Shown piece by piece: positions 1 to 64,000 of a DNA stretch of 64,000 nucleotides. Position numbers and translations under genes: made by a program. Each line of letters begins with the position of its first letter. Position 1 is the stretch's first letter. This DNA is from Oceanospirillum multiglobuliferum (GTDB lineage Bacteria; Pseudomonadota; Gammaproteobacteria; Pseudomonadales; Halomonadaceae). The notes beneath the pieces are model-generated. The model was not told the DNA's origin, searched no databases, and was given only the letters and a program-made list of their open reading frames with translations. The stretch is taken from assembly GCF_900167095.1 (NCBI RefSeq), contig NZ_FUXG01000001.1, forward strand, positions 1 through 64,000. Direction: 5' to 3'.

Positions 1-41
1 AAGCGCCCACACGAATTATCTGATTGAATTTTTAAAGAGCA
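1..41 (-). promoter_or_regulatory. rRNA operon leader with boxA antitermination element
   Basis: Read on the minus strand, positions 41 to 1 give TGCTCTTTAA followed by an AT-rich stretch and then GTGTGGGC. This closely matches the leader upstream of gammaproteobacterial 16S genes, where the TGCTCTTTAA boxA loads the Nus antitermination complex. The 16S gene itself must start beyond position 1 and is not in the window. The match is from memory of the E. coli rrn leader, not from an alignment. Confidence 0.8.
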
Positions 42-99
42 ATTTAGTTAATCGAAGGAGAGACAGAATCTCGATCACTTCGCTCAACTGAGGCTGCGT

Positions 100-129
100 A
101 TTCTACAGAACCGAACCTCGTATTGTCAA
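100..129 (-). promoter_or_regulatory. rRNA operon proximal promoter (P2-like)
   Basis: On the minus strand TTGACA (129-124) is followed after 18 bp by TAGAAT (105-100), then a GC-containing discriminator. It lies about 60 bp upstream of the boxA at 32-41, the place expected for the inner promoter of an rRNA operon. Confidence 0.7.
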
Positions 130-262
130 CCACTTTTTTCAACTTTCTTTTCAGTGCCGACCAACTCAGAAAACCGAACCAATCAAATATCGCACTCAAA
201 AACATCAGTATAAACAAGCACTTAACACTTCCAATCAAGCCTTGCCTGACTAGAGAGCGCGT

Positions 263-290
263 ATTATACGCAGCAGAATGCATTGCGCAA
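263..290 (-). promoter_or_regulatory. rRNA operon distal promoter (P1-like)
   Basis: On the minus strand TTGCGC (290-285), a 16-bp spacer and a perfect TATAAT (268-263) are followed by ACGCGCTC, the GC-rich discriminator typical of stringently controlled rrn P1 promoters. Upstream (about 291-325) the DNA is A/T-tract rich, as in an UP element. Tandem P1 and P2 about 160 bp apart match the classical rrn arrangement. Confidence 0.7.
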
Positions 291-375
291 CTGTTTTTTT
301 GAAAAAAGATAATAAAGAGTAAAAATAAGAGTAGAAGTGGCGATGGCGAGCAGTCTTACAGGGTTTTAATACGCA

Positions 376-399
376 AAAGCCCGCTAAATAGCAGGCTTT
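376..399 (-). terminator. hairpin terminator after potI
   Basis: AAAGCC(C/T)GC arms with a TAAATA loop form a hairpin with one G-U pair just downstream of the potI stop. The U-run on the minus strand is short (TTTT). It separates the pot operon from the rRNA promoters, which point the same way. Confidence 0.6.
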
Positions 400-429
400 G
401 GTATAGTAATGACAAATATTAGTAGCTGA

Positions 430-1239
430 CTAGTGTTTCACTTGCTTTTCCTGTCGATACATTACATATCCAGCAATGGCTACAGCTAGACTTACGACCA
501 CTACAATAATAGTTGCGAGCGCATTGATTTGAGGGCTAACACCTAAGCGTACACTTGAATACACCACCATTGGCAAGGTTGTTGATCCTGGCCCTGATAC
601 GAAACTGGCCACAACCAAGTCATCCATCGATAGTGTGAACGCCAACAACCAGCCCGCAATCAATGCTGGAGAGATAATAGGCAAGGTGATCGCGAAGAAA
701 ACTTTGAGCGGTTTCGCTCCCAGATCTAACGCAGCCTCCTCCAGAGACTTATCCATGTTCGCCAATCGACTTTGCACGACAACCGTGACATAGGCCGTCG
801 CAAAAGTGGCGTGTGCGAGTATGATTGTCAGTTGTCCACGCCCTTCAGGCCACCCCAACCAATCTTCCATCGCCACAAATAGCAGCAAGAGTGAAAGACC
901 AATAATCACCTCAGGCATCACCAGCGGTGCAGCCACCATCGTTTGCATCACCGCCCGACCTTTAAACTGGCGAAACTTCACCAATGCTAGGGAGGTTAAA
1001 GTCCCCAGCATCACAGCAAGCGTTGCGGTGATCGCTGCTAATTTAACACTAAGCCATGCCGCATTCAGCAAAGGCTCATTGTTTAGCAGCTCTGCATACC
1101 AATGGGTACTAAATCCCGCCCAAACGGTCACTAAGCGGCTTTCATTAAATGAATAGACCATCAGGCTGATAATTGGGCCATACAGGAATGCATAACCAAA
1201 GATCAGTACCGTAAATAGCAAAGGCATTCTGCGCATCAT
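430..1239 (-). CDS. potI: putrescine ABC transporter permease PotI
   Basis: One of two inner-membrane permeases of a putrescine importer. The 269-residue protein has about six hydrophobic segments and, at roughly residues 165-195, the EAA loop of ABC importers (EEAALDLGAKPLKVFF), which docks on the ATPase. Length and sequence fit PotI/PotC. The ATG overlaps the potH stop in an ATGA arrangement, so translation is probably coupled. It is the last gene of potFGHI. PotC of the spermidine system is the alternative; the order F-G-H-I and a putrescine-type binding protein favour PotI. Confidence 0.9.
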   Translation of the reverse strand: MMRRMPLLFTVLIFGYAFLYGPIISLMVYSFNESRLVTVWAGFSTHWYAELLNNEPLLNAAWLSVKLAAITATLAVMLGTLTSLALVKFRQFKGRAVMQTMVAAPLVMPEVIIGLSLLLLFVAMEDWLGWPEGRGQLTIILAHATFATAYVTVVVQSRLANMDKSLEEAALDLGAKPLKVFFAITLPIISPALIAGWLLAFTLSMDDLVVASFVSGPGSTTLPMVVYSSVRLGVSPQINALATIIVVVVSLAVAIAGYVMYRQEKQVKH

Positions 1240-2141
1240 GAGTTTGCCTCCTCATTACGCTGCTCATAGTGCCGCATGATGACAAAAGGAATGATCAGCA
1301 CGATCAAAAGAATCGCCGCAAGCGCAGAGGCTAAAGGCCAATCTTTATTACTGAAGAATTCCGTCCACATCAATTTGCCTATCATCAATGTATTAGGACC
1401 ACCCAAAAGGTCTGGAATCACAAACTCACCCATAACAGGGATAAATACCAACATGGCACCAGCCATTAACCCTGGTAAAGAGAGCGGCAATGTCACAAGT
1501 ACAAATTGCTTCCAAGGACGACACCCTAGATCTGCTGCTGCCTCCAGCAATGTCAAATCCATACGGACCAATGTGGCATACAACGGCAGCACAAAAAATG
1601 GCAAATAGCTGTATACAATACCGATATAGACCGCAACAGGGGTGTGCAAAATCTCTAAGGGAGAGTCAATAATCCCTAGCCACATCAAGGCTTGATTGAG
1701 CAAACCATTATTTTTAAGAATACCGATCCACGCATAGACACGAATCAGAAACGACGTCCAAAACGGTAAAATAATCAACATCAACAGTGGTAAGCGCATG
1801 TGATCTGGTGCACGGGCAATCGCATACGCCATCGGATAACCCAACAACACACAAAACAGTGTTGAAAGCGCAGCCACTTCAATAGAGCCTAATAACGCAT
1901 TGAAATAAAGGGGATCTTCTAGCAATAACAGATAATTACCAAGATTGATCTTGATGGTCATTAAACCATCAGAGAACTCTCTCAACAGATCCATATAAGG
2001 CGGCTGCGCTAAAATAGGCTCAGAGATACTGATCTTCAGTACAAAAAGAAATGGCAGTAAGAAGAAGATGCTGAGCCATAACCAAGGCACGCCAATAATC
2101 AAAGCGCGACCTGTCACAACAGGCCGTTGCAATAGCTTCAT
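1236..2141 (-). CDS. potH: putrescine ABC transporter permease PotH
   Basis: Partner permease to PotI in the inner membrane. I place the start at the ATG at 2141 (MKLLQRP...), which overlaps the potG stop as ATGA; a start six codons upstream is possible but would run further into potG. The resulting 301 residues fit PotH. Multiple membrane segments are visible and the EAA motif (EAAADLGCRPWKQF) lies near residue 200. The tight coupling to potG and potI argues for a fixed-ratio transporter complex. Confidence 0.9.
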   Translation of the reverse strand: MKLLQRPVVTGRALIIGVPWLWLSIFFLLPFLFVLKISISEPILAQPPYMDLLREFSDGLMTIKINLGNYLLLLEDPLYFNALLGSIEVAALSTLFCVLLGYPMAYAIARAPDHMRLPLLMLIILPFWTSFLIRVYAWIGILKNNGLLNQALMWLGIIDSPLEILHTPVAVYIGIVYSYLPFFVLPLYATLVRMDLTLLEAAADLGCRPWKQFVLVTLPLSLPGLMAGAMLVFIPVMGEFVIPDLLGGPNTLMIGKLMWTEFFSNKDWPLASALAAILLIVLIIPFVIMRHYEQRNEEANS

Positions 2142-3274
2142 TCTGTTAATACCCCACAACTATTTGGCAACCAACTTAAGGTCACAGACTGCTCCCAAGT
2201 TAAGGGCTGTTCCGCCAAAGCCTGAATATTAGGCTGTGTGAACTGGATTCGTTTACCCGTTGGCAAGTCAACGTGATAGATGGAGACATCACCTAGATAA
2301 GCGATCTCTTTGATGACTCCCTGCACTTCGTTTTCTGAGCCAGTAGGCTGATCAATCAAGCGAATCTTTTCAGGACGGATTGCAACAGACACCTCTGCAC
2401 CTGTTGGTAATGGCTGACTATGACGCACCAATAATTCAGCCCCTGTATCGTCACTTTGAATCCAAAGCTTGTCATCCTGTTGACGAGCAACATAGCCATG
2501 AAATAGGTTTACAGAACCAATGAATGAGGCGGCATATCGAGTTGAAGGGAACTCATACATGTGACGAGGGGTATCCACCTGCTCCAGACGCCCCTCATGC
2601 ATTAGCGCGATACGTGATGACATGGTCATCGCTTCTTCTTGGTCGTGAGTCACCACAATAAACGTAATACCCAAGCGCTCTTGAATATTCACTAGCTCAA
2701 ACTGTGTTTTCTCACGTAATTTTTTATCTAATGCACCCAACGGCTCATCTAACAATAAGATCTTAGGGTGCTTTGCCAGTGCACGCGCCAATGCCACACG
2801 CTGACGCTGGCCACCGGATAGCTGATGAGGCTTACGTTTGGCAAAGCGCTCAATCTGCACCAGCTCCATCATTTCAGCCACACGCTCAGCACGCTCAGCT
2901 TTTGGCATCCCTTCTTGCTTTAAGCCAAATGCAATATTGTCTTCAACCGACATATGTGGAAACAGTGCATAGGACTGAAACATCATATTCACAGGACGCT
3001 CATAGGGCGGCACATGGGTCACATCTTGGCCATCAATATAGATACGACCACTACTTGGGGTTTCAAAACCTGCCAACATACGCAAAAGCGTAGTTTTGCC
3101 ACAACCAGAAGCACCCAACAACGAGAAAAATTCACCGCGATGAATACTCAAGCTGATATCATCAACCGCATAAACCGAACCAAAGTTCTTCACCAAGTTT
3201 TCAATACGAACAATAGGTTCTTCTTCTGGAGACTGCCATGGCGCATCCAGAGTTGTTGAGCGCGTGTTTGCCAT
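2138..3274 (-). CDS. potG: putrescine ABC transporter ATP-binding protein PotG
   Basis: Cytoplasmic ATPase that powers putrescine import. Walker A is GASGCGKTT (about residue 55), the ABC signature is LSGGQRQRVALARAL (about 150), Walker B is ILLLDEP, followed by the H-loop THDQEEAM. The last 100 residues form a TOBE-like domain (VAIRPEKIRL). At 378 residues it is full length. A GGAG ribosome site lies upstream of the ATG. A perfect hairpin separates it from potF, which likely lowers ATPase mRNA relative to the binding protein. Confidence 0.93.
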   Translation of the reverse strand: MANTRSTTLDAPWQSPEEEPIVRIENLVKNFGSVYAVDDISLSIHRGEFFSLLGASGCGKTTLLRMLAGFETPSSGRIYIDGQDVTHVPPYERPVNMMFQSYALFPHMSVEDNIAFGLKQEGMPKAERAERVAEMMELVQIERFAKRKPHQLSGGQRQRVALARALAKHPKILLLDEPLGALDKKLREKTQFELVNIQERLGITFIVVTHDQEEAMTMSSRIALMHEGRLEQVDTPRHMYEFPSTRYAASFIGSVNLFHGYVARQQDDKLWIQSDDTGAELLVRHSQPLPTGAEVSVAIRPEKIRLIDQPTGSENEVQGVIKEIAYLGDVSIYHVDLPTGKRIQFTQPNIQALAEQPLTWEQSVTLSWLPNSCGVLTE

Positions 3275-3310
3275 TATCTTTGAATCTCTCCTCTAAACAC
3301 TTAAAAGCAC

Positions 3311-3330
3311 AATGCCCCGTTAGGGGCATT
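3311..3330 (-). terminator. attenuating hairpin between potF and potG
   Basis: A perfect 8-bp stem (AATGCCCC / GGGGCATT) with a 4-nt loop lies 12 bp downstream of the potF stop and 37 bp before the potG start. On the minus strand it is followed by GTGCTTTTAA, a weak U-run, so it should terminate only part of the transcripts. Confidence 0.65.
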
Positions 3331-3341
3331 GCTTTGACTGG

Positions 3342-4442
3342 TTACTGGCCGGTTTTCACTCGAGTCCAGAGCCGAGTCATCGCGCGATTCTCTTTATCTG
3401 TCGCTGTTTTCAGCGTAATAAACTTATCGCGAGTTTGCTGCGGTGGGTAGATACCCGGATCATTTTTGATCGCATCATCAACCAACTCTGTTGCAGCACT
3501 GTTTGCATTAGCATAAGCCACATAGTTAGAGATTGGTGCGATGACATCCGGCTGCATCAAGAAGTTGATGAACTTGTGAGCCGCATCTTTGTTTGGTGCA
3601 TCTGCCGGAATCGCCATCACGTCAGTCCAAACAACAGCACCCTCAGATGGCACTAGATAAGCCACTTCAACACCGTTATTCGCTTCTTCTGCACGAGCAC
3701 GGGCTTGCAGGATATCACCGCTATAACCGTGCGCAACGCAAAGATCACCGTTCGCTAGGTCATTAATGTACTGAGAACCGTGGAAGTAACGAATATTGGT
3801 ACGCGTTGCCGTTACCGTTTTCGCGGCAGCATCTAAAGACTTTTTAGAGAAATCGGTGTGGTCTTCGCCTTTGTAAGCGTGTGCCGCTGCAAACACTTCG
3901 TTAGGGTCATCCATCAAAGAGATACCGCAAGAGGACAGTTTCGCTGCGATTTTAGGATCAAAGATCAGTTTCCAAGAATCTAGTGGCATATCATCACCTA
4001 GAATCTCTTTCACTTTCTTCAGGTTAATACCAATACCTGTTGTACCCCACATGTACGGCACAACATGCTGGTTACCCGCATCAACCGCAGATAGGTTATT
4101 CAGCAGACCTTTGTCGATATTGTCGTAGTTGCTCAGCTGAGACTTGTCTAACGGCTGATAAATATTGGCGCGAATATGGCGATCAGCAAAAGGTAACGCT
4201 GTTGGGAAAACCAGATCATAGCCACTGCGACCTGCTAGCAGCTTAGCTTCTAGCACTTCGTTTGAGTCATAAACGTCGTAGGTTACTTTGATACCAGTTT
4301 GCGCTTGAAAGCGACTGATAGTGTCTTCTGCAATGTAATCTGACCAGTTGTAAACGTGCAACTCTTCAGCGATAGCGCTTACAGAGCAGGTCAAAGCCAA
4401 TGCAGCAGTTAGGGTTTTCAGTGCAAACTTGCCATTTTTCAT
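3342..4442 (-). CDS. potF: periplasmic putrescine-binding protein PotF
   Basis: Solute-binding protein that delivers putrescine to PotGHI. A signal peptide covers about residues 1-25 (Lys-rich start, hydrophobic core, cleavage near SAIA/EE). The mature part begins with LHVYNWSDYI, characteristic of PotD/PotF. Later motifs include YMWGTTGIG and EGAVVWTDVMAIP. The 366-residue length fits PotF. It is the first gene of the operon, with a GGGAGA ribosome site. No recognisable promoter or riboswitch was found upstream. Confidence 0.92.
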   Translation of the reverse strand: MKNGKFALKTLTAALALTCSVSAIAEELHVYNWSDYIAEDTISRFQAQTGIKVTYDVYDSNEVLEAKLLAGRSGYDLVFPTALPFADRHIRANIYQPLDKSQLSNYDNIDKGLLNNLSAVDAGNQHVVPYMWGTTGIGINLKKVKEILGDDMPLDSWKLIFDPKIAAKLSSCGISLMDDPNEVFAAAHAYKGEDHTDFSKKSLDAAAKTVTATRTNIRYFHGSQYINDLANGDLCVAHGYSGDILQARARAEEANNGVEVAYLVPSEGAVVWTDVMAIPADAPNKDAAHKFINFLMQPDVIAPISNYVAYANANSAATELVDDAIKNDPGIYPPQQTRDKFITLKTATDKENRAMTRLWTRVKTGQ

Positions 4443-4726
4443 CTGTTATTATCTCCCGAAAGCAGGGAACCAAAATAAACCCCTTAAGAGCTTATCTAAA
4501 AACTCTCAAGCGCTTCTTTTTTTCAGCCGTTGTTTGAGGTTAAAAACCTTCTCAACTCCGTTCATAAAAACGTCGCGATTGTCATGCAAAAAAGCTCAGA
4601 AAGCTATAATTTTTAAGCCTACAAATTTAAGTTTTTGCCCTACAGCAACCCTAATGTAAATAGCCGAATACAACTGAGGGCTGAATCTAAGCTGACATCA
4701 AAAAGCAAGAGTGCACAAGCTTGGCT

Positions 4727-5668
4727 TCAAGGAGTATCACCCTCAGCATTGATACGAAAAACACGAGGCGAGTTTTGGCGAATAAAGTCCAAAAAGGCTT
4801 TTGCCACTGGCGACATCGGCTTATTTTTCAAACGCACCAAATACCAGTGGGTCACTATAGAAAGCTGATCGACCTCTAAAATTGCCAAGCCCGTTCTATC
4901 ACCAAAAGCTAAGGTGTGCTCAGACAGAATCGACACGCCCATTCCTGACATCACAGCATATTTAATCGCTTCATTACTCTCAATGGTCATGCGGACATTT
5001 AAGGTACAGCCCAGATGGGCAAGATAACTGTCAATGGCATGTCGAGTCCCTGACCCCTCCTCCCGCATCAGAAAGGGGGCTTGGCAAAACTCTGACAATG
5101 TGACACGTTTTTTTTGTGCCAATGGATGCGATTTGGGGGCAATGGCCACTAACCGATTAGATAAAAACTCAATCAGCTCAAGCCTATCATTTGCCGGAGG
5201 ATGGCTAAACACATAGAAGTCATCCAAACCTGCAGTTAACTGTTCAATAATCTGGCGCCGATTGCCTACACGAAAGCGAGCATCAATTTGAGGATTTTGT
5301 TGGCTAAAATCACCAATCAGGTGCGGAATAAAGTATTTGGCCGTGGTCACGATCGAAAGGCTCAATGTGCCTTGCATCAAGCCCTTTAAACCTGAAAGCG
5401 TCATATCCAGACGCTCAAAACAAGCCAACACCTCGATAGCGGTTTGTACCGCTGCCTCTCCCGCCTCGGTAAAACAGATTTTTTTCCCCACCGTGTAATA
5501 GAGCGCAATATCCAAGCTCTCAGCCAACTTGCTTAGCTGCATAGACACCGTTGGTTGAGTGAGATGCAACTGTTCAGCAGCACCTGTGATGCTACCTGAG
5601 CGGTAAACCGCCAACAGAATCTCCATCTGCCTTAATGTACCCACTCGAGCATGTAAACGTGACGCCAC
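4727..5668 (-). CDS. LysR-family regulator, CbbR/CmpR-like
   Basis: Transcription regulator with an N-terminal winged helix-turn-helix (about residues 10-70, with SITGAAEQLHLTQPTVSMQLSKLAE) and a C-terminal effector domain; 313 residues. I choose the GTG at 5668 because AAAGGAG lies 8 nt upstream; a TTG eight codons earlier lacks such a site. The phrasing of the effector domain (MREEGSGTR, ESNEAIKYAVMSGMGVSILS) resembles the CbbR/CmpR/CysB-like branch that senses metabolites in carbon assimilation. It is divergent from the small protein/sbtA pair and two LysR-type boxes lie between them, so it most likely controls bicarbonate uptake. The effector is unknown. Confidence 0.85.
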   Translation of the reverse strand: MASRLHARVGTLRQMEILLAVYRSGSITGAAEQLHLTQPTVSMQLSKLAESLDIALYYTVGKKICFTEAGEAAVQTAIEVLACFERLDMTLSGLKGLMQGTLSLSIVTTAKYFIPHLIGDFSQQNPQIDARFRVGNRRQIIEQLTAGLDDFYVFSHPPANDRLELIEFLSNRLVAIAPKSHPLAQKKRVTLSEFCQAPFLMREEGSGTRHAIDSYLAHLGCTLNVRMTIESNEAIKYAVMSGMGVSILSEHTLAFGDRTGLAILEVDQLSIVTHWYLVRLKNKPMSPVAKAFLDFIRQNSPRVFRINAEGDTP

Positions 5669-5703
5669 AGGACGCTCTCCTTTTCTCACCAAATCATAGA
5701 TGA

Positions 5704-5749
5704 TTATCTATACATAACTTAGAGACAATCTATTTTTATCTATAGAGAA
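5704..5749. promoter_or_regulatory. two LysR-type operator boxes 32 bp apart
   Basis: The 9-mer TTATCTATA occurs at 5704-5712 and again at 5736-5744. Each is part of a 14-bp near-palindrome: 5704-5717 (TTATCTATACATAA, one mismatched pair) and 5736-5749 (TTATCTATAGAGAA, one mismatched pair). The 32-bp separation is three helical turns, so both sites lie on the same DNA face, as expected for a LysR tetramer. They sit between the regulator and the divergent small ORF/sbtA. Confidence 0.55.
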
Positions 5750-5800
5750 AGCCATAGACAATAGTCTCACATATCAGAGCATCATGATGGAGAGTAGCAA

Positions 5801-5971
5801 ATGAACAACAAACAACTGAGTTTCGGCCTTTTAAGCGGCCTAATTGTGATGATAATCGGACTGGTACTGGCTTTAGATAACATCATTCCTTGGACGCTTT
5901 CTTTAACTGGCGCGGCGATTTTTGTCCTGAACATTGCTGTTTGGGTGCTCCATCGTCAAACAATGGAGTAA
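5801..5971 (+). CDS. 56-residue two-helix membrane protein upstream of sbtA
   Basis: A short open frame with a GGAGAG ribosome site 5 nt upstream of its ATG, ending 6 bp before the sbtA start. The product starts MNNKQLSFGLL and ends WVLHRQTME. It has two predicted membrane helices (about residues 8-25 and 30-49) separated by a short DNIIP turn. No family is recognised. The strong ribosome site, tight spacing to the transporter and lack of other explanation for this DNA make it very likely real. A small accessory or regulatory subunit of the transporter is a reasonable inference, not shown. Confidence 0.75.
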   Translation: MNNKQLSFGLLSGLIVMIIGLVLALDNIIPWTLSLTGAAIFVLNIAVWVLHRQTME

Positions 5972-5977
5972 TAGAAT

Positions 5978-6913
5978 ATGTCTCTGGATATTGTCGTTGC
6001 ATTTTTCATCCTTGGCCTTGTGGCAACCCTTTTAGGGGCGAAGATCGACTTTCCTAAAGGCTTATATCAAACCTGCGTGCTATTTTTATTGTTAGCGATC
6101 GGATTAAAAGGGGGTTACGCCCTTCATCAACACGCTGGCGAGAATATTCTGGTCCAATCCATTGCCGTGATACTTTTCGGGTTTTTACTGCCTTTTGTGG
6201 CATATCCTCTGTTGCGCTGGTTTGGAGGTTGGTCTAAAACCGATGCCGCCGCGACTGCCGCACACTATGGTTCTGTCAGTGTCGGCACCTATGCGGTTGC
6301 AGTGGCCATTTTAGATGTGCAAAACATCGCCTATGAAGCATATTTTCCACTTTTTGTTGCATTACTTGAGGCACCAGCGATTGCAATAGGTATAATGCTC
6401 GCCCGTCAAAAGGGACAATGCCTGAATATCAAAGTGCTGGCCCATGAAATCTTTTTCAACCAAGGGGTATTTTTACTTCTGGGGGGATTAGTTATTGGTG
6501 CATGGGCAGGAGATCGTGTACAGAGCGTACAGCCATTCTTTGGCACACTCTTTCATGGTGTGTTGGCTTTATTCCTGTTGGCGATGGGGCAAAAGGCTGC
6601 AGAAAAATTGCATGATTTGAAAACACAGAGTGCATTTCTGATCAGTTTTGGTATTTTCATGCCCCTCATTGGCGCTTTAGCCGGTGCATTATTAGGCTCG
6701 ATGCTTGAGCTCAGCCTAGGTGGCGTTGTATTGATGGCCGTATTAGGTGCCAGTGCATCCTATATCGCAGTACCTGCGGCACTGTCAGTCTCTCTGCCAC
6801 AAGCCAATTTAAGCTTGGCATTAACAGCCTCATTAGCGGTGACATTTCCGTTTAATGTGATTGTGGGTATTCCACTATACCTCAGTCTGGCGCAGCATTG
6901 GTTTGGAGGTTAA
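5978..6913 (+). CDS. SbtA-family sodium-dependent bicarbonate transporter
   Basis: Inner-membrane permease of the Sbt_1 family, whose cyanobacterial founder SbtA imports bicarbonate with sodium. The 311-residue protein has about ten hydrophobic segments in two similar halves. Recognisable stretches are [17 protein letters not shown] (about residue 90) and [20 protein letters not shown] (about 265), the latter typical of the family. It follows the 56-residue membrane protein by 6 bp and precedes purE by 40 bp with no terminator visible. There is no SbtB (PII-like) gene next to it, unlike in cyanobacteria. Substrate is inferred from the family. Confidence 0.8.
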
Positions 6914-6953
6914 GGGTCACACTCTTTTAAAGTCTTACTATTTGGAGTACAAG

Positions 6954-7445
6954 ATGAAGTTTGCAAAAGTCACAATTGTCATGGGGTCTCAGTCTGATTG
7001 GGCGACTATGAAAGCCGCAACACTGCCACTTCAGGAGCTGGGTGTTGAATTTACCGCTGGCGTTGTTTCTGCTCACCGTACTCCAAAACGTTTGGCTGAG
7101 TTTGCAGGCAGAGCAAAAGAGGAAGGTGTTAAAGTGATTATTGCGGGTGCAGGGGGCGCAGCACACCTACCAGGCATGATTGCTGCTGAAACCGTTCTAC
7201 CTGTTATTGGTGTACCTGTTGCCAGTCGCCACCTGAAAGGCATGGACAGCTTACTGTCTATTGTGCAGATGCCTAAAGGCGTTGCAGTGGCAACACAAGC
7301 GATTGGTGAAGCAGGTGCCTTTAACGCCGGTCTGATGGCGGCTCAAATGTTAGCCATTGAAGATGAGGCGCTCAGCCAGCGTTTGCAGCAGTGGCGTCAG
7401 AAACAAACTGATGCGGTTAGCTTTGAATTGATCGACGAAGCTTAA
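6954..7445 (+). CDS. purE: N5-carboxyaminoimidazole ribonucleotide mutase PurE
   Basis: Converts N5-CAIR to CAIR in purine synthesis. The start at 6954 ([11 protein letters not shown]) has a TTTGGAG site upstream. The protein has 163 residues, the class I size. Family motifs are GSQSDW (substrate phosphate), SAHRTPKR with the catalytic His, [12 protein letters not shown] and GVPV. It sits 33 bp before purK and 40 bp after the bicarbonate transporter gene, so all three may share a transcript. Confidence 0.95.
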
Positions 7446-7478
7446 TCTGAAAGTCTACAACAGAGGTAAACTGAACAA

Positions 7479-8606
7479 ATGAAGATAGCGATTGTAGGTT
7501 CTGGACAATTAGCACGTATGATGGCCTTGTCAGGCTGGACAATGGGACTTGAGTTCAGCTTTCTAGCAGATGCAGGTGACAACACCGACTGCGTGAACGG
7601 CCTAGGTACTGTTGTGCATTATGATTCAGCGCTCACGGCTGAAGCACTTTATCTGGCACTGGGCAGCCCAGACCGCATCACTGTTGAAAAAGAAGCAGTG
7701 AATACTCAGCTACTGCGTGAACTACAAGCCTTCTGTCCAGTTTACCCTGATCCTGACATGATTGATGTGTGCCGTCATCGAGCCAATGAAAAACGTTGGC
7801 TGCAAGCTCAGGGTGCACCTACTGCGCACTTTTATCTGACTAATACTCGGGCAGATATTGAGTCTGCACTTGAGCAAGCTCAAGCGCGTTTACCTAAAGA
7901 TGACAATAAGCCTACCATCATTCTGAAAAGCTGCGCAGGGGGCTATGACGGCTATAGCCAATGGCGCCTGAAATCCTCTCTAGAGGTTGCTGCATTAGAT
8001 GACAGTGTGTGCGTCCAAGAGTGCGTTGCAGAAGAGCGTGTTGATTTCTCTGTTGAAGTCTCTGTAATTGCCGCCCGTAACGTACAAGGCGAGATTGAGA
8101 TCTACCCCGTTGCGGAGAACGAACATCGCAACGGCATTCTGCTCACCACCTTAGTCCCTGCACAACAGGTCAGCTCAGAGCAGCGCGACCAAGCTATCGC
8201 CATCATGCGCAACTTGCTAGCAGCCTCTAACTACGTTGGTGTACTGACAATGGAATGCTTTGTTACCGAGCAGGGCATTGTGGTCAACGAGCTAGCCCCT
8301 CGCGTACACAACAGCGGCCATTGGTCGATGAATGCTGGCGTGGTCAGTCAGTTTGAAAACCACATACGTGCAGTTTGCGGTTTACCACTGGGTCGTGCAC
8401 AACTGGCTCAAGGCGCTGCTGGCATGGTGAACCTACTGGGGATTGATGCACAACCAGAGCAAACCTTAACCACCAATACGCAGTTGCATCGCTACAACAA
8501 GTCTCTGAAAGCAGGCCGTAAAATGGGCCACCTGAACTTGCAAGCCGATACACCAGAACAAGTTCAAGCACAGATGGATGACTGGGTGGCAAAACTTTAC
8601 GCCTAA
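7479..8606 (+). CDS. purK: N5-carboxyaminoimidazole ribonucleotide synthase PurK
   Basis: ATP-grasp ligase that joins bicarbonate to aminoimidazole ribonucleotide, giving the substrate for PurE. It opens with the nucleotide fold MKIAIVGSGQLARMMALSG. The ATP-grasp region includes ILKSCAGGYDGYSQW, VQECVAEERVDFSVEVSV and NELAPRVHNSGHWSMNA, the hallmark of PurK. The 375-residue length is normal. GAGGT precedes the ATG. A strong terminator follows. Because bicarbonate is its substrate, its position behind an SbtA-type transporter is meaningful. Confidence 0.95.
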   Translation: MKIAIVGSGQLARMMALSGWTMGLEFSFLADAGDNTDCVNGLGTVVHYDSALTAEALYLALGSPDRITVEKEAVNTQLLRELQAFCPVYPDPDMIDVCRHRANEKRWLQAQGAPTAHFYLTNTRADIESALEQAQARLPKDDNKPTIILKSCAGGYDGYSQWRLKSSLEVAALDDSVCVQECVAEERVDFSVEVSVIAARNVQGEIEIYPVAENEHRNGILLTTLVPAQQVSSEQRDQAIAIMRNLLAASNYVGVLTMECFVTEQGIVVNELAPRVHNSGHWSMNAGVVSQFENHIRAVCGLPLGRAQLAQGAAGMVNLLGIDAQPEQTLTTNTQLHRYNKSLKAGRKMGHLNLQADTPEQVQAQMDDWVAKLYA

Positions 8607-8633
8607 CTGATCATAATCAACATCTGCTAAAAC

Positions 8634-8664
8634 AAAAAAACCCACGTGATGACGTGGGTTTTTT
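8634..8664. terminator. bidirectional terminator between purK and prpF
   Basis: A perfect 7-bp stem CCCACGT / ACGTGGG with a GATG loop (8641-8658) is flanked by a run of A on the left and TTTTTT on the right. It can end both purK (plus strand) and prpF (minus strand), which converge here. Confidence 0.9.
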
Positions 8665-8689
8665 GCATTTTGGGCGCTTAATTTTCAGG

Positions 8690-9868
8690 TTAGAACGCAT
8701 CCCCTGGAATACGCACAAAGCCTTCCATTAACACACGGGCGCTACGGCTCATGACTGCTTTAGTAGCAGTCCATTCACCATCCACCTCTGCTGCCGCTGC
8801 ACCTACGCGCAACGTACCTGAAGGGTGTCCAAACACGACTGCATCGCGCTCAACACCACCAGCCGCTAAGTTCACCAAGGTGCCGGGAACCGCTGCTGCA
8901 GTGGCAATAGCAACAGATGCTGTGCCCATCATGGCATGGTGCAGCTTGCCCATCGACAAAGCGCGAACACAAACATCAATCTCACTGGCCGAAATCTGTT
9001 TGCCGCTTGAACTCACATAATCAGTAGCAGGTGCAACAAAGGCAATTTTAGGCGTATGCTGACGTGCCGCCGCTTCAGAGATGTCTGAAATCAAACCCAT
9101 TTTGACCGCACCATAGGCGCGCATGGTTTCAAAACGTGCCAAAGCCTCAACATCAGAGTTCAGATCTTTTTGCAGCTCAGTACCGGTATAACCAATATCC
9201 GCTGCATTCACGAAAATAGTCGGAATACCGGAATTGATCATGGTGGCTTTGAAAGTGCCAATACCCGGCACCTCTAGGTCATCCACCAAGTTACCCGTAG
9301 GGAACATAGAACCTTCGCCATCGGCAGGGTCCATAAACTCAATCACCACTTCCGCAGCAGGGAACGTGACACCATCCAACTCAAAATCACCCGTTTCTTG
9401 CACCTCACCATTGGTGATTGGCACATGGGCAATAATGGTTTTCTGAATGTTTTTCTGCCAGATGCGTACGGTACAGATACCATTTTCAGGGATACGCGCA
9501 GGGTCAACCAAACCACCAGCAATCGCAAACGCGCCGACCGCTGCCGTTAAGTTACCGCAGTTGCCAGACCAATCCACGAATGCTTTGTTGATGGCGACTT
9601 GACCAAACAGATAGTCCACATCGTGATCAGGCTGCGTGCTTTTGTCTAGAATAACGGTTTTAGAGGTACTAGAGGTTGCACCACCCATACCGTCAATCTG
9701 TTGACCGTATGGATCAGGACTGCCAATCACACGCATCAAAATTTTATCGCGTGCTTCACCGGGTACTTGTGCAACTTCTGGCAGGTCTTGTAAACGAAAA
9801 AAAACACCTTTACTGGTGCCGCCACGGATATAAGTTGCTGGAATCTTAATTTGAGGAACGTGAGCCAT
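8690..9868 (-). CDS. prpF: 2-methylaconitate cis-trans isomerase PrpF
   Basis: Isomerises 2-methylaconitate made by AcnD so that a standard aconitase can complete the step in the 2-methylcitrate cycle of propionate breakdown. The 392-residue protein begins with the family signature IPATYIRGGTSKGVFF and has GMGGATSSTSKTVI and SGNCGNLTAAVGAFA; the Cys of SGNCGN is the catalytic residue position in PrpF. It is the last gene of the prp operon, 158 bp after acnD with a long hairpin in the gap. Confidence 0.95.
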   Translation of the reverse strand: MAHVPQIKIPATYIRGGTSKGVFFRLQDLPEVAQVPGEARDKILMRVIGSPDPYGQQIDGMGGATSSTSKTVILDKSTQPDHDVDYLFGQVAINKAFVDWSGNCGNLTAAVGAFAIAGGLVDPARIPENGICTVRIWQKNIQKTIIAHVPITNGEVQETGDFELDGVTFPAAEVVIEFMDPADGEGSMFPTGNLVDDLEVPGIGTFKATMINSGIPTIFVNAADIGYTGTELQKDLNSDVEALARFETMRAYGAVKMGLISDISEAAARQHTPKIAFVAPATDYVSSSGKQISASEIDVCVRALSMGKLHHAMMGTASVAIATAAAVPGTLVNLAAGGVERDAVVFGHPSGTLRVGAAAAEVDGEWTATKAVMSRSARVLMEGFVRIPGDAF

Positions 9869-9948
9869 GTGGAGATTTCCTGATCAATCAAGCGGTGCAA
9901 GTTGAACCGCAAAGAGAAAGGTTTAGCGTTTATCTAACCTTGCTGCAC

Positions 9949-9982
9949 CATCCCATCAGGAGGACGAGATCCTGATGGGATG
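9949..9982 (-). repeat. 13-bp perfect hairpin between acnD and prpF
   Basis: Arms at 9949-9961 and 9970-9982 are exact reverse complements (CATCCCATCAGGA) with an 8-nt loop. No U-run follows on either strand, so it is better read as an mRNA-stabilising or processing hairpin than an intrinsic terminator. Confidence 0.7.
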
Positions 9983-10026
9983 GCCGCAAGGGTAGACTAT
10001 CAGGCTGATAGCAGTATCAGCGCTGC

Positions 10027-12639
10027 TTAGTTCGCGTTTGACTCAAGAAAGTCTTTTGCAAAGCGTTGTAATACGCCACCAGCTTGATAAACCGACACTT
10101 CTGCGGCGGTATCTAAGCGGCAGGTCACAGGGATTGAAACTTGCTCACCGTTGCGACGGGTCATCACAACTGTCAGGTCAGTACGTGGAGACAAATCGCC
10201 GACCACATCATAGGTTTCAGTACCGTCAATGCCGTAAGTCATACGAGTCTCGCCAGCTTTAAACTCAAGCGGCAGCACGCCCATACCAACAAGGTTAGTA
10301 CGGTGAATACGCTCAAAACCTTCTGCAACAATCGCCTCAACGCCTGCTAGACGCACACCTTTAGCCGCCCAGTCACGAGAAGAGCCTTGACCGTAATCAG
10401 CACCAGCAATAATGATCAGTGGCTGTTTGCGCTCCATGTAGGTTTCAATCGCTTCCCACATACGGCTTTCTACGCCTTCTGGCTCAATACGTGCCAAAGA
10501 GCCCTGTTTCACATTACCGTTTTCATCACGGCACATTTCGTTCAACAGTTTAGGGTTAGCAAAAGTTGCACGCTGAGCCGTTAAGTGGTCACCACGGTGC
10601 GTAGCGTAAGAGTTAAAGTCTTCTTCTGGTAGACCCATCTTGGCGCAATACTCACCCGCCGCACTAGACGCCTGAATCGCGTTAGAAGGTGATAGGTGGT
10701 CAGTCGTGATGTTGTCACCCAATACCGCCAGCGGCACCATACCTTTCATGGTACGCTCACCCGCTAATGCACCTTCCCAGTATGGAGGGCGACGGATATA
10801 GGTAGTCTGTGGGCGCCAGTCGTATAGAGGGCTCTTAGAACGCTCAACGGCACCCAAATCAAACATCGGAATGTAAACCTGCTTGAACTGCTCAGGGGTT
10901 ACACTCTGCTCAACCAATGTATCAATCTCTTCATCGCTTGGCCAAATGTCTTTCAGAGTAACGGGATTGCCCGCTTGGTCTGTACCCAGCACATCTTTTT
11001 CGATATCAAAACGAATCGTACCAGCAATCGCATAAGCCACAACTAGCGGAGGCGAAGCTAAGAAAGCCTGTTTTGCATGTGGGTGAATACGGCCATCAAA
11101 GTTACGGTTACCCGACAGTACAGCCGTGGCATATAGATCACGGTCGATGATCTCTTTTTCAATCACAGGATCTAGCGCACCACTCATACCGTTACAAGTT
11201 GTACAAGCGTATGCCACGATACCAAAGCCCAGCTTTTCCATCTCAGACAGAAGGCCTGCTTTTTCCAGATAAAGTTTGGCAACCTTAGAACCCGGTGCAA
11301 ATGAAGATTTCACCCAAGGTTTACGCACTAGGCCTAATTCGTTGGCTTTCTTAGCCACCAAACCTGCCGCTACTACGTTGCGTGGATTCGAGGTGTTAGT
11401 ACAAGAGGTGATCGCTGCGATAATGACCGCACCATCTGGCATTAAACCTTCAGTTTCTTCCGCTTTAGCAGAAGCCAGCATAGCGTCGCCCGCAATTCCA
11501 CGAGAAGCCAAATCAGAGGTTGGTAAACGACGATGTGGGTTAGATGGACCCGCCATGTTGCGTACAACCGTTGACAGATCAAACTTCAATACACGCTCGT
11601 ATTCTGCCGTAGCCAAATCATCTGCCCATAGGCCAGTCTCTTTCGCATACTGCTCAACCAGTGCCACTTGCTCTGGTTCACGGCCTGTCAGTTTCAGATA
11701 CTCAATGGTTTGTTCGTCGATATAGAACATACCTGCTGATGCACCGAACTCAGGTGTCATGTTAGAGATCGTAGCACGATCACCAATTGACAGTGCTTTA
11801 GCACCTTCACCGAAGAACTCTAGGTAAGCCGATACCACTTTTTCGTTACGCAGGAATTCAGTAATCGCCAATACGATATCGGTTGCAGTGATGCCTGGCT
11901 GACGTTTGCCCACCAGCTCAACACCGATAATGTCTGGCAGACGCATCATAGACGGCAAGCCTAACATCACAGTTTCAGCTTCTAAACCACCCACACCAAT
12001 CGCCACTACACCTAATGCATCAACATGAGGTGTGTGTGAGTCAGTCCCTACGCAAGTATCAGGGAATGCCACACCGTCACGTGCCTGAATCACTGGAGAC
12101 ATTTTCTCCAAGTTGATCTGGTGCATGATGCCGTTACCAGCAGGGATCACATCAACGTTATCAAATGCAGTTTTGCACCACTCGATAAAGTGGAAACGGT
12201 CATCGTTACGACGATCTTCAATGGCACGGTTTTTCTCAAATGCATCAGGATCAAAACCTGCCGCTTCAACCGCCAGAGAGTGGTCAACAATTAACTGTGT
12301 TGGTACTACAGGGTTAACTTTAGACGGATCGCCGCCTTGCTCTGCAATCGCATCACGCAGACCTGCAAGATCTACTAGAGCGGTCTGACCCAAAATGTCA
12401 TGACATACTACACGCGCTGGATACCAAGGAAAGTCCAAGTCACGTTTGCGCTCAATAAGCTGTTTCAAAGAATCTGTCAGCGCTTCAGGCTCACAGCGAC
12501 GCACCAACTGCTCTGCCAAAATACGTGAGGTATAAGGCAGCGTGGCATAAGCACCCGGTTGGATCGCTTCAACCGCAGCGCGGGTATCGAAATAATCCAG
12601 AGAAGTGCCAGAAAGAGATTTGCGATATTCAGTATTCAT
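10027..12639 (-). CDS. acnD: Fe/S-dependent 2-methylcitrate dehydratase AcnD
   Basis: Aconitase-like dehydratase that converts 2-methylcitrate to 2-methylaconitate, replacing PrpD in this version of the pathway. The 870 residues cover the aconitase core and swivel domain. The 4Fe-4S ligands are in AITSCTNTSNP (about residue 405) and YACTTCNGMSG (about 470, two Cys). The C-terminal swivel shows GADYGQGSSRDWAAKG. It is part of gntR-prpB-prpC-acnD-prpF. The ribosome site is weak. Pairing with prpF distinguishes it from AcnA. Confidence 0.95.
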   Translation of the reverse strand: MNTEYRKSLSGTSLDYFDTRAAVEAIQPGAYATLPYTSRILAEQLVRRCEPEALTDSLKQLIERKRDLDFPWYPARVVCHDILGQTALVDLAGLRDAIAEQGGDPSKVNPVVPTQLIVDHSLAVEAAGFDPDAFEKNRAIEDRRNDDRFHFIEWCKTAFDNVDVIPAGNGIMHQINLEKMSPVIQARDGVAFPDTCVGTDSHTPHVDALGVVAIGVGGLEAETVMLGLPSMMRLPDIIGVELVGKRQPGITATDIVLAITEFLRNEKVVSAYLEFFGEGAKALSIGDRATISNMTPEFGASAGMFYIDEQTIEYLKLTGREPEQVALVEQYAKETGLWADDLATAEYERVLKFDLSTVVRNMAGPSNPHRRLPTSDLASRGIAGDAMLASAKAEETEGLMPDGAVIIAAITSCTNTSNPRNVVAAGLVAKKANELGLVRKPWVKSSFAPGSKVAKLYLEKAGLLSEMEKLGFGIVAYACTTCNGMSGALDPVIEKEIIDRDLYATAVLSGNRNFDGRIHPHAKQAFLASPPLVVAYAIAGTIRFDIEKDVLGTDQAGNPVTLKDIWPSDEEIDTLVEQSVTPEQFKQVYIPMFDLGAVERSKSPLYDWRPQTTYIRRPPYWEGALAGERTMKGMVPLAVLGDNITTDHLSPSNAIQASSAAGEYCAKMGLPEEDFNSYATHRGDHLTAQRATFANPKLLNEMCRDENGNVKQGSLARIEPEGVESRMWEAIETYMERKQPLIIIAGADYGQGSSRDWAAKGVRLAGVEAIVAEGFERIHRTNLVGMGVLPLEFKAGETRMTYGIDGTETYDVVGDLSPRTDLTVVMTRRNGEQVSIPVTCRLDTAAEVSVYQAGGVLQRFAKDFLESNAN

Positions 12640-12724
12640 GATGTCAGGAATCCACTCGAGAAATGTTTAGAGGGACTTGCAAGGCGATAGGGCTAGCCTA
12701 AAACCCTTTTGAATCGGTTCTAAA

Positions 12725-12752
12725 ATGGCTATCGGAGTTCTCCGATAGCCAT
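12725..12752 (-). terminator. 13-bp hairpin with short U-run between prpC and acnD
   Basis: Perfect arms 12725-12737 and 12740-12752 (ATGGCTATCGGAG) enclose only TT, so the effective loop is a few bases larger. On the minus strand the stem is followed by TTTTAG. It can attenuate transcription from prpC into acnD. Confidence 0.7.
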
Positions 12753-12815
12753 AATAAAAAAGGCAGGGGCCAAGGGCGTTTGAGGCAAGTATTTGTCCAG
12801 CCCTGCCGAAATTTT

Positions 12816-13943
12816 TTAAGCGCGGTCTTCGATAGCCACCCAAGCCGATGACTCTGGGCCAGTATAATCCGCACTTGGGCGAATAATACGGTTGTTAGAG
12901 CGCTGCTCCATTACGTGAGCGGTCCAACCTGATGCACGTGAACACACAAAGATCGGTGTGAACAGCTTAGTTGGAATACCCATGAAGTGGTAAGCCGATG
13001 CATGGAAGAAGTCTGCGTTACAGAACAGTTTCTTCTCACGCCACATGACCGATTCAACACGCTCAGATACTGCATACAGATGAGTATCACCCACTTGTGC
13101 AGACAGCTTTTCTGACCATTCTTTGATAATCGCGTTACGTGGATCTGACTCACGATAGATCGCGTGACCAAAGCCCATGATCTTATCTTTACGCGCCAAC
13201 ATACCCATGATCGCTTCTTCAGCTTCGTCTGCTGATTTCCACTGTTCAATCATGTCCATTGCAGCTTCGTTAGCGCCACCATGTAGTGGGCCACGTAGCG
13301 AGCCAATCGCAGCAGTTACACAGCTGTGAATATCAGACAACGTAGACGCACAAACACGTGCAGTGAACGTAGAAGCATTGAACTCATGCTCTGCGTACAG
13401 AATCAAAGACGCGTGCATCACTTTAACGTGCAGCGGCTCAGGCTTCTTATCATGCAAAGTCCACAGGAACTGTTCTGCAATAGAATCTGCATCTGTTTCA
13501 ACGTCGATACGCTTGCCGTTATGGCTGAAGTTGTACCAGTAGTTGATCATGCCAGGGAATACCGCCAGCATACGATCGATATGGTCGGTTTGCTCAGAGA
13601 AATCTTGCTCAGTCTCTAAGTTACCCAACATTGAGCAACCCGTACGCATCACATCCATTGGATGTGCATCAGCAGGAATCTGTTCTAAAACTACTTTCAA
13701 AGCATCTGGTAAACCACGTAGGGTTTTCAGCTTTGCCATATAAGCATCAAGCTCAGCTTGATTTGGCAGCTTGCCGTAAGCCAACAGATAAGACACTTCT
13801 TCAAACAGTGCTTTGTCTGCCAATTCTTTGATGTCATAACCGCGATAAGTTAAACCCGCGCCGGTTTTACCTACTGTACAAAGTGCGGTTTCACCTGCCG
13901 ACTGGCCACGCAGACCAGCACCCGATAATTTTTTGTCGACCAT
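12816..13943 (-). CDS. prpC: 2-methylcitrate synthase PrpC
   Basis: Condenses propionyl-CoA with oxaloacetate. It is a citrate synthase-fold protein of 375 residues, the short form typical of PrpC. Visible motifs: ALCTVGKTGAGLTYRGYDI near the N-terminus, LRGPLHGGANEAAMDM with the active-site His, GFGHAIYRESDPR with a second His, and the Asp-containing region around CNADFFHASAYHFMGIP. An AAAGGAG ribosome site precedes the ATG. It follows prpB by 62 bp. Distinct from gltA at 39535, which is the larger hexameric type. Confidence 0.95.
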   Translation of the reverse strand: MVDKKLSGAGLRGQSAGETALCTVGKTGAGLTYRGYDIKELADKALFEEVSYLLAYGKLPNQAELDAYMAKLKTLRGLPDALKVVLEQIPADAHPMDVMRTGCSMLGNLETEQDFSEQTDHIDRMLAVFPGMINYWYNFSHNGKRIDVETDADSIAEQFLWTLHDKKPEPLHVKVMHASLILYAEHEFNASTFTARVCASTLSDIHSCVTAAIGSLRGPLHGGANEAAMDMIEQWKSADEAEEAIMGMLARKDKIMGFGHAIYRESDPRNAIIKEWSEKLSAQVGDTHLYAVSERVESVMWREKKLFCNADFFHASAYHFMGIPTKLFTPIFVCSRASGWTAHVMEQRSNNRIIRPSADYTGPESSAWVAIEDRA

Positions 13944-14005
13944 TAATTTGCTCCTTTGCGATCGCTCAGAGAGTCACATTATTGTTTTAATTTCTGAGAT
14001 CAGAA

Positions 14006-14899
14006 TTACTTATTTTTACCTTCAGCAAACAGCGCATCTAGCTTTTGCTCGAAGTCGTGGTAGTTCAAGAAATCGTACAGTTCCATACGTGTTTGCATGG
14101 TGTCGATTACCGCTTTCTGATCACCATCATCTAGAAGATGCTGATAAACATTCAAAGCTGCTTTGTTCATAGCACGGAATGCAGACAGTGGGTACAACAC
14201 CATAGTCGCACCGTTCTCAGCCAGCTCAACTTTATTGAACAGTGGCGTTGCACCGAACTCAGTGATATTGGCTAGTAGATGTGCACCTTTAATACCGGTT
14301 GAGAAGGCTTTGTAATCATCTAGTGTATGTACAGCTTCAGCAAAGATGCCGTCTGCACCCGCTTCTAAACAAGCTTGTGCACGCTCAACCGCTGCATTCA
14401 AACCTTCCATTTGGAACGCATCAGTACGGGCGATGATGAAGAAATCATCGTCAGTTTTCGCATCAACCGCAGCTTTCACGCGATCCACCATCTCTTGCAG
14501 AGACACGATCTCTTTATTTGGACGGTGACCACAACGTTTCTGCGCCACTTGATCTTCTAGGTGTACCGCAGCAGCACCTGCTTTGATCATCTCTTTAACA
14601 GCACGGTTGATATTGAACGCACCACCCCAACCCGTATCGATATCAACCAACAGCGGTGTTTCCACTGCACTGGTAATGCGACGCACATCTTCCAGAACAT
14701 CATTCATAGAAGTCATGCCCAGATCCGGCAGGCCATAAGAAGCATTCGCCACGCCGCCACCAGACAGATAAATTGCCTGATGACCAACGCGCTGCGCCAT
14801 CATTGCTGAGTAAGCATTGACAGTTCCAACGATTTGTAGAGGTTGGTTTTCTTGTAGGGCCTTACGGAAACGGCCACCCGCTGTCAGTTTATTAGTCAT
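14006..14899 (-). CDS. prpB: 2-methylisocitrate lyase PrpB
   Basis: Cleaves 2-methylisocitrate to pyruvate and succinate, the last step of the cycle. The 297 residues form an isocitrate-lyase-type barrel: [12 protein letters not shown] binds the metal, [21 protein letters not shown] carries the catalytic Cys (KRCGH), and [12 protein letters not shown] follows. AGAAGGAAAG precedes the ATG. It starts 13 bp after the gntR stop, so the regulator and enzymes form one operon. Confidence 0.96.
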
Positions 14900-14912
14900 T
14901 GGGTCTTTCCTT

Positions 14913-15611
14913 CTAGGGTTGTTCTGCTTTGGATTCGAGCAGACGTTGTTCTACATTTTTTCGTGACGCACTGATGTGGCGACGCATTAACATCTCCGCC
15001 AGCTCTTCGTCCCGCTGTTCAATGGCATCCACTATGCGATGGTGCTCGGCAAACGCTCTTTTTGGACGAGAGCTTGAAGCGCTGAACTGATACCGATACA
15101 TACGCACCAAGTGATACAGTTCGCCGCACAGCAGCTCGGTCAACTTCTCATTTTTACTACCTAAAACGATGCGGAAATGGAAATCCAAGTCCCCTTCTTT
15201 TTGATAGTATGCAACACCTTCTTTCAGCTCTGACGCTTGTTCATGACGCGCCAGCAACTCTCTTAAACTTGCGATTTCTTCGATAGTCATGTTACGTGCA
15301 GCCAAGCGACAGGCCATACCTTCCATCGCCTCACGTACATAGTAAATATCCAGCAACTCTTCAAATGAGAGCGATACTACTCGTGCACCTACATGAGCAA
15401 CACGTTTGATCAATCGACGACCTTCTAAGCGACGAATAGCCTCTCTCAATGGCCCGCGACTGATACCATATTTCTTTGCCAAATCTGGCTCAGTAATTTT
15501 ACTGCCGGGTGCAATATCACCTTTTACAATGGCGGTTTGAATCTGTTCAAACACACGATCCGCCAAGGTACGAGACTCACCCTCATCGTATACATATTGA
15601 ACGTCTGACAT
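14913..15611 (-). CDS. GntR/FadR-family regulator of the prp operon
   Basis: DNA-binding regulator of 232 residues, starting at the ATG at 15611; a TTG two codons upstream is less likely. The N-terminal winged helix includes [26 protein letters not shown], typical of GntR. The C-terminal all-helical FCD domain (about residues 85-225) shows the acidic/His metal positions typical of FadR-type sensors, for example DFHFRIV. It heads gntR-prpB-prpC-acnD-prpF, an order seen in other gammaproteobacteria. A palindromic site repeated in its own upstream region suggests autorepression. The ligand, probably a methylcitrate-cycle intermediate, is inferred. Confidence 0.9.
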
Positions 15612-15631
15612 GGCCAAGTGTTCTTCTTAAT

Positions 15632-15645
15632 AATTGTCGACAATT
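15632..15645. promoter_or_regulatory. perfect palindromic operator upstream of gntR-prp
   Basis: AATTGTCGACAATT is an exact 14-bp palindrome 21 bp upstream of the gntR start. Its core TTGTCGACAA fits the general pattern of GntR/FadR-subfamily sites. Degenerate copies occur further upstream. Confidence 0.75.
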
Positions 15646-15663
15646 TATCTAGATGCGATGAAC

Positions 15664-15671
15664 TGTAGACA
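15664..15671. promoter_or_regulatory. degenerate second operator, overlapping a possible -10
   Basis: TGTAGACA with flanking AAT is one base off the core TGTCGACA. It overlaps a possible minus-strand promoter, TTGACG, 17-bp spacer, TACAGT (about 15692-15664), so binding here would block transcription of gntR-prpBC-acnD-prpF. Confidence 0.45.
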
Positions 15672-15706
15672 ATCAACATTCTATCGTCAACCTGAACCAA
15701 AGTATT

Positions 15707-15719
15707 ATTTGTCAACAAT
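15707..15719. promoter_or_regulatory. third GntR-type operator copy
   Basis: TTGTCAACAA (15709-15718) keeps both half-sites of the palindrome at 15632 with a one-base change in the centre. Confidence 0.5.
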
Positions 15720-15824
15720 CCATGACAAAAGGGTGTGATAAAAGCTGAAGCTTTTATATTTTCTATTATTAATCAATCAGATAGGAGAATAGCAGAAGCG
15801 CAACTGATCAGTCACACTGAATAG

Positions 15825-15836
15825 ATTGTCGACTAT
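15825..15836. promoter_or_regulatory. fourth GntR-type operator copy
   Basis: ATTGTCGACTAT matches the 15632 palindrome core with one half-site degraded. It lies 20 bp beyond the stop codon of the upstream hydrolase, far from the gntR start, so it may support looping or be a decaying site. Confidence 0.45.
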
Positions 15837-15855
15837 CTGCTATCAAATCAAAAGA

Positions 15856-16707
15856 TTAGAGTAGCGATTTCTCCATCACCTCTGCCACACGAGAAGGCTT
15901 TTGGAAAGGAAGCGAGTGATCAGCGCCTATCACCTCATGATAATGCCAATCTTCTTTTACCTGAGCTTGCGTTTGATGGCACTGCTGCATGGACAACAAG
16001 CTTTTATTGCCCACAAAACTATGCACTTGAGTTTGCGCGGCTAAAATAGGCGCTCGCTCTAAACGTTGCACCGCCTCAGTAACCGCATCTAAGGCATAAG
16101 ATAAGCCCAACACGCGCTTTTGCAGACGATGTACGGTTGCCTGCTCCACACGGGCTGATTTAGAGCGACGCGGGGAGATCAAGTCTAAAAACTGCGTAAT
16201 ACCCAAGGTGCAGGGTTCCACTTCACGCATCATCTTGGCCGCCTCAGAGTAAGACTCTCGCACTTGCACCATCTCTTGCGGATCCAAGCGCTCCATAAAA
16301 GCAGGCTCTAATAGGTAAGTGTGCTGAAAAGCAGACGGGCGTTGTTGCTTTAATAGCATCGCCACCAAACCGCCAAAAGAGTAACCCGCCAAATCCATTT
16401 CAAACCACGCCAAATGATCGAGCAAAGCACACACATCAGCCACCACCTCATCAATCAAGAAAGGTTGCTCTATACCTGAAACCGGATGACTTTCCCCCAT
16501 GCCACGCAAATCAGGCACTAATAACTCACCCCAGCTATGTAGTCGATGCAGTGTGGGCTCCCAAGTCAAAGCGCCATCTACACCAGCACCATGTAGCATC
16601 AGCATTTTACGTCCATTGGGGTGATGTAAATTTCGATAACGGCGATAAAACAACTGATAACCCGCATGGGTGATCAACCCAGTCTGACAACTATAATGCT
16701 CGGCCAT
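15856..16707 (-). CDS. alpha/beta hydrolase, function unknown
   Basis: A 283-residue alpha/beta-fold hydrolase. The oxyanion region is MLHGAGVDGALTWEP (about residue 38), followed by DLRGMGES; the nucleophile elbow is GYSFGG (Ser about residue 110) and the catalytic His is in GADHSLPFQK near the C-terminus. It therefore has a complete catalytic triad. A GAGGGCG site precedes the ATG. It is upstream of gntR on the same strand but separated by 240 bp holding operators, so it is probably a separate unit. Substrate cannot be told from sequence. Confidence 0.8.
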   Translation of the reverse strand: MAEHYSCQTGLITHAGYQLFYRRYRNLHHPNGRKMLMLHGAGVDGALTWEPTLHRLHSWGELLVPDLRGMGESHPVSGIEQPFLIDEVVADVCALLDHLAWFEMDLAGYSFGGLVAMLLKQQRPSAFQHTYLLEPAFMERLDPQEMVQVRESYSEAAKMMREVEPCTLGITQFLDLISPRRSKSARVEQATVHRLQKRVLGLSYALDAVTEAVQRLERAPILAAQTQVHSFVGNKSLLSMQQCHQTQAQVKEDWHYHEVIGADHSLPFQKPSRVAEVMEKSLL

Positions 16708-16828
16708 AACGCCCTCAAAACTGACTTAGAATAGATAAAACCAAAATTGTTGACAGTTTAGCGGTTTTATCAAGAGACGGTATTGTGCCAAATTTAAACA
16801 GAGCATCAATCTTAAGGTTAACATTGAC

Positions 16829-17335
16829 TTAGGATTCAAGCTGACCAAGAAGAGCCTTCAAACCAATATTAAGTGCCCGATGCTCTTCTGGGCTTAACCC
16901 AGACAACAGGTTCAAGCCATTTTCAACATGAGGCTCCAACACTTGATCAATTAGCGCTAAGCCACTCGCACTTAAGCAAACGAGCTTACTACGTGCATCT
17001 TGCTCATTACTGACTCGTTCAATCCATCCCTTTTTTTCTAACTGAGTCATACGATGAGTCATGGTGCCAGACGTTACCATCAGTGTTGAAAAAAGCTCGG
17101 TTGGTGTTAAGCAGTAGGGTACGCCAGATCGCCTCAATGTCGCCAACACATCAAACTCCCAAAAATTTAGACCATTATCAGAAAACACCTGCTCTAGCTT
17201 AGGTGTCAGTAACGCAGAGCAACGCTTTAATCTGCCAAGTACTTCCATTGCTGAAAGGTCAAACTCAGGTTTTTCCTTACGCCACTGCGTCAAAATTCGA
17301 TCTACTGCATCTTCAGATTTTAATTCTTTCATCAT
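16829..17335 (-). CDS. MarR-family transcriptional regulator
   Basis: 168 residues with a winged helix in the middle: LATLRRSGVPYCLTPTELFSTLMVTSGTMTHRMTQLEKKGWIERVSNEQDARSKLVCLS, where the DxRSK wing is diagnostic of MarR. The gene is divergent from a DMT-family exporter and two palindromes lie in the 92-bp gap, one touching its own ribosome site. This is the classic layout of a repressor of itself and an efflux gene. The ligand is unknown. Confidence 0.87.
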   Translation of the reverse strand: MMKELKSEDAVDRILTQWRKEKPEFDLSAMEVLGRLKRCSALLTPKLEQVFSDNGLNFWEFDVLATLRRSGVPYCLTPTELFSTLMVTSGTMTHRMTQLEKKGWIERVSNEQDARSKLVCLSASGLALIDQVLEPHVENGLNLLSGLSPEEHRALNIGLKALLGQLES

Positions 17336-17342
17336 ATTTTAC

Positions 17343-17354
17343 CTTGATATCAAG
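17343..17354. promoter_or_regulatory. MarR operator 1
   Basis: CTTGATATCAAG is a perfect 12-bp palindrome 8 bp upstream of the marR start codon, overlapping its AAGG ribosome site, so binding would block both transcription and the 5' end of the gene. Confidence 0.65.
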
Positions 17355-17373
17355 ATAGTCTCGTGCCAAACTC

Positions 17374-17399
17374 AATTTATCTTTATATCAAGATAAATT
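17374..17399. promoter_or_regulatory. MarR operator 2
   Basis: Perfect 10-bp arms AATTTATCTT and AAGATAAATT are separated by TATATC. The right half contains ATATCAAGATA, also present at 17347-17357, linking the two sites. It lies 28 bp upstream of the exporter start, the natural position for its promoter. Confidence 0.65.
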
Positions 17400-17426
17400 T
17401 AACCATCCAATTTGTCGAGCATACTT

Positions 17427-18356
17427 ATGTCAGTCTTACTAACCATTCTAATGACTGCCCTAGCACCTGCCATATGGGGAACAACCTACATTGTAACCAG
17501 CGAGATATTACCAGCTGATTCCCCTTTCACTGCCGCTACAATTCGGTGTTTACCAGCTGGTCTATTGCTAATATTAATTAGCCGCTATATACCAAAAAGA
17601 CATGAATGGCCCAAGCTCATCGCTTTATCGGCACTGAATATAGGCTGTTTCCAAGCATTGCTTTTTATTGCAGCTTATCGCTTATCTGGTGGACTAGCCG
17701 CAGTTATTGGTGCTGTACAGCCACTTATTACTTTAGGGCTTGTATGGCTCATGCAAGGAGAGCGCCCAAACTGGTTAAGTTTACTCGCATCAATACTGTC
17801 AATCACAGGTATGACACTTCTACTACTATCCCCCAAGCTAGACCAGCATACTGCTATGCAATGGGACACTATTGGCATTATTGCCGCCTTGGTCGGCGCA
17901 ATTAGCATGGCCTTAGGCATGTATTTTTCCAAGCACCGTCAAAATACCTCTTCAGCAACAGCGTTAAGTATACCTTTGCTGGCCTTTACAGGTTGGCAAC
18001 TGGCTTTGGGGGGGATGATGTTATTACCTTTCTCCCTACTGATTGACCCAGCGATACCTAGGCTGACTCACATACACATCGCAGGTTATAGTTACCTAAC
18101 ATTAGTCGGCACTCTACTCGCATATGCCCTGTGGTTTAAAGGCATACAGCAACTACCGCCTGTTGCCGTTTCTGCGCTAGGTCTACTCAGCCCTCTATCG
18201 GCCATTGCTTTAGGTTGGATATTTTTGGGTGAACGTATTGAAGGCACTGCCCTAATAGGACTAATTACTGTGCTGGTCAGTGTTCTGGCAGTTCAGTGGT
18301 CACAACTATTAATCAAACCCTCAGCAAAAAAATCGTTAGCCAATACAGACCGCTGA
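17427..18356 (+). CDS. EamA/DMT-superfamily exporter
   Basis: Inner-membrane transporter of 309 residues with about ten hydrophobic helices in two EamA repeats. It opens with APAIWGTTYIVTSEILPADSPF, typical of the EamA family, and has GWIFLGERIEGTALIGLITVL in the last helices. I start at the ATG at 17427; a TTG five codons earlier is possible and neither has a good ribosome site. Divergence from the MarR regulator suggests drug or metabolite export. Substrate unknown. Confidence 0.85.
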   Translation: MSVLLTILMTALAPAIWGTTYIVTSEILPADSPFTAATIRCLPAGLLLILISRYIPKRHEWPKLIALSALNIGCFQALLFIAAYRLSGGLAAVIGAVQPLITLGLVWLMQGERPNWLSLLASILSITGMTLLLLSPKLDQHTAMQWDTIGIIAALVGAISMALGMYFSKHRQNTSSATALSIPLLAFTGWQLALGGMMLLPFSLLIDPAIPRLTHIHIAGYSYLTLVGTLLAYALWFKGIQQLPPVAVSALGLLSPLSAIALGWIFLGERIEGTALIGLITVLVSVLAVQWSQLLIKPSAKKSLANTDR

Positions 18357-18542
18357 ACCTAAGCCGTAGTAAATAAAGCAAATATATTTTGTTACGGAGA
18401 GGTTGGGCAGCAGCACCGTCTATATATTGCTGAAAATTGATTAATTATTCCGCCTGTATTTTGTCTGTTTGAGCTTTAAATCCTAACTTTCGTAACAATC
18501 TGCTCAAATAACTTACTGAATCAATCAACTTTAGGAATCAAC

Positions 18543-19625
18543 ATGACAGATCTTTTTACCCCGTTAACACTGGGCGCAGTTGAAATTAAAAACCGTATCC
18601 TTATGGCGCCACTCACCCGCTGCCGTGCCGATGAAAACCATGTGCCAACCGATCTGATTACGGAGCACTATGCGCAGCGTGCCTCCGGTGGTCTGCTGAT
18701 TGCCGAAGCCACTATGGCGATGGAAGGTAACTCAGCATTCTGGCGTGAGCCGGGTATCTATTCCGAGGCTCAGGTTGAAGGCTGGAAAAAGGTGACTGAT
18801 GCCGTTCATGCGAAAGACGGCAAAATTTTCCTGCAGATTTGGCACGGTGGTCGTGCTTGTCACCCTGCTCTGAACGAAGGTAAGCAACCCGTAGCGCCTA
18901 GCGCTATTGCAATTACCAATAGCGACATCCATACGCCAGAGGGTAAGCAGAGCTATACCGTTCCTCGCGCGTTGGACGATGCTGAAATTCCGGCCATTAT
19001 CGAAGGTTTTGCCAAGGCTGCAGAAAATGCCAAACGCGCGGGTTTTGACGGTGTTGAAATTCATGGTGCTAACGGCTACCTGCTGGATGAGTTCCTACGT
19101 GATGGTGCTAACCACCGTGAAGGCCCTTATGGCGGTTCCCTTGAAAACCGCGCCCGTTTGTTGCTGGAAGTGATTGAAGCCGTGAGCAAGGTCTGGGGTT
19201 CGGATCGTGTCGGTGTGCGTCTGTCACCACTGAATACCTTTAACAGCATGAGCGACAGTGATCCGGTTGGTCTGATGACCTGGCTGTCTGAAAAACTGAG
19301 CGGCTATGATCTTGCTTATCTGCACCTGATGCGGGCTAACTTTATGGGCGCAGAGCCGCTAGATGTGATCACGCCAACCCGTGAGCACTACAAGGGCAAT
19401 TTGATTGTAAATATGGGCTACAGCCCGCAGGAAGCACAGCAGGTGGTTGCAGATGGCATCGCCGATGCGGTGGCCTTTGGCGTGCCTTTCCTTGCTAATC
19501 CAGATTTGCCCCATCGCATTAAAGAGGGTGCCGAGTTAAATCAGGCAGACCCCAAGACCTTCTATACTCAAGGATACGCAGGCTATAACGACTACCCAAC
19601 TCTAGACGCACTGGCACTGGCTTAA
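18543..19625 (+). CDS. old yellow enzyme, alkene reductase (NemA-like)
   Basis: FMN flavoenzyme that reduces activated C=C bonds such as N-ethylmaleimide, usually with NADPH. The 360-residue TIM-barrel shows MAPLTRCRA (N-terminal FMN loop), QIWHGGRACHP, EIHGANGYLLDEFLRDGANHR with the substrate-binding residues, and YGGSLENRARLLLEV. TTTAGGA precedes the ATG. It is followed after 15 bp by a glutathione-dependent enzyme, so the two may form a detoxification operon. NemA in E. coli is a reasonable relative; the exact substrate is not known. Confidence 0.9.
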   Translation: MTDLFTPLTLGAVEIKNRILMAPLTRCRADENHVPTDLITEHYAQRASGGLLIAEATMAMEGNSAFWREPGIYSEAQVEGWKKVTDAVHAKDGKIFLQIWHGGRACHPALNEGKQPVAPSAIAITNSDIHTPEGKQSYTVPRALDDAEIPAIIEGFAKAAENAKRAGFDGVEIHGANGYLLDEFLRDGANHREGPYGGSLENRARLLLEVIEAVSKVWGSDRVGVRLSPLNTFNSMSDSDPVGLMTWLSEKLSGYDLAYLHLMRANFMGAEPLDVITPTREHYKGNLIVNMGYSPQEAQQVVADGIADAVAFGVPFLANPDLPHRIKEGAELNQADPKTFYTQGYAGYNDYPTLDALALA

Positions 19626-19640
19626 ACAAAAGGAACTTCT

Positions 19641-20489
19641 ATGACTGACTCAACTTACACGCCACCTAAGGTTTGGCAATGGCAACCTGGTAATGGCGGC
19701 AAGTTTGCCAATATTAACCGTCCGACAGCAGGTGCAACCCATGAGAAAGCATTGCCTGTAGGCACTCATCCTCTACAGTTATACTCAATGGCAACACCCA
19801 ATGGTATCAAAGTGACCATCATGCTAGAGGAGTTGCTGGCGCTAGGTATTCAAGAAGCAGAGTATGATGCTTGGTTGATCGACATTATGGAAGGAGATCA
19901 ATTTAGTTCTGGTTTTGTTGAGATCAACCCCAACTCAAAAATTCCAGCCCTGATGGATCATAGCATTAACCCACCGCAGCGCGTGTTTGAATCCGGTGCC
20001 ATTTTGCTTTATCTCGCCGAGAAGTTTGGTGCCTTTATCCCAAAAGAAGCCCGCGCACGCACCGAGTGTTTAAACTGGGCATTCTGGCAGATGGGTACCG
20101 CGCCTATTCTTGGTGGTGGTTTTGGTCATTTCTATGCCTATGCCCCTGAAAAATTTGAATACCCTATCAATCGCTTCGCTATGGAGATCAAGCGCCAGCT
20201 GGATGTATTAGACCAACATTTAGCCCACAACACTTATTTAGCAGGCGAAGAGTACAGCATCGCAGATATGCTGGTTTGGTCTTGGCATGGCGGGTTAGTG
20301 TTGGGTCGTCTATACGAAGCCGCAGAGTTTTTAGACGTTACCTCATATCAGCATGTGGTACGCTGGGCAAAAACTATAGATCAGCGCCCAGCTGTACAAC
20401 GTGGTCGTATTGTTAACCGCACTTGGGGAGAAACATTTGAGCAGTTACGAGAACGTCATAGCGCCTCTGATTTTGATAGGGTGAAATAA
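19641..20489 (+). CDS. glutathione S-transferase, YghU-like disulfide oxidoreductase
   Basis: Nu-class GST of 282 residues. The N-terminal extension PPKVWQWQPGNGGKFANINRPTAGATHEK is distinctive for YghU, which uses two glutathiones per monomer and reduces disulfides. The thioredoxin fold follows with TPNGIKVTIMLEELLALG and NPNSKIPALMD, then a helical C-terminal domain ending HVVRWAKTIDQRPAVQRG. AAAAGGA precedes the ATG. Close spacing to the old yellow enzyme suggests joint defence against electrophiles. Confidence 0.9.
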   Translation: MTDSTYTPPKVWQWQPGNGGKFANINRPTAGATHEKALPVGTHPLQLYSMATPNGIKVTIMLEELLALGIQEAEYDAWLIDIMEGDQFSSGFVEINPNSKIPALMDHSINPPQRVFESGAILLYLAEKFGAFIPKEARARTECLNWAFWQMGTAPILGGGFGHFYAYAPEKFEYPINRFAMEIKRQLDVLDQHLAHNTYLAGEEYSIADMLVWSWHGGLVLGRLYEAAEFLDVTSYQHVVRWAKTIDQRPAVQRGRIVNRTWGETFEQLRERHSASDFDRVK

Positions 20490-20510
20490 CTCTCGCCTCT
20501 CACATTCAAT

Positions 20511-20541
20511 TGTGGGCTAGGTCGAAAGGCTCTAGCCCACA
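20511..20541 (+). terminator. 10-bp hairpin after the yghU-like gene
   Basis: Exact arms TGTGGGCTAG and CTAGCCCACA (20511-20520, 20532-20541) with an 11-nt loop lie 21 bp after the stop. No U-run follows, so it may stabilise the 3' end or act with Rho. Confidence 0.5.
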
Positions 20542-20662
20542 AGTGCTTACAGATACTTTCCACAGCTAAAATAGCTGATATAAGCCCCTACATAAAAAAA
20601 CCAATAGCCAGCAGCCATTAAGCGGTTAAAATACGCTGTTTTTTTCTGGCGCTGTAGCGGTT

Positions 20663-22036
20663 ATGTCTAAACTATTGATTACCTGCCTACCTTATCTCAA
20701 TGGCACTGACTATTTTTCCAAAGTTCAGCATCGGGCACTGCCTGTATTACTGGACAGCGGGCAGCCACTTAGCCCATCAGGTCGATATGACATTATTTCT
20801 GCCGATCCAGTGGAGGTAATTAATAGCCAAACACTCGCAACCAGTACCTCACTGGAGGTGTTGCGCACCCACCTAAAGGCCTATCAGCCCGAAGAAGCCG
20901 ATACTGAGATCGAGCTACCCTTTTACGGGGGCTTTATTGGCTATATAAGTTACGATTTTGGGCGAGAGCTGGAGCAGCTGCCCAAGCAAGCACAAGCTGA
21001 TATTGAGTTACCCAAACTACTCGGTGGAATCTACACTTGGGCCATTATTTGCGACCATCAAGAAAAGTGTAGTTATTTAGTTGCCCCTGCTGATGAACAC
21101 CCACAACAGCTGTTACATCTGCAACAGCCAAATAAGATCAACTCTGAACAGACCTTCAAGCTGCAGACCCCGTTCTATGCCAATATGAGCAAGGCGGAGT
21201 ATCGGGCACAGTTTGCTCGTATTATTGAATACATTAAGGCGGGAGACTGTTATCAGATCAACTTCTCACAGCGCTTTAAGGCTCAATGCAGCGGAGACAG
21301 TTGGCAAGCTTATTTGGCTATTCGCTCAGCAACCCCAGCCCCTTTTAGCGCTTATCTGGACTTTGGTCAGCAACAAATTTTGAGCGTGTCACCCGAGCGT
21401 TTTATCAAGCTACAACAGCAACAAGTTGAAACCAAACCGATAAAAGGTACAGCCCCTCGATCAACTAACCCTGAGTTAGATCTACAGTTGGCAGAGGAAC
21501 TACAAGCCAGCTTAAAGAATCGCGCAGAAAATCTGATGATTGTGGATCTGTTGCGAAATGATCTAAGCCGTGTTTGCCAATCAGGCTCCGTTAAAGTACC
21601 CGCACTATTCGCCTTAGAAAGCTATGCCAATGTTCACCATCTTGTCAGCACTATTGTCGGCACGCTTGATGCGGATAAAGATGCACTCGACCTATTGGCC
21701 GCCAGTTTTCCCGGCGGCTCCATCACAGGCGCACCCAAGATTCGTGCAATGGAGATCATTGATGAACTAGAGCCACAGAGACGTACTATTTACTGTGGCT
21801 CGGTGCTATATCTGGATTTTTTCCAGCAGATGGACAGTAACATTACCATTCGCACTTTACTGCATACACAATCAACCGATCCAAAAGCCAGCAATCAACT
21901 TTACTGCTGGGGCGGTGGTGGCATTGTGTATGACTCAGAAGCAGACGCAGAGTATCAAGAGACGCTGCATAAAGTCGGTAAGATTTTATCGGCCTTAGAC
22001 CCTGACTTTTTACAGCATTTCTCAACCGAACATTAG
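20663..22036 (+). CDS. pabB: aminodeoxychorismate synthase component I PabB
   Basis: Makes 4-amino-4-deoxychorismate from chorismate for folate synthesis. The 457-residue protein has the chorismate-binding fold: DCYQINFSQRF, PIKGTAPR (the Lys in this motif marks PabB; TrpE has Ala there), MIVDLLRNDLSRV, and PGGSITGAPKIRAMEIIDELE. Length is normal. The ribosome site is weak. Its 3' end overlaps the 3' end of the convergent histidine kinase gene by 4 bp. Confidence 0.93.
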   Translation: MSKLLITCLPYLNGTDYFSKVQHRALPVLLDSGQPLSPSGRYDIISADPVEVINSQTLATSTSLEVLRTHLKAYQPEEADTEIELPFYGGFIGYISYDFGRELEQLPKQAQADIELPKLLGGIYTWAIICDHQEKCSYLVAPADEHPQQLLHLQQPNKINSEQTFKLQTPFYANMSKAEYRAQFARIIEYIKAGDCYQINFSQRFKAQCSGDSWQAYLAIRSATPAPFSAYLDFGQQQILSVSPERFIKLQQQQVETKPIKGTAPRSTNPELDLQLAEELQASLKNRAENLMIVDLLRNDLSRVCQSGSVKVPALFALESYANVHHLVSTIVGTLDADKDALDLLAASFPGGSITGAPKIRAMEIIDELEPQRRTIYCGSVLYLDFFQQMDSNITIRTLLHTQSTDPKASNQLYCWGGGGIVYDSEADAEYQETLHKVGKILSALDPDFLQHFSTEH

Positions 22037-23403
22037 CCTAAGCTTAAGGGCAAGCCTAAGCTGAACCGACAGCCGTTCGGCTGCAAGTTATGCACTTGAA
22101 CTTGCCCTTGATGCGCCTCAACCACGGCTTTGACCAAACTCAAACCCAGCCCTAAACCTTTTGTTGTACGACTGATATCGGCACGGTATAAGCGATCAAA
22201 AATAAAAGGCAGATCTTGCTCAGCAACACCTTGACCGCTGTCATCAACATGAACCCATAGCTGCTGAGCGGTAACTTCAACCCACAGCTTTACTTGCCCC
22301 TTTTCAGGACTGTACTTGATCGCATTATCCAGTAAGTTGCTCAGCACTTGCCTTAAACGATTCTGATCAGCTCTCAGTGTTGTACCACCCTCACAATCTA
22401 AGGACAGTGTTATTTGTGTCTCTTCTGCCACAAACTCATAGAGCTCAAGCAACTGCTCCAGTAACGGCTTTACCTCAAATACGGTGAGATGAAGCGTCAT
22501 CAACCCCGACTCTGCCTCAGAAATATCCATCAGTGTTGTCAGCATCTGCTCAATGCGCTCAGTGTCCTCAATCAAATCAGCCACATTGTCATAAAGGTCA
22601 GCTTGCGCTTGTATACTGGGAGTTAGCAGGAGTTGTTCAATGCGTAAGCGCTGGCGTGCTAAAGGCGTTCTCAGATCGTGAGCTACATTATCCAACGTCG
22701 CCTTCATGCCTTGAATCAAACGTTCATTGTTAGCTAGAAAACGGTTAGTCTGCTGCACTAATCGATCTAGCTCAGTATGTTGAGCGCGCTCAGGTACTCG
22801 CTCAGATAAATGCTGCCCCGACTGGATACGTGCAACGGTGTCAATCAAATCACGTATCGGTCTTAAGGTTCGGTAATTCAACCAATACAGCAACAATAGG
22901 CTAATTAGATACAGGGGTAGCAACGTCAGTACAATAGCCCACCGATAACCCTCTTGCTGCTGTTGCCTTGGCAAACTGCTCAGACCTAGCGTCAGTTGCC
23001 ATGCTTTCTCCCCAGCCCTTAATGATGTCTCTTGCACAAACCAGCGCTTGCCTGATGTCTCTAGAATTGGCCATTGTGGGTTGACTAGTCGCTTGACCCC
23101 ATCGGCTTCCTCTAAACTTTGATTACTGAACTGCACTTGGCGGTTATGTTTCAACTCGACCAACCACAACGCATCAACCAACTGCTCTTGCTCAATAACC
23201 TCAACAAGCTTATCAGCCCCTGCATGTGTCAAGATACGTTGATAATTATTGAGCCGTGCCTCGATTAAATGACGGTCTTGTCCCACTAATGACTGATAAA
23301 GAAAAAAGTCTGCCAAGGCCGCAAAGAAGAGATAACTGAAGAGCAGCAGCGCACCCAGATAAAAGTTAAGGTAGCCGGATGTGTGCTGTGTTTTAGTGAT
23401 CAT
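22033..23403 (-). CDS. membrane sensor histidine kinase
   Basis: I place the start at the ATG at 23403, whose ATGATCACTAA overlaps the end of the response regulator gene by 11 bp, giving 456 residues. Order: TM1 (about 12-35), a periplasmic domain of about 135 residues, TM2 (about 170-190), HAMP (RPIRDLIDTVARIQSG), HisKA with the phosphorylated His in NVAHDLRTPLARQ, and HATPase with NLLDNAIKYSP, DSGQGV and GLGLGLSLVKAV. General layout resembles QseC/CusS kinases. The stimulus is unknown; the exported HbpS-like protein encoded divergently is the candidate partner. Confidence 0.88.
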   Translation of the reverse strand: MITKTQHTSGYLNFYLGALLLFSYLFFAALADFFLYQSLVGQDRHLIEARLNNYQRILTHAGADKLVEVIEQEQLVDALWLVELKHNRQVQFSNQSLEEADGVKRLVNPQWPILETSGKRWFVQETSLRAGEKAWQLTLGLSSLPRQQQQEGYRWAIVLTLLPLYLISLLLLYWLNYRTLRPIRDLIDTVARIQSGQHLSERVPERAQHTELDRLVQQTNRFLANNERLIQGMKATLDNVAHDLRTPLARQRLRIEQLLLTPSIQAQADLYDNVADLIEDTERIEQMLTTLMDISEAESGLMTLHLTVFEVKPLLEQLLELYEFVAEETQITLSLDCEGGTTLRADQNRLRQVLSNLLDNAIKYSPEKGQVKLWVEVTAQQLWVHVDDSGQGVAEQDLPFIFDRLYRADISRTTKGLGLGLSLVKAVVEAHQGQVQVHNLQPNGCRFSLGLPLSLG

Positions 23404-24097
23404 GAGTCGCCCTTTCGCTAGGCTCAACCCTTAGTACGTAACCCACCCCTCTTAGCGTATGCAGCAGCTTAGGTGTAAATGCCTTGTCCAGCTTAGCGCG
23501 TAACCGACATACCAGTACATCCACGACATTGGTTTGTGGATCAAATTGGTAGTCCCAGACCTGTTCTAGAATCATGGTTTTAGACAGCACTTTGCCTTGA
23601 TGCCTCAGCAGATACTCTAAAAGTGCAAACTCTCTTGGTTGTAAAACCACAGTCTGCCCTTGTCGCGTCACCTTTTTACTGAGCAGATCCAAACTCAGAT
23701 CAGCCAGCTGCAAGACTGTAGCTTCAGGTACTTGTTGCTGACGACGTCTTAATAGCGCTTGCACGCGAGCCTGTAACTCCACAAAGGAAAAAGGCTTCAC
23801 TAAGTAGTCATCGCTTCCGGTTTCTAGCCCTTGTACACGATCATTGACGGTATGGCGCGCACTTAAGATCAAAATAGGAAGGGCGTAGCCTCGCTCACGC
23901 AAGCTTCGAATTAAACTTAAGCCATCTAAGCTGGGGAGCATTAAATCCACTATCGCAACATCAAAAGGCGTCTCAACCATAAGGTTCAGCGCATCATAAC
24001 CATCACTCACATGGCTAACCGTAAAACCTAATGCTTTAAACCCGTTGCAGATAAACTGAGCAATCGTAACGTCATCCTCTACAACCAGTAAGTTCAA
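23393..24097 (-). CDS. OmpR-family response regulator
   Basis: 234 residues: receiver domain with DD (residues 8-9), phospho-acceptor Asp in VAIVDLMLP (about 51) and Lys in LVKPFSF, then a winged-helix DNA-binding domain with LQPREFALLEYLLRHQGKVLSKTMILEQVWDYQFDPQTNVVDVLVCRLRAKL. This is close to the CusR/QseB type. The start is a TTG with a strong GGGGA site 7-8 nt upstream. It is divergent from the GlcG/HbpS gene, so autoregulation and control of that gene are likely. Confidence 0.9.
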   Translation of the reverse strand: MNLLVVEDDVTIAQFICNGFKALGFTVSHVSDGYDALNLMVETPFDVAIVDLMLPSLDGLSLIRSLRERGYALPILILSARHTVNDRVQGLETGSDDYLVKPFSFVELQARVQALLRRRQQQVPEATVLQLADLSLDLLSKKVTRQGQTVVLQPREFALLEYLLRHQGKVLSKTMILEQVWDYQFDPQTNVVDVLVCRLRAKLDKAFTPKLLHTLRGVGYVLRVEPSERATHDH

Positions 24098-24179
24098 GTT
24101 AATCCCCTTATATCCGCTACGCTTTAGTTGTACTCATCATAGCAGTGCCTTCCCACTAGCCCTAGGCAAAGCCGCGAAC

Positions 24180-24195
24180 ATTACCAATTTGTAAT
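24180..24195. promoter_or_regulatory. possible response-regulator site in the divergent region
   Basis: An inverted repeat ATTAC-N6-GTAAT is followed by TTTAG-AAAGG-TTAAGG, loosely like the direct-repeat boxes of OmpR-family regulators. It lies between the regulator and the HbpS-like gene. This is a weak pattern call. Confidence 0.3.
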
Positions 24196-24275
24196 ACTTT
24201 AGAAAGGTTAAGGTAAGCTGCGCTCTGCTAAGTTGGTGACAGCTGACTCAGCTTACACTTTGATAGGACAAACAT

Positions 24276-24773
24276 ATGCGCACATTTAACACTCTTTCTT
24301 TATTCTCATCAGGATTGGCCATGCTGTTCTCTGGCGCTGTCATGGCGGCAACCACAACCAGTACCAGCCTATTAACATCAGACACTGCAACAGCATTAGT
24401 GCAGACCACCGTTGCCGAGTGTCGTGCCGAAGGTTTTGCCACTAGCGCAGCCGTTGTTGATCGGTCGGGTAATCTTCTCGCCTTTGCCCGTCATGAGATG
24501 GCGGGGCCTCACACCATCACCAGCAGCCAGCGCAAAGCATTCACCTCTGCTAGCATGGGACAGGCAACAGGTAAACTGGCCCAACTGGTCACCGACAAAC
24601 CTGCGCTGGCAGGCCTACGCGATATGAACCCTAATTTATTGTTGTTAGAGGGCGGTTTACCGGTGGTTATTAATCAGATTCGCGTTGCAGGCATCGGGGT
24701 TGGTGGCGCACCCGGCGGTCATATTGATGCGGCTTGCGCCCAAAAAGCCCTGACCAAAATTCTGGGCCAATAG
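24276..24773 (+). CDS. exported GlcG/HbpS-family protein
   Basis: 165 residues with a clear signal peptide (about 1-24, cleavage after AVMA). The mature part is a single GlcG/HbpS (DUF336) domain: SAAVVDRSGNLLAFARHEMAGPHTI, SQRKAFTSASMGQ, and GGLPVVINQIRVAGIGVGGAPGGHIDAACAQKAL at the end. In Streptomyces HbpS binds haem and works with the SenS-SenR two-component system; a haem or small-ligand role here is inference. The gene is divergent from an OmpR-type regulator and kinase, which mirrors that arrangement. A strong terminator follows. Confidence 0.85.
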   Translation: MRTFNTLSLFSSGLAMLFSGAVMAATTTSTSLLTSDTATALVQTTVAECRAEGFATSAAVVDRSGNLLAFARHEMAGPHTITSSQRKAFTSASMGQATGKLAQLVTDKPALAGLRDMNPNLLLLEGGLPVVINQIRVAGIGVGGAPGGHIDAACAQKALTKILGQ

Positions 24774-24792
24774 ACGCAGATGTTATGCCCCA

Positions 24793-24824
24793 AGAGAGAC
24801 GAGTAGTCGTCTCTCTAATCTTTT
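24793..24824 (+). terminator. terminator after the HbpS-like gene
   Basis: Perfect 10-bp stem AGAGAGACGA / TCGTCTCTCT with a GTAG loop (24793-24816), followed by AATCTTTT. Confidence 0.8.
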
Positions 24825-25027
24825 CTCCATCGTAATGCTCTCTACTCTTATCAATACGCCCGATCAACGTGCGACCCAAATTGCCACATCAGATCATCAT
24901 TGATTGTTAATCCGCATCAGATCAGCGAAAATAGCCGCCAATTATCTTTGAATATTTACAGGTTGAGATTGGCTTAACAAGCCGCTAAATCTGTCCCCTC
25001 TTTGCATAAACTAGAAGATTTTAATTG

Positions 25028-26614
25028 ATGTCAAACACGGCTATTCAGCAAGAAGTCTCGCGCCGTAGGACTTTTGCTATTATTTCGCACCCTGATGCGG
25101 GTAAAACTACCATTACTGAAAAACTGTTACTGCTGGGTAATTTGATTCAAACCGCAGGCTCGGTAAAAGGTAAGAAAGGTGATCGTCACGCCACATCTGA
25201 CTGGATGAGCATGGAGCAAGAGCGTGGGATTTCGATCACTTCTTCTGTGATGCAGTTTCCCTACAATGGCCGTATGGTGAACCTTCTTGACACTCCCGGT
25301 CACGAGGATTTCTCTGAAGACACTTACCGCACCCTAACAGCAGTTGACTCTGCGTTGATGGTGGTTGACGGCGCTAAGGGTGTTGAAGATCGAACTATTA
25401 AGCTGATGGACGTTTGCCGCCTGCGTGACACACCCATTTTCTCATTTGTGAACAAAATGGATCGTGATATTCGTGATCCAATTGAACTGCTTGATGAGAT
25501 TGAGTCCGTACTTAAAATTGCCGCGGCACCTATCAACTGGCCAATCGGTATGGGTAAAGACTTTAAAGGGGTTTATAACCTTTACACCGACACCATTCAT
25601 GTTTTTGTGCCTGGCAAAGGTCATACTTTACAAGATGATATTCGTATCCAAGGGTTAGATAACCCTGAAGCACGTGAATTGTTAGGTTATCTATACGATG
25701 ATTTTGTAGATGAAATGGAGTTAGTACGGGGTGCAACTCATGTATTTGACTCTGAAGCCTTTGTCGCAGGCAAAATGACACCTGTGTTTTTTGGTACTGC
25801 GCTAGCCAACTTTGGTGTGCGTGAGATGTTGAATGATTTCGTAGAGTGGGCTCCCTCACCTATCGCACGAAAAACTGAAACCCGTATGGTCGAAGCCAAT
25901 GAAGAAGCTTTCTCAGGTTTCGTATTTAAGATCCAAGCTAATATGGATCCTAAACACCGTGACCGTATTGCCTTTATGCGGGTGTGCTCGGGCAGTTATA
26001 GCCGAGGCATGAAAATGAAGCACGTACGCTTAGGTAAAGATGTCAAAATTGCTGATGCGGTTACCTTTCTCGCAGGCGATCGCGAGAACGTCGAGGAAGC
26101 TTGGTCTGGCGATATTATTGGCTTACATAACCACGGTACGATCCAGATCGGCGACACCTTTACCGAAGGTGAGTTATTAAAGTTCACAGGGATTCCACAC
26201 TTTGCCCCTGAAATGTTCCGTCGTGTACGCACCAAAGATCCTCTTAAGGCCAAACAGCTACTGAAAGGCTTACAACAGCTTTCAGAAGAAGGTGCGGTGC
26301 AGTTGTTTATGCCAATGAATAATAATGACATGATCTTAGGCGCTGTCGGCCAGCTTCAGTTTGAAGTGGTAGTTTTCCGACTACGTGATGAATACAAAGT
26401 TGAGTGTATGTATGAGCCTGTTAACGTGCAGACAGCACGTTGGGTTGAATGCAATGATCCTAAAAAGCTAGACGAATTCAAACGTAAAAATGCAGATAAC
26501 TTAGGCGTTGATGGCGGCGGTTTATTGACTTATCTTGCTCCTAGCCGTGTTAATTTATCACTGGCACAAGAACGTTTCCCAGAAGTTCTGTTCAGAGCCA
26601 CCCGCGAGCACTAA
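25028..26614 (+). CDS. prfC: peptide chain release factor 3
   Basis: GTPase that recycles RF1/RF2 from the ribosome after termination. The start is the ATG at 25028; a TTG directly before it is ignored. 528 residues with G1 [16 protein letters not shown]2 region [14 protein letters not shown]3 [14 protein letters not shown] and G4 NKMDRD, then RF3-specific domains ([29 protein letters not shown]). The length matches E. coli RF3. A terminator follows. Confidence 0.96.
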
Positions 26615-26626
26615 ACTCCTATAAAA

Positions 26627-26650
26627 CGGCTGTCTTGTACAGCCGCTTTT
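26627..26650 (+). terminator. terminator after prfC
   Basis: CGGCTGT / ACAGCCG stem with a CTTGT loop, followed by CTTTTCTTT. Confidence 0.8.
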
Positions 26651-26699
26651 CTTTAGGCCTCAATTCAAATGTAGAAATAAATCAGATAGGGATATTGCC

Positions 26700-27491
26700 A
26701 TGCTGATTGATAGCCACTGCCATATTGACTTTCATCATTATCACCACGACCGTGCAGATGTATTAAAACAAGCTGCAAAGGTGGGGGTACGTCAGCTGAT
26801 CATACCTGCGGTGAGTGCTCAATATTGGCCTCGGGTTCTGTCTCTATCTGGTGAGTTTTGCGGTGTACAGTTGTTTTGTACCTTAGGGCTGCATCCTATA
26901 TTTATGGCTGAGCATAAGCCTATACATTTGAAACAACTTGAGCAGTTATTAATGCAGCACCAAGGGCATGTTGTTGCGGTGGGCGAAATCGGATTAGATT
27001 TTTCTGACAAAGCGTGTGACAAAGCCGCTCAACTGGCTCTATTTCAAGCCCAGCTTGATATTGCGGAGCAATTTCAACTACCTGTAATTTTGCATGTGGT
27101 AAAAGCTCATGAACAGGTCTTAAAACAGCTGAAAGCAAGACCTAATATAGTCGGTATTGTGCATGGATTTTCAGGTAGTTTTCCTCAGGCGCAGCAGTAT
27201 ATTCAGCAGGGCTTTTTATTGGGTGTAGGCGGTGTTATTACTTGGCCAAACGCGGCAAAAAAGCGACAGCTATTTAGCCAACTACCGTTAAGCGCGCTAG
27301 CATTAGAAACCGATGCTCCTGATATGTCGCCCGCAGGCTTAAAAGGTGAACGCAATCGTCCCGATCAAGTGCTCAGTATTCTGGATCAACTGGCAAGCAT
27401 ACGTAATGAAAGTACTGAAGAAATTGCCAAAACAACCAGCCAAAATGTGATTCGACTTATGTCTCTAAACAAAGTCTGTCGTTTGTATTAA
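26700..27491 (+). CDS. TatD-family metal-dependent deoxyribonuclease
   Basis: Metal-dependent hydrolase of 263 residues, TatD family. Metal ligands: DSHCHIDF at the start, GEIGLDF in the middle, the His in VILHVVKA, the His in GIVHGFSGS and the Asp in LETDAPDMSP. Activity as a 3'-5' DNase is known for the E. coli homologues; here it is by family only. The motif set is complete. A small tail-anchored protein gene follows after about 20 bp. Confidence 0.88.
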   Translation: MLIDSHCHIDFHHYHHDRADVLKQAAKVGVRQLIIPAVSAQYWPRVLSLSGEFCGVQLFCTLGLHPIFMAEHKPIHLKQLEQLLMQHQGHVVAVGEIGLDFSDKACDKAAQLALFQAQLDIAEQFQLPVILHVVKAHEQVLKQLKARPNIVGIVHGFSGSFPQAQQYIQQGFLLGVGGVITWPNAAKKRQLFSQLPLSALALETDAPDMSPAGLKGERNRPDQVLSILDQLASIRNESTEEIAKTTSQNVIRLMSLNKVCRLY

Positions 27492-27512
27492 ATTTTACAT
27501 TTGGGGGCCAAA

Positions 27513-27851
27513 GTGGCGGCTACAGCTCAAGATAAGAATAAAGAAAAAATACAATTTCAATCCTCAGCGTCAGCTATTCGAGCCTTAAAAGTTGGCAAAC
27601 GCAATCCTAATTGGATTGATGCGGCAGAGTTCCTAATCAATCGGGCCTCTCCAGAAGTTAAGCTCCTTTTAGAGGCTGCTCAAGAGATTGAACGCCAAAA
27701 ATGGCAAACCAATACGATTACCAACCATGAAACAAAGGTGACCAGCAGCCTTTTTACACCTGCACAATGGGGTATCATGATCGGTGTTGGCGCTATTTTT
27801 ACAGGTCTTATGATTTGGATTGCCAGTCAATTTGGATTGCAAAGCTGCTAA
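27513..27851 (+). CDS. hypothetical tail-anchored protein
   Basis: No family recognised. I choose the GTG at 27513 because GGGGG lies just upstream; a TTG four codons earlier lacks a site. The 112-residue product has a Lys-rich, hydrophilic N-terminal part (with KNKEKIQFQ and a Lys/Arg patch KVGKRNPNW), a short helical stretch (SPEVKLLLEAAQEIERQKW) and one C-terminal membrane helix (about residues 89-108, GIMIGVGAIFTGLMIWIA). It is probably cotranscribed with the tatD-like gene. Confidence 0.6.
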   Translation: MAATAQDKNKEKIQFQSSASAIRALKVGKRNPNWIDAAEFLINRASPEVKLLLEAAQEIERQKWQTNTITNHETKVTSSLFTPAQWGIMIGVGAIFTGLMIWIASQFGLQSC

Positions 27852-27892
27852 CTACAGGAAAAGCACTTCATTTATCAATAATTTTAAGACAA

Positions 27893-27918
27893 TAAAAAGG
27901 CGACCCGAAGGTCGCCTT
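27893..27918. terminator. terminator of the sucCD end, bidirectional
   Basis: Perfect 9-bp stem AAGGCGACC / GGTCGCCTT with a CGAA loop. On the minus strand it reads a TTCG loop followed by CTTTTTATT, a textbook intrinsic terminator 25 bp after the sucD stop. On the plus strand it also ends the hypothetical gene, less strongly. Confidence 0.9.
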
Positions 27919-27942
27919 ATATCAAGCTATTAGCGGGAAATA

Positions 27943-28818
27943 TTATTTCCAGCCAGTCACTTCACGCAAGCCATCAGCGATGCCTGCTAGAGAGCGAACA
28001 GTCTTAACACCAGCGTCTTCTAGTGCAGCAAACTTCTCATCAGCTGTACCTTTACCGCCAGAGATAATCGCACCAGCGTGACCCATACGCTTGCCTTTAG
28101 GTGCAGTTACACCAGCAATGTAAGAAACCACAGGCTTAGTTACGTTAGCTTTGATAAATGCCGCTGCTTCTTCTTCAGCAGAACCACCGATCTCACCGAT
28201 CATTACAATCGCTTCAGTCTGTGGATCATTCTGGAACATTTCCAGAATGTCGATGAAGTTAGAACCAGGAATTGGATCACCACCGATACCAACACAAGTA
28301 GACTGACCGAAGCCAGCGTCAGTAGTTTGTTTTACTGCTTCATAAGTCAGAGTACCTGAGCGAGAAACAATACCTACTTTACCTGGTAAGTGAATGTGAC
28401 CTGGCATAATACCGATCTTGCATTCGCCTGGAGTGATCACGCCTGGGCAGTTAGGGCCGATTAGGCGTACGCCCAGCTCGTCACACTTAACTTTACAAAC
28501 TAGCATGTCCTGAACAGGAATGTGCTCAGTAATACATACGATCAACTTGATACCAGCGTTAGCCGCTTCAAGGATAGAATCTTTACAGAATGCAGCTGGA
28601 ACATAGATCACAGAAGCGTCTGCACCAGTTGTTTCAACAGCTTCTTTAACTGTGTTGAAAACTGGTAGACCTAGGTGAGTAGTACCACCTTTGCCTGGAG
28701 TTACACCGCCAACCATTTGCGTACCGTACGCAATAGCCTGCTCAGAGTGGAAAGTACCCTGACCACCAGTAAAACCTTGGCAGATTACTTTAGTATCTTT
28801 GTTAATTAAGATAGACAT
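27943..28818 (-). CDS. sucD: succinyl-CoA synthetase alpha subunit SucD
   Basis: With SucC it converts succinyl-CoA to succinate while making a nucleoside triphosphate. 291 residues. CoA-binding fold at the N-terminus ([18 protein letters not shown]), then [34 protein letters not shown], and the phosphorylated active-site His in [17 protein letters not shown] (about residue 246). It starts 5 bp after the sucC stop and ends the supercluster transcript. Confidence 0.97.
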
Positions 28819-28823
28819 GACGA

Positions 28824-29990
28824 TTAGTTCCCCGCTGCTGCTTTAACTGCTTGTTGTGCAGCATCAGTTAAGCTTTCAGCTGCGATGATCGCTAGGCCAG
28901 ATTCTTCCAGAACCTTTTTACCTAGATCAGCGTTTGTTCCTTCCAAACGCACAACAACAGGAATAGTTACGCCTACTTCTTTAACTGCACCGATGATGCC
29001 TTCTGCGATCATATCGCAACGCACGATGCCGCCGAAGATGTTAACCAATACTGCTTTAACTTTCTCGTCAGACAGAATCAGTTTGAACGCATGAGCAACG
29101 CGCTCTTTAGTTGCGCCACCGCCAACATCAAGGAAGTTAGCTGGGAAGCCACCGTGCAGAGCAACGATGTCCATTGTACCCATTGCTAGACCAGCACCGT
29201 TCACCATGCAGCCGATGTTACCATCTAGTGCTACGTAGTTCAGATCCCACTCTGCTGCTTCTGCTTCACGCGCATCTTCCTGAGAAGGGTCGTTCATCTC
29301 TTGCAGATCTTTGTGACGGTATACAGAGTTACCATCTACACCGATTTTCGCATCTAGACAGTGCAGATCACCATCTTCTTTGATAACCAGCGGGTTGATT
29401 TCTAACAGAGCCAAATCTTTTTCAATGAACAGATTCGCCAGACCCATGAAGATATGGGTGAACTGCTTAACTTGGCTAGGGTTTAAGCCAAGTTGGAAAG
29501 CTAGCTCGCGACCTTGGTAAGGCTGAGGGCCTGCCAATGGATCGATAGTTGCTTTCAGAATTTTTTCTGGAGTCTCTTCTGCTACTTTCTCGATCTCAAC
29601 ACCACCTTCGGTAGATGCCATGAACACAACGCGACGAGAAGAGCGGTCAACAACCGCACCCAGATATAGCTCATCAGCAATATCTGTGCAGCTTTCAACC
29701 AAAATTTTAGCAACAGGCTGACCATTTTCATCAGTCTGATAAGTTACAAGGTTTTTACCCAACCATTTTTCAGCAAATGCTGCTGCTTCAGCAGGAGAGT
29801 CAACCAGTTTCACGCCGCCCGCTTTACCACGGCCACCTGCGTGTACCTGTGCTTTAACTACCCACTTATCGCCACCAATTTTTTCGCATGCTGCGGCGGC
29901 TTCCTCAGGGGTATCTACAGCATAACCCTTGGAAACAGGCAGTCCGTATTCGGCAAAAAGCTGTTTGCCCTGATATTCATGAAGATTCAT
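28824..29990 (-). CDS. sucC: succinyl-CoA synthetase beta subunit SucC
   Basis: ATP-grasp subunit that sets nucleotide specificity. 388 residues, normal length. It opens [19 protein letters not shown]; the ATP-grasp loop is [14 protein letters not shown] and later motifs are [24 protein letters not shown] and [13 protein letters not shown]. No good ribosome site is visible before the ATG. The gap to lpd holds a hairpin. Confidence 0.97.
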
Positions 29991-30026
29991 ACTGCTAAGC
30001 CATTTTTTTTGTGCACTAACACTATT

Positions 30027-30053
30027 GGCGACACCTTGGGGTATGGTGCCGCC
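30027..30053 (-). repeat. hairpin between lpd and sucC
   Basis: 9-bp arms GGCGACACC and GGTGCCGCC with one G-U or mismatch and a 9-nt loop. No U-run follows directly. A likely processing or stabilising element within the suc transcript. Confidence 0.55.
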
Positions 30054-30083
30054 CCCTGCTACGGTTACCCGTAATCTTAATTC

Positions 30084-32779
<2,696 letters not shown>

Positions 32780-32830
32780 GTTCGATCCTTTCTGGATTGT
32801 TCTTTTGTTGTGCACAAACAAAAACGGTTG

Positions 32831-32852
32831 ATGCCCTTCCTAGGAAGGGCAT
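32831..32852 (-). terminator. hairpin between sucA and sucB
   Basis: An exact 22-bp palindrome built from ATGCCCTTC and GAAGGGCAT around CTAG, directly after the sucA stop. On the minus strand it is followed by CAACCGTTTTTG, so it probably works as a partial terminator. Confidence 0.65.
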
Positions 32853-32861
32853 GCACTGTCA

Positions 32862-35705
32862 TTACAGGTTAAATGCGTCGTCAATTAGCTTAGCTTGCTG
32901 CTCAGCGTGGACAGAAGTGTAACCACAAGCTGGCGCTGCTGAAGCCGCTCGACCTGCGAAATGCAGTTCATAACCTAGACCTTTACGGTAGTTATTCATC
33001 ACATTACGCATATGGTGCTGGCTACTGTACCAAGCACCTTGGTTCATTGGTTCATCTTGACACCAAACCACAGATTCAAGTGCAGGATATTCCGCAACAA
33101 TTTCTTGCAACTTTTGCTCTGGGAATGGATACAGCTGCTCAATACGGATAACCGCAGTGTCAGAACGCCCATTCTCATTACGATAGTTAACCAAATCGTA
33201 GTAGATCTTACCTGATGTCAGAATCAAGCGTTTCACCTGAGACTTATCAATGCTGCTATCCACTTCATTGATAATATCTTGGAAGCTACCATTAGCCAGC
33301 TCTTCCAGAGTTGAGATCGCATCTTTATGACGCAGCAAGCTCTTAGGTGACATTACAATCAGAGGCTTACGCAGCGGACGAATGACCTGACGACGCAGCA
33401 TATGGTAAACCTGAGCCGGAGTTGTCGGCACAACCACTTGAATATTGTGCTCAGCACAAAGCTGCAAATAGCGCTCTAAACGGGCTGATGAGTGCTCAGG
33501 GCCTTGACCTTCGTAACCATGTGGCAACAACATCGTTAGGCCGCATAAACGTCCCCATTTGTGCTCACCACTGGTAATGAATTGGTCAATTACCACCTGT
33601 GCACCGTTTGCGAAGTCACCAAACTGTGCTTCCCAGATCACCAGTGCATTAGGCACTGTTGTCGCATAACCGTATTCGAATGCTAGTACCGCTTCCTCTG
33701 AAAGGAATGAGTCATGAATGGTCATACGTGGCTGATTTTCAGACAGATTCTGTAATGGAACATAAACCTGTGCATCTGTCTGGCTGTGAACAACAGCATG
33801 ACGATGCGAGAAAGTACCACGCCCTACGTCCTGACCTGTAATACGGATTGGGTGTTTTTGATCCAAAATAGAGGCATAAGCCAAGGTTTCAGCAAAACCC
33901 CAGTTAATTGGCATCGCACCAGCGGCCATCTTACGACGATCTTCGTATATCTTGCCAACTTGACGCTGTAGCTGAATACCATCAGGAATCTCACATAGCT
34001 TATTAGCTAATGATTGTAGATGTGTTAGCTCAACTGTTGTGTCAGCATCTGACTGCCACTTAAGACCTAGATAAGGTGTCCAGTCAACAAATAGCTCTTT
34101 GTTTGGCTGCATTACCAAACTTTTTGCTACGTGACGTCCGTCGACTAGAGCTGAACGGTAGTCTTCCATCAGGTCTTTGTCTTCGGCTTCAGTCAAAACG
34201 CCTTCTGCAACCAACTTCTTCGCATACAAAGTACGAGTAGTAGGTTGTTTGGCAATTTTCTGATACATCAAAGGCTGAGTACCAGATGGCTCATCTGCTT
34301 CGTTGTGACCACGACGACGGTAACATACCATGTCTATTACAACGTCACGTTTGAATTGTTGACGGTAGTCTGCAGCAACTTGAGCCGCATGAATAACCGC
34401 TTCTGGATCATCACCATTCACGTGGATGATAGGTGCCTGAACCATTTTAGCAATATCAGTACAGTATTCGGTAGAACGCATGTCTTCCGGTTTACTGGTA
34501 GTAAAGCCAACTTGGTTATTGATCACGATGTGAATAGTGCCACCCGTTTTATAAGCACGGGTTTGAGACATCTGGAATGTCTCCATCACAACACCTTGAC
34601 CTGCAAACGCAGAGTCACCGTGTACCACAATTGGCATTACTGTATCACCAGTCGCATCGTTACGGCGGTCTTGACGTGCGCGCACGGAGCCTTCTACTAC
34701 TGGTGATGCAATTTCTAAGTGTGATGGGTTAAACGCAAGAGCTAAGTGAACCTCACCCGCAGAAGTCATCACGTTTGAAGAGAAACCTTGGTGATATTTT
34801 ACGTCACCAGAGCCATCATGCATGAGTTTTTTACCTTCAAACTCATCAAACAGCTCTGCTGGGTTTTTACCCAGAATGTTCACCAACAGGTTCAAACGAC
34901 CACGGTGTGCCATACCGATCACAACTTCTTTCACGCCATAAGAGCCTGAGCGTTGAATCAGCTCATCAACCATCGGAATGAAAGATTCGCCACCCTCTAA
35001 ACCAAAGCGTTTGGTACCTGGGTAACGAGAAGCAAGATAGTTTTCCATACCTTCAGCAGCAGTTAGGCGCTCAAGAATATGTTTTTTAGCCTCTACACCA
35101 TAAGCAGGCGCAGAACGTACACTTTCAAAACGTTGTTGTAACCAGCGCTTCTCTTCTGTGTTCACAATATGCATGAACTCAGCGCCAGTGGTGTTGCAGT
35201 ACGTTTTTTCTAATGCACTGATGATTTCGCTTAACGGTGCTTCCTCTTTGCCGATGAACAGTGATCCCGTTTGGAAAACAGTATCCATATCGGCAGCAGA
35301 TAGCTGATGATAAGCCAAATCTAAATCGGGTATAGACTCACGCTGCATCAGATTCAGAGGGTCAATATTGGCCTTCTGATGACCGCGAAAACGGTACGCA
35401 TTAATGAGCTGTAAAACACGAATCTGCTTCTTTTCATGCTCAGAGCTAACTGAACTCGCACTCGCAGGCGCAGCTTTATGCTTGTTCTTAGCGAGCAGAT
35501 TGAAATGATCACGGATGGGTGTGAGAGGAATGTCGGTAGAAGCCGCGCCTTCGGTTCTTGGTAGCTTGTCGAAATAATTCCGCCATTCTTCAGGAATTGC
35601 ATTCGGATCAAGCAAATATTGCTCATAAAGCCCTTCAACGTAGGACACATTGCCCCCGTAGACGTGGGAAGAGCTCCACATCAACTCCATTATGCCTTCT
35701 TGCAT
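32862..35705 (-). CDS. sucA: 2-oxoglutarate dehydrogenase E1 component SucA
   Basis: Thiamine-diphosphate enzyme that decarboxylates 2-oxoglutarate and passes the succinyl group to SucB lipoate. 947 residues, typical length. It starts MQEGIMELMWSSSHVYGGN, matching the conserved N-terminus, with AGGGTGAC as ribosome site. Motifs: RYPGTKRFGLEGGESFIPM, GMAHRGRLNLLVNILGK, GDSAFAGQGVVMET (ThDP), GQDVGRGTFSHRHAVVH and LPHGYEGQGPEHSSARLERYLQL. The region upstream holds two hairpins that partly separate it from sdhB. Confidence 0.97.
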   Translation of the reverse strand: MQEGIMELMWSSSHVYGGNVSYVEGLYEQYLLDPNAIPEEWRNYFDKLPRTEGAASTDIPLTPIRDHFNLLAKNKHKAAPASASSVSSEHEKKQIRVLQLINAYRFRGHQKANIDPLNLMQRESIPDLDLAYHQLSAADMDTVFQTGSLFIGKEEAPLSEIISALEKTYCNTTGAEFMHIVNTEEKRWLQQRFESVRSAPAYGVEAKKHILERLTAAEGMENYLASRYPGTKRFGLEGGESFIPMVDELIQRSGSYGVKEVVIGMAHRGRLNLLVNILGKNPAELFDEFEGKKLMHDGSGDVKYHQGFSSNVMTSAGEVHLALAFNPSHLEIASPVVEGSVRARQDRRNDATGDTVMPIVVHGDSAFAGQGVVMETFQMSQTRAYKTGGTIHIVINNQVGFTTSKPEDMRSTEYCTDIAKMVQAPIIHVNGDDPEAVIHAAQVAADYRQQFKRDVVIDMVCYRRRGHNEADEPSGTQPLMYQKIAKQPTTRTLYAKKLVAEGVLTEAEDKDLMEDYRSALVDGRHVAKSLVMQPNKELFVDWTPYLGLKWQSDADTTVELTHLQSLANKLCEIPDGIQLQRQVGKIYEDRRKMAAGAMPINWGFAETLAYASILDQKHPIRITGQDVGRGTFSHRHAVVHSQTDAQVYVPLQNLSENQPRMTIHDSFLSEEAVLAFEYGYATTVPNALVIWEAQFGDFANGAQVVIDQFITSGEHKWGRLCGLTMLLPHGYEGQGPEHSSARLERYLQLCAEHNIQVVVPTTPAQVYHMLRRQVIRPLRKPLIVMSPKSLLRHKDAISTLEELANGSFQDIINEVDSSIDKSQVKRLILTSGKIYYDLVNYRNENGRSDTAVIRIEQLYPFPEQKLQEIVAEYPALESVVWCQDEPMNQGAWYSSQHHMRNVMNNYRKGLGYELHFAGRAASAAPACGYTSVHAEQQAKLIDDAFNL

Positions 35706-35767
35706 TCTTAGTCACCCTGCACGAGGAACTTGAAATCTACAATGACCATCAAGTCGTTTTTTGGGCC

Positions 35768-35792
35768 AAAAAAGGTAGCGTGCCTTACCTTT
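35768..35792 (-). terminator. terminator-like hairpin between sdhB and sucA
   Basis: Minus strand: AAAGGTA, 8-nt loop, TACCTTT, then more T (six in total). It lies 63 bp before sucA and can separate the sdh transcript from the suc transcript. Confidence 0.7.
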
Positions 35793-35835
35793 GTAGATCA
35801 CAGGTTTAACCCTGTTCCCCAGTCGTTTCACATTT

Positions 35836-35870
35836 GCCAAAGCCAGCACCTTATGAGTACTGGCCTTGGC
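35836..35870 (-). repeat. second hairpin between sdhB and sucA
   Basis: 11-bp arms GCCAAAGCCAG and CTGGCCTTGGC with one mismatch and a 13-nt loop, 67 bp after the sdhB stop. No U-run; a likely 3'-end stabiliser of the sdh mRNA. Confidence 0.6.
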
Positions 35871-35937
35871 GACCACAGACATTTACCTAATGGTAAACTC
35901 TTAGCGTTATTATTGTATTAGTGATCTACGCGTGTGA

Positions 35938-36642
35938 TTAGGTCGCATTACGCAACAGCATGTCACGGATGTGGCCGATTGCTTTAGTTGGGTTTAGACC
36001 CTTCGGACACACATTTACGCAGTTCATAATACCGCGGCAGCGGAACACACTGAACGGATCGTCCAGTTCACTCAAGCGCTCGCGTGTCTGGGTATCACGA
36101 CTATCCACTAGGAAGCGGTAAGCCTGTAACAGACCAGACGGGCCTACAAATTTATCTGGATTCCACCAGAATGATGGGCAAGAAGTTGAACAGCATGCAC
36201 AAAGAATACACTCATACAGACCATCTAACTTGTCACGCTCTTCTGGCGACTGCAAACGCTCAATAGCAGGTGCAGGTGTATCATTCAGCAAGAATGGCTT
36301 AATGCGCTCATACTGCTTGTAGAACAGTGACATATCAACCACAAGGTCACGAATCACTGGTAAACCAGGCAGTGGACGAACCACTAACTTGCCATCTGTC
36401 ACAACTTCTGACAGTGGTGTGATGCAAGCCAGACCATTCTTACCGTTCATGTTCATACCGTCAGAGCCACAAACACCCTCACGGCAAGAACGACGATAAG
36501 CAAATGCGTTATCTTGATCTTTTACTAGATGTAAAACATCCAGAACCATCAGGTCGGCACCTTTAGTGTCAACCTTGAACTCCTGCATGAATGGAGCAGA
36601 ATCAGTTTCCGGATTGTAGCGGTATACACTAACGACCAGCAT
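35938..36642 (-). CDS. sdhB: succinate dehydrogenase iron-sulfur subunit SdhB
   Basis: Electron-transfer subunit of complex II on the cytoplasmic face. 234 residues. Ligands for 2Fe-2S: SCREGVCGSDGMNMNG plus Cys in LACIT; for 4Fe-4S and 3Fe-4S: ECILCACCSTSCPSFWW and FRCRGIMNCVNVCPKGLNP. All cluster Cys are present. It starts 17 bp after sdhA. Confidence 0.97.
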   Translation of the reverse strand: MLVVSVYRYNPETDSAPFMQEFKVDTKGADLMVLDVLHLVKDQDNAFAYRRSCREGVCGSDGMNMNGKNGLACITPLSEVVTDGKLVVRPLPGLPVIRDLVVDMSLFYKQYERIKPFLLNDTPAPAIERLQSPEERDKLDGLYECILCACCSTSCPSFWWNPDKFVGPSGLLQAYRFLVDSRDTQTRERLSELDDPFSVFRCRGIMNCVNVCPKGLNPTKAIGHIRDMLLRNAT

Positions 36643-36659
36643 ATCACTTACTCCCGTTA

Positions 36660-38435
36660 TTAGTAGGTACGTACTTTAGGTTGGAACGCAGGTACAGTTT
36701 TTGGTGCGAAGTTTACATCGCGCTTACCAACACGTTTATCACCTGGGAAGTACAGTGAGTGTTTCAGCCAGTTTTCATCGTCACGATCACGGTAATCATC
36801 ACGCGCATGAGCACCACGGCTCTCTTTACGTGCTTCTGCTGTGATCGCAGTTGCTTCTGCAACTTCTAGCAAGTTGTCCAATTCCAACGCTTCGATACGT
36901 GCAGTATTGAAGGTTTGAGACTTGTCATCCAACTTAGCCTTAGCAACGCGAGCACGTAGGTTCGCCAGCTCTTGAATACCCTTCTTCATGTATTCTTCTG
37001 TACGGAATACACCGAAGTAGTTCTGCATGATGGTTTGCAGCTCTGTACGTAGTGCAGGTACAGACTCACCTTCAGAAGAGTTATTCCAACGATTCAGACG
37101 CGCCATTGCACGCTCAATATCCGTTTGATTCACTTCTGCATCTGTCAGACCTTCGCTCAGCGCTTTTTCGATATGAATACCTGCCGCACGACCGAATACC
37201 ACCAAGTCAAGCAGTGAGTTACCACCCAGACGGTTTGCACCGTGTACCGATACGCAAGCCACTTCACCTACAGCATACAGACCATTAATGATCTGGTCAT
37301 TGCCATTTTCATCTTGTGTCAGCGCTTGACCGTGTACGTTTGTTGGTACACCGCCCATCATGTAGTGACAAGTAGGAACAACTGGTACTGGCTCCTTGGT
37401 TGGATCCGCATGAGCAAATGTCTTGGACAGCTCACAGATACCCGGCAGACGCTTGTTCAGCACCTCTTCACCTAGGTGATCCAACTTCAAGAATACGTGG
37501 TCACCTTTCTCGCCACAACCACGGCCTTCCAGGATTTCCATAACCATCGAGCGTGCCACAACGTCACGACCCGCAAGGTCTTTCGCGTTAGGCGCATAAC
37601 GCTCCATGAAACGTTCACCGTTTTTGTTAACCAAATAACCACCTTCACCACGGCAGCCTTCAGTTACCAACACGCCCGCGCCCGCAATACCTGTCGGGTG
37701 GAACTGCCACATCTCGATATCCTGAACAGGAATACCAGCACGTAGCGCCATACCCACACCGTCACCAGTGTTGATCAAAGCGTTTGTAGTTGAAGCATAG
37801 ATACGACCTGCACCACCTGTTGCTAGAACAGTAGCAGCCGCTTTTACGAATACGGTTTCGCCCGTTTCGATGCACAGTGCAATTACACCACAAACATCGC
37901 CAGACTCATTGCGAACTAGATCAACTGCATACCACTCATTTAGGAATACAGTCTTGTTTTTCAAGTTTGCTTGATAAAGCGTGTGCAATAATGCATGACC
38001 TGTACGGTCAGCTGCCGCACAAGTACGCGCAGCTTGTCCACCTTCACCGAAGTTCTTAGACTGACCACCAAATGGACGCTGGTAAATACGACCATTATCA
38101 AAGCGAGAGAAAGGTAACCCCATATGCTCCAGTTCAAAAACTGCTTTAGGGCCTTCCATACACATATATTCGATAGAGTCTTGGTCACCGATATAATCAG
38201 AACCTTTAACTGTATCGTACATGTGCCAGCGCCAATCATCATTTGGGTCAGCACTTGCGATTGCACAGGTAATACCACCCTGAGCAGAAACTGTGTGTGA
38301 ACGTGTTGGGAATACTTTAGTGATCAGTGCCGTCTTTTTACCGGACTGAGACAACTGAAGTGCAGCGCGCATACCCGCGCCACCACCACCAACAATAATG
38401 GCGTCAAAATTCAGAGTACGAAGGTTTGCAGACAT
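36660..38435 (-). CDS. sdhA: succinate dehydrogenase flavoprotein SdhA
   Basis: Oxidises succinate to fumarate with covalent FAD. The start is the ATG at 38435 ([22 protein letters not shown]) because GGGGAG lies upstream; an earlier in-frame codon is rejected. 591 residues. FAD-linked His in [16 protein letters not shown] (about residue 45), [17 protein letters not shown], and [23 protein letters not shown] 4-bp gap follows sdhD. Confidence 0.97.
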
Positions 38436-38439
38436 TCGT

Positions 38440-38787
38440 TTACGCTCCCCACAGAACTTGAACACCCCATACCACATAGGTAAAGAGTGCGAGGTTACAG
38501 ACTAACTGGAATACAAAACGAGTTCCGGTTGGCTTGATATAGTCAGTAGAAATAGTCCACAGACCGATCCAAGCATGGGCTGCGATTGACAAAATACTTA
38601 AGAACGTAAAGATACGAACCCAAGTCTGCTCAAAAAATGCTGACCACTGTGCATAGCTACCATCAAAACTGGTTAGAAAATAGCCCACAATAAAAACACT
38701 GTACAGAGCCAGAACAACCGCGCTGAAGCGCTGTAACAACCAGTCAGACAGACCGCTACGACTAAAGTTTGTTACGTTGGTTACCAT
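38440..38787 (-). CDS. sdhD: succinate dehydrogenase membrane anchor SdhD
   Basis: 115 residues with three membrane helices; part of the quinone and haem b site. The start is the ATG at 38787 ([24 protein letters not shown]), which overlaps the end of sdhC by 7 bp; a GTG two codons upstream is rejected. The His in [20 protein letters not shown] is the expected haem ligand position. Complex of sdhC, D, A and B. Confidence 0.93.
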
Positions 38788-39158
38788 ACCCACACCCCTG
38801 CCAGTACAACCAGAATCACAGATACTACTAGCGTTAGCTGAGCACCTTTTAAGCCACCTTCAAGCGTTTCACCAATGCCAACATCCATCAATAGATGTTT
38901 CACACCAGCGACCACATGATAGGCCAGCGCAGAAAGAAGTCCCCAGAGTACAAACTTAGCGAATGCACTCTCCTGCAATGTTTCTTTTACTGCATTGAAT
39001 CCAGCTTCAGACTCTAAAGAAGAGTCAAAAGCCCAGAACAGGAACGCCAAACCAACAAACAGAATGACACCTGTGATACGATGCAGAATAGATGTATACG
39101 CAGGGAGAGGGAGCTTAATAGTTGTTAGATCTAAATTTACAGGTCTTTTGCTATTCAC
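38781..39158 (-). CDS. sdhC: succinate dehydrogenase cytochrome b556 subunit SdhC
   Basis: 125 residues with three membrane helices. N-terminus MNSKRPVNLDLTTIKLPL and SILHRITGVILF are the family signature with the Ser and Arg of the quinone site; the haem His is in YHVVAGVKHLLMD. The start codon is GTG. It is the first gene of the sdh-suc run, divergent from gltA. Confidence 0.94.
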   Translation of the reverse strand: MNSKRPVNLDLTTIKLPLPAYTSILHRITGVILFVGLAFLFWAFDSSLESEAGFNAVKETLQESAFAKFVLWGLLSALAYHVVAGVKHLLMDVGIGETLEGGLKGAQLTLVVSVILVVLAGVWVW

Positions 39159-39534
39159 GGCTCTTACACACTCTCTTTGCCTCTTTAACCAGAGGCTTAT
39201 GGTTTCAGATGGTCATACCACTATAAATAGCATTAGTAAAATACTGTAAAACAGATTTCTACCGACGCTTTTTATAGTGTTACACCACCGCCAATCGTGC
39301 GGCAGGAATTATAGTGACTCGCTATTCCGATTACAATAAAGCCAAAGGTATAGGCTGCCTTATTCCTGCGCTTTGTTGCACAAAAAACAGATTAGTTTCG
39401 ATTTTACCAAGTCAAACTGCTTTTACTGCTACCTTTTTAGGTAATTGACAAAGCTTTTTATCACTCTATATTTGACCAGTCCTCGATTTAGGGCATGGCA
39501 AGTATGAATTAAATAATTAAAAAAGGAGGCCATA
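39159..39534. other. gltA/sdhC divergent regulatory region
   Basis: 376 bp with no gene. It must hold the promoters of the TCA run on the minus strand and gltA on the plus strand. Only the gltA promoter is clear. I could not identify a convincing sdh promoter or a CRP/ArcA site by eye. Confidence 0.7.
39445..39472 (+). promoter_or_regulatory. gltA promoter
   Basis: A perfect TTGACA (39445-39450), a 16-bp spacer and TATATT (39467-39472), 63 bp upstream of the gltA ATG, which has an AAGGAGG ribosome site at 39523-39529. Confidence 0.65.
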
Positions 39535-40821
39535 ATGGCTGACAAGAAAGCGATCCTGACAGTACCAGGGCTCGACGAAAACATTGAGCTGCCAATTTAT
39601 TCAGGCACTGTTGGCCCTGATGTTGTCGACGTACGCGGCTTGACCTCCAAAGGACTGTTCACCTACGACCCAGGCTTTGTATCTACTGCAGCTTGTGAGT
39701 CCGCTATCACTTATATTGATGGTGGCAAAGGCGTTCTATTACACCGTGGTTATCCAATCGAACAGCTTGCAAAGCACTCTCACTATCTTGAGCTGTGCTA
39801 TTTGCTACTAAACGGTGAACTACCTACTCCTGAAGAGGAAGAAAAGTTCGAAAACACCATTACTCACCACACAATGGTGCATGAGCAGCTATTACAGTTT
39901 TACAAGGGCTTCCGCCGCGATGCTCACCCAATGGCAATTCTTTGTGGTGTTGTGGGCGCGCTGTCAGCGTTTTATCACGACTCTTTGGACATCAACAATC
40001 CACGCGACCGTGAAGTATCAGCATTTCGTTTGATTGCGAAGATGCCAACAATGGCAGCAATGTGCTACAAATACTCTGTTGGTCAACCGTTCATTTATCC
40101 AAAGAACGACCTGAACTATGCAGAGAATTTCCTGCACATGATGTTCAGCACTCCATGCGGTGACTATCAGCCAAACCCAGTTTTATCAAAAGCGATGGAT
40201 CGTATCTTCATGCTACATGCAGATCACGAGCAAAACGCTTCAACTTCAACTGTTCGCCTGACAGGCTCAACAGGTGCTAACCCATTTGCCTGTATCGCAG
40301 CAGGTATCGCAGCACTTTGGGGACCTTCTCATGGCGGTGCAAACGAAGCCGTACTGACTATGCTGGATGAAATTGGTGAGGACTCTGAAGAGAATATCCA
40401 ACACTTTATTTCACGTGCAAAAGACAAAAATGATCCATTCCGCCTGATGGGCTTCGGTCACCGCGTCTATCGCAACTTCGATCCTCGCGCTAAAGTGATG
40501 AAAGAAACCTGCGATGAAGTACTAAAAGAGCTAGGTCTAGAGAACGATCCTCAGCTGCACATTGCAAAACGCTTGGAAGAGATTGCACTGTCTGATGAAT
40601 ATTTCATTGAGCGCCAGCTTTATCCAAATGTAGATTTCTATTCTGGTATCATCCTGAAAGCAATTGGCATCCCAACTAATATGTTTACAGTGATTTTTGC
40701 ACTGTCTCGTACAGTTGGTTGGATCTCTCATTGGAAAGAAATGGTAAGTGGCGACAACAAAATTGGTCGTCCACGCCAGCTATACACTGGCCATGACGTA
40801 CGCGATTACCCAGCAAAATAG
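39535..40821 (+). CDS. gltA: citrate synthase GltA
   Basis: Condenses acetyl-CoA with oxaloacetate at the entry of the TCA cycle. 428 residues, the large NADH-sensitive type of Gram-negative bacteria. Motifs: [35 protein letters not shown] with the first active-site His, [19 protein letters not shown] with the second, and [17 protein letters not shown] with the Asp. Divergent from sdhCDAB and followed by a strong terminator. Confidence 0.97.
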
Positions 40822-40840
40822 AATTGCTACGGTGAATGCT

Positions 40841-40868
40841 AAAAAGGGCTGCCATGCAGCCCTTTTTT
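40841..40868 (+). terminator. terminator after gltA
   Basis: GGGCTGC / GCAGCCC stem with a CAT loop, preceded by AAAAA and followed by TTTTTT. Confidence 0.93.
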
Positions 40869-40939
40869 ACGCTTGGCAATAAAATGGGCTGAGTTCATTT
40901 ACTAACATCCACTACAGCCAACCTTTGGAGCTAACAAAA

Positions 40940-41815
40940 ATGACATTAAAACTCACCTTTATTGGCTTAGGCGTCATGGGTTATCCGATGGCAGGCCACC
41001 TTGCGAAAGCAGGACACCAAGTAACGGTTTATAATCGCTCTACGGCCAAAGCAGAAAAATGGTCGACTGAGTTCAAAGGGCAGTTTGCCTTAACCCCCGC
41101 ATTGGCTGCTCAAGATGCTGATATCGTATTCTGCTGTGTCGGTAACGATGACGATGTACGCAGCGTCACTATAGGTGATGAGGGCGTAGTTAACACAATG
41201 AAAGCGGGTAGCATCTTAGTTGATCACACCACCGCTTCAGCAGAGCTTGCCCTTGAACTAGATACAGCTTGTCGTAATGCAGGTCTATCTTTTATTGATG
41301 CCCCTGTTTCAGGAGGCCAACAAGGTGCAGAAAATGGCAAGCTGACTATTATGTGCGGCGGAGAAGAGTCAACATTCCATATCGCTCAGCCTATTATGTC
41401 GACCTACGCACAAGCAGTGAACCTAATGGGTCAAGCAGGCGCAGGACAGCTAACAAAAATGGTAAACCAAATTTGTATCGCAGGCTTAGTTCAAGGTTTA
41501 TCAGAAGGGCTTTATTTCGCTGAAAAAGCAGGGCTAGATCAAAACAAAGTCATTGATGTAATCTCTAAAGGTGCAGCGGGCTCTTGGCAAATGCTTAATC
41601 GCCACAAAACAATGATCGAAGATCAATATAATCATGGCTTCGCTGTTGATTGGATGAGAAAGGATCTAGACATTTGTCTATCGCAAGGCCGAAAGATTGG
41701 CGCTAAACTACCCATCACCGCCATCATTGATCAATTTTATGCTGAAGTGCAGGCGATGGGTGGCGCTCGCTGGGATACATCAAGCCTATTAAAGCGCTTA
41801 AAAGCAACAGATTAA
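40940..41815 (+). CDS. 3-hydroxyisobutyrate dehydrogenase-family oxidoreductase
   Basis: NAD(P)-dependent beta-hydroxyacid dehydrogenase of 291 residues. Start at 40940 with GGAG upstream. Nucleotide motif FIGLGVMGYPMAGHLAKAGH, substrate motif DAPVSGGQQGAENGKLTIMCGG, catalytic Lys in GAGQLTKMVNQICIAG (about residue 170), then DWMRKDLDICL. The set fits GarR, MmsB or a succinic semialdehyde/glyoxylate reductase; I cannot choose between them. It has its own position after the gltA terminator, with no clear operon partner. Confidence 0.88.
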   Translation: MTLKLTFIGLGVMGYPMAGHLAKAGHQVTVYNRSTAKAEKWSTEFKGQFALTPALAAQDADIVFCCVGNDDDVRSVTIGDEGVVNTMKAGSILVDHTTASAELALELDTACRNAGLSFIDAPVSGGQQGAENGKLTIMCGGEESTFHIAQPIMSTYAQAVNLMGQAGAGQLTKMVNQICIAGLVQGLSEGLYFAEKAGLDQNKVIDVISKGAAGSWQMLNRHKTMIEDQYNHGFAVDWMRKDLDICLSQGRKIGAKLPITAIIDQFYAEVQAMGGARWDTSSLLKRLKATD

Positions 41816-41961
41816 CACTGAGTAAAAACTTTAAACAGCTGCATCTGTATCAACACAGATACAATTTGCAGTTTACATTTTATCTTTTTGATTTTATAAG
41901 ATGTTTCTCCCATCTATAATAAGCAATTTGCAGCCCGAATAAACAAAGAGGATTTGATACA

Positions 41962-43851
41962 TTGGCTTCTGAACTGCCCACTAAACAACAGGCGAATCAA
42001 GAGCAGGCGCAAGGTCAGCTATTGACAAAACCTGAAAGTATTTTCGGGCTTCTCAATCGCCTTAAAGAGCATCACATTCCTCTTAAACTCCATTTCAATA
42101 CGATGGAGGGCAACTATTCGACCATCATTTTGAAAGTAGATCTCAAAGGGCGCTTTTTTATTGTTGACCAGGTGACTCCAAACTGGGGTGACCGCATGAT
42201 GGCGCAAAGTTCTGCATTCCGCTTTGAGGCTTTTTATGATGGCTGCCGAATTGCTTCAACTGCGATTCGTGCGATAGGCAAAGGTATTCAAGATGGGCAG
42301 GCAATTTACAAGGTCCCTTTTCCAGACGAGTTAGATTACTTCCAACGCCGCCAATATTATCGAGCCCAAATACGCAGAGGCGTTGTCGTTACAACAGAAA
42401 TGACGGCTCCTGAGCTAGAAGAACCTATTTTTGGTGAGCTGAAGGATATTTCAGCTCAGGGCTGTCAAATTGAGCTGCCTGGTGATTATCGAGAAATACT
42501 CGCAGATCAGTTTCATGTCGAAAACTGTAGCGTGATTTTCCCTAATCAGCTGAACATTAATACCGCTATGCAAATCCGCCACATTGGTTACGATGAAAAG
42601 AAAGATATCTCCTCTTGTGGCTGCCTATTTGTAGAGCTTCCACCAATGGAAGAGCGTAAAGTATCTTATGCGGTTGCTGAGATTCAGCGAGAAATTGCAC
42701 GTCGTTCCAATGATGGTAGCAGCCGTTATATTTCGCCTCTCTATGAGGAAAAACCGCCTGAAGAAGAGGGTGGAGCGCTTACTCAGGCCGCCGATGGCGA
42801 TGTAGTAGACGACTCTAAGAAGAAAGATAGTAAAAAGAAAGACTCTGAAACTATCGTGCTTGATGCCGAGATGAAATCAGGCATCAGCGAATTGAAACAA
42901 CAGAAAGAAAAAGCCAAGCTCCAAGAGCTGTTTAAAGAGTTTCGCGTATACCACACCAATGCCATTGCCAGTGTTAAAGGCTTAATGTCGCAGCTTAAAC
43001 AAGGTCAGCCTTTACGCCTACAAGTTGCTCATGAGGTTTCTGAAAAGCTAGCTTATGCTCTGGAAGTAAACCCTTACGTCCTCCTAGCACTTACTACGCT
43101 ACGTGATGCTCAAGACTATTTGGCCCAACATAGCATCAGCTTTGGTATTCATCTAGCACACTTTGCTAAAAGCGTAGGCTATCAAGGCTCTATAACAGAC
43201 TTGATCTATGCGGGCATGTTGCATGATATCGGAAAGATTACCATTCCATCCGTCGTGCTACTTAAGCCAAACAAGCTCAGCGATGCTGAAATGAAGATGA
43301 TGCAACGCCATGTAATCAATACCCATAAAGCTCTCAGCAGTGCAGAGTTTGAGCTACCGAAAGAGGTAATGGCTGTAGCATTAGGTAATACTGAACGTTT
43401 AGATGGATCAGGATATCCTAGGCAGCTTAAGGCAGATAAAATTTCTGGCTTAGCCCGCATGGCGGCAATTGTCGATGCTTATGACGCAATGACAACAGAC
43501 CGTAACTATGCGAAAGGCATGCTACCAGCACTTGCATTTAAAACATTGATGAACAGCGACAAGCAGTTTGACCGTACCATGGTTCAACGTTTTATTAAGT
43601 GTGTTGGTTTGTTGCCTGTGGGCTCTTTGGTGCGTTTAACCAGTGATAAACTCGCTTTTGTTTTAACCTTAGACCCTGCAACAGCTAAACCAGCCTTAGT
43701 ACGCGTAATTTATGATGCGAAACGTAGCCAGCTGATTACACCTGATGACTATGATTTAACCGACCCTATTGTTGAGCGGGATATCGGCAGCATTATGCGC
43801 CCTGAAGACCCTAGTAAGTACTTTATTAACCGACTTTTGATGATGGATTGA
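41962..43851 (+). CDS. YcgR/PilZ-like and HD-GYP fusion protein with degenerate active site
   Basis: 629 residues starting at a TTG with AGAGGA 9 nt upstream. Residues about 20-250 resemble YcgR-like flagellar-brake proteins: an N-terminal barrel, then a PilZ-type region starting FQRRQYYRAQIRR, the arginine motif that binds c-di-GMP, with DISAQGCQIEL. A Lys-rich linker (about 275-300) and a coiled stretch lead to an HD-GYP domain (about 380-560). HDIGK (His421, Asp422) and MQRHV are kept, but the canonical HHExxDGxGYP reads NTERLDGSGYP (Asn476, Thr477), so the metal-binding His pair is missing. It probably senses c-di-GMP and is a poor or dead phosphodiesterase. This is inference from motifs. 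Confidence 0.82.
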   Translation: MASELPTKQQANQEQAQGQLLTKPESIFGLLNRLKEHHIPLKLHFNTMEGNYSTIILKVDLKGRFFIVDQVTPNWGDRMMAQSSAFRFEAFYDGCRIASTAIRAIGKGIQDGQAIYKVPFPDELDYFQRRQYYRAQIRRGVVVTTEMTAPELEEPIFGELKDISAQGCQIELPGDYREILADQFHVENCSVIFPNQLNINTAMQIRHIGYDEKKDISSCGCLFVELPPMEERKVSYAVAEIQREIARRSNDGSSRYISPLYEEKPPEEEGGALTQAADGDVVDDSKKKDSKKKDSETIVLDAEMKSGISELKQQKEKAKLQELFKEFRVYHTNAIASVKGLMSQLKQGQPLRLQVAHEVSEKLAYALEVNPYVLLALTTLRDAQDYLAQHSISFGIHLAHFAKSVGYQGSITDLIYAGMLHDIGKITIPSVVLLKPNKLSDAEMKMMQRHVINTHKALSSAEFELPKEVMAVALGNTERLDGSGYPRQLKADKISGLARMAAIVDAYDAMTTDRNYAKGMLPALAFKTLMNSDKQFDRTMVQRFIKCVGLLPVGSLVRLTSDKLAFVLTLDPATAKPALVRVIYDAKRSQLITPDDYDLTDPIVERDIGSIMRPEDPSKYFINRLLMMD

Positions 43852-43920
43852 TCAGCAATTGTTCTACCGATAAAACTAGTAACTATCGAGCTGACAATCC
43901 ACTTGACCTTGACGTCGAGC

Positions 43921-44655
43921 TTAATCCAGTAATAAATCATCTAAACCAGCATCAAATTTATCTTCGACTTGGCCATCTTTAATCTCATATTCCCGTGATT
44001 GAAGATAAGCATCTTTGAAGAAGCGATAACGATCACCCTGTACGATAGACTCTGCGTCAAGCAAATCATGACGACGATGCAATTGCTCTAGTAACAACAC
44101 ACCATAAGTCTCAGCCTCAGAAAGGTCTGCATAGCGCACGGGGCTCAGATAATAGTTTGGATAGATAGAAGCAGTATCTCGTAAAGTACTGGGGCCTAAA
44201 AATGGCAGCACTAGATAAGGTCCGCTCCCCACTCCCCAGACAGCTAAAGTTTGACCAAAGTCCTCACTGTGTTCGTCAATACCAAATAAGGTCGCCACAT
44301 CAAACAAGCCAAAAATACCTAAAGTTGAATTAATTAGAAAACGACCTGATGCCTCTAAAGCGGCACCCGGTTTTGCTTGCAAAATATCATTGGCCGCTGT
44401 TGGTATCTCACCTAAGTTACTGAAAAAGTTACCAATACCATTTCGTACAAACTTGGGCAGAACTGCACGATAGGTTTTAGCCGCAGGACGTGCAATATAA
44501 TCATCCATCACTTCATTAAACTGATGCACACTACGGTTCCAACCTTCCAATGGATCATTGTTGTTCTCTGCAGCCCAAGAAGCTTGGGCTAAACACAAAA
44601 GCATTAACGCACTGATACACAACTTTTTCACAAACCGACTCCAATTCACTAGCAT
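43921..44655 (-). CDS. mlaA: MlaA-family outer-membrane lipid asymmetry protein
   Basis: Removes mislocalised phospholipids from the outer leaflet and passes them to the periplasmic Mla carrier. 244 residues. A signal peptide of about 29 residues ends ASWA/AEN. The core motifs NDPLEGWNRSVHQFNEVMDDYIARPAAKTYR, RNGIGNFFSNLGEIPTAANDILQ and GPYLVLPFLGPSTLRD are those of MlaA/VacJ. Unlike E. coli MlaA, no lipobox Cys is placed for lipidation; the Cys in MLLCLAQ has a poor context. It is the third gene of hrpA-hydrolase-mlaA, 2 bp after the hydrolase. Confidence 0.88.
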   Translation of the reverse strand: MLVNWSRFVKKLCISALMLLCLAQASWAAENNNDPLEGWNRSVHQFNEVMDDYIARPAAKTYRAVLPKFVRNGIGNFFSNLGEIPTAANDILQAKPGAALEASGRFLINSTLGIFGLFDVATLFGIDEHSEDFGQTLAVWGVGSGPYLVLPFLGPSTLRDTASIYPNYYLSPVRYADLSEAETYGVLLLEQLHRRHDLLDAESIVQGDRYRFFKDAYLQSREYEIKDGQVEDKFDAGLDDLLLD

Positions 44656-44657
44656 TT

Positions 44658-45599
44658 TTAATGGGACAACCTATCCATATCTGCTGTCGATATTTCTTTC
44701 AGCCACTTCAACAGTAAAGGGTAATAGTCTTGCTCGGCCTGCACACTTCGACACAGATCCAACAGATTATAGTCCTGCTGGTTACCCACTTTTGCACCCA
44801 ATTTGATCATCCTGCCATTATGGTAAGGCTGCTCAAACATAAAAGCTCTACAGTCATGCTCCAGCCCATGCCAACGCTGTTTGAGCGGTACAAAATACAA
44901 ACTAGGAGGAAAATACTGTCCAGCCGCTACGGTCTTGTAATCAAAGTTATCCCAAGCATCTTTCCAGTCAGCTGTCTGCCAATGTAAATAATCTTGATAA
45001 AGATCGGCTGACTCATTCACCCTACCCAAATGCAAAGCTTTAGTTGGGGTATAGCCAAGGAGGCGTGCTAATCTTTTCAGAAGGCCTTGTTCAAGCCACT
45101 GATATCGTAGAACTTTTAAACGCCCAACAGCTAACAATTGACGTTGAGGTGCAAAGTGAATAATACCTTTAACCTCTGAGGCATATTGAGGGTTACGTAC
45201 TAAAAATGCACTCCACAAAGAACAGCCAAACTGAAAACCAACCAAGAATAGCCTGTCGTGTCGACGCCGTTTAGCAACGGCTCTCCATATCAAAGGCAAG
45301 TCTTCAGTTAACAATTGCCGTAAACCGAAGTTCTCTCTTTTCAGTTGATTATTATTGACATCACGGCCACGCCATTCCGCAATAAAAACATCGTAACCTT
45401 GCTCAGCTAAAAAATAGGCCAAGCCCCCCCCTCCTTGCTCATCAAGAAAAATACTACTGTCTTGCATCAGGCCATGCAGCATTATAACAGTGCCTTTAGT
45501 TTCACCACTTCGAGGTGAAAAGCGCCTTAACATAGCATTTAGTGCAGGGGTTACGGGTAACTGAATCCGTTCCTCTAAAATTTGTCGTTCAACGGCCAT
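44658..45599 (-). CDS. alpha/beta-hydrolase fold protein lacking the nucleophile
   Basis: 313 residues from the ATG at 45599, which overlaps the hrpA stop as TAATG; a GTG six codons upstream is also possible. Fold signs: VIMLHGLMQDSSIF (oxyanion region), GYDVFIAEWRGRD, and an elbow at LVGFQFGCSL. The usual GxSxG elbow is GFQFG, so residue 123 is Gln (codon CAG) where Ser is expected. The protein is therefore probably not a classic serine esterase. Resemblance to PHA-synthase/depolymerase-type hydrolases is weak. Its coupling to hrpA and mlaA suggests an envelope or RNA-linked role, unknown. Confidence 0.75.
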   Translation of the reverse strand: MAVERQILEERIQLPVTPALNAMLRRFSPRSGETKGTVIMLHGLMQDSSIFLDEQGGGGLAYFLAEQGYDVFIAEWRGRDVNNNQLKRENFGLRQLLTEDLPLIWRAVAKRRRHDRLFLVGFQFGCSLWSAFLVRNPQYASEVKGIIHFAPQRQLLAVGRLKVLRYQWLEQGLLKRLARLLGYTPTKALHLGRVNESADLYQDYLHWQTADWKDAWDNFDYKTVAAGQYFPPSLYFVPLKQRWHGLEHDCRAFMFEQPYHNGRMIKLGAKVGNQQDYNLLDLCRSVQAEQDYYPLLLKWLKEISTADMDRLSH

Positions 45600-48500
45600 T
45601 AGGTCAGCTCGCTCCACAATTTATCAATCCTTTTAGCCGAGACAGGTAGCTTTACACCCAGTTGTTGAGCAAAAAGTGACACCCGATACTCTTCCAGCAT
45701 CCATCTGAATAAGTCTAATGACCTTGCACTACCTTCACGCTGTTTTAATTGCTCAGCTTTGGTGTGGTACTTTTGCCACAACTGACGTAACTCTTCGCTC
45801 CACATTTGGTCTCGTCCGCGATTAATACCTGCTTTTTCAAGCCGTAATAATATCGCGTTTAAATAGCGTGGATATTCTGTTAACCACTCTCGGCCGGCTT
45901 GATGCAAAAAGCCTACATGCACAAGCTGTTCAAGCTGGAAGCGAATATCCGCATAAATAAAAGCAACCGCTAAAGGAATTTTACCTTTTAGCTTTTTTTG
46001 CACCTCATGATGCAGCTGTAAAATATCACGGCACAAGGCCAAAAGATGCTCTGCTTGTATGCCAAACTGGTCTTTGCGCTCAGCCAGAAGAAGGTTAAAA
46101 CTTTCCTCATCCCGTGGAATAGCCTCTGTTTTAAAAGTCCAATCAAAAACGGCTAAGGTGAGGTCTTGCACCAACTGTTCTTTCTTACCCAAGCTATTGA
46201 ATAATAAAGAAATTTGATTTAGCCCTGGTAGGGATTTTTCAATCCACTTTACTTGTTGAGGTAAAGCATTCATCAATAAGCGACGCACCCCTTGCCAGTG
46301 ACTGTCTTCAGCCTGCCCTTGCAAATCAAACAGCGTCATATCAACTGTGCTACCTTGATCAACCAAAGCGGGATAAGCACGCAGCACTATACCTTGCTGT
46401 TCTTGCTCTATCTGTTCAGGTAGGCTCAAACCTTCTGGCCAGTGTTGTAAGCCTGACTGCTTATATTGTTCATCACCACTGATTCGCACCTGCTCTTTAG
46501 ACTGCTCGGCAAAGCGCTCAACCAGCTCGGCCAAGTTGCGAGACTCACCTAAAATTTGGCCTTTACTGTCGACCACTTGAATCAGCATGTGAAAATGCGT
46601 CTCCAGTTTTTCCGGCTGCCACAGCTCTGGTGCAATACGCACGCCTGTTTTGCGTCTTAACTGTTCGGCCAACATGTCGATTAAAGACTGATCGCAGGGT
46701 TCCAGCATCGGTAGCACCGCATCCACATAATCAGGGATAGGTACAAAGTTTTTACGCACTTGTTTAGGTAAGTTTTTCACTAGAGCGATGCATTTATCGC
46801 GCAGCATCCCTGGTACAAGCCACTCCAGACGCTGTTCATTGATCTGTTGCAAGCCTGCAACAGGTACACGCATACAGACCCCATCGTTACGCTTACCCGG
46901 TTCGAACTGATAATCCAGCGCTAGACGCATCCCTTCCAAGCCAATTTGATCAGGGTAATGCTGGGCTATCGCCTCATCAGGCGCTCGCTGCATCAGCTGC
47001 TCTGCACTGGCAAACAGTAGCGTTTTATTCTGCTTTTCTGCTGTTTTACGCCACTTTTCAAATGCTGAACCGTTGTACACCCCGTCAGGAATGATCGCGT
47101 CATAAAATTGATAGAACGCTTCATCATCAATCAGAATATCGCGACGACGCACCTTAGACTCTAAATGTTCAATCTCTGCGACAACGCCTTGATTATGCCG
47201 AAAAAAAGCCGCTTGTGTTTGATACTGTCCCTCGACCAAAGCCGAACGAATAAAAATCTCCCGCGAGATAACAGGATCAATCGGGCCATAATGCACCTTG
47301 CGATTCATCACAATGGGTAGGCCGTACAAACTGACGTTCTCAAGCGCCACCACTTGTGCGCGCTTTTTCTCCCAATGAGGTTCGTTGTGACTGTTTTTGG
47401 TTAAGTGCTTGGCGTAACGCTCAATCCATTCCGGTTCGATTTTAGCGACGCAACGCGCATAGAGCTTACTTGTCTCAACCAAATCAGCCGCCATCACCCA
47501 GCGGGGCTTTTTCTTATAGAGCACAGAACCGGGGAAGAGATAAAACTTGCGGTTACGCGCACCCAGATACTCTCGATCTTCTAGCAGCGTACCCAAGTTA
47601 CCTAGCAGACCGGAAAGCAGCGACTGGTGTACAGCAACTGAATCAGCGGGCTCCGCATTAAAAAACAGTTTGAGCTCTTTACACATCAAACGCAGCTGAT
47701 GGTGAATATCACGCCACTCACGCAATCTTAAGTAAGACAGGTACTGTTTATGGCACCACTTTCTTAGGGCGTTAGCACTCAACTCTTGGCGCTGTGTTTC
47801 ATAGCCTTGCCAAAGATTAACAAAAGCCAAGAAGTCGGAGTTCTCATCCTGCCATTGTTTATGGCGCTCATCAGAGGCTTGCTGTTTATCATGCGGGCGT
47901 TCCCTTGGGTCTTGGGCACTCAAGGCACTAGCAATAATCAGCACTTCATTTAAAGCACCGTGCTGTGCACCCGAAAGCACCATGCGCCCAATGCGCGGAT
48001 CAATTGGCAAATGCGCCAACTGCCGCCCAATCGGTGTGAGTCGGTTTTGTAGATCCACCGCACCCAGCTCATGCAGTAAACGGAAACCATCGCGAATAAA
48101 ACGACTGTCTGGAGCATCTACAAAGGGAAAAGCTTCGACATCTCCTAAACGCAGATTCAACATCTGCAAAATAACTGAGGCTAAGTTTGTACGACGGATC
48201 TCTGGGTCTGTAAACTCTGGGCGACTGACAAAATCCTCTTCGCTATACAGGCGAATGCAGACCCCATCAGAGATACGTCCACAACGCCCTTTACGCTGAT
48301 TAGCGCTGGCTTGAGAGATCGCTTCCACAGGCAACCGCTGTACTTTTGAACGATAGCTATAACGACTGATCCGCGCAGTACCGGGGTCAATCACATAGCG
48401 TATTCCCGGAACAGTCAGCGAAGTTTCAGCCACGTTGGTGGTCAGCACAATACGTCGTCCACTGTGTGACTGAAAGACTCGGTTTTGCTCTTTGGCACTG

Positions 48501-49522
48501 AGTCGCGCATACAGCGGAAGAATTTCAGTTTGTGGCAGTTGCGCTTTACGTAACACCTCTGCGGCCTCACGAATTTCACGCTCACCCGGTAGAAATATCA
48601 AAATATCCCGTGCACCGCTGGCCCATTTACGCTCGCGCTCAATCCGGCCAATTTCCTCAACCGCCTCCACAATACCTTGATGCAGATATTGATCATAATC
48701 TCCTTCCTCATCTTCTTTCAGCTCCATTAAAGGCCGATAGAGTAGATCAACGGGAAAGGTACGTCCCGACACTTCAATCACAGGGGCATTACTGAAGTGC
48801 TCAGAAAAACGCTGCACATCAATGGTGGCAGAGGTGATGATTAACTTAAGATCAGGGCGCTTTGGGAGTAGCTGCTTTAAAATACCCAACAAGAAATCAA
48901 TATTCAGGCTACGCTCATGCGCTTCATCAATGATGATCACTTCATAGCGATTTAAAAACCGGTCATTCTGCGTTTCGGCCAGCAAAATACCGTCAGTCAT
49001 CAGTTTGACTAAGGTATTTTCCGTCACTTGATCAGTGAAGCGCACCTGATAACCAACTTGCTCGCCTAGAGGTACTTTCAACTCTTCTGCGATACGACTG
49101 GCAACCGTACGCGCGGCTAAACGACGAGGCTGCGTATGACCAATTAAGCCCTTGGCGCCCAAGCCAAGCTCTAAGCAGATTTTTGGAATTTGCGTGGTTT
49201 TACCGGAACCCGTTTCACCTGCAATCACTACTACCTGATTATTTTTAATCGCCTCGGCAATCTCTTCTTTTTTCTGACTGACGGGTAGGTTTTCAGGGTA
49301 TTCAATTTTGGGAATCAAGTTTTTTCGCAACAGCGCCTGATCCGCAGACTTTTGCGCTTGAGCAAGCAACAGTGCTAACTGGGATTCAGCATCAGAATTA
49401 GATGTGTGTTTTTGCAACTGGCGCAGTTTATTATGCAGCCGGAATCGATCCTTTAGCAGACATTTTGCGATTAAAGTCTTAATTAACTGACTGATTTCAG
49501 ATCGATTTTCTGTGCTGCTCAT
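45599..49522 (-). CDS. hrpA: ATP-dependent RNA helicase HrpA
   Basis: DEAH-box helicase of 1307 residues, the normal full length of bacterial HrpA. Motif I GETGSGKTTQIPKICLE (about residue 100), Ia TQPRRLAARTVA, II DEAHERSLNIDFLLG, III SATID, V TNVAETSLTVPGIRYVIDPG, VI QRKGRCGRISDGVC. Helicase-associated domains and the long HrpA-specific C-terminal half follow, ending KRIDKLWSELT. In E. coli it acts in mRNA processing and ribosome rescue. It starts the hrpA-hydrolase-mlaA operon. Confidence 0.96.
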   Translation of the reverse strand: MSSTENRSEISQLIKTLIAKCLLKDRFRLHNKLRQLQKHTSNSDAESQLALLLAQAQKSADQALLRKNLIPKIEYPENLPVSQKKEEIAEAIKNNQVVVIAGETGSGKTTQIPKICLELGLGAKGLIGHTQPRRLAARTVASRIAEELKVPLGEQVGYQVRFTDQVTENTLVKLMTDGILLAETQNDRFLNRYEVIIIDEAHERSLNIDFLLGILKQLLPKRPDLKLIITSATIDVQRFSEHFSNAPVIEVSGRTFPVDLLYRPLMELKEDEEGDYDQYLHQGIVEAVEEIGRIERERKWASGARDILIFLPGEREIREAAEVLRKAQLPQTEILPLYARLSAKEQNRVFQSHSGRRIVLTTNVAETSLTVPGIRYVIDPGTARISRYSYRSKVQRLPVEAISQASANQRKGRCGRISDGVCIRLYSEEDFVSRPEFTDPEIRRTNLASVILQMLNLRLGDVEAFPFVDAPDSRFIRDGFRLLHELGAVDLQNRLTPIGRQLAHLPIDPRIGRMVLSGAQHGALNEVLIIASALSAQDPRERPHDKQQASDERHKQWQDENSDFLAFVNLWQGYETQRQELSANALRKWCHKQYLSYLRLREWRDIHHQLRLMCKELKLFFNAEPADSVAVHQSLLSGLLGNLGTLLEDREYLGARNRKFYLFPGSVLYKKKPRWVMAADLVETSKLYARCVAKIEPEWIERYAKHLTKNSHNEPHWEKKRAQVVALENVSLYGLPIVMNRKVHYGPIDPVISREIFIRSALVEGQYQTQAAFFRHNQGVVAEIEHLESKVRRRDILIDDEAFYQFYDAIIPDGVYNGSAFEKWRKTAEKQNKTLLFASAEQLMQRAPDEAIAQHYPDQIGLEGMRLALDYQFEPGKRNDGVCMRVPVAGLQQINEQRLEWLVPGMLRDKCIALVKNLPKQVRKNFVPIPDYVDAVLPMLEPCDQSLIDMLAEQLRRKTGVRIAPELWQPEKLETHFHMLIQVVDSKGQILGESRNLAELVERFAEQSKEQVRISGDEQYKQSGLQHWPEGLSLPEQIEQEQQGIVLRAYPALVDQGSTVDMTLFDLQGQAEDSHWQGVRRLLMNALPQQVKWIEKSLPGLNQISLLFNSLGKKEQLVQDLTLAVFDWTFKTEAIPRDEESFNLLLAERKDQFGIQAEHLLALCRDILQLHHEVQKKLKGKIPLAVAFIYADIRFQLEQLVHVGFLHQAGREWLTEYPRYLNAILLRLEKAGINRGRDQMWSEELRQLWQKYHTKAEQLKQREGSARSLDLFRWMLEEYRVSLFAQQLGVKLPVSAKRIDKLWSELT

Positions 49523-49710
49523 TAACTCGATTACTCATTTACTCAACGGTCGAACCATCCTAGGGATGATCAAAAGCGGGCATTTTAACCTGTTTACAGA
49601 TAAAACGCAGAGTTCTCATCGAGAGAAAATCAATCAAATAGAGTCAAGCAGGACTGTATACGTAGTACATTCAGCGAAGCACTACAAAAACAATACAGTA
49701 TATAGAGTGC

Positions 49711-49732
49711 AAAACAGGCACCTAAGTGCCCG
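49711..49732 (-). terminator. weak terminator after fadD
   Basis: GGCAC / GTGCC stem with a 4-nt loop and a mismatched outer pair; on the minus strand it is followed by TGTTTTGC. It lies 28 bp after the fadD stop. Confidence 0.5.
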
Positions 49733-49759
49733 TTCGCCTGTCGATTTAGCAGCGTTTTT

Positions 49760-51457
49760 TTATACAGTGGCTACTTTTTCTTGTTTGATCTTAGCAAGCT
49801 CCTCATCTCGCAGGGTGCGGCGCAACACCTTACCGACATTAGTTTTAGGTAGCTCTTTGCGGAACTCAATCTGTTTAGGCACCTTGTAACCTGTTAGATG
49901 TTCACGGCAATAGTCTTTAACCTCTTGCGCGCTTATCTCGTGATTACGCAACACTAAAAATACTTTGATGGCCTCGCCTGTTTTCTCATCTGGCACACCA
50001 ATGGCGGCTGCTTCAATAATGGCTGGGTGTGATACGATCACATCTTCAACTTCATTAGGGTAAACATTAAAACCAGAGACGTTGATCATGTCTTTTTTAC
50101 GATCCACAATACGGATATAACCATCTGGCTGAATAACCGCCATATCACCTGTATTGAGCCAGCCTTGTTCATCAATCATTTCGGCTGTTTCTTCTGGCTT
50201 ATTCCAATAGCCCACCATCACTTGTGGACCTTGAACACAGAGTTCGCCTACCTCACCTAAAGGTAAGGTAACACCCTGTTCGTCTACCACTTTGACATCG
50301 GTCGAGGGTACAGGAAAGCCAATAGTGCCCAGTTGTGATTTGCAAGGTAGGTTGAAAGTTGCAATAGGCGACGTCTCGGTCATACCGTAGCCTTCATAGA
50401 TATGACAACCTGTCACCTCATGCCACTCTTTTTCAGCAGCATGCGTCAACGCCATACCTCCTGAAATAGTGAGCTTTAACCCTGAGAAATCGAGCTGTTT
50501 AAAGTCATCACGATTGGCTAATGCCACAAATAGCGTGTTCAACCCCACAAAACCAGTAAAGCGCGTTTTGCTGAGCTCTTTCACAAAAGCAGGCAAATCT
50601 CTTGGATTGGTGATTAAAATAGAGTGATTACCCAGCTCCATCAGTACCAAACTGACGGTAAAGCTGTAGATGTGATACATCGGCAGCGGCAAAACAATGG
50701 ATTCAGTTCCTTCATCCATAACAGTTTTAATCACAATGCGCGCTTGCAGCATGTTGGCAACAAGGTTTCGATGACTTAGCATCGCGCCCTTTGCCACCCC
50801 AGTAGTGCCACCTGTATATTGCAATACAGCTAGGTCTTCAGGCTGTGCACGATGTTCTTGCAAAGGCAGTGTTTGACCAATAGATAAGGCACTTCTGAAT
50901 GTAACAGCTTTGGGCAATGAGAAAGCTGGCACCATTTTTTTCACATAGCGCACCACTGCGTTAATCAACAAACGCTTGGCAAAACCTTGCATATCACCCA
51001 GCTCAGTGACAATCACATGCTCAATTTTAGTATCAGGCAATACCTTTTCTGCTAAATGAGCCATATTTGCCAAAACAACCAGCGCTTTCACACCTGAATC
51101 TTGAAACTGATGACGCATTTCGCGCTCGGTATATAGTGGGTTGGTATTCACCACAATTAAGCCTGCGCGCATCGCACCAAACAGCGCAATGGGATATTGC
51201 AAGGTGTTAGGCAGCTGTATAGCAATACGCTCTCCTGCTTTCAGCCCTAGGTGGTTTTGCAGATAGGCTGCAAAATCCCGCGCGTGTTGATCCAGCTCTT
51301 TAAAGCTAATGGTTTTACCCATATTTGAGAATGCTGGGCGGTCTGCAAAATGTTTGCAGGACTCATCTAACACATCAAGCACCGAGCTGTACGCAGACAG
51401 GTCGATCTCCGTGTCGATACCTTCTGGATATTGTTTTTTGAAAAACTGGCTGATCAT
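49760..51457 (-). CDS. fadD: long-chain fatty acyl-CoA ligase FadD
   Basis: Activates fatty acids with ATP and CoA on entry to beta-oxidation. 565 residues with the adenylating motifs LQYTGGTTGVAKGAMLSHRN (about residue 215), YEGYGMTETSPIA, GWLNTGDMAVIQPDGYIRIVDRKKDMINVSGFNVYP and the C-terminal Lys in PKTNVGKVLRR. The N-terminus and length fit FadD proper, unlike the shorter AlkK/DmdB-like ligases further right. A PsrA-like palindrome lies about 120-140 bp upstream. Confidence 0.93.
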   Translation of the reverse strand: MISQFFKKQYPEGIDTEIDLSAYSSVLDVLDESCKHFADRPAFSNMGKTISFKELDQHARDFAAYLQNHLGLKAGERIAIQLPNTLQYPIALFGAMRAGLIVVNTNPLYTEREMRHQFQDSGVKALVVLANMAHLAEKVLPDTKIEHVIVTELGDMQGFAKRLLINAVVRYVKKMVPAFSLPKAVTFRSALSIGQTLPLQEHRAQPEDLAVLQYTGGTTGVAKGAMLSHRNLVANMLQARIVIKTVMDEGTESIVLPLPMYHIYSFTVSLVLMELGNHSILITNPRDLPAFVKELSKTRFTGFVGLNTLFVALANRDDFKQLDFSGLKLTISGGMALTHAAEKEWHEVTGCHIYEGYGMTETSPIATFNLPCKSQLGTIGFPVPSTDVKVVDEQGVTLPLGEVGELCVQGPQVMVGYWNKPEETAEMIDEQGWLNTGDMAVIQPDGYIRIVDRKKDMINVSGFNVYPNEVEDVIVSHPAIIEAAAIGVPDEKTGEAIKVFLVLRNHEISAQEVKDYCREHLTGYKVPKQIEFRKELPKTNVGKVLRRTLRDEELAKIKQEKVATV

Positions 51458-51564
51458 GGTTATCTCCCGTCTATTGTTTTTATTAGCTCAGAGGGCCCAA
51501 AGATTTATATTTTGACCATTTTTGTTATGGATAGGTCACAAAATAAACTAGAGCAAACCAAATG

Positions 51565-51597
51565 TAAAACAAACGATTGAAACGCACGTTTGTTTTA
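51565..51597. promoter_or_regulatory. PsrA-like operator upstream of fadD
   Basis: Arms TAAAACAAACG (51565-51575) and CGTTTGTTTTA (51587-51597) are exact reverse complements. Nested in this is GAAAC-GCAC-GTTTG (51579-51592), which fits the published PsrA pattern of (G/C)AAAC, 2-4 bases, GTTT(G/C). PsrA is a TetR-family fatty-acid-responsive regulator in Pseudomonas; control of fadD would fit. Whether this organism has PsrA is not visible here. Confidence 0.6.
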
Positions 51598-51704
51598 TTG
51601 ATCAAAGCTAAAGAATCCTTCGATTTTTAGTTTAGAGGATTTTGTAAAAAAGGGAGGATATTTACTGTAGTAACTTAAATAGAGTGAAGCGTAAATATAG
51701 GCAG

Positions 51705-51732
51705 GCAAAAAAACGGGAGCCTTGCGACTCCC
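51705..51732 (-). terminator. terminator after the acyl-CoA ligase gene
   Basis: On the minus strand GGGAG, 8-nt loop, CTCCC, then GTTTTTTT. The stem is only 5 bp but G/C-rich. Confidence 0.6.
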
Positions 51733-51829
51733 AAAATTTACAGACAGAACTTGTCTAATAGATCTAACAGTTTTCAAGCACCAGTGTTAGCAAGCGCGAA
51801 CACTGGCTTAGCAGTCAATCGTTAATCAA

Positions 51830-53455
51830 TTAAAGCTCTTTAGCACGGTCACGCAGCATGAACTTTTGGATTTTACCCGTTGATGTTTTAGGCAGATCAC
51901 CAAAAATTACATTCTTAGGCGCTTTAAAACGTGCCATATTGTCACGACAGAACTGAATAACCTCTTCCTCTGTCAGCTCTTGGCCTGGACGTACAGCAAC
52001 GAAAGCACAAGGGGTTTCGCCCCACTTCTCATCAGGCTTCGCCACTACAGCGGCTTCCATGATCTTTGGATGACGGTAGAGCACATCTTCTACTTCGATA
52101 GATGAAATGTTTTCACCACCAGAAATAATAATGTCTTTAGAGCGATCTTTAATCTCGATGTAGCCATCTGGATGCCATACAGCTAAGTCACCTGAGTGGA
52201 ACCAACCACCTGAGAATGATTCGTCAGTGGTATTCGGGTTTTTCAGATAACCTTTCATCACCAAGTTACCACGGATGAAAATTTCACCCATAGTGACGCC
52301 GTCCATTGGTACTGGCTCTAGCGTATCTGGGTCAGCGATCATCAAACCTTCTTGCATTGGTGCGCGTACACCTTGGCGAGACTTCAGTTTTGCACGCTCT
52401 TTCAGAGGTAGTGCATCCCACTCACCATGCCACTCACAAACTACGCAAGGGCCGTAAGTTTCAGTTAGGCCATAAACATGAGTCACCTTAAAGCCCATGC
52501 CTTCCATGCCTTCAATCACAGAAGCTGGTGGTGCAGCGCCAGCGGTCATCACTTTAACTTCGTGGTTAATGCCCGCTTTCATTTCGTCGTCGGCATTGTT
52601 TAGCATGTTCAGAACAATTGGCGCACCACAGAAATGATTTACACCATATTCTTTGATTGAGTGATAAATATCATCCACACGTACATGACGTAAGCTCACA
52701 CTCACACCACAAGCCAACGCAATAGTCCAAGGGAAACACCAGCCGTTACAGTGGAACATCGGCAGTGTCCAAAGGTAAACAGGGTGATGCCCCATATCCC
52801 AAGAGATCACGTTGCTCTGAGAGTTCAGATAAGCTCCACGGTGGTGATAGACCACGCCTTTAGGATTACCTGTAGTACCCGAAGTGTAATTCAGCGTAAT
52901 CGCATCCCACTCGTTGGCTGGCATTTCCCAAGCGAAGTCGTCATCACCTGTTGCGATGAAATCTTCATAGTTGGTGTCGCCAATCAGTTCACCGCCTTCA
53001 AAATAAGGATCGTCAATGTCGATTAGGCGCGGCTTGTTTTGCAGCATTTTCACGGCACGTGAAATAACCTCAGAAAATTCACGATCCACAAATACTACTT
53101 TGGCTTCTGCGTGTTGCAGAATAAATGCAATAGCCTCTGCATCAAGACGGGTATTCATTGCGTTTAAAACCGCACCCGACATTGGCACACCAAAATGTGC
53201 TTCAAATAACGCTGGAATATTGGGTGACATGAAAGCGACAGTGTCGCCTTTTTTGATGCCCGCTTTATTTAGCGCAGAAGCTAAGCGCACAGCACGTTGA
53301 TACGTTTCTTTCCACGTTATCCGGTTGCCATGATGGATCTGCGCGGTATATTCCGGATAAACAAACGCTGCCCGTTTGAGATAACTTAAGGGAGTCAACG
53401 CTTCATAGTTAGCTGGCGTCTGCTCCAGCCCCATGTCGTAAATATTCTGATGCAT
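51830..53455 (-). CDS. acyl-CoA ligase, AlkK/DmdB-like
   Basis: AMP-forming ligase of 541 residues. Motifs: TLNYTSGTTGNPKGVVYHHRGAY (about 185), TLPMFHCNGWCFPW, HVYGLTETYGPCVVCEWHG, GWFHSGDLAVWHPDGYIEIKDRSKDIIISGGENISSIEVED, and the catalytic Lys in PKTSTGKIQKF. The FHCNGWCFPW and YGLTETYGP signatures are those of medium-chain fatty-acid / methylmercaptopropionate-CoA ligases. Chain-length preference is not readable. A close paralogue at 57452-59066 is broken. Divergent from the hydrolase at 53716. Confidence 0.88.
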   Translation of the reverse strand: MHQNIYDMGLEQTPANYEALTPLSYLKRAAFVYPEYTAQIHHGNRITWKETYQRAVRLASALNKAGIKKGDTVAFMSPNIPALFEAHFGVPMSGAVLNAMNTRLDAEAIAFILQHAEAKVVFVDREFSEVISRAVKMLQNKPRLIDIDDPYFEGGELIGDTNYEDFIATGDDDFAWEMPANEWDAITLNYTSGTTGNPKGVVYHHRGAYLNSQSNVISWDMGHHPVYLWTLPMFHCNGWCFPWTIALACGVSVSLRHVRVDDIYHSIKEYGVNHFCGAPIVLNMLNNADDEMKAGINHEVKVMTAGAAPPASVIEGMEGMGFKVTHVYGLTETYGPCVVCEWHGEWDALPLKERAKLKSRQGVRAPMQEGLMIADPDTLEPVPMDGVTMGEIFIRGNLVMKGYLKNPNTTDESFSGGWFHSGDLAVWHPDGYIEIKDRSKDIIISGGENISSIEVEDVLYRHPKIMEAAVVAKPDEKWGETPCAFVAVRPGQELTEEEVIQFCRDNMARFKAPKNVIFGDLPKTSTGKIQKFMLRDRAKEL

Positions 53456-53715
53456 CGGATTTACCTTTGGTTTCGAGCCCTGATTATTGTTATGAGCACT
53501 CTTTGGCGAGTTGTCCGATCAGTCACCTAATAACTTTGCAACTGACCGAAAGAACATGATTATCTATTAGAGGGAATTAAGCATTACGCTGCAATGCAAA
53601 AAAATCAGACTTTAGTTGAGTTAATAGCAGAATCCGCCAATAATTTGCGACTAAGCAGTCATATTTTTCAGCATTTTGCCCTTTTTACACCATATTCAAA
53701 AGGCCTAACATCAGC

Positions 53716-54498
53716 ATGAATAACACAGATCTATTCTGTATCACAAGCCAAGAACGTGACCCAATCGTCTGTTTACATAGCTCTTTAAGTAGCAGTCAAC
53801 AATGGCAAAAACTCGCTCTCTCATTTCCAGATTGCATCACCCCTGATTTACTGGGTTACGGTAATAGCCCAATGCCACTTCAAGCTCGCCATCAGTTTCA
53901 ACTACAGCATGAATTAGAGGCGCTGAAAGGGCAGCTATTCGCACAACCTTTTCACCTAGTCGGCCACTCTTATGGTGCGGCAACTGCTTTGCAAATAGCC
54001 AAACGCTTTCCAGAACAAATTTTAAGCTTAACTTTGTTTGAGCCTGTCGCTTTTCATCTGTTGCCAGACTCAAGTGAAGCTTTACACGCGATTAAATTAT
54101 TAAGTGAGAAGATCAGCCAAGACTTAGAGACTGGCAATGCCAAAGCCGCAGCTGAGTGTTTTATTGATTATTGGAGCCAACAAGGTTCCTTTGCACGTTT
54201 ATCAACAGAACTACAACAGCTCTTTGTAGAAGGCATTCAAAAAGTAGCCTTTGATTTTTCAGCTTTGCTCAGTGAGCCAACAAAGCTAGATGATTTGAGG
54301 TCGATACAATGCCCAGTATTATTATTGGAAGGGCTTTACAGCCCCCACACTACAAGAGCTGTGATTGCAGTGCTAGCAGAGCTGTTTCCAGAGGCAGAAC
54401 GCCATAGCCTAGAGTGTGGACATATGGGGCCATTGAGCCACCCACAATTAGTAAACCCAATAGTCATGCAATTTATTGCGACGCACAAGAAAGCGTAA
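53716..54498 (+). CDS. alpha/beta hydrolase
   Basis: 260 residues with a complete triad: oxyanion area CLHSSLSSSQQW (about residue 20), nucleophile elbow VGHSYGAATAL (Ser about 83), Asp in LLEGLYS and His in ECGHMGPLSHP. Small size and architecture resemble lipase/esterase or thioesterase-like members. Divergent from the acyl-CoA ligase and followed 111 bp later by a MaoC gene, so an acyl ester or thioester substrate is plausible but unproven. Confidence 0.8.
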   Translation: MNNTDLFCITSQERDPIVCLHSSLSSSQQWQKLALSFPDCITPDLLGYGNSPMPLQARHQFQLQHELEALKGQLFAQPFHLVGHSYGAATALQIAKRFPEQILSLTLFEPVAFHLLPDSSEALHAIKLLSEKISQDLETGNAKAAAECFIDYWSQQGSFARLSTELQQLFVEGIQKVAFDFSALLSEPTKLDDLRSIQCPVLLLEGLYSPHTTRAVIAVLAELFPEAERHSLECGHMGPLSHPQLVNPIVMQFIATHKKA

Positions 54499-54609
54499 TA
54501 CCCTAACTCAAATTTAAAATGCCGTCATAATGGCGTAATAGAGTTTGTCATAAGCTCGGTAATAGTTTGATAAACAACGGATTACCATCAAAAATATTTG
54601 GAGAACAGC

Positions 54610-55080
54610 ATGACCACACTAGTGAATAGAACTTACGATGAGATTCAAGAAGGCGATAGCGCAACTTTAGCACGCACACTAACCGAAAAGGAGTTGGTAC
54701 TATTCGCTGCGGTATCAGGTGATGTTAACCCTGTTCACTTAGACGCAGAGTTTGCCAAAACCACGATGTTTGGTGAACAGATTGCACACGGCATGTGGTC
54801 AGGCTCGCTGATCTCTGCGGCACTGGCAACGGTACTACCTGGCCCAGGTACAATCTACCTAGGCCAAGAGCTTAGCTTCCGTCGCCCAGTTAAACTGGCT
54901 GACACACTTACCGTAACGCTAACAGTGAAAGAAAAGCTGAGCAAAAACCGTGTTATTTTGGATACTTTAGTAACCAATCAAGACGGTGAAAAGGTAGTAG
55001 TGGGTACAGCAACAGTGATGGCACCCACTGAAAAAGCAGAGCTAACTGCACCTGTTTTGCCAGAAATCAAGATTGGCTAA
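54610..55080 (+). CDS. MaoC-family (R)-enoyl-CoA hydratase 1
   Basis: 156 residues, hot-dog fold. The start at 54610 has TTGGAG upstream. The catalytic Asp-His lie in FAAVSGDVNPVHLDAEFAKTTMFGEQIAHGMWSGSLISA, the PhaJ/MaoC signature. PhaJ enzymes hydrate enoyl-CoA to (R)-3-hydroxyacyl-CoA, linking beta-oxidation to polyhydroxyalkanoate. Similar along its length to the gene at 59771-60220. Convergent with the FixJ-type regulator. Confidence 0.88.
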   Translation: MTTLVNRTYDEIQEGDSATLARTLTEKELVLFAAVSGDVNPVHLDAEFAKTTMFGEQIAHGMWSGSLISAALATVLPGPGTIYLGQELSFRRPVKLADTLTVTLTVKEKLSKNRVILDTLVTNQDGEKVVVGTATVMAPTEKAELTAPVLPEIKIG

Positions 55081-55096
55081 AATACTGCTCAGCTTG

Positions 55097-55120
55097 TGGA
55101 CGATCGTTACTGATCGTCCA
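55097..55120. terminator. hairpin between maoC and the FixJ-type gene
   Basis: Perfect 9-bp arms TGGACGATC and GATCGTCCA with a 6-nt loop, spanning the stop codon of the regulator. No U-run; shared 3' end structure for two converging genes. Confidence 0.5.
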
Positions 55121-55730
55121 TACGCAAACTAATACCAATTTCCACTAACTCTGATAATGAGCTAACAGCCATTTTTACCATCATATTGGCCCTGTGCCCC
55201 TCAACCGTTTTGCGGTTAATACCTAGCACATCTGCAATCTCTTGGTTTGAAAGCCCTTTTACAACCTGCTCAAAAACCTGATGTTCACGTTTGGTTAGAC
55301 CATTAAAGCGTGTACGATATTCTGCAATCACTTTTTGTTTTTGCCGATGATGGCTGTTTTGTTCTAAGGCAGTTTGCACATGATCAATTAAGGTTTGATC
55401 ATCAAAAGGTTTTTCAATAAAAGTTAAAGCACCTTGCGTCATGGCAGTAACGGCCATATCAATACTGCCATGTGCTGAAATCATAATCACAGGCAAGTTA
55501 ATTTGCTGCTCTGATAATTTTTTCTGGGCATTAATACCGCTTAAACCAGGCATTCTCACATCCATTACGATACAGCCCGCAGCATCCTCTGGGCACTGTG
55601 CTAAAAAATCTAGCGCTGTCGCATAAGTACAAACTTGCAGGCCAACAGATTCCAACAACCACTGCAACGACTCCCGTACATCGGGGTCATCATCTATAAC
55701 AAAAATCGTTTGAGTGCGATCTTGCAGCAT
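55107..55730 (-). CDS. FixJ-family response regulator
   Basis: 207 residues. Receiver domain with DDDP, phospho-acceptor Asp in CIVMDVRMPGLSG (about residue 58), Ser in VIMISAHGS and Lys in FIEKPFDD; then a LuxR-type helix-turn-helix with LTKREHQVFEQVVKGLSNQEIADVLGINRKTVEGHRANMMVKM. Two-domain FixJ/NarL-type activator. It starts 17 bp after the kinase stop. The flanking acyl-CoA ligase and hydratase genes are its likely targets. Confidence 0.92.
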   Translation of the reverse strand: MLQDRTQTIFVIDDDPDVRESLQWLLESVGLQVCTYATALDFLAQCPEDAAGCIVMDVRMPGLSGINAQKKLSEQQINLPVIMISAHGSIDMAVTAMTQGALTFIEKPFDDQTLIDHVQTALEQNSHHRQKQKVIAEYRTRFNGLTKREHQVFEQVVKGLSNQEIADVLGINRKTVEGHRANMMVKMAVSSLSELVEIGISLRMDDQ

Positions 55731-55747
55731 CTAGGTTCTCTCTCCAA

Positions 55748-57337
55748 TCAAGTGGGGGCTAACGCTAAGGTAAAACAAAAACAAGCTCCACCAGTGTGAT
55801 TGTTGCTGGCTATCAGCTCACCACCATTGCTTTCTACAAGAGAGCGGCTAATCGCCAGCCCCATACCCAATCCTTTAGGTTTTGTTGTAAAAAACTGCTC
55901 AAAAACCTGTTCTGGCAGAGCTGTAGATAAGCCTGAACCTTGGTCGGTAACTTTAATTTCAACACGCTTATCCGACTGTTCTTGAGCGGTGATTTGCACA
56001 AGGCGCACTCGATCGTCTGCATTGCCTTGATGACTACAGGCCTCTATGCCGTTCATCATAAGATTAAGTAAAATCTGCTCAAGCTGAATTCGGTCAACCC
56101 ATAAATTTAAGGCTGCATTGTGGATATGGTTTTCAACTTTCACATGGTGTTTGTCTGCATTTTCGGCGCAAAATTCTATCAGATCGTCTACCACATCACT
56201 AAGATTAATCGAACACTTCTGAGGCTCTTGTTTGCGAGTAAAATCCATCATTCGGTGGATAATATTACCTGCACGCATTGCTGTACTGGCCATTTTCTCT
56301 AAAGGTACTTCGATCTCTCTCCAAGTGAGTTGTTCACGACCGGCAAAGCGTCGTTGCAATCCTCGCGCATAGTTCACAATAGCGGTTAAAGGTTGATTCA
56401 GCTCATGAGCCAAGCTTGAAGCCAACTCACCCATCGTAATCAAACGAGAGGCATGATTAATCTCTGTTTGGTAGCGCTTCAATTCTGCTTGAGCTTGCTT
56501 GGCTTCGGTTAAGTCCCGTGCCACCAATGAAAAATACTCTAATTGGCCTTGAAAAGCGCGGTGTGCCAATAGCTCTAACAGAACTGGAATAGCTGTATTG
56601 TTAGGACCTTGCATCTCCAGCTCTTGAGTCCAAACCTGTCCTGAGGTTACCGCTGGAAAGCCCTGTTGAATCAAACGCTCAAAACTACTGGGCACAAGTA
56701 ATGAGGCTAACTGTAGCTGCTCCAACTTGGCCGACTCTAGGGATAAAGTTTGTCTGGCGGCTTCGTTTAAATGAGATATGCGCTGTTCAGGTGTTACAAA
56801 AACCACAAGGTCGCTGGTGCATTCTAATACCCTTGCTAAACGGTGATTGGCCTGTTCTGTTTCAATACGACGACTGGCATCTCTAGACACCACCAAAATT
56901 TCTTTTAACTCGCCAGTATCAGGATGCCGAATACTGCGACTGGTACTTTCTAGCCAAGTGTAACGTCCATCTTTACGGCGAAACCTATAGCTGTGGGTGT
57001 ACAAACCTCGCTCATAGCTGACACTTGGGCTACGGCGCTTAAAATCCTCAACATCATCGGGGTGGTACAGATCATAAGCTGAGACACCTATAATTTCTTC
57101 AACCTGATAACCTAATAAGTGGGTCACCGCAGGAGAGACATAAATAAAGCGCCAATCATCTGGAGTATGACGCGAGATCATATCGGTTGATTGTTCAGCC
57201 ATTTCAGCTAACAGCTTATTACGCTCAGCATCATCTGTTAGCGTTGAACTTGCACCAGAAGAAGGGAAAGATTTGACCATACTAAAACCACACTCTAAAG
57301 CATTCGCCACAGAATACTGATTCAATAGCCGAATCAT
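55748..57337 (-). CDS. PAS-domain sensor histidine kinase, FixL-like
   Basis: 529 residues from the ATG at 57337; no membrane segments, so cytoplasmic. PAS 1 (about 45-160; SPAVTHLLGYQVEEIIG, RRKDGRYTWLESTSR) with a PAC tail, PAS 2 (about 165-285), then HisKA with LASSLAHELNQPLTAIVNYARGL and HATPase with NLMMNGIEAC, DQGSGL and KPKGLGMGLAISRSLVESNGG. The AHELNQPL H-box is that of the FixL/DctB group. I see no clear haem-binding His, so oxygen sensing is not claimed. Stimulus unknown; an acyl-CoA- or redox-related signal would fit the context. Confidence 0.9.
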   Translation of the reverse strand: MIRLLNQYSVANALECGFSMVKSFPSSGASSTLTDDAERNKLLAEMAEQSTDMISRHTPDDWRFIYVSPAVTHLLGYQVEEIIGVSAYDLYHPDDVEDFKRRSPSVSYERGLYTHSYRFRRKDGRYTWLESTSRSIRHPDTGELKEILVVSRDASRRIETEQANHRLARVLECTSDLVVFVTPEQRISHLNEAARQTLSLESAKLEQLQLASLLVPSSFERLIQQGFPAVTSGQVWTQELEMQGPNNTAIPVLLELLAHRAFQGQLEYFSLVARDLTEAKQAQAELKRYQTEINHASRLITMGELASSLAHELNQPLTAIVNYARGLQRRFAGREQLTWREIEVPLEKMASTAMRAGNIIHRMMDFTRKQEPQKCSINLSDVVDDLIEFCAENADKHHVKVENHIHNAALNLWVDRIQLEQILLNLMMNGIEACSHQGNADDRVRLVQITAQEQSDKRVEIKVTDQGSGLSTALPEQVFEQFFTTKPKGLGMGLAISRSLVESNGGELIASNNHTGGACFCFTLALAPT

Positions 57338-57361
57338 CAATATTAATTATCCTTTAAAAAC

Positions 57362-57407
57362 ACCTGTAATCCTTTGCATTCATCAATATAATCAAAAGAT
57401 TACAGGT
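57362..57407 (-). repeat. inverted repeat upstream of the FixL-like gene
   Basis: Exact 10-bp arms ACCTGTAATC and GATTACAGGT with a 26-nt loop. On the minus strand GTTTTTAAA follows, so it can act as a second terminator behind the broken ligase, or as a divided operator in front of the kinase gene. Confidence 0.5.
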
Positions 57408-57415
57408 TTTTTAGC

Positions 57416-57461
57416 CCAAAAAAGCAAGCTTATCAGTTAAACACTTAGCCTTTAGCTTGCT
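57416..57461 (-). terminator. terminator after the broken ligase gene
   Basis: AGCAAGCT (57423-57430) and AGCTTGCT (57454-57461) pair around the stop codon; on the minus strand TTTTTTGGG follows. Confidence 0.6.
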
Positions 57462-59066
57462 AAGCTTTTGACCATTTCTCGCAAGGCAAATTTCTGAATT
57501 TTACCCGTTGCCGTTTTAGGCAAGTCAGCAAAAATCACTTTTTTAGGGCATTTAAAATGTGCCATATGATCACGACAGAATTGGATAATCTCTTGTTCTG
57601 ATGAGGTTTTCCCCTCCTTTAAGGATACGATGGCACAAGGTACTTCACCCCAAAAGTCATGAGCCAGTGCAACAACCGCAGCCTCCATAATCGCAGGGTG
57701 TGAAAACAGAGTATTCTCGACCTCTATCGTCGAGATATTTTCTCCCCCTGAGATAATGACATCTTTGAAGCGGTCTTTGACTTCGATATAACCATCTTCA
57801 TGGCATACCGCGATATCCCCAGTATGAAACCACTCATTTTTGAAAGCTTCTTGGGTAGCTTCCGCATTTTTTAGGTAGCCTTTCATAACTGTGTTACTAC
57901 GGATCAAAACCTCACCCTGAGCAACACCATCTTTTGCAACCGGCAACCCCGTATTCATGTCTGCCACCATCAGACTGGTCACTCCCGGAGCACGTACACC
58001 TTGACGCGCCATCTTGGCAGCCTTTTCCGCTAATGGAAGCGTAGCCCAAGCCTTTTGAGGATCACAAAATACACTCGGCCCATAGGTTTCAGTTAGACCA
58101 TAAGCATGCACGACTTGAATACCTAGGTTTTCCATGCCCTCAATGATGCTAGCAGCGGGTGCCGCACCACCAGTTGTCACAGTCACCGAGTGCTCTGCTT
58201 TAATCTGCTGATCGGCTGGAGCGTTGATCATCATATTAAGTACAACTGGCGCGCCACAAAAGTGCGTCACTTGATAAGCAGAAATTGCAGAGAAAATTTG
58301 ATCCGGCTTCACATGACGCAAACAAACATGAGTCCCTGCTACCGCAGTTACAGTGAAACATGGGCAAGGTCCAAAGGTAAACCGCATGCTGTGGCAAGCC
58401 TTGCCCCATGATATTACTGAGTGCATTCAAGTAAGCGCCGCGATGGTGATAAACCACCCCTTTAGGATTACCTGTAGTGCCAGAGGTGTAATTTAAACTG
58501 ATCGCCTGCCACTCATCTTCTGGTAGCTGCCATGCAAAATCATCCGCCCCTGTCACCAACAGTTGATCGTAGGTCATGATGCCTAAAAGCTCGCCTTGTA
58601 CATAAGCATCATCAATATCAATCACTATTGGCGGTGCAGAACATATTGCCAATGCAGCTTTAACTAAAGGGGCAAACTCTTTATCGGTAAACAACACCTT
58701 GGCTTGGCTATGCTCCAAAGTAAAAGCGATAGTTTCTGCGTCTAATCGGGTGTTTTGTGCATTCAGAACAGCACCAAGCATAGGAACAGCAAAGTGAAGC
58801 TCTAACATTTCAGGGATATTGGGCAGTATCGCGGCGACGGTATCACCCTTGCCGATACCGAGTTGCGCTAATGCTGATGCAACTTTTACACAACGCTGAT
58901 AGGTCTCACGCCAGTTTCGGCGTACATCTTGATAAATAACCGCAAGATGCTCTGGATAAATATCTGCGGTTCTAGCAATAAAATTAACTGGGCTTAAAGC
59001 GATGTGGTTAGCACCGTTAGTTTCTAAATTCAGGTCATAAGGACTATTGTTGTTATTGTTTGTCAT
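57452..59066 (-). pseudogene. acyl-CoA ligase inactivated by frameshift (DmdB/AlkK-like)
   Basis: Two out-of-frame parts together cover one ligase. The N-terminal part (59066 to about 58340) runs from MTNNNNN through SGTTGNPKGVVYHHRGAYLNAL to TLPMFHCN, then leaves frame and stops at 58236. The C-terminal part resumes in another frame with TVTAVAGTHVCLRHVKPDQ, keeps YGLTETYGPSVF and GGENISTIEVEN, and ends PKTATGKIQKF. Compared with the intact paralogue at 51830, the residues GWCFPW are missing. Adding 26 bp gives 1641 bp, 546 codons plus stop, close to the 541-residue paralogue. Promoter and terminator regions still look normal, so loss may be recent. Confidence 0.88.
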
Positions 59067-59114
59067 GCTGTGCTCCTCAGTTTAGGCTTTCTTTGAACCT
59101 CTGCTTGCAGGGGA

Positions 59115-59660
59115 TTAGCGTAAAAAGTTCAAACTAAAGGTTTTAAACTGCGGGGCATCTGAACGACGAACCCACTCAAATCCAACCATTTCACGGGTCA
59201 CAATACGTACCCCTTCATCTCGTAGGCGTGCTAATGCATACTCTGTATCCACCGGATTACGTGCTGAAACAGCATCTGCTACGACATACACTTGAAAGCC
59301 TTCTTCTTTAAGGCGTAGTGCCGTTTGCAACACACAGACATGAGCCTCCATACCGCAAATCACGATTGATTTACGATCCATCGACTGAATACGTGAATAA
59401 CAAGCATCTGAATCAACACAAGAGAACTCCGTTTTAGCGACAAAGTCATCTGCGGCTAATAGCTGACTTAAACGTTCTGTTGTTGGCCCTACACCTTTTG
59501 GATATTGCTCAGAACCTAAAACAGGTACACCCATTAACTGAGCCACTTCGATAAGCCAGTGACAGTTGTCTACCAGCTTCTCATTTTCATACACGCCAGA
59601 CAGTAATTTTGCCTGCACATCAATCACCAGCAGGGCAGAGTTATCAGCACTGATCAACAT
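59115..59660 (-). CDS. isochorismatase-family cysteine hydrolase
   Basis: 181 residues with the family triad: Asp in ALLVIDVQAKLL (residue 14), Lys in DFVAKTEFSC and the nucleophile Cys in CGMEAHVCVLQTALRLKEEG; the cis-peptide and DAVSARNPVDTEYAL region follow. The closest named types are YcaC-like hydrolases. The true substrate is unknown. It sits 48 bp upstream of the broken ligase on the same strand, with a strong terminator behind the MaoC gene separating it from that unit. Confidence 0.85.
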   Translation of the reverse strand: MLISADNSALLVIDVQAKLLSGVYENEKLVDNCHWLIEVAQLMGVPVLGSEQYPKGVGPTTERLSQLLAADDFVAKTEFSCVDSDACYSRIQSMDRKSIVICGMEAHVCVLQTALRLKEEGFQVYVVADAVSARNPVDTEYALARLRDEGVRIVTREMVGFEWVRRSDAPQFKTFSLNFLR

Positions 59661-59708
59661 AAGCTTTCATCCTAAATCTTTAATAGTTTCAAACAGTTAA
59701 AAGAGAGT

Positions 59709-59752
59709 TAAAAAGCAGGTGCGTGATGAGCTAACGCAAGCCTGCTTTTTAG
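59709..59752. terminator. long terminator between maoC 2 and the isochorismatase gene
   Basis: AAAAGCAGG and TGCGT pair with ACGCA and CCTGCTTTT around a 9-nt loop, with a 2-nt bulge. U-runs are present on both strands, so it ends the MaoC transcript on the minus strand. Confidence 0.85.
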
Positions 59753-59770
59753 TTCATAGATAACCCTGAG

Positions 59771-60220
59771 TTACTCTGCTGGGCGACGGTCGACCATATT
59801 CGTAGCAACACCTTGGGCAACAATTTTGTCTTTAACGCGACAGACTGTTTCTAACTTGACTCGACGACGCTGACTGTCAATTTCAAGCACAGTAGCAGTA
59901 GCAACAACGGTGTCACCAATATGTACCGGAGCTTTAAACGACAGTTGCTGGTCAATATAAATGGCACCCGGCCCAGGTAGGCGAGTTCCTAGTACGGCTG
60001 AAATCAAACCCGCGCTGAACATGCCATGAACAATGCGCTGTTCAAACATAGTTGAAGCAGCATATTCGGCGTTGATATGCACAGGGTTGTCATCCCCAGT
60101 GACGCCTGCAAACAACACAACATCCGCATCTGTAATGGTTTTGGCATAGCTGGCGCACATGCCCACTTCCAAATCCTCTAAGTAATAGCCGTGTAAATCT
60201 TTTAAGTAATCGTTAGCCAT
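59771..60220 (-). CDS. MaoC-family (R)-enoyl-CoA hydratase 2
   Basis: 149 residues, paralogue of the product of 54610-55080. Catalytic region FAGVTGDDNPVHINAEYAASTMFEQRIVHGMFSAGLISAVLGTRLPGPGAIY keeps Asp and His of the PhaJ type. The gene is divergent from the malonyl-CoA decarboxylase gene. Its 3' neighbour is separated by a strong terminator, so it is probably monocistronic. Confidence 0.88.
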   Translation of the reverse strand: MANDYLKDLHGYYLEDLEVGMCASYAKTITDADVVLFAGVTGDDNPVHINAEYAASTMFEQRIVHGMFSAGLISAVLGTRLPGPGAIYIDQQLSFKAPVHIGDTVVATATVLEIDSQRRRVKLETVCRVKDKIVAQGVATNMVDRRPAE

Positions 60221-60393
60221 GCTAATTCCTCTTGGTTTTTATAATCATTAACAGGTTGCAGCCTCATAAATATAGATATAAACACTCAAAAAGCCAAGTA
60301 AAAACCCTTGGTTTTTTAAAAAAGCTTTGCTAACCTTGATCACAACATAGGCTTACAAGTGATTTTCACAGCCCTCATCTGGAGAACGTAGAG

Positions 60394-61815
60394 ATGTCAG
60401 AACAAAGCAACAGCATCTTGGATAAAACCATCCGGAGACTGCTACCTCTGTGGCGTGATGTGACAAGCGGACGTCGATCAATTGACAAGCTGCCCCTACA
60501 CCCAGAACTGAATGCTCAAGACAGTACTGAACTCAAAAACTGGATGGATGCCTGTCTATCTGATCAAGGTGGAGAAATAGCGGCAAGAGCTAGAGCGGCT
60601 ACTCTGGGCAGAAGCTTTTTAGAGCTGAATGAAGAGGGACGTATTCGTTTTTTATCTTTACTGTCTGATCACTACGGCACAGATGACGACCATGTATCAG
60701 AGATCATTCAGCACTGGAAGATCTGCAAAGGCGCTGAGCGCATTTCATGTGCCAATGCACTGCGTTCAGCATTAGAACCTGCCAGAATGAAACTGCTAAC
60801 ACAGTTTAATGAGTTACCAGAGGGGATAAAGTTTTTGGTGGATATGCGAGCAGAGCTTTTAGGGCTGCTCAGTAAAAATCCCAACCTAAAACCCCTTGAA
60901 CACGACCTAAAACGCTTACTGTCCTCATGGTTCGATATCGGTTTACTACAGTTAGAGCGCATCACTTGGCAATCCAGCGCAGAGCTACTTGAGAAGCTGA
61001 TCGCCTACGAAGCGGTACATGAAATCAAAAGTTGGAACGACTTAAAAAACCGCTTAGATTCAGATCGTAGATGTTTTGCCTTCTTTCACCCCAGTATGCC
61101 AAACGAACCCCTTATCTTCGTAGAGGTCGCACTGGTAAATGGGTTGTCTGACAACGTGCAACATCTATTAGATGAGAACGCGCCAGTACAAGATATCAGC
61201 CAAGCTGACACCGCTATTTTTTACTCTATATCTAATGCTCAGAAGGGTTTAGCTGGCATTAGCTTTGGTAACTTTCTGATTAAACGCGTCGTTAAATTAT
61301 TACAAGCAGAGTTCCCTCAGCTGACGCAGTTTTCAACCTTGTCACCTATTCCAGGCTTCTGTCGCTGGCTTAAAAACAGTACTCAAGACCCACTGGTTAC
61401 CCAGCTATTAGCCCCTGAGCGTGAATGGCTTGAGCCCGCTATTGCTTCTGGCTTTAACAATATCAAATTGAAACAAGCTCACAAAGACAGCCTACAGAAC
61501 CTAGCACTGTACTACTTAGCCAAAGCTCATAAAGAGAACAAAAAGAATCCAAATGCGGCAATCGCGCTTGATCCCGTCGCACACTTTCACCTGAGTAATG
61601 GTGCAAAAATTGAGCGTCTTAACTGGATGGCTGATAGCTCAGTCAATGGCCTTAAGCAGTCGGCAGGCATGATGGTGAACTACCTGTACGAGCTTCCCAA
61701 AATTGAATCTAACAGCCGACAGTACAGTGAGAAAGGTGAAAGAAGCTTATCAATAGGCGTGAAGAAGCAACTGAAGTCAAACCGCATTAAGCAAGCGATA
61801 CCTAGCGAAGCCTAA
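60394..61815 (+). CDS. malonyl-CoA decarboxylase
   Basis: Converts malonyl-CoA to acetyl-CoA and CO2. 473 residues. The catalytic domain shows AIFYSISNAQKGLAGISFGNFLIKRVV, FSTLSPIPGFCRWL and DPVAHFHLSNGAKIERLNWMAD; the His in HFHLSNGA and the Ser of the FSTLSPIPGF region are the known catalytic positions of the family. The N-terminal helical domain is also present. GGAG precedes the ATG. Gene order mcd, acetoacetyl-CoA reductase, acyl-CoA dehydrogenase suggests malonyl-CoA removal during fatty or dicarboxylic acid use. The symbols matA and mcd are both used. Confidence 0.92.
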   Translation: MSEQSNSILDKTIRRLLPLWRDVTSGRRSIDKLPLHPELNAQDSTELKNWMDACLSDQGGEIAARARAATLGRSFLELNEEGRIRFLSLLSDHYGTDDDHVSEIIQHWKICKGAERISCANALRSALEPARMKLLTQFNELPEGIKFLVDMRAELLGLLSKNPNLKPLEHDLKRLLSSWFDIGLLQLERITWQSSAELLEKLIAYEAVHEIKSWNDLKNRLDSDRRCFAFFHPSMPNEPLIFVEVALVNGLSDNVQHLLDENAPVQDISQADTAIFYSISNAQKGLAGISFGNFLIKRVVKLLQAEFPQLTQFSTLSPIPGFCRWLKNSTQDPLVTQLLAPEREWLEPAIASGFNNIKLKQAHKDSLQNLALYYLAKAHKENKKNPNAAIALDPVAHFHLSNGAKIERLNWMADSSVNGLKQSAGMMVNYLYELPKIESNSRQYSEKGERSLSIGVKKQLKSNRIKQAIPSEA

Positions 61816-61878
61816 CCGTTTCGTTAAAAGCAAACATTAAACAGCCATTGTGCAAATAAGACGTAAAGGAGACTCAAA

Positions 61879-62628
61879 ATGAGCAAAAGAATCGCTGTAG
61901 TAACAGGTGGTACAGGTGGTTTAGGCATCGCAATGTGCGAGGCACTCTGCGATCAAGGCCACACGGTTATTGCCACTTACTATCCTTCGCCAGAAACCGA
62001 AGCTCAAGCCAAAGAGTGTCAAGAATCAATGAAAGCGTGGGGAGCAGAAGTACTACTTTACCCGCTTGATGTATCAAGTTTTGAAAGCTGCCAAAACTTC
62101 ATCACTACCGTTGAAGCGGAACATGGCCCTGTCGATATTTTAGTTAACAATGCAGGCATTACCCGAGATGCACCATTGAAGCGTATGGAGCATCAGCAGT
62201 GGCAAGATGTCATCGACACTAACCTAAGCTCAATGTTCAACATGAGCAAACTCGTATTCAACAGCATGTGCGAACGTGGTTGGGGACGCATCATTAACAT
62301 CTCCTCTCTCAATGGCGAAAAAGGCCAGTTCGGCCAAGCCAACTATGCCGCTGCTAAAGCAGGTATTTATGGTTTTACTCGCTCAATCGCCCTTGAAGGT
62401 GCTCGTAAAGGCGTCACTGTAAACGCAGTTTCTCCAGGTTATATCGACACACCAATGGTACGCCAAGTACCAGAAAAAGTACTGAACAGCATTGTTGAAG
62501 GCATTCCTGTTGGCCGCTTAGGCAAACCTGTTGAAATTGCTCGTGCTGTGGCGTTCCTAGCAGCAGAAGACAGTGGCTTTATTACAGGCACCAACCTATC
62601 CGTTAACGGTGGCCAATATATGAGCTAA
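61879..62628 (+). CDS. phbB: acetoacetyl-CoA reductase (PhbB/PhaB type)
   Basis: Short-chain dehydrogenase of 249 residues that reduces acetoacetyl-CoA to (R)-3-hydroxybutyryl-CoA, the monomer of PHB. Cofactor motif VTGGTGGLGIAMCEAL, NNAGITRDAPLKRM, catalytic Ser in IINISSLNGEKGQFGQ and YAAAKAG. The wording NGEKGQFGQANYAAAKAG is typical of PhbB rather than FabG. AAAGGAG precedes the ATG. No PHA synthase is in the window, so the PHB role is inferred. Confidence 0.88.
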   Translation: MSKRIAVVTGGTGGLGIAMCEALCDQGHTVIATYYPSPETEAQAKECQESMKAWGAEVLLYPLDVSSFESCQNFITTVEAEHGPVDILVNNAGITRDAPLKRMEHQQWQDVIDTNLSSMFNMSKLVFNSMCERGWGRIINISSLNGEKGQFGQANYAAAKAGIYGFTRSIALEGARKGVTVNAVSPGYIDTPMVRQVPEKVLNSIVEGIPVGRLGKPVEIARAVAFLAAEDSGFITGTNLSVNGGQYMS

Positions 62629-62691
62629 AGATAGTTTCATTAAAACTGAATCTAAATTCCAAAACATATCCCCCAATGGAGGTTGCTCACT

Positions 62692-64000
62692 ATGACAGAT
62701 TATATTGCTCCGCTTGATGATATGAATTTTGTGCTAAATACGCTGGTCGATTTTGAGCACTTAGCAGAACTTACAGATAACACTGATGCTAGCTCTGATT
62801 TAGTCGCCGCTATTTTAGAAGAGGCTGGCAAACTCTCAAGCTCAGTTATTGCACCTTTAAATCGAACAGGTGACCTTGCAGGGGTGCAGCTCACTGAACA
62901 GAATGAAGTCGTTGTACCCACAGGATTCAAAGAAGCCTACCAAGCCTATGTTGAGGGTGGCTGGGGATCTTTACAATTTAACCCTCAATACGGCGGACAA
63001 GGCCTACCCTTTGTTTTGGCAATCGCTGTGCAGGAGATGTGGCACTCTGCCAATATGGCATGGGGATTATGCCCATTACTCTCACAAGGTGCGGTTGAAG
63101 CCATTGCAGCCAATGCCAGTCCTGTTCTATGCGAACGCTTCTTACCCAAAATGATCAGTGGTGAGTGGAGCGGCACAATGAACTTAACAGAGCCACAAGC
63201 GGGCTCTGATTTAGCGGCTATCAACACAAAAGCCATACCTGAAAGCGAACACTATCGCATTACTGGCCAGAAAATTTTTATCACTTGGGGTGAACACCCC
63301 ATGGCAGACAACATTGTACACCTCGTACTGGCACGCTTACCGGATGCCCCCGCTGGTGTAAAAGGCATCTCTCTATTTTTAGTGCCTAAGTTCTTAGTCA
63401 ATGCTGATGGTTCGTTAGGTGCACGCAATGCCTGTAAAGCAATATCACTGGAACATAAGTTAGGTATTCATGCCAGTCCAACCTGCGTAATGAGCTACGG
63501 AGACAATGAGGGCGCCATTGGTTATTTAGTTGGAGAGGAAAACCGTGGTCTAGCCTGCATGTTTACAATGATGAACAATGCGCGTCTTACCGTAGGTTTA
63601 CAGGGTGTCTCTATTGCAGAGCGGGCTTATCAGCAAGCCAAAGAGTATGCCCTAGAGCGAGTTCAAGGCGTTGCCATTGGCCGTGATAAAGCAGGGCCAA
63701 TTATTGAGCACCCAGACGTGCGTAGAATGTTAATGACCATGACCAGCCTAACACAGGCGGCAAGGGCGCTGGCTTATACCGCTTGTAAAGAGGTTGACCT
63801 TGTTGAAGCTGAACTGCCTGATGCAGAGAAACAGCGCCATCAACGTCGGCTGGGCTTATTAACACCACTGGTGAAAGGCTGGTGTACTGAAATTGCTCAA
63901 GAAGTCACATCGCTAGCTGTTCAAGTACATGGTGGCATGGGCTTTATTGAAGAAACTGGCATTGCCCAGCATTTTAGAGATGCTCGTATTTTACCTATTT
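62692..64000 (+). CDS. acyl-CoA dehydrogenase, large form, cut by window edge
   Basis: Open from the ATG at 62692 (GGAGG 10 nt upstream) to the end of the window; 436 codons are visible. Motifs: YGGQGLPFVLAIAVQEM, MSGEW-type region SGTMNLTEPQAGSDLAAINTKA, FITWGEHPMADN, and HGGMGFIEETGIAQHFRDARILPI, which matches the FAD-binding end of the core. The start MTDYIAPLDDMNFVLNTLVD is typical of the roughly 600-residue ACAD group that includes DmdC and long-chain enzymes, so about 150 residues of the C-terminal extension are expected beyond the edge. Substrate unknown. Confidence 0.9.
   Translation, partial: MTDYIAPLDDMNFVLNTLVDFEHLAELTDNTDASSDLVAAILEEAGKLSSSVIAPLNRTGDLAGVQLTEQNEVVVPTGFKEAYQAYVEGGWGSLQFNPQYGGQGLPFVLAIAVQEMWHSANMAWGLCPLLSQGAVEAIAANASPVLCERFLPKMISGEWSGTMNLTEPQAGSDLAAINTKAIPESEHYRITGQKIFITWGEHPMADNIVHLVLARLPDAPAGVKGISLFLVPKFLVNADGSLGARNACKAISLEHKLGIHASPTCVMSYGDNEGAIGYLVGEENRGLACMFTMMNNARLTVGLQGVSIAERAYQQAKEYALERVQGVAIGRDKAGPIIEHPDVRRMLMTMTSLTQAARALAYTACKEVDLVEAELPDAEKQRHQRRLGLLTPLVKGWCTEIAQEVTSLAVQVHGGMGFIEETGIAQHFRDARILPI

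Follow-up and report, generated by a model that had tools for sequence, protein, structure and literature searches.

Comparative sequence analysis indicates that the gene for an exported HbpS/GlcG-like protein forms a real, conserved three-gene unit with a divergently encoded OmpR-family response regulator and membrane histidine kinase in the window (the whole 64-kb stretch of Oceanospirillum multiglobuliferum DNA analyzed here). At a probability of about 0.75, we read this trio as an HprR/CusR-type envelope-stress switch with HbpS as its (principal) output. The genes, the conservation of the trio and the layout of the operator are read directly from the DNA, and we infer activation of the HbpS promoter, the nature of the signal, a disulfide in HbpS and a protective role for the protein.

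The HbpS-like gene (24276-24773, + strand) is an ORF of 165 amino acids. By reading of the sequence, it starts with a Sec-type signal peptide (approximately residues 1-24) ending in ...AVMA, and the protein carries Cys49, His79 and Cys154. Residues 33-159 matched the whole domain of Pfam PF03928 (E = 2.4e-28; 99 bits against a cut-off of 25), placing the protein in the family. On the - strand, the regulator gene (23393-24097), which has a TTG start, encodes a receiver domain and an OmpR-type winged helix with the rare recognition helix TNVVDVLVCRLR. It overlaps the gene for a CusS/CopS-like membrane histidine kinase (22033-23403, - strand) bearing HAMP, HisKA and HATPase domains and a short periplasmic sensor. 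The initial annotation had described a signal-peptide-bearing GlcG/HbpS protein facing an OmpR-type regulator and membrane kinase at 24097-24773, an interval that runs from the regulator start to the HbpS stop; the Pfam and model matches, the Sec-type signal peptide, and the ORFs and their strands all bore out this description. In the model comparison, the models nearest to the regulator were CusR/CopR and HprR, and its scores lay below every cut-off: 202 bits against 353 for the HprR equivalog, 247 against 420 for the CusR equivalog, and 241 against 279 for the CopR-SilR subfamily. Similarly, the top model for the kinase was CopS/SilS-like, with a score under the cut-off, and the kinase also fell below the CusS equivalog cut-off. 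The HbpS gene is probably monocistronic, because a terminator-like hairpin lies directly 3' of it (24793-24816, + strand; one found against 0.8 expected by chance). A few kilobases from the trio, at 18543-20489, reading of the sequence revealed old-yellow-enzyme-type reductase and glutathione-transferase-like genes, which are electrophile/oxidant stress types. The same genome has a second, more distant HbpS/GlcG-like gene (G000:C38:51674-52009; 28% identity) with no adjacent two-component system.

Conservation of the trio in other genomes, which had been proposed as a check, was found on a broad scale. In a search of relatives and one named contig, L002, L003 and L031 had already displayed this divergent arrangement, and in L004 and L007 HbpS had a divergent regulator. 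We then ran a profile search against two genome samples, 390 from the order and 398 from the phylum, and read 100 neighbourhoods. Over the whole analysis, the divergent trio turned up in seven or more families and also on plasmids of Vibrionaceae. Two divergent kinds could be told apart in the neighbourhoods. Kind A, to which the window belongs, consists of a regulator with the helix TNVVDVLVCRLR, a kinase and HbpS, and is also present on Vibrio and Photobacterium plasmids. Kind B consists of a CusR/HprR-type regulator and a heavy-metal-type kinase (of the CusS type), divergent from HbpS, often with an exported hydroxyisourate hydrolase (hiuH) gene after it, the families being confirmed. The gene order in Pantoea agglomerans is kinase and hprR, divergent from uraH and HbpS; in Duffyella gerundensis, kinase and hprR are divergent from HbpS alone, which sits in the hiuH slot. 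A tree of HbpS places kind A and kind B in distinct clades, set among HbpS genes that belong to other kinds or have no two-component system. In three loci (L067:4639-5004, L068 and L069), the regulator gene encodes only a receiver domain, without the DNA-binding part and without a kinase, but is still divergent from HbpS-hiuH, and the box there is weaker (matching at 9 of 12 bases, see below); we describe this receiver as decaying or stand-alone. Two virulence-type plasmids of Escherichia albertii (L193 and L194) carry an HbpS gene without a two-component system.

We also examined the linkage from the side of the regulator, by searching for a DNA signature of the kind-A recognition helix without reference to HbpS. 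The signature, DVLVC, was present in 12 sampled genomes (11 in the 390-genome order survey and one in the phylum sample), and HbpS was adjacent in every one of them; comparison of coordinates showed that all 12 are HbpS trios. Since the signature was built from trio regulators, the figure of 12/12 indicates its absence elsewhere and should not be taken as an unbiased frequency. Among regulators of this class outside the trios, the closest ones, collected with a wider regulator profile as a contrast, have different recognition helices and no adjacent HbpS. From the side of HbpS, a kinase and a regulator lie next to the gene in 39 of 60 strong loci, versus none of 20 cytosolic GlcG-like controls (p = 1e-7, uncorrected for kinship), and the other 21 strong loci lack an intact adjacent two-component system. 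The initial annotation had named independent occurrence of the HbpS-like gene and the kinase in relatives as the observation that would speak against a link. Such independence was seen on one side only: the window's type of kinase and regulator was never found without HbpS in the sampled genomes (12 of 12 with the signature), whereas HbpS often occurs without any kinase.

The DNA between the regulator and HbpS genes contains a candidate operator. In E. coli, the box CATTACAAAATTGTAATG (CATTAC-N6-GTAATG) between hprR and hiuH is used by both HprR and CusR, with HprSR responding to reactive chlorine and CusSR to copper (PMC9302797). The window has a box of this type, CATTACCAATTTGTAATA, at 24179-24196 (+ strand), which agrees at 11 of 12 defined bases and is the sole match in the 64 kb (0.17 expected). 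A box was present in all 25 trio intergenic regions examined, with 9-12 of the 12 bases and per-locus shuffle p values of 0.001-0.053 (L041 being marginal at 0.053); the loci share ancestry, and a pooled p overstates their independence. Upstream regions of HbpS genes outside trios mostly scored 6-9 of 12, with one at 10, and no box stood out at the Pantoea locus. In the window's own genome, the one-mismatch box was not commoner than its reversed control (12 sites versus 11). We therefore dropped genome-wide counts as evidence, and it is only the conserved position that makes the box convincing. A chance neighbourhood was ruled out by the conserved trio together with the conserved operator.

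Two further half-sites follow the box on the + strand, GAAAG at 24202-24206 and GTAAG at 24213-24217, offset by +11 and +22 relative to the box's second half. When the 12 non-redundant kind-A loci were anchored on this second half-site, the pattern G.AA[GT] was found in 12/12 at exactly +11 and +22 and, within the tested span of 5 to 44, at no further offset. Eleven of these loci had a TA...T element at +37 or +38, corresponding in the window to the -10-like element TAAGTT of the putative HbpS promoter (24229-24234, + strand). Direct repeats spaced by 11 bp over the expected -35 region are the usage of OmpR/PhoB-type activators. No sigma-70 promoter of consensus type was found upstream of HbpS, as expected if the promoter is activator-dependent. 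The box, half-sites and -10-like element are thus arranged as would be expected of an HbpS promoter under activation, and from this arrangement activation may be deduced. The first direction of action indicated by the intergenic DNA is from the regulator to the HbpS promoter, the reverse of HbpS informing the kinase. A defined candidate operator and promoter are now available to test.

Features of the HbpS protein itself follow the two-component association. Cys49 and His79 were invariant in all 44 HbpS proteins adjoining two-component systems of kinds A, B and, as described below, C, whereas Cys49 was missing from all 20 cytosolic GlcG-like controls. In every complete alignment row, Cys154 was present wherever Cys49 was, making a Cys49-Cys154 disulfide a likely prediction. 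The nearest solved structures were 4nkp and HbpS (3fpv); a structure model built from a two-sequence alignment reached a pLDDT of 61 and is informative for the fold only. The best match in both sequence and fold was 4nkp, an extracellular HbpS-like protein of Desulfovibrio piger that likewise has GxHT but, unlike the window protein, has no counterpart to Cys49 within the aligned region. The Streptomyces protein is a haem-binding redox sensor; its haem and iron residues, T113, E78 and E81 (E78xxE81), correspond to L121, T82 and Q85 in the window protein. Because these residues are not conserved, haem binding through them is unsupported, and the haem link drawn by the initial annotation comes down to the family name.

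The trio resembles E. coli HprSR (YedVW)/hiuH-msrPQ and CusSR in that a CusR/HprR-like regulator and a CusS/HprS-like kinase are divergent from an exported-protein gene, with a CATTAC-N6-GTAATG-type box in between. On the Pantoea and Duffyella plasmids, moreover, the NCBI name of the regulator is HprR and HbpS lies in or beside the hiuH slot. By contrast, the E. coli HprSR target is HiuH-MsrPQ rather than HbpS, and the window system differs in recognition helix and kinase sensor, in addition to scoring below the HprR and CusR cut-offs. These similarities suggest HbpS as a new member of the HprR/CusR envelope-stress regulon. The second comparison is with HbpS-SenS-SenR of Streptomyces, where a secreted HbpS-family protein is also encoded with a kinase and a regulator; a common link to oxidative stress is plausible. 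SenR belongs to the NarL family, whereas the window regulator is of the OmpR type, its kinase is a HAMP/HisKA protein, and the gene order is divergent. The window protein also has two Cys and His79 instead of T113, E78 and E81, and its signal peptide contains no twin arginine, consistent with Sec export, whereas Streptomyces HbpS is exported by Tat (PMC3754957). SenR also touches urate-degradation genes, recalling hiuH in the clusters found here (PMC4991794). According to a 2016 paper, only the actinobacterial genes among those for HbpS-like proteins cluster with senS and senR (PMC4991794); in proteobacteria, by contrast, we observed exported HbpS genes adjoining three other two-component classes. 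No description of Gram-negative HbpS-two-component clusters was found in the non-subscription literature searched (HbpS or DUF336 with HprR, hiuH or GlcG kinases).

We propose that envelope stress, most likely caused by oxidants (reactive chlorine species, for example), by metals or by haem-damage products, would activate the kinase. The phosphorylated regulator would then bind the palindromic box and the two direct half-sites, spaced by 11 bp, over the -35 region, and so switch on the HbpS promoter and perhaps its own. The HbpS-like protein would be exported by Sec, would probably be held by the Cys49-Cys154 disulfide, and may bind or detoxify a harmful ligand in the periplasm.

The initial annotation had instead suggested that information passes from the periplasmic protein to the kinase, a link that we agree is worth testing. 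Here HbpS, besides being a target, would sense haem, metal or redox state and control the kinase by contact, as Streptomyces HbpS does with SenS, whose sensor it binds and whose autophosphorylation it modulates; we consider this unlikely, but several observations speak for it. By sequence reading, the periplasmic part of the window kinase contains no Cys or Met with which it could react itself. Following their first membrane helix, kind-A kinases have a common motif, YQR[IL] (YQRI in the window), which is missing from the same region of the nearest kinases without HbpS. These features fit a dedicated system, as does the finding of this kinase and regulator type only beside HbpS, and Streptomyces HbpS offers a precedent as target and sensor at once (PMC4991794, PMC3754957). 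However, a dedicated target gene would yield the same linkage, HbpS often occurs without any kinase (21 of 60 strong loci), and the remainder of the sensor differs strongly between kinase subgroups while HbpS stays similar. The recurrence of exported HbpS beside three unrelated two-component classes (OmpR, HprR and FixJ types) is in keeping with a sensor, but repeated recruitment could produce such pairings whether HbpS served as target or as sensor. Still more speculatively, Gram-negative bacteria may several times have recruited an exported two-Cys HbpS for unrelated systems, as chief output and as a redox-dependent input to the kinase, closing a feedback loop. It is very improbable that HbpS is a GlcG-type metabolic protein with the two-component system as a mere neighbour: the fold is common to GlcG, NahX, EfgA and PduOC proteins, whose roles are different, and HbpS genes occur in many genomic contexts, but the conserved linkage, operator and regulator signature, and the lack of such neighbours in the cytosolic controls, argue against it. 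We therefore favour the stress switch with HbpS as its output; whether HbpS is signal input or output can now be addressed directly in Gram-negative bacteria.

The neighbourhoods also contained a third architecture, kind C, in which a kinase, a FixJ/LuxR-type response regulator and exported HbpS form one co-directional operon. It was present in 18 loci from several classes (L082-L090, L092, L094-L097, L099, L104, L108 and L110), and we found no description of it in the literature searched. In L083 (4484-5161), L094 (3331-3993) and the plasmid loci L196 and L197, an ankyrin-repeat gene directly follows HbpS. The ankyrin-repeat proteins of L083 and L094 appear from their sequences to be exported. 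These genes recall AnkB, a protein that in Pseudomonas supports a catalase.
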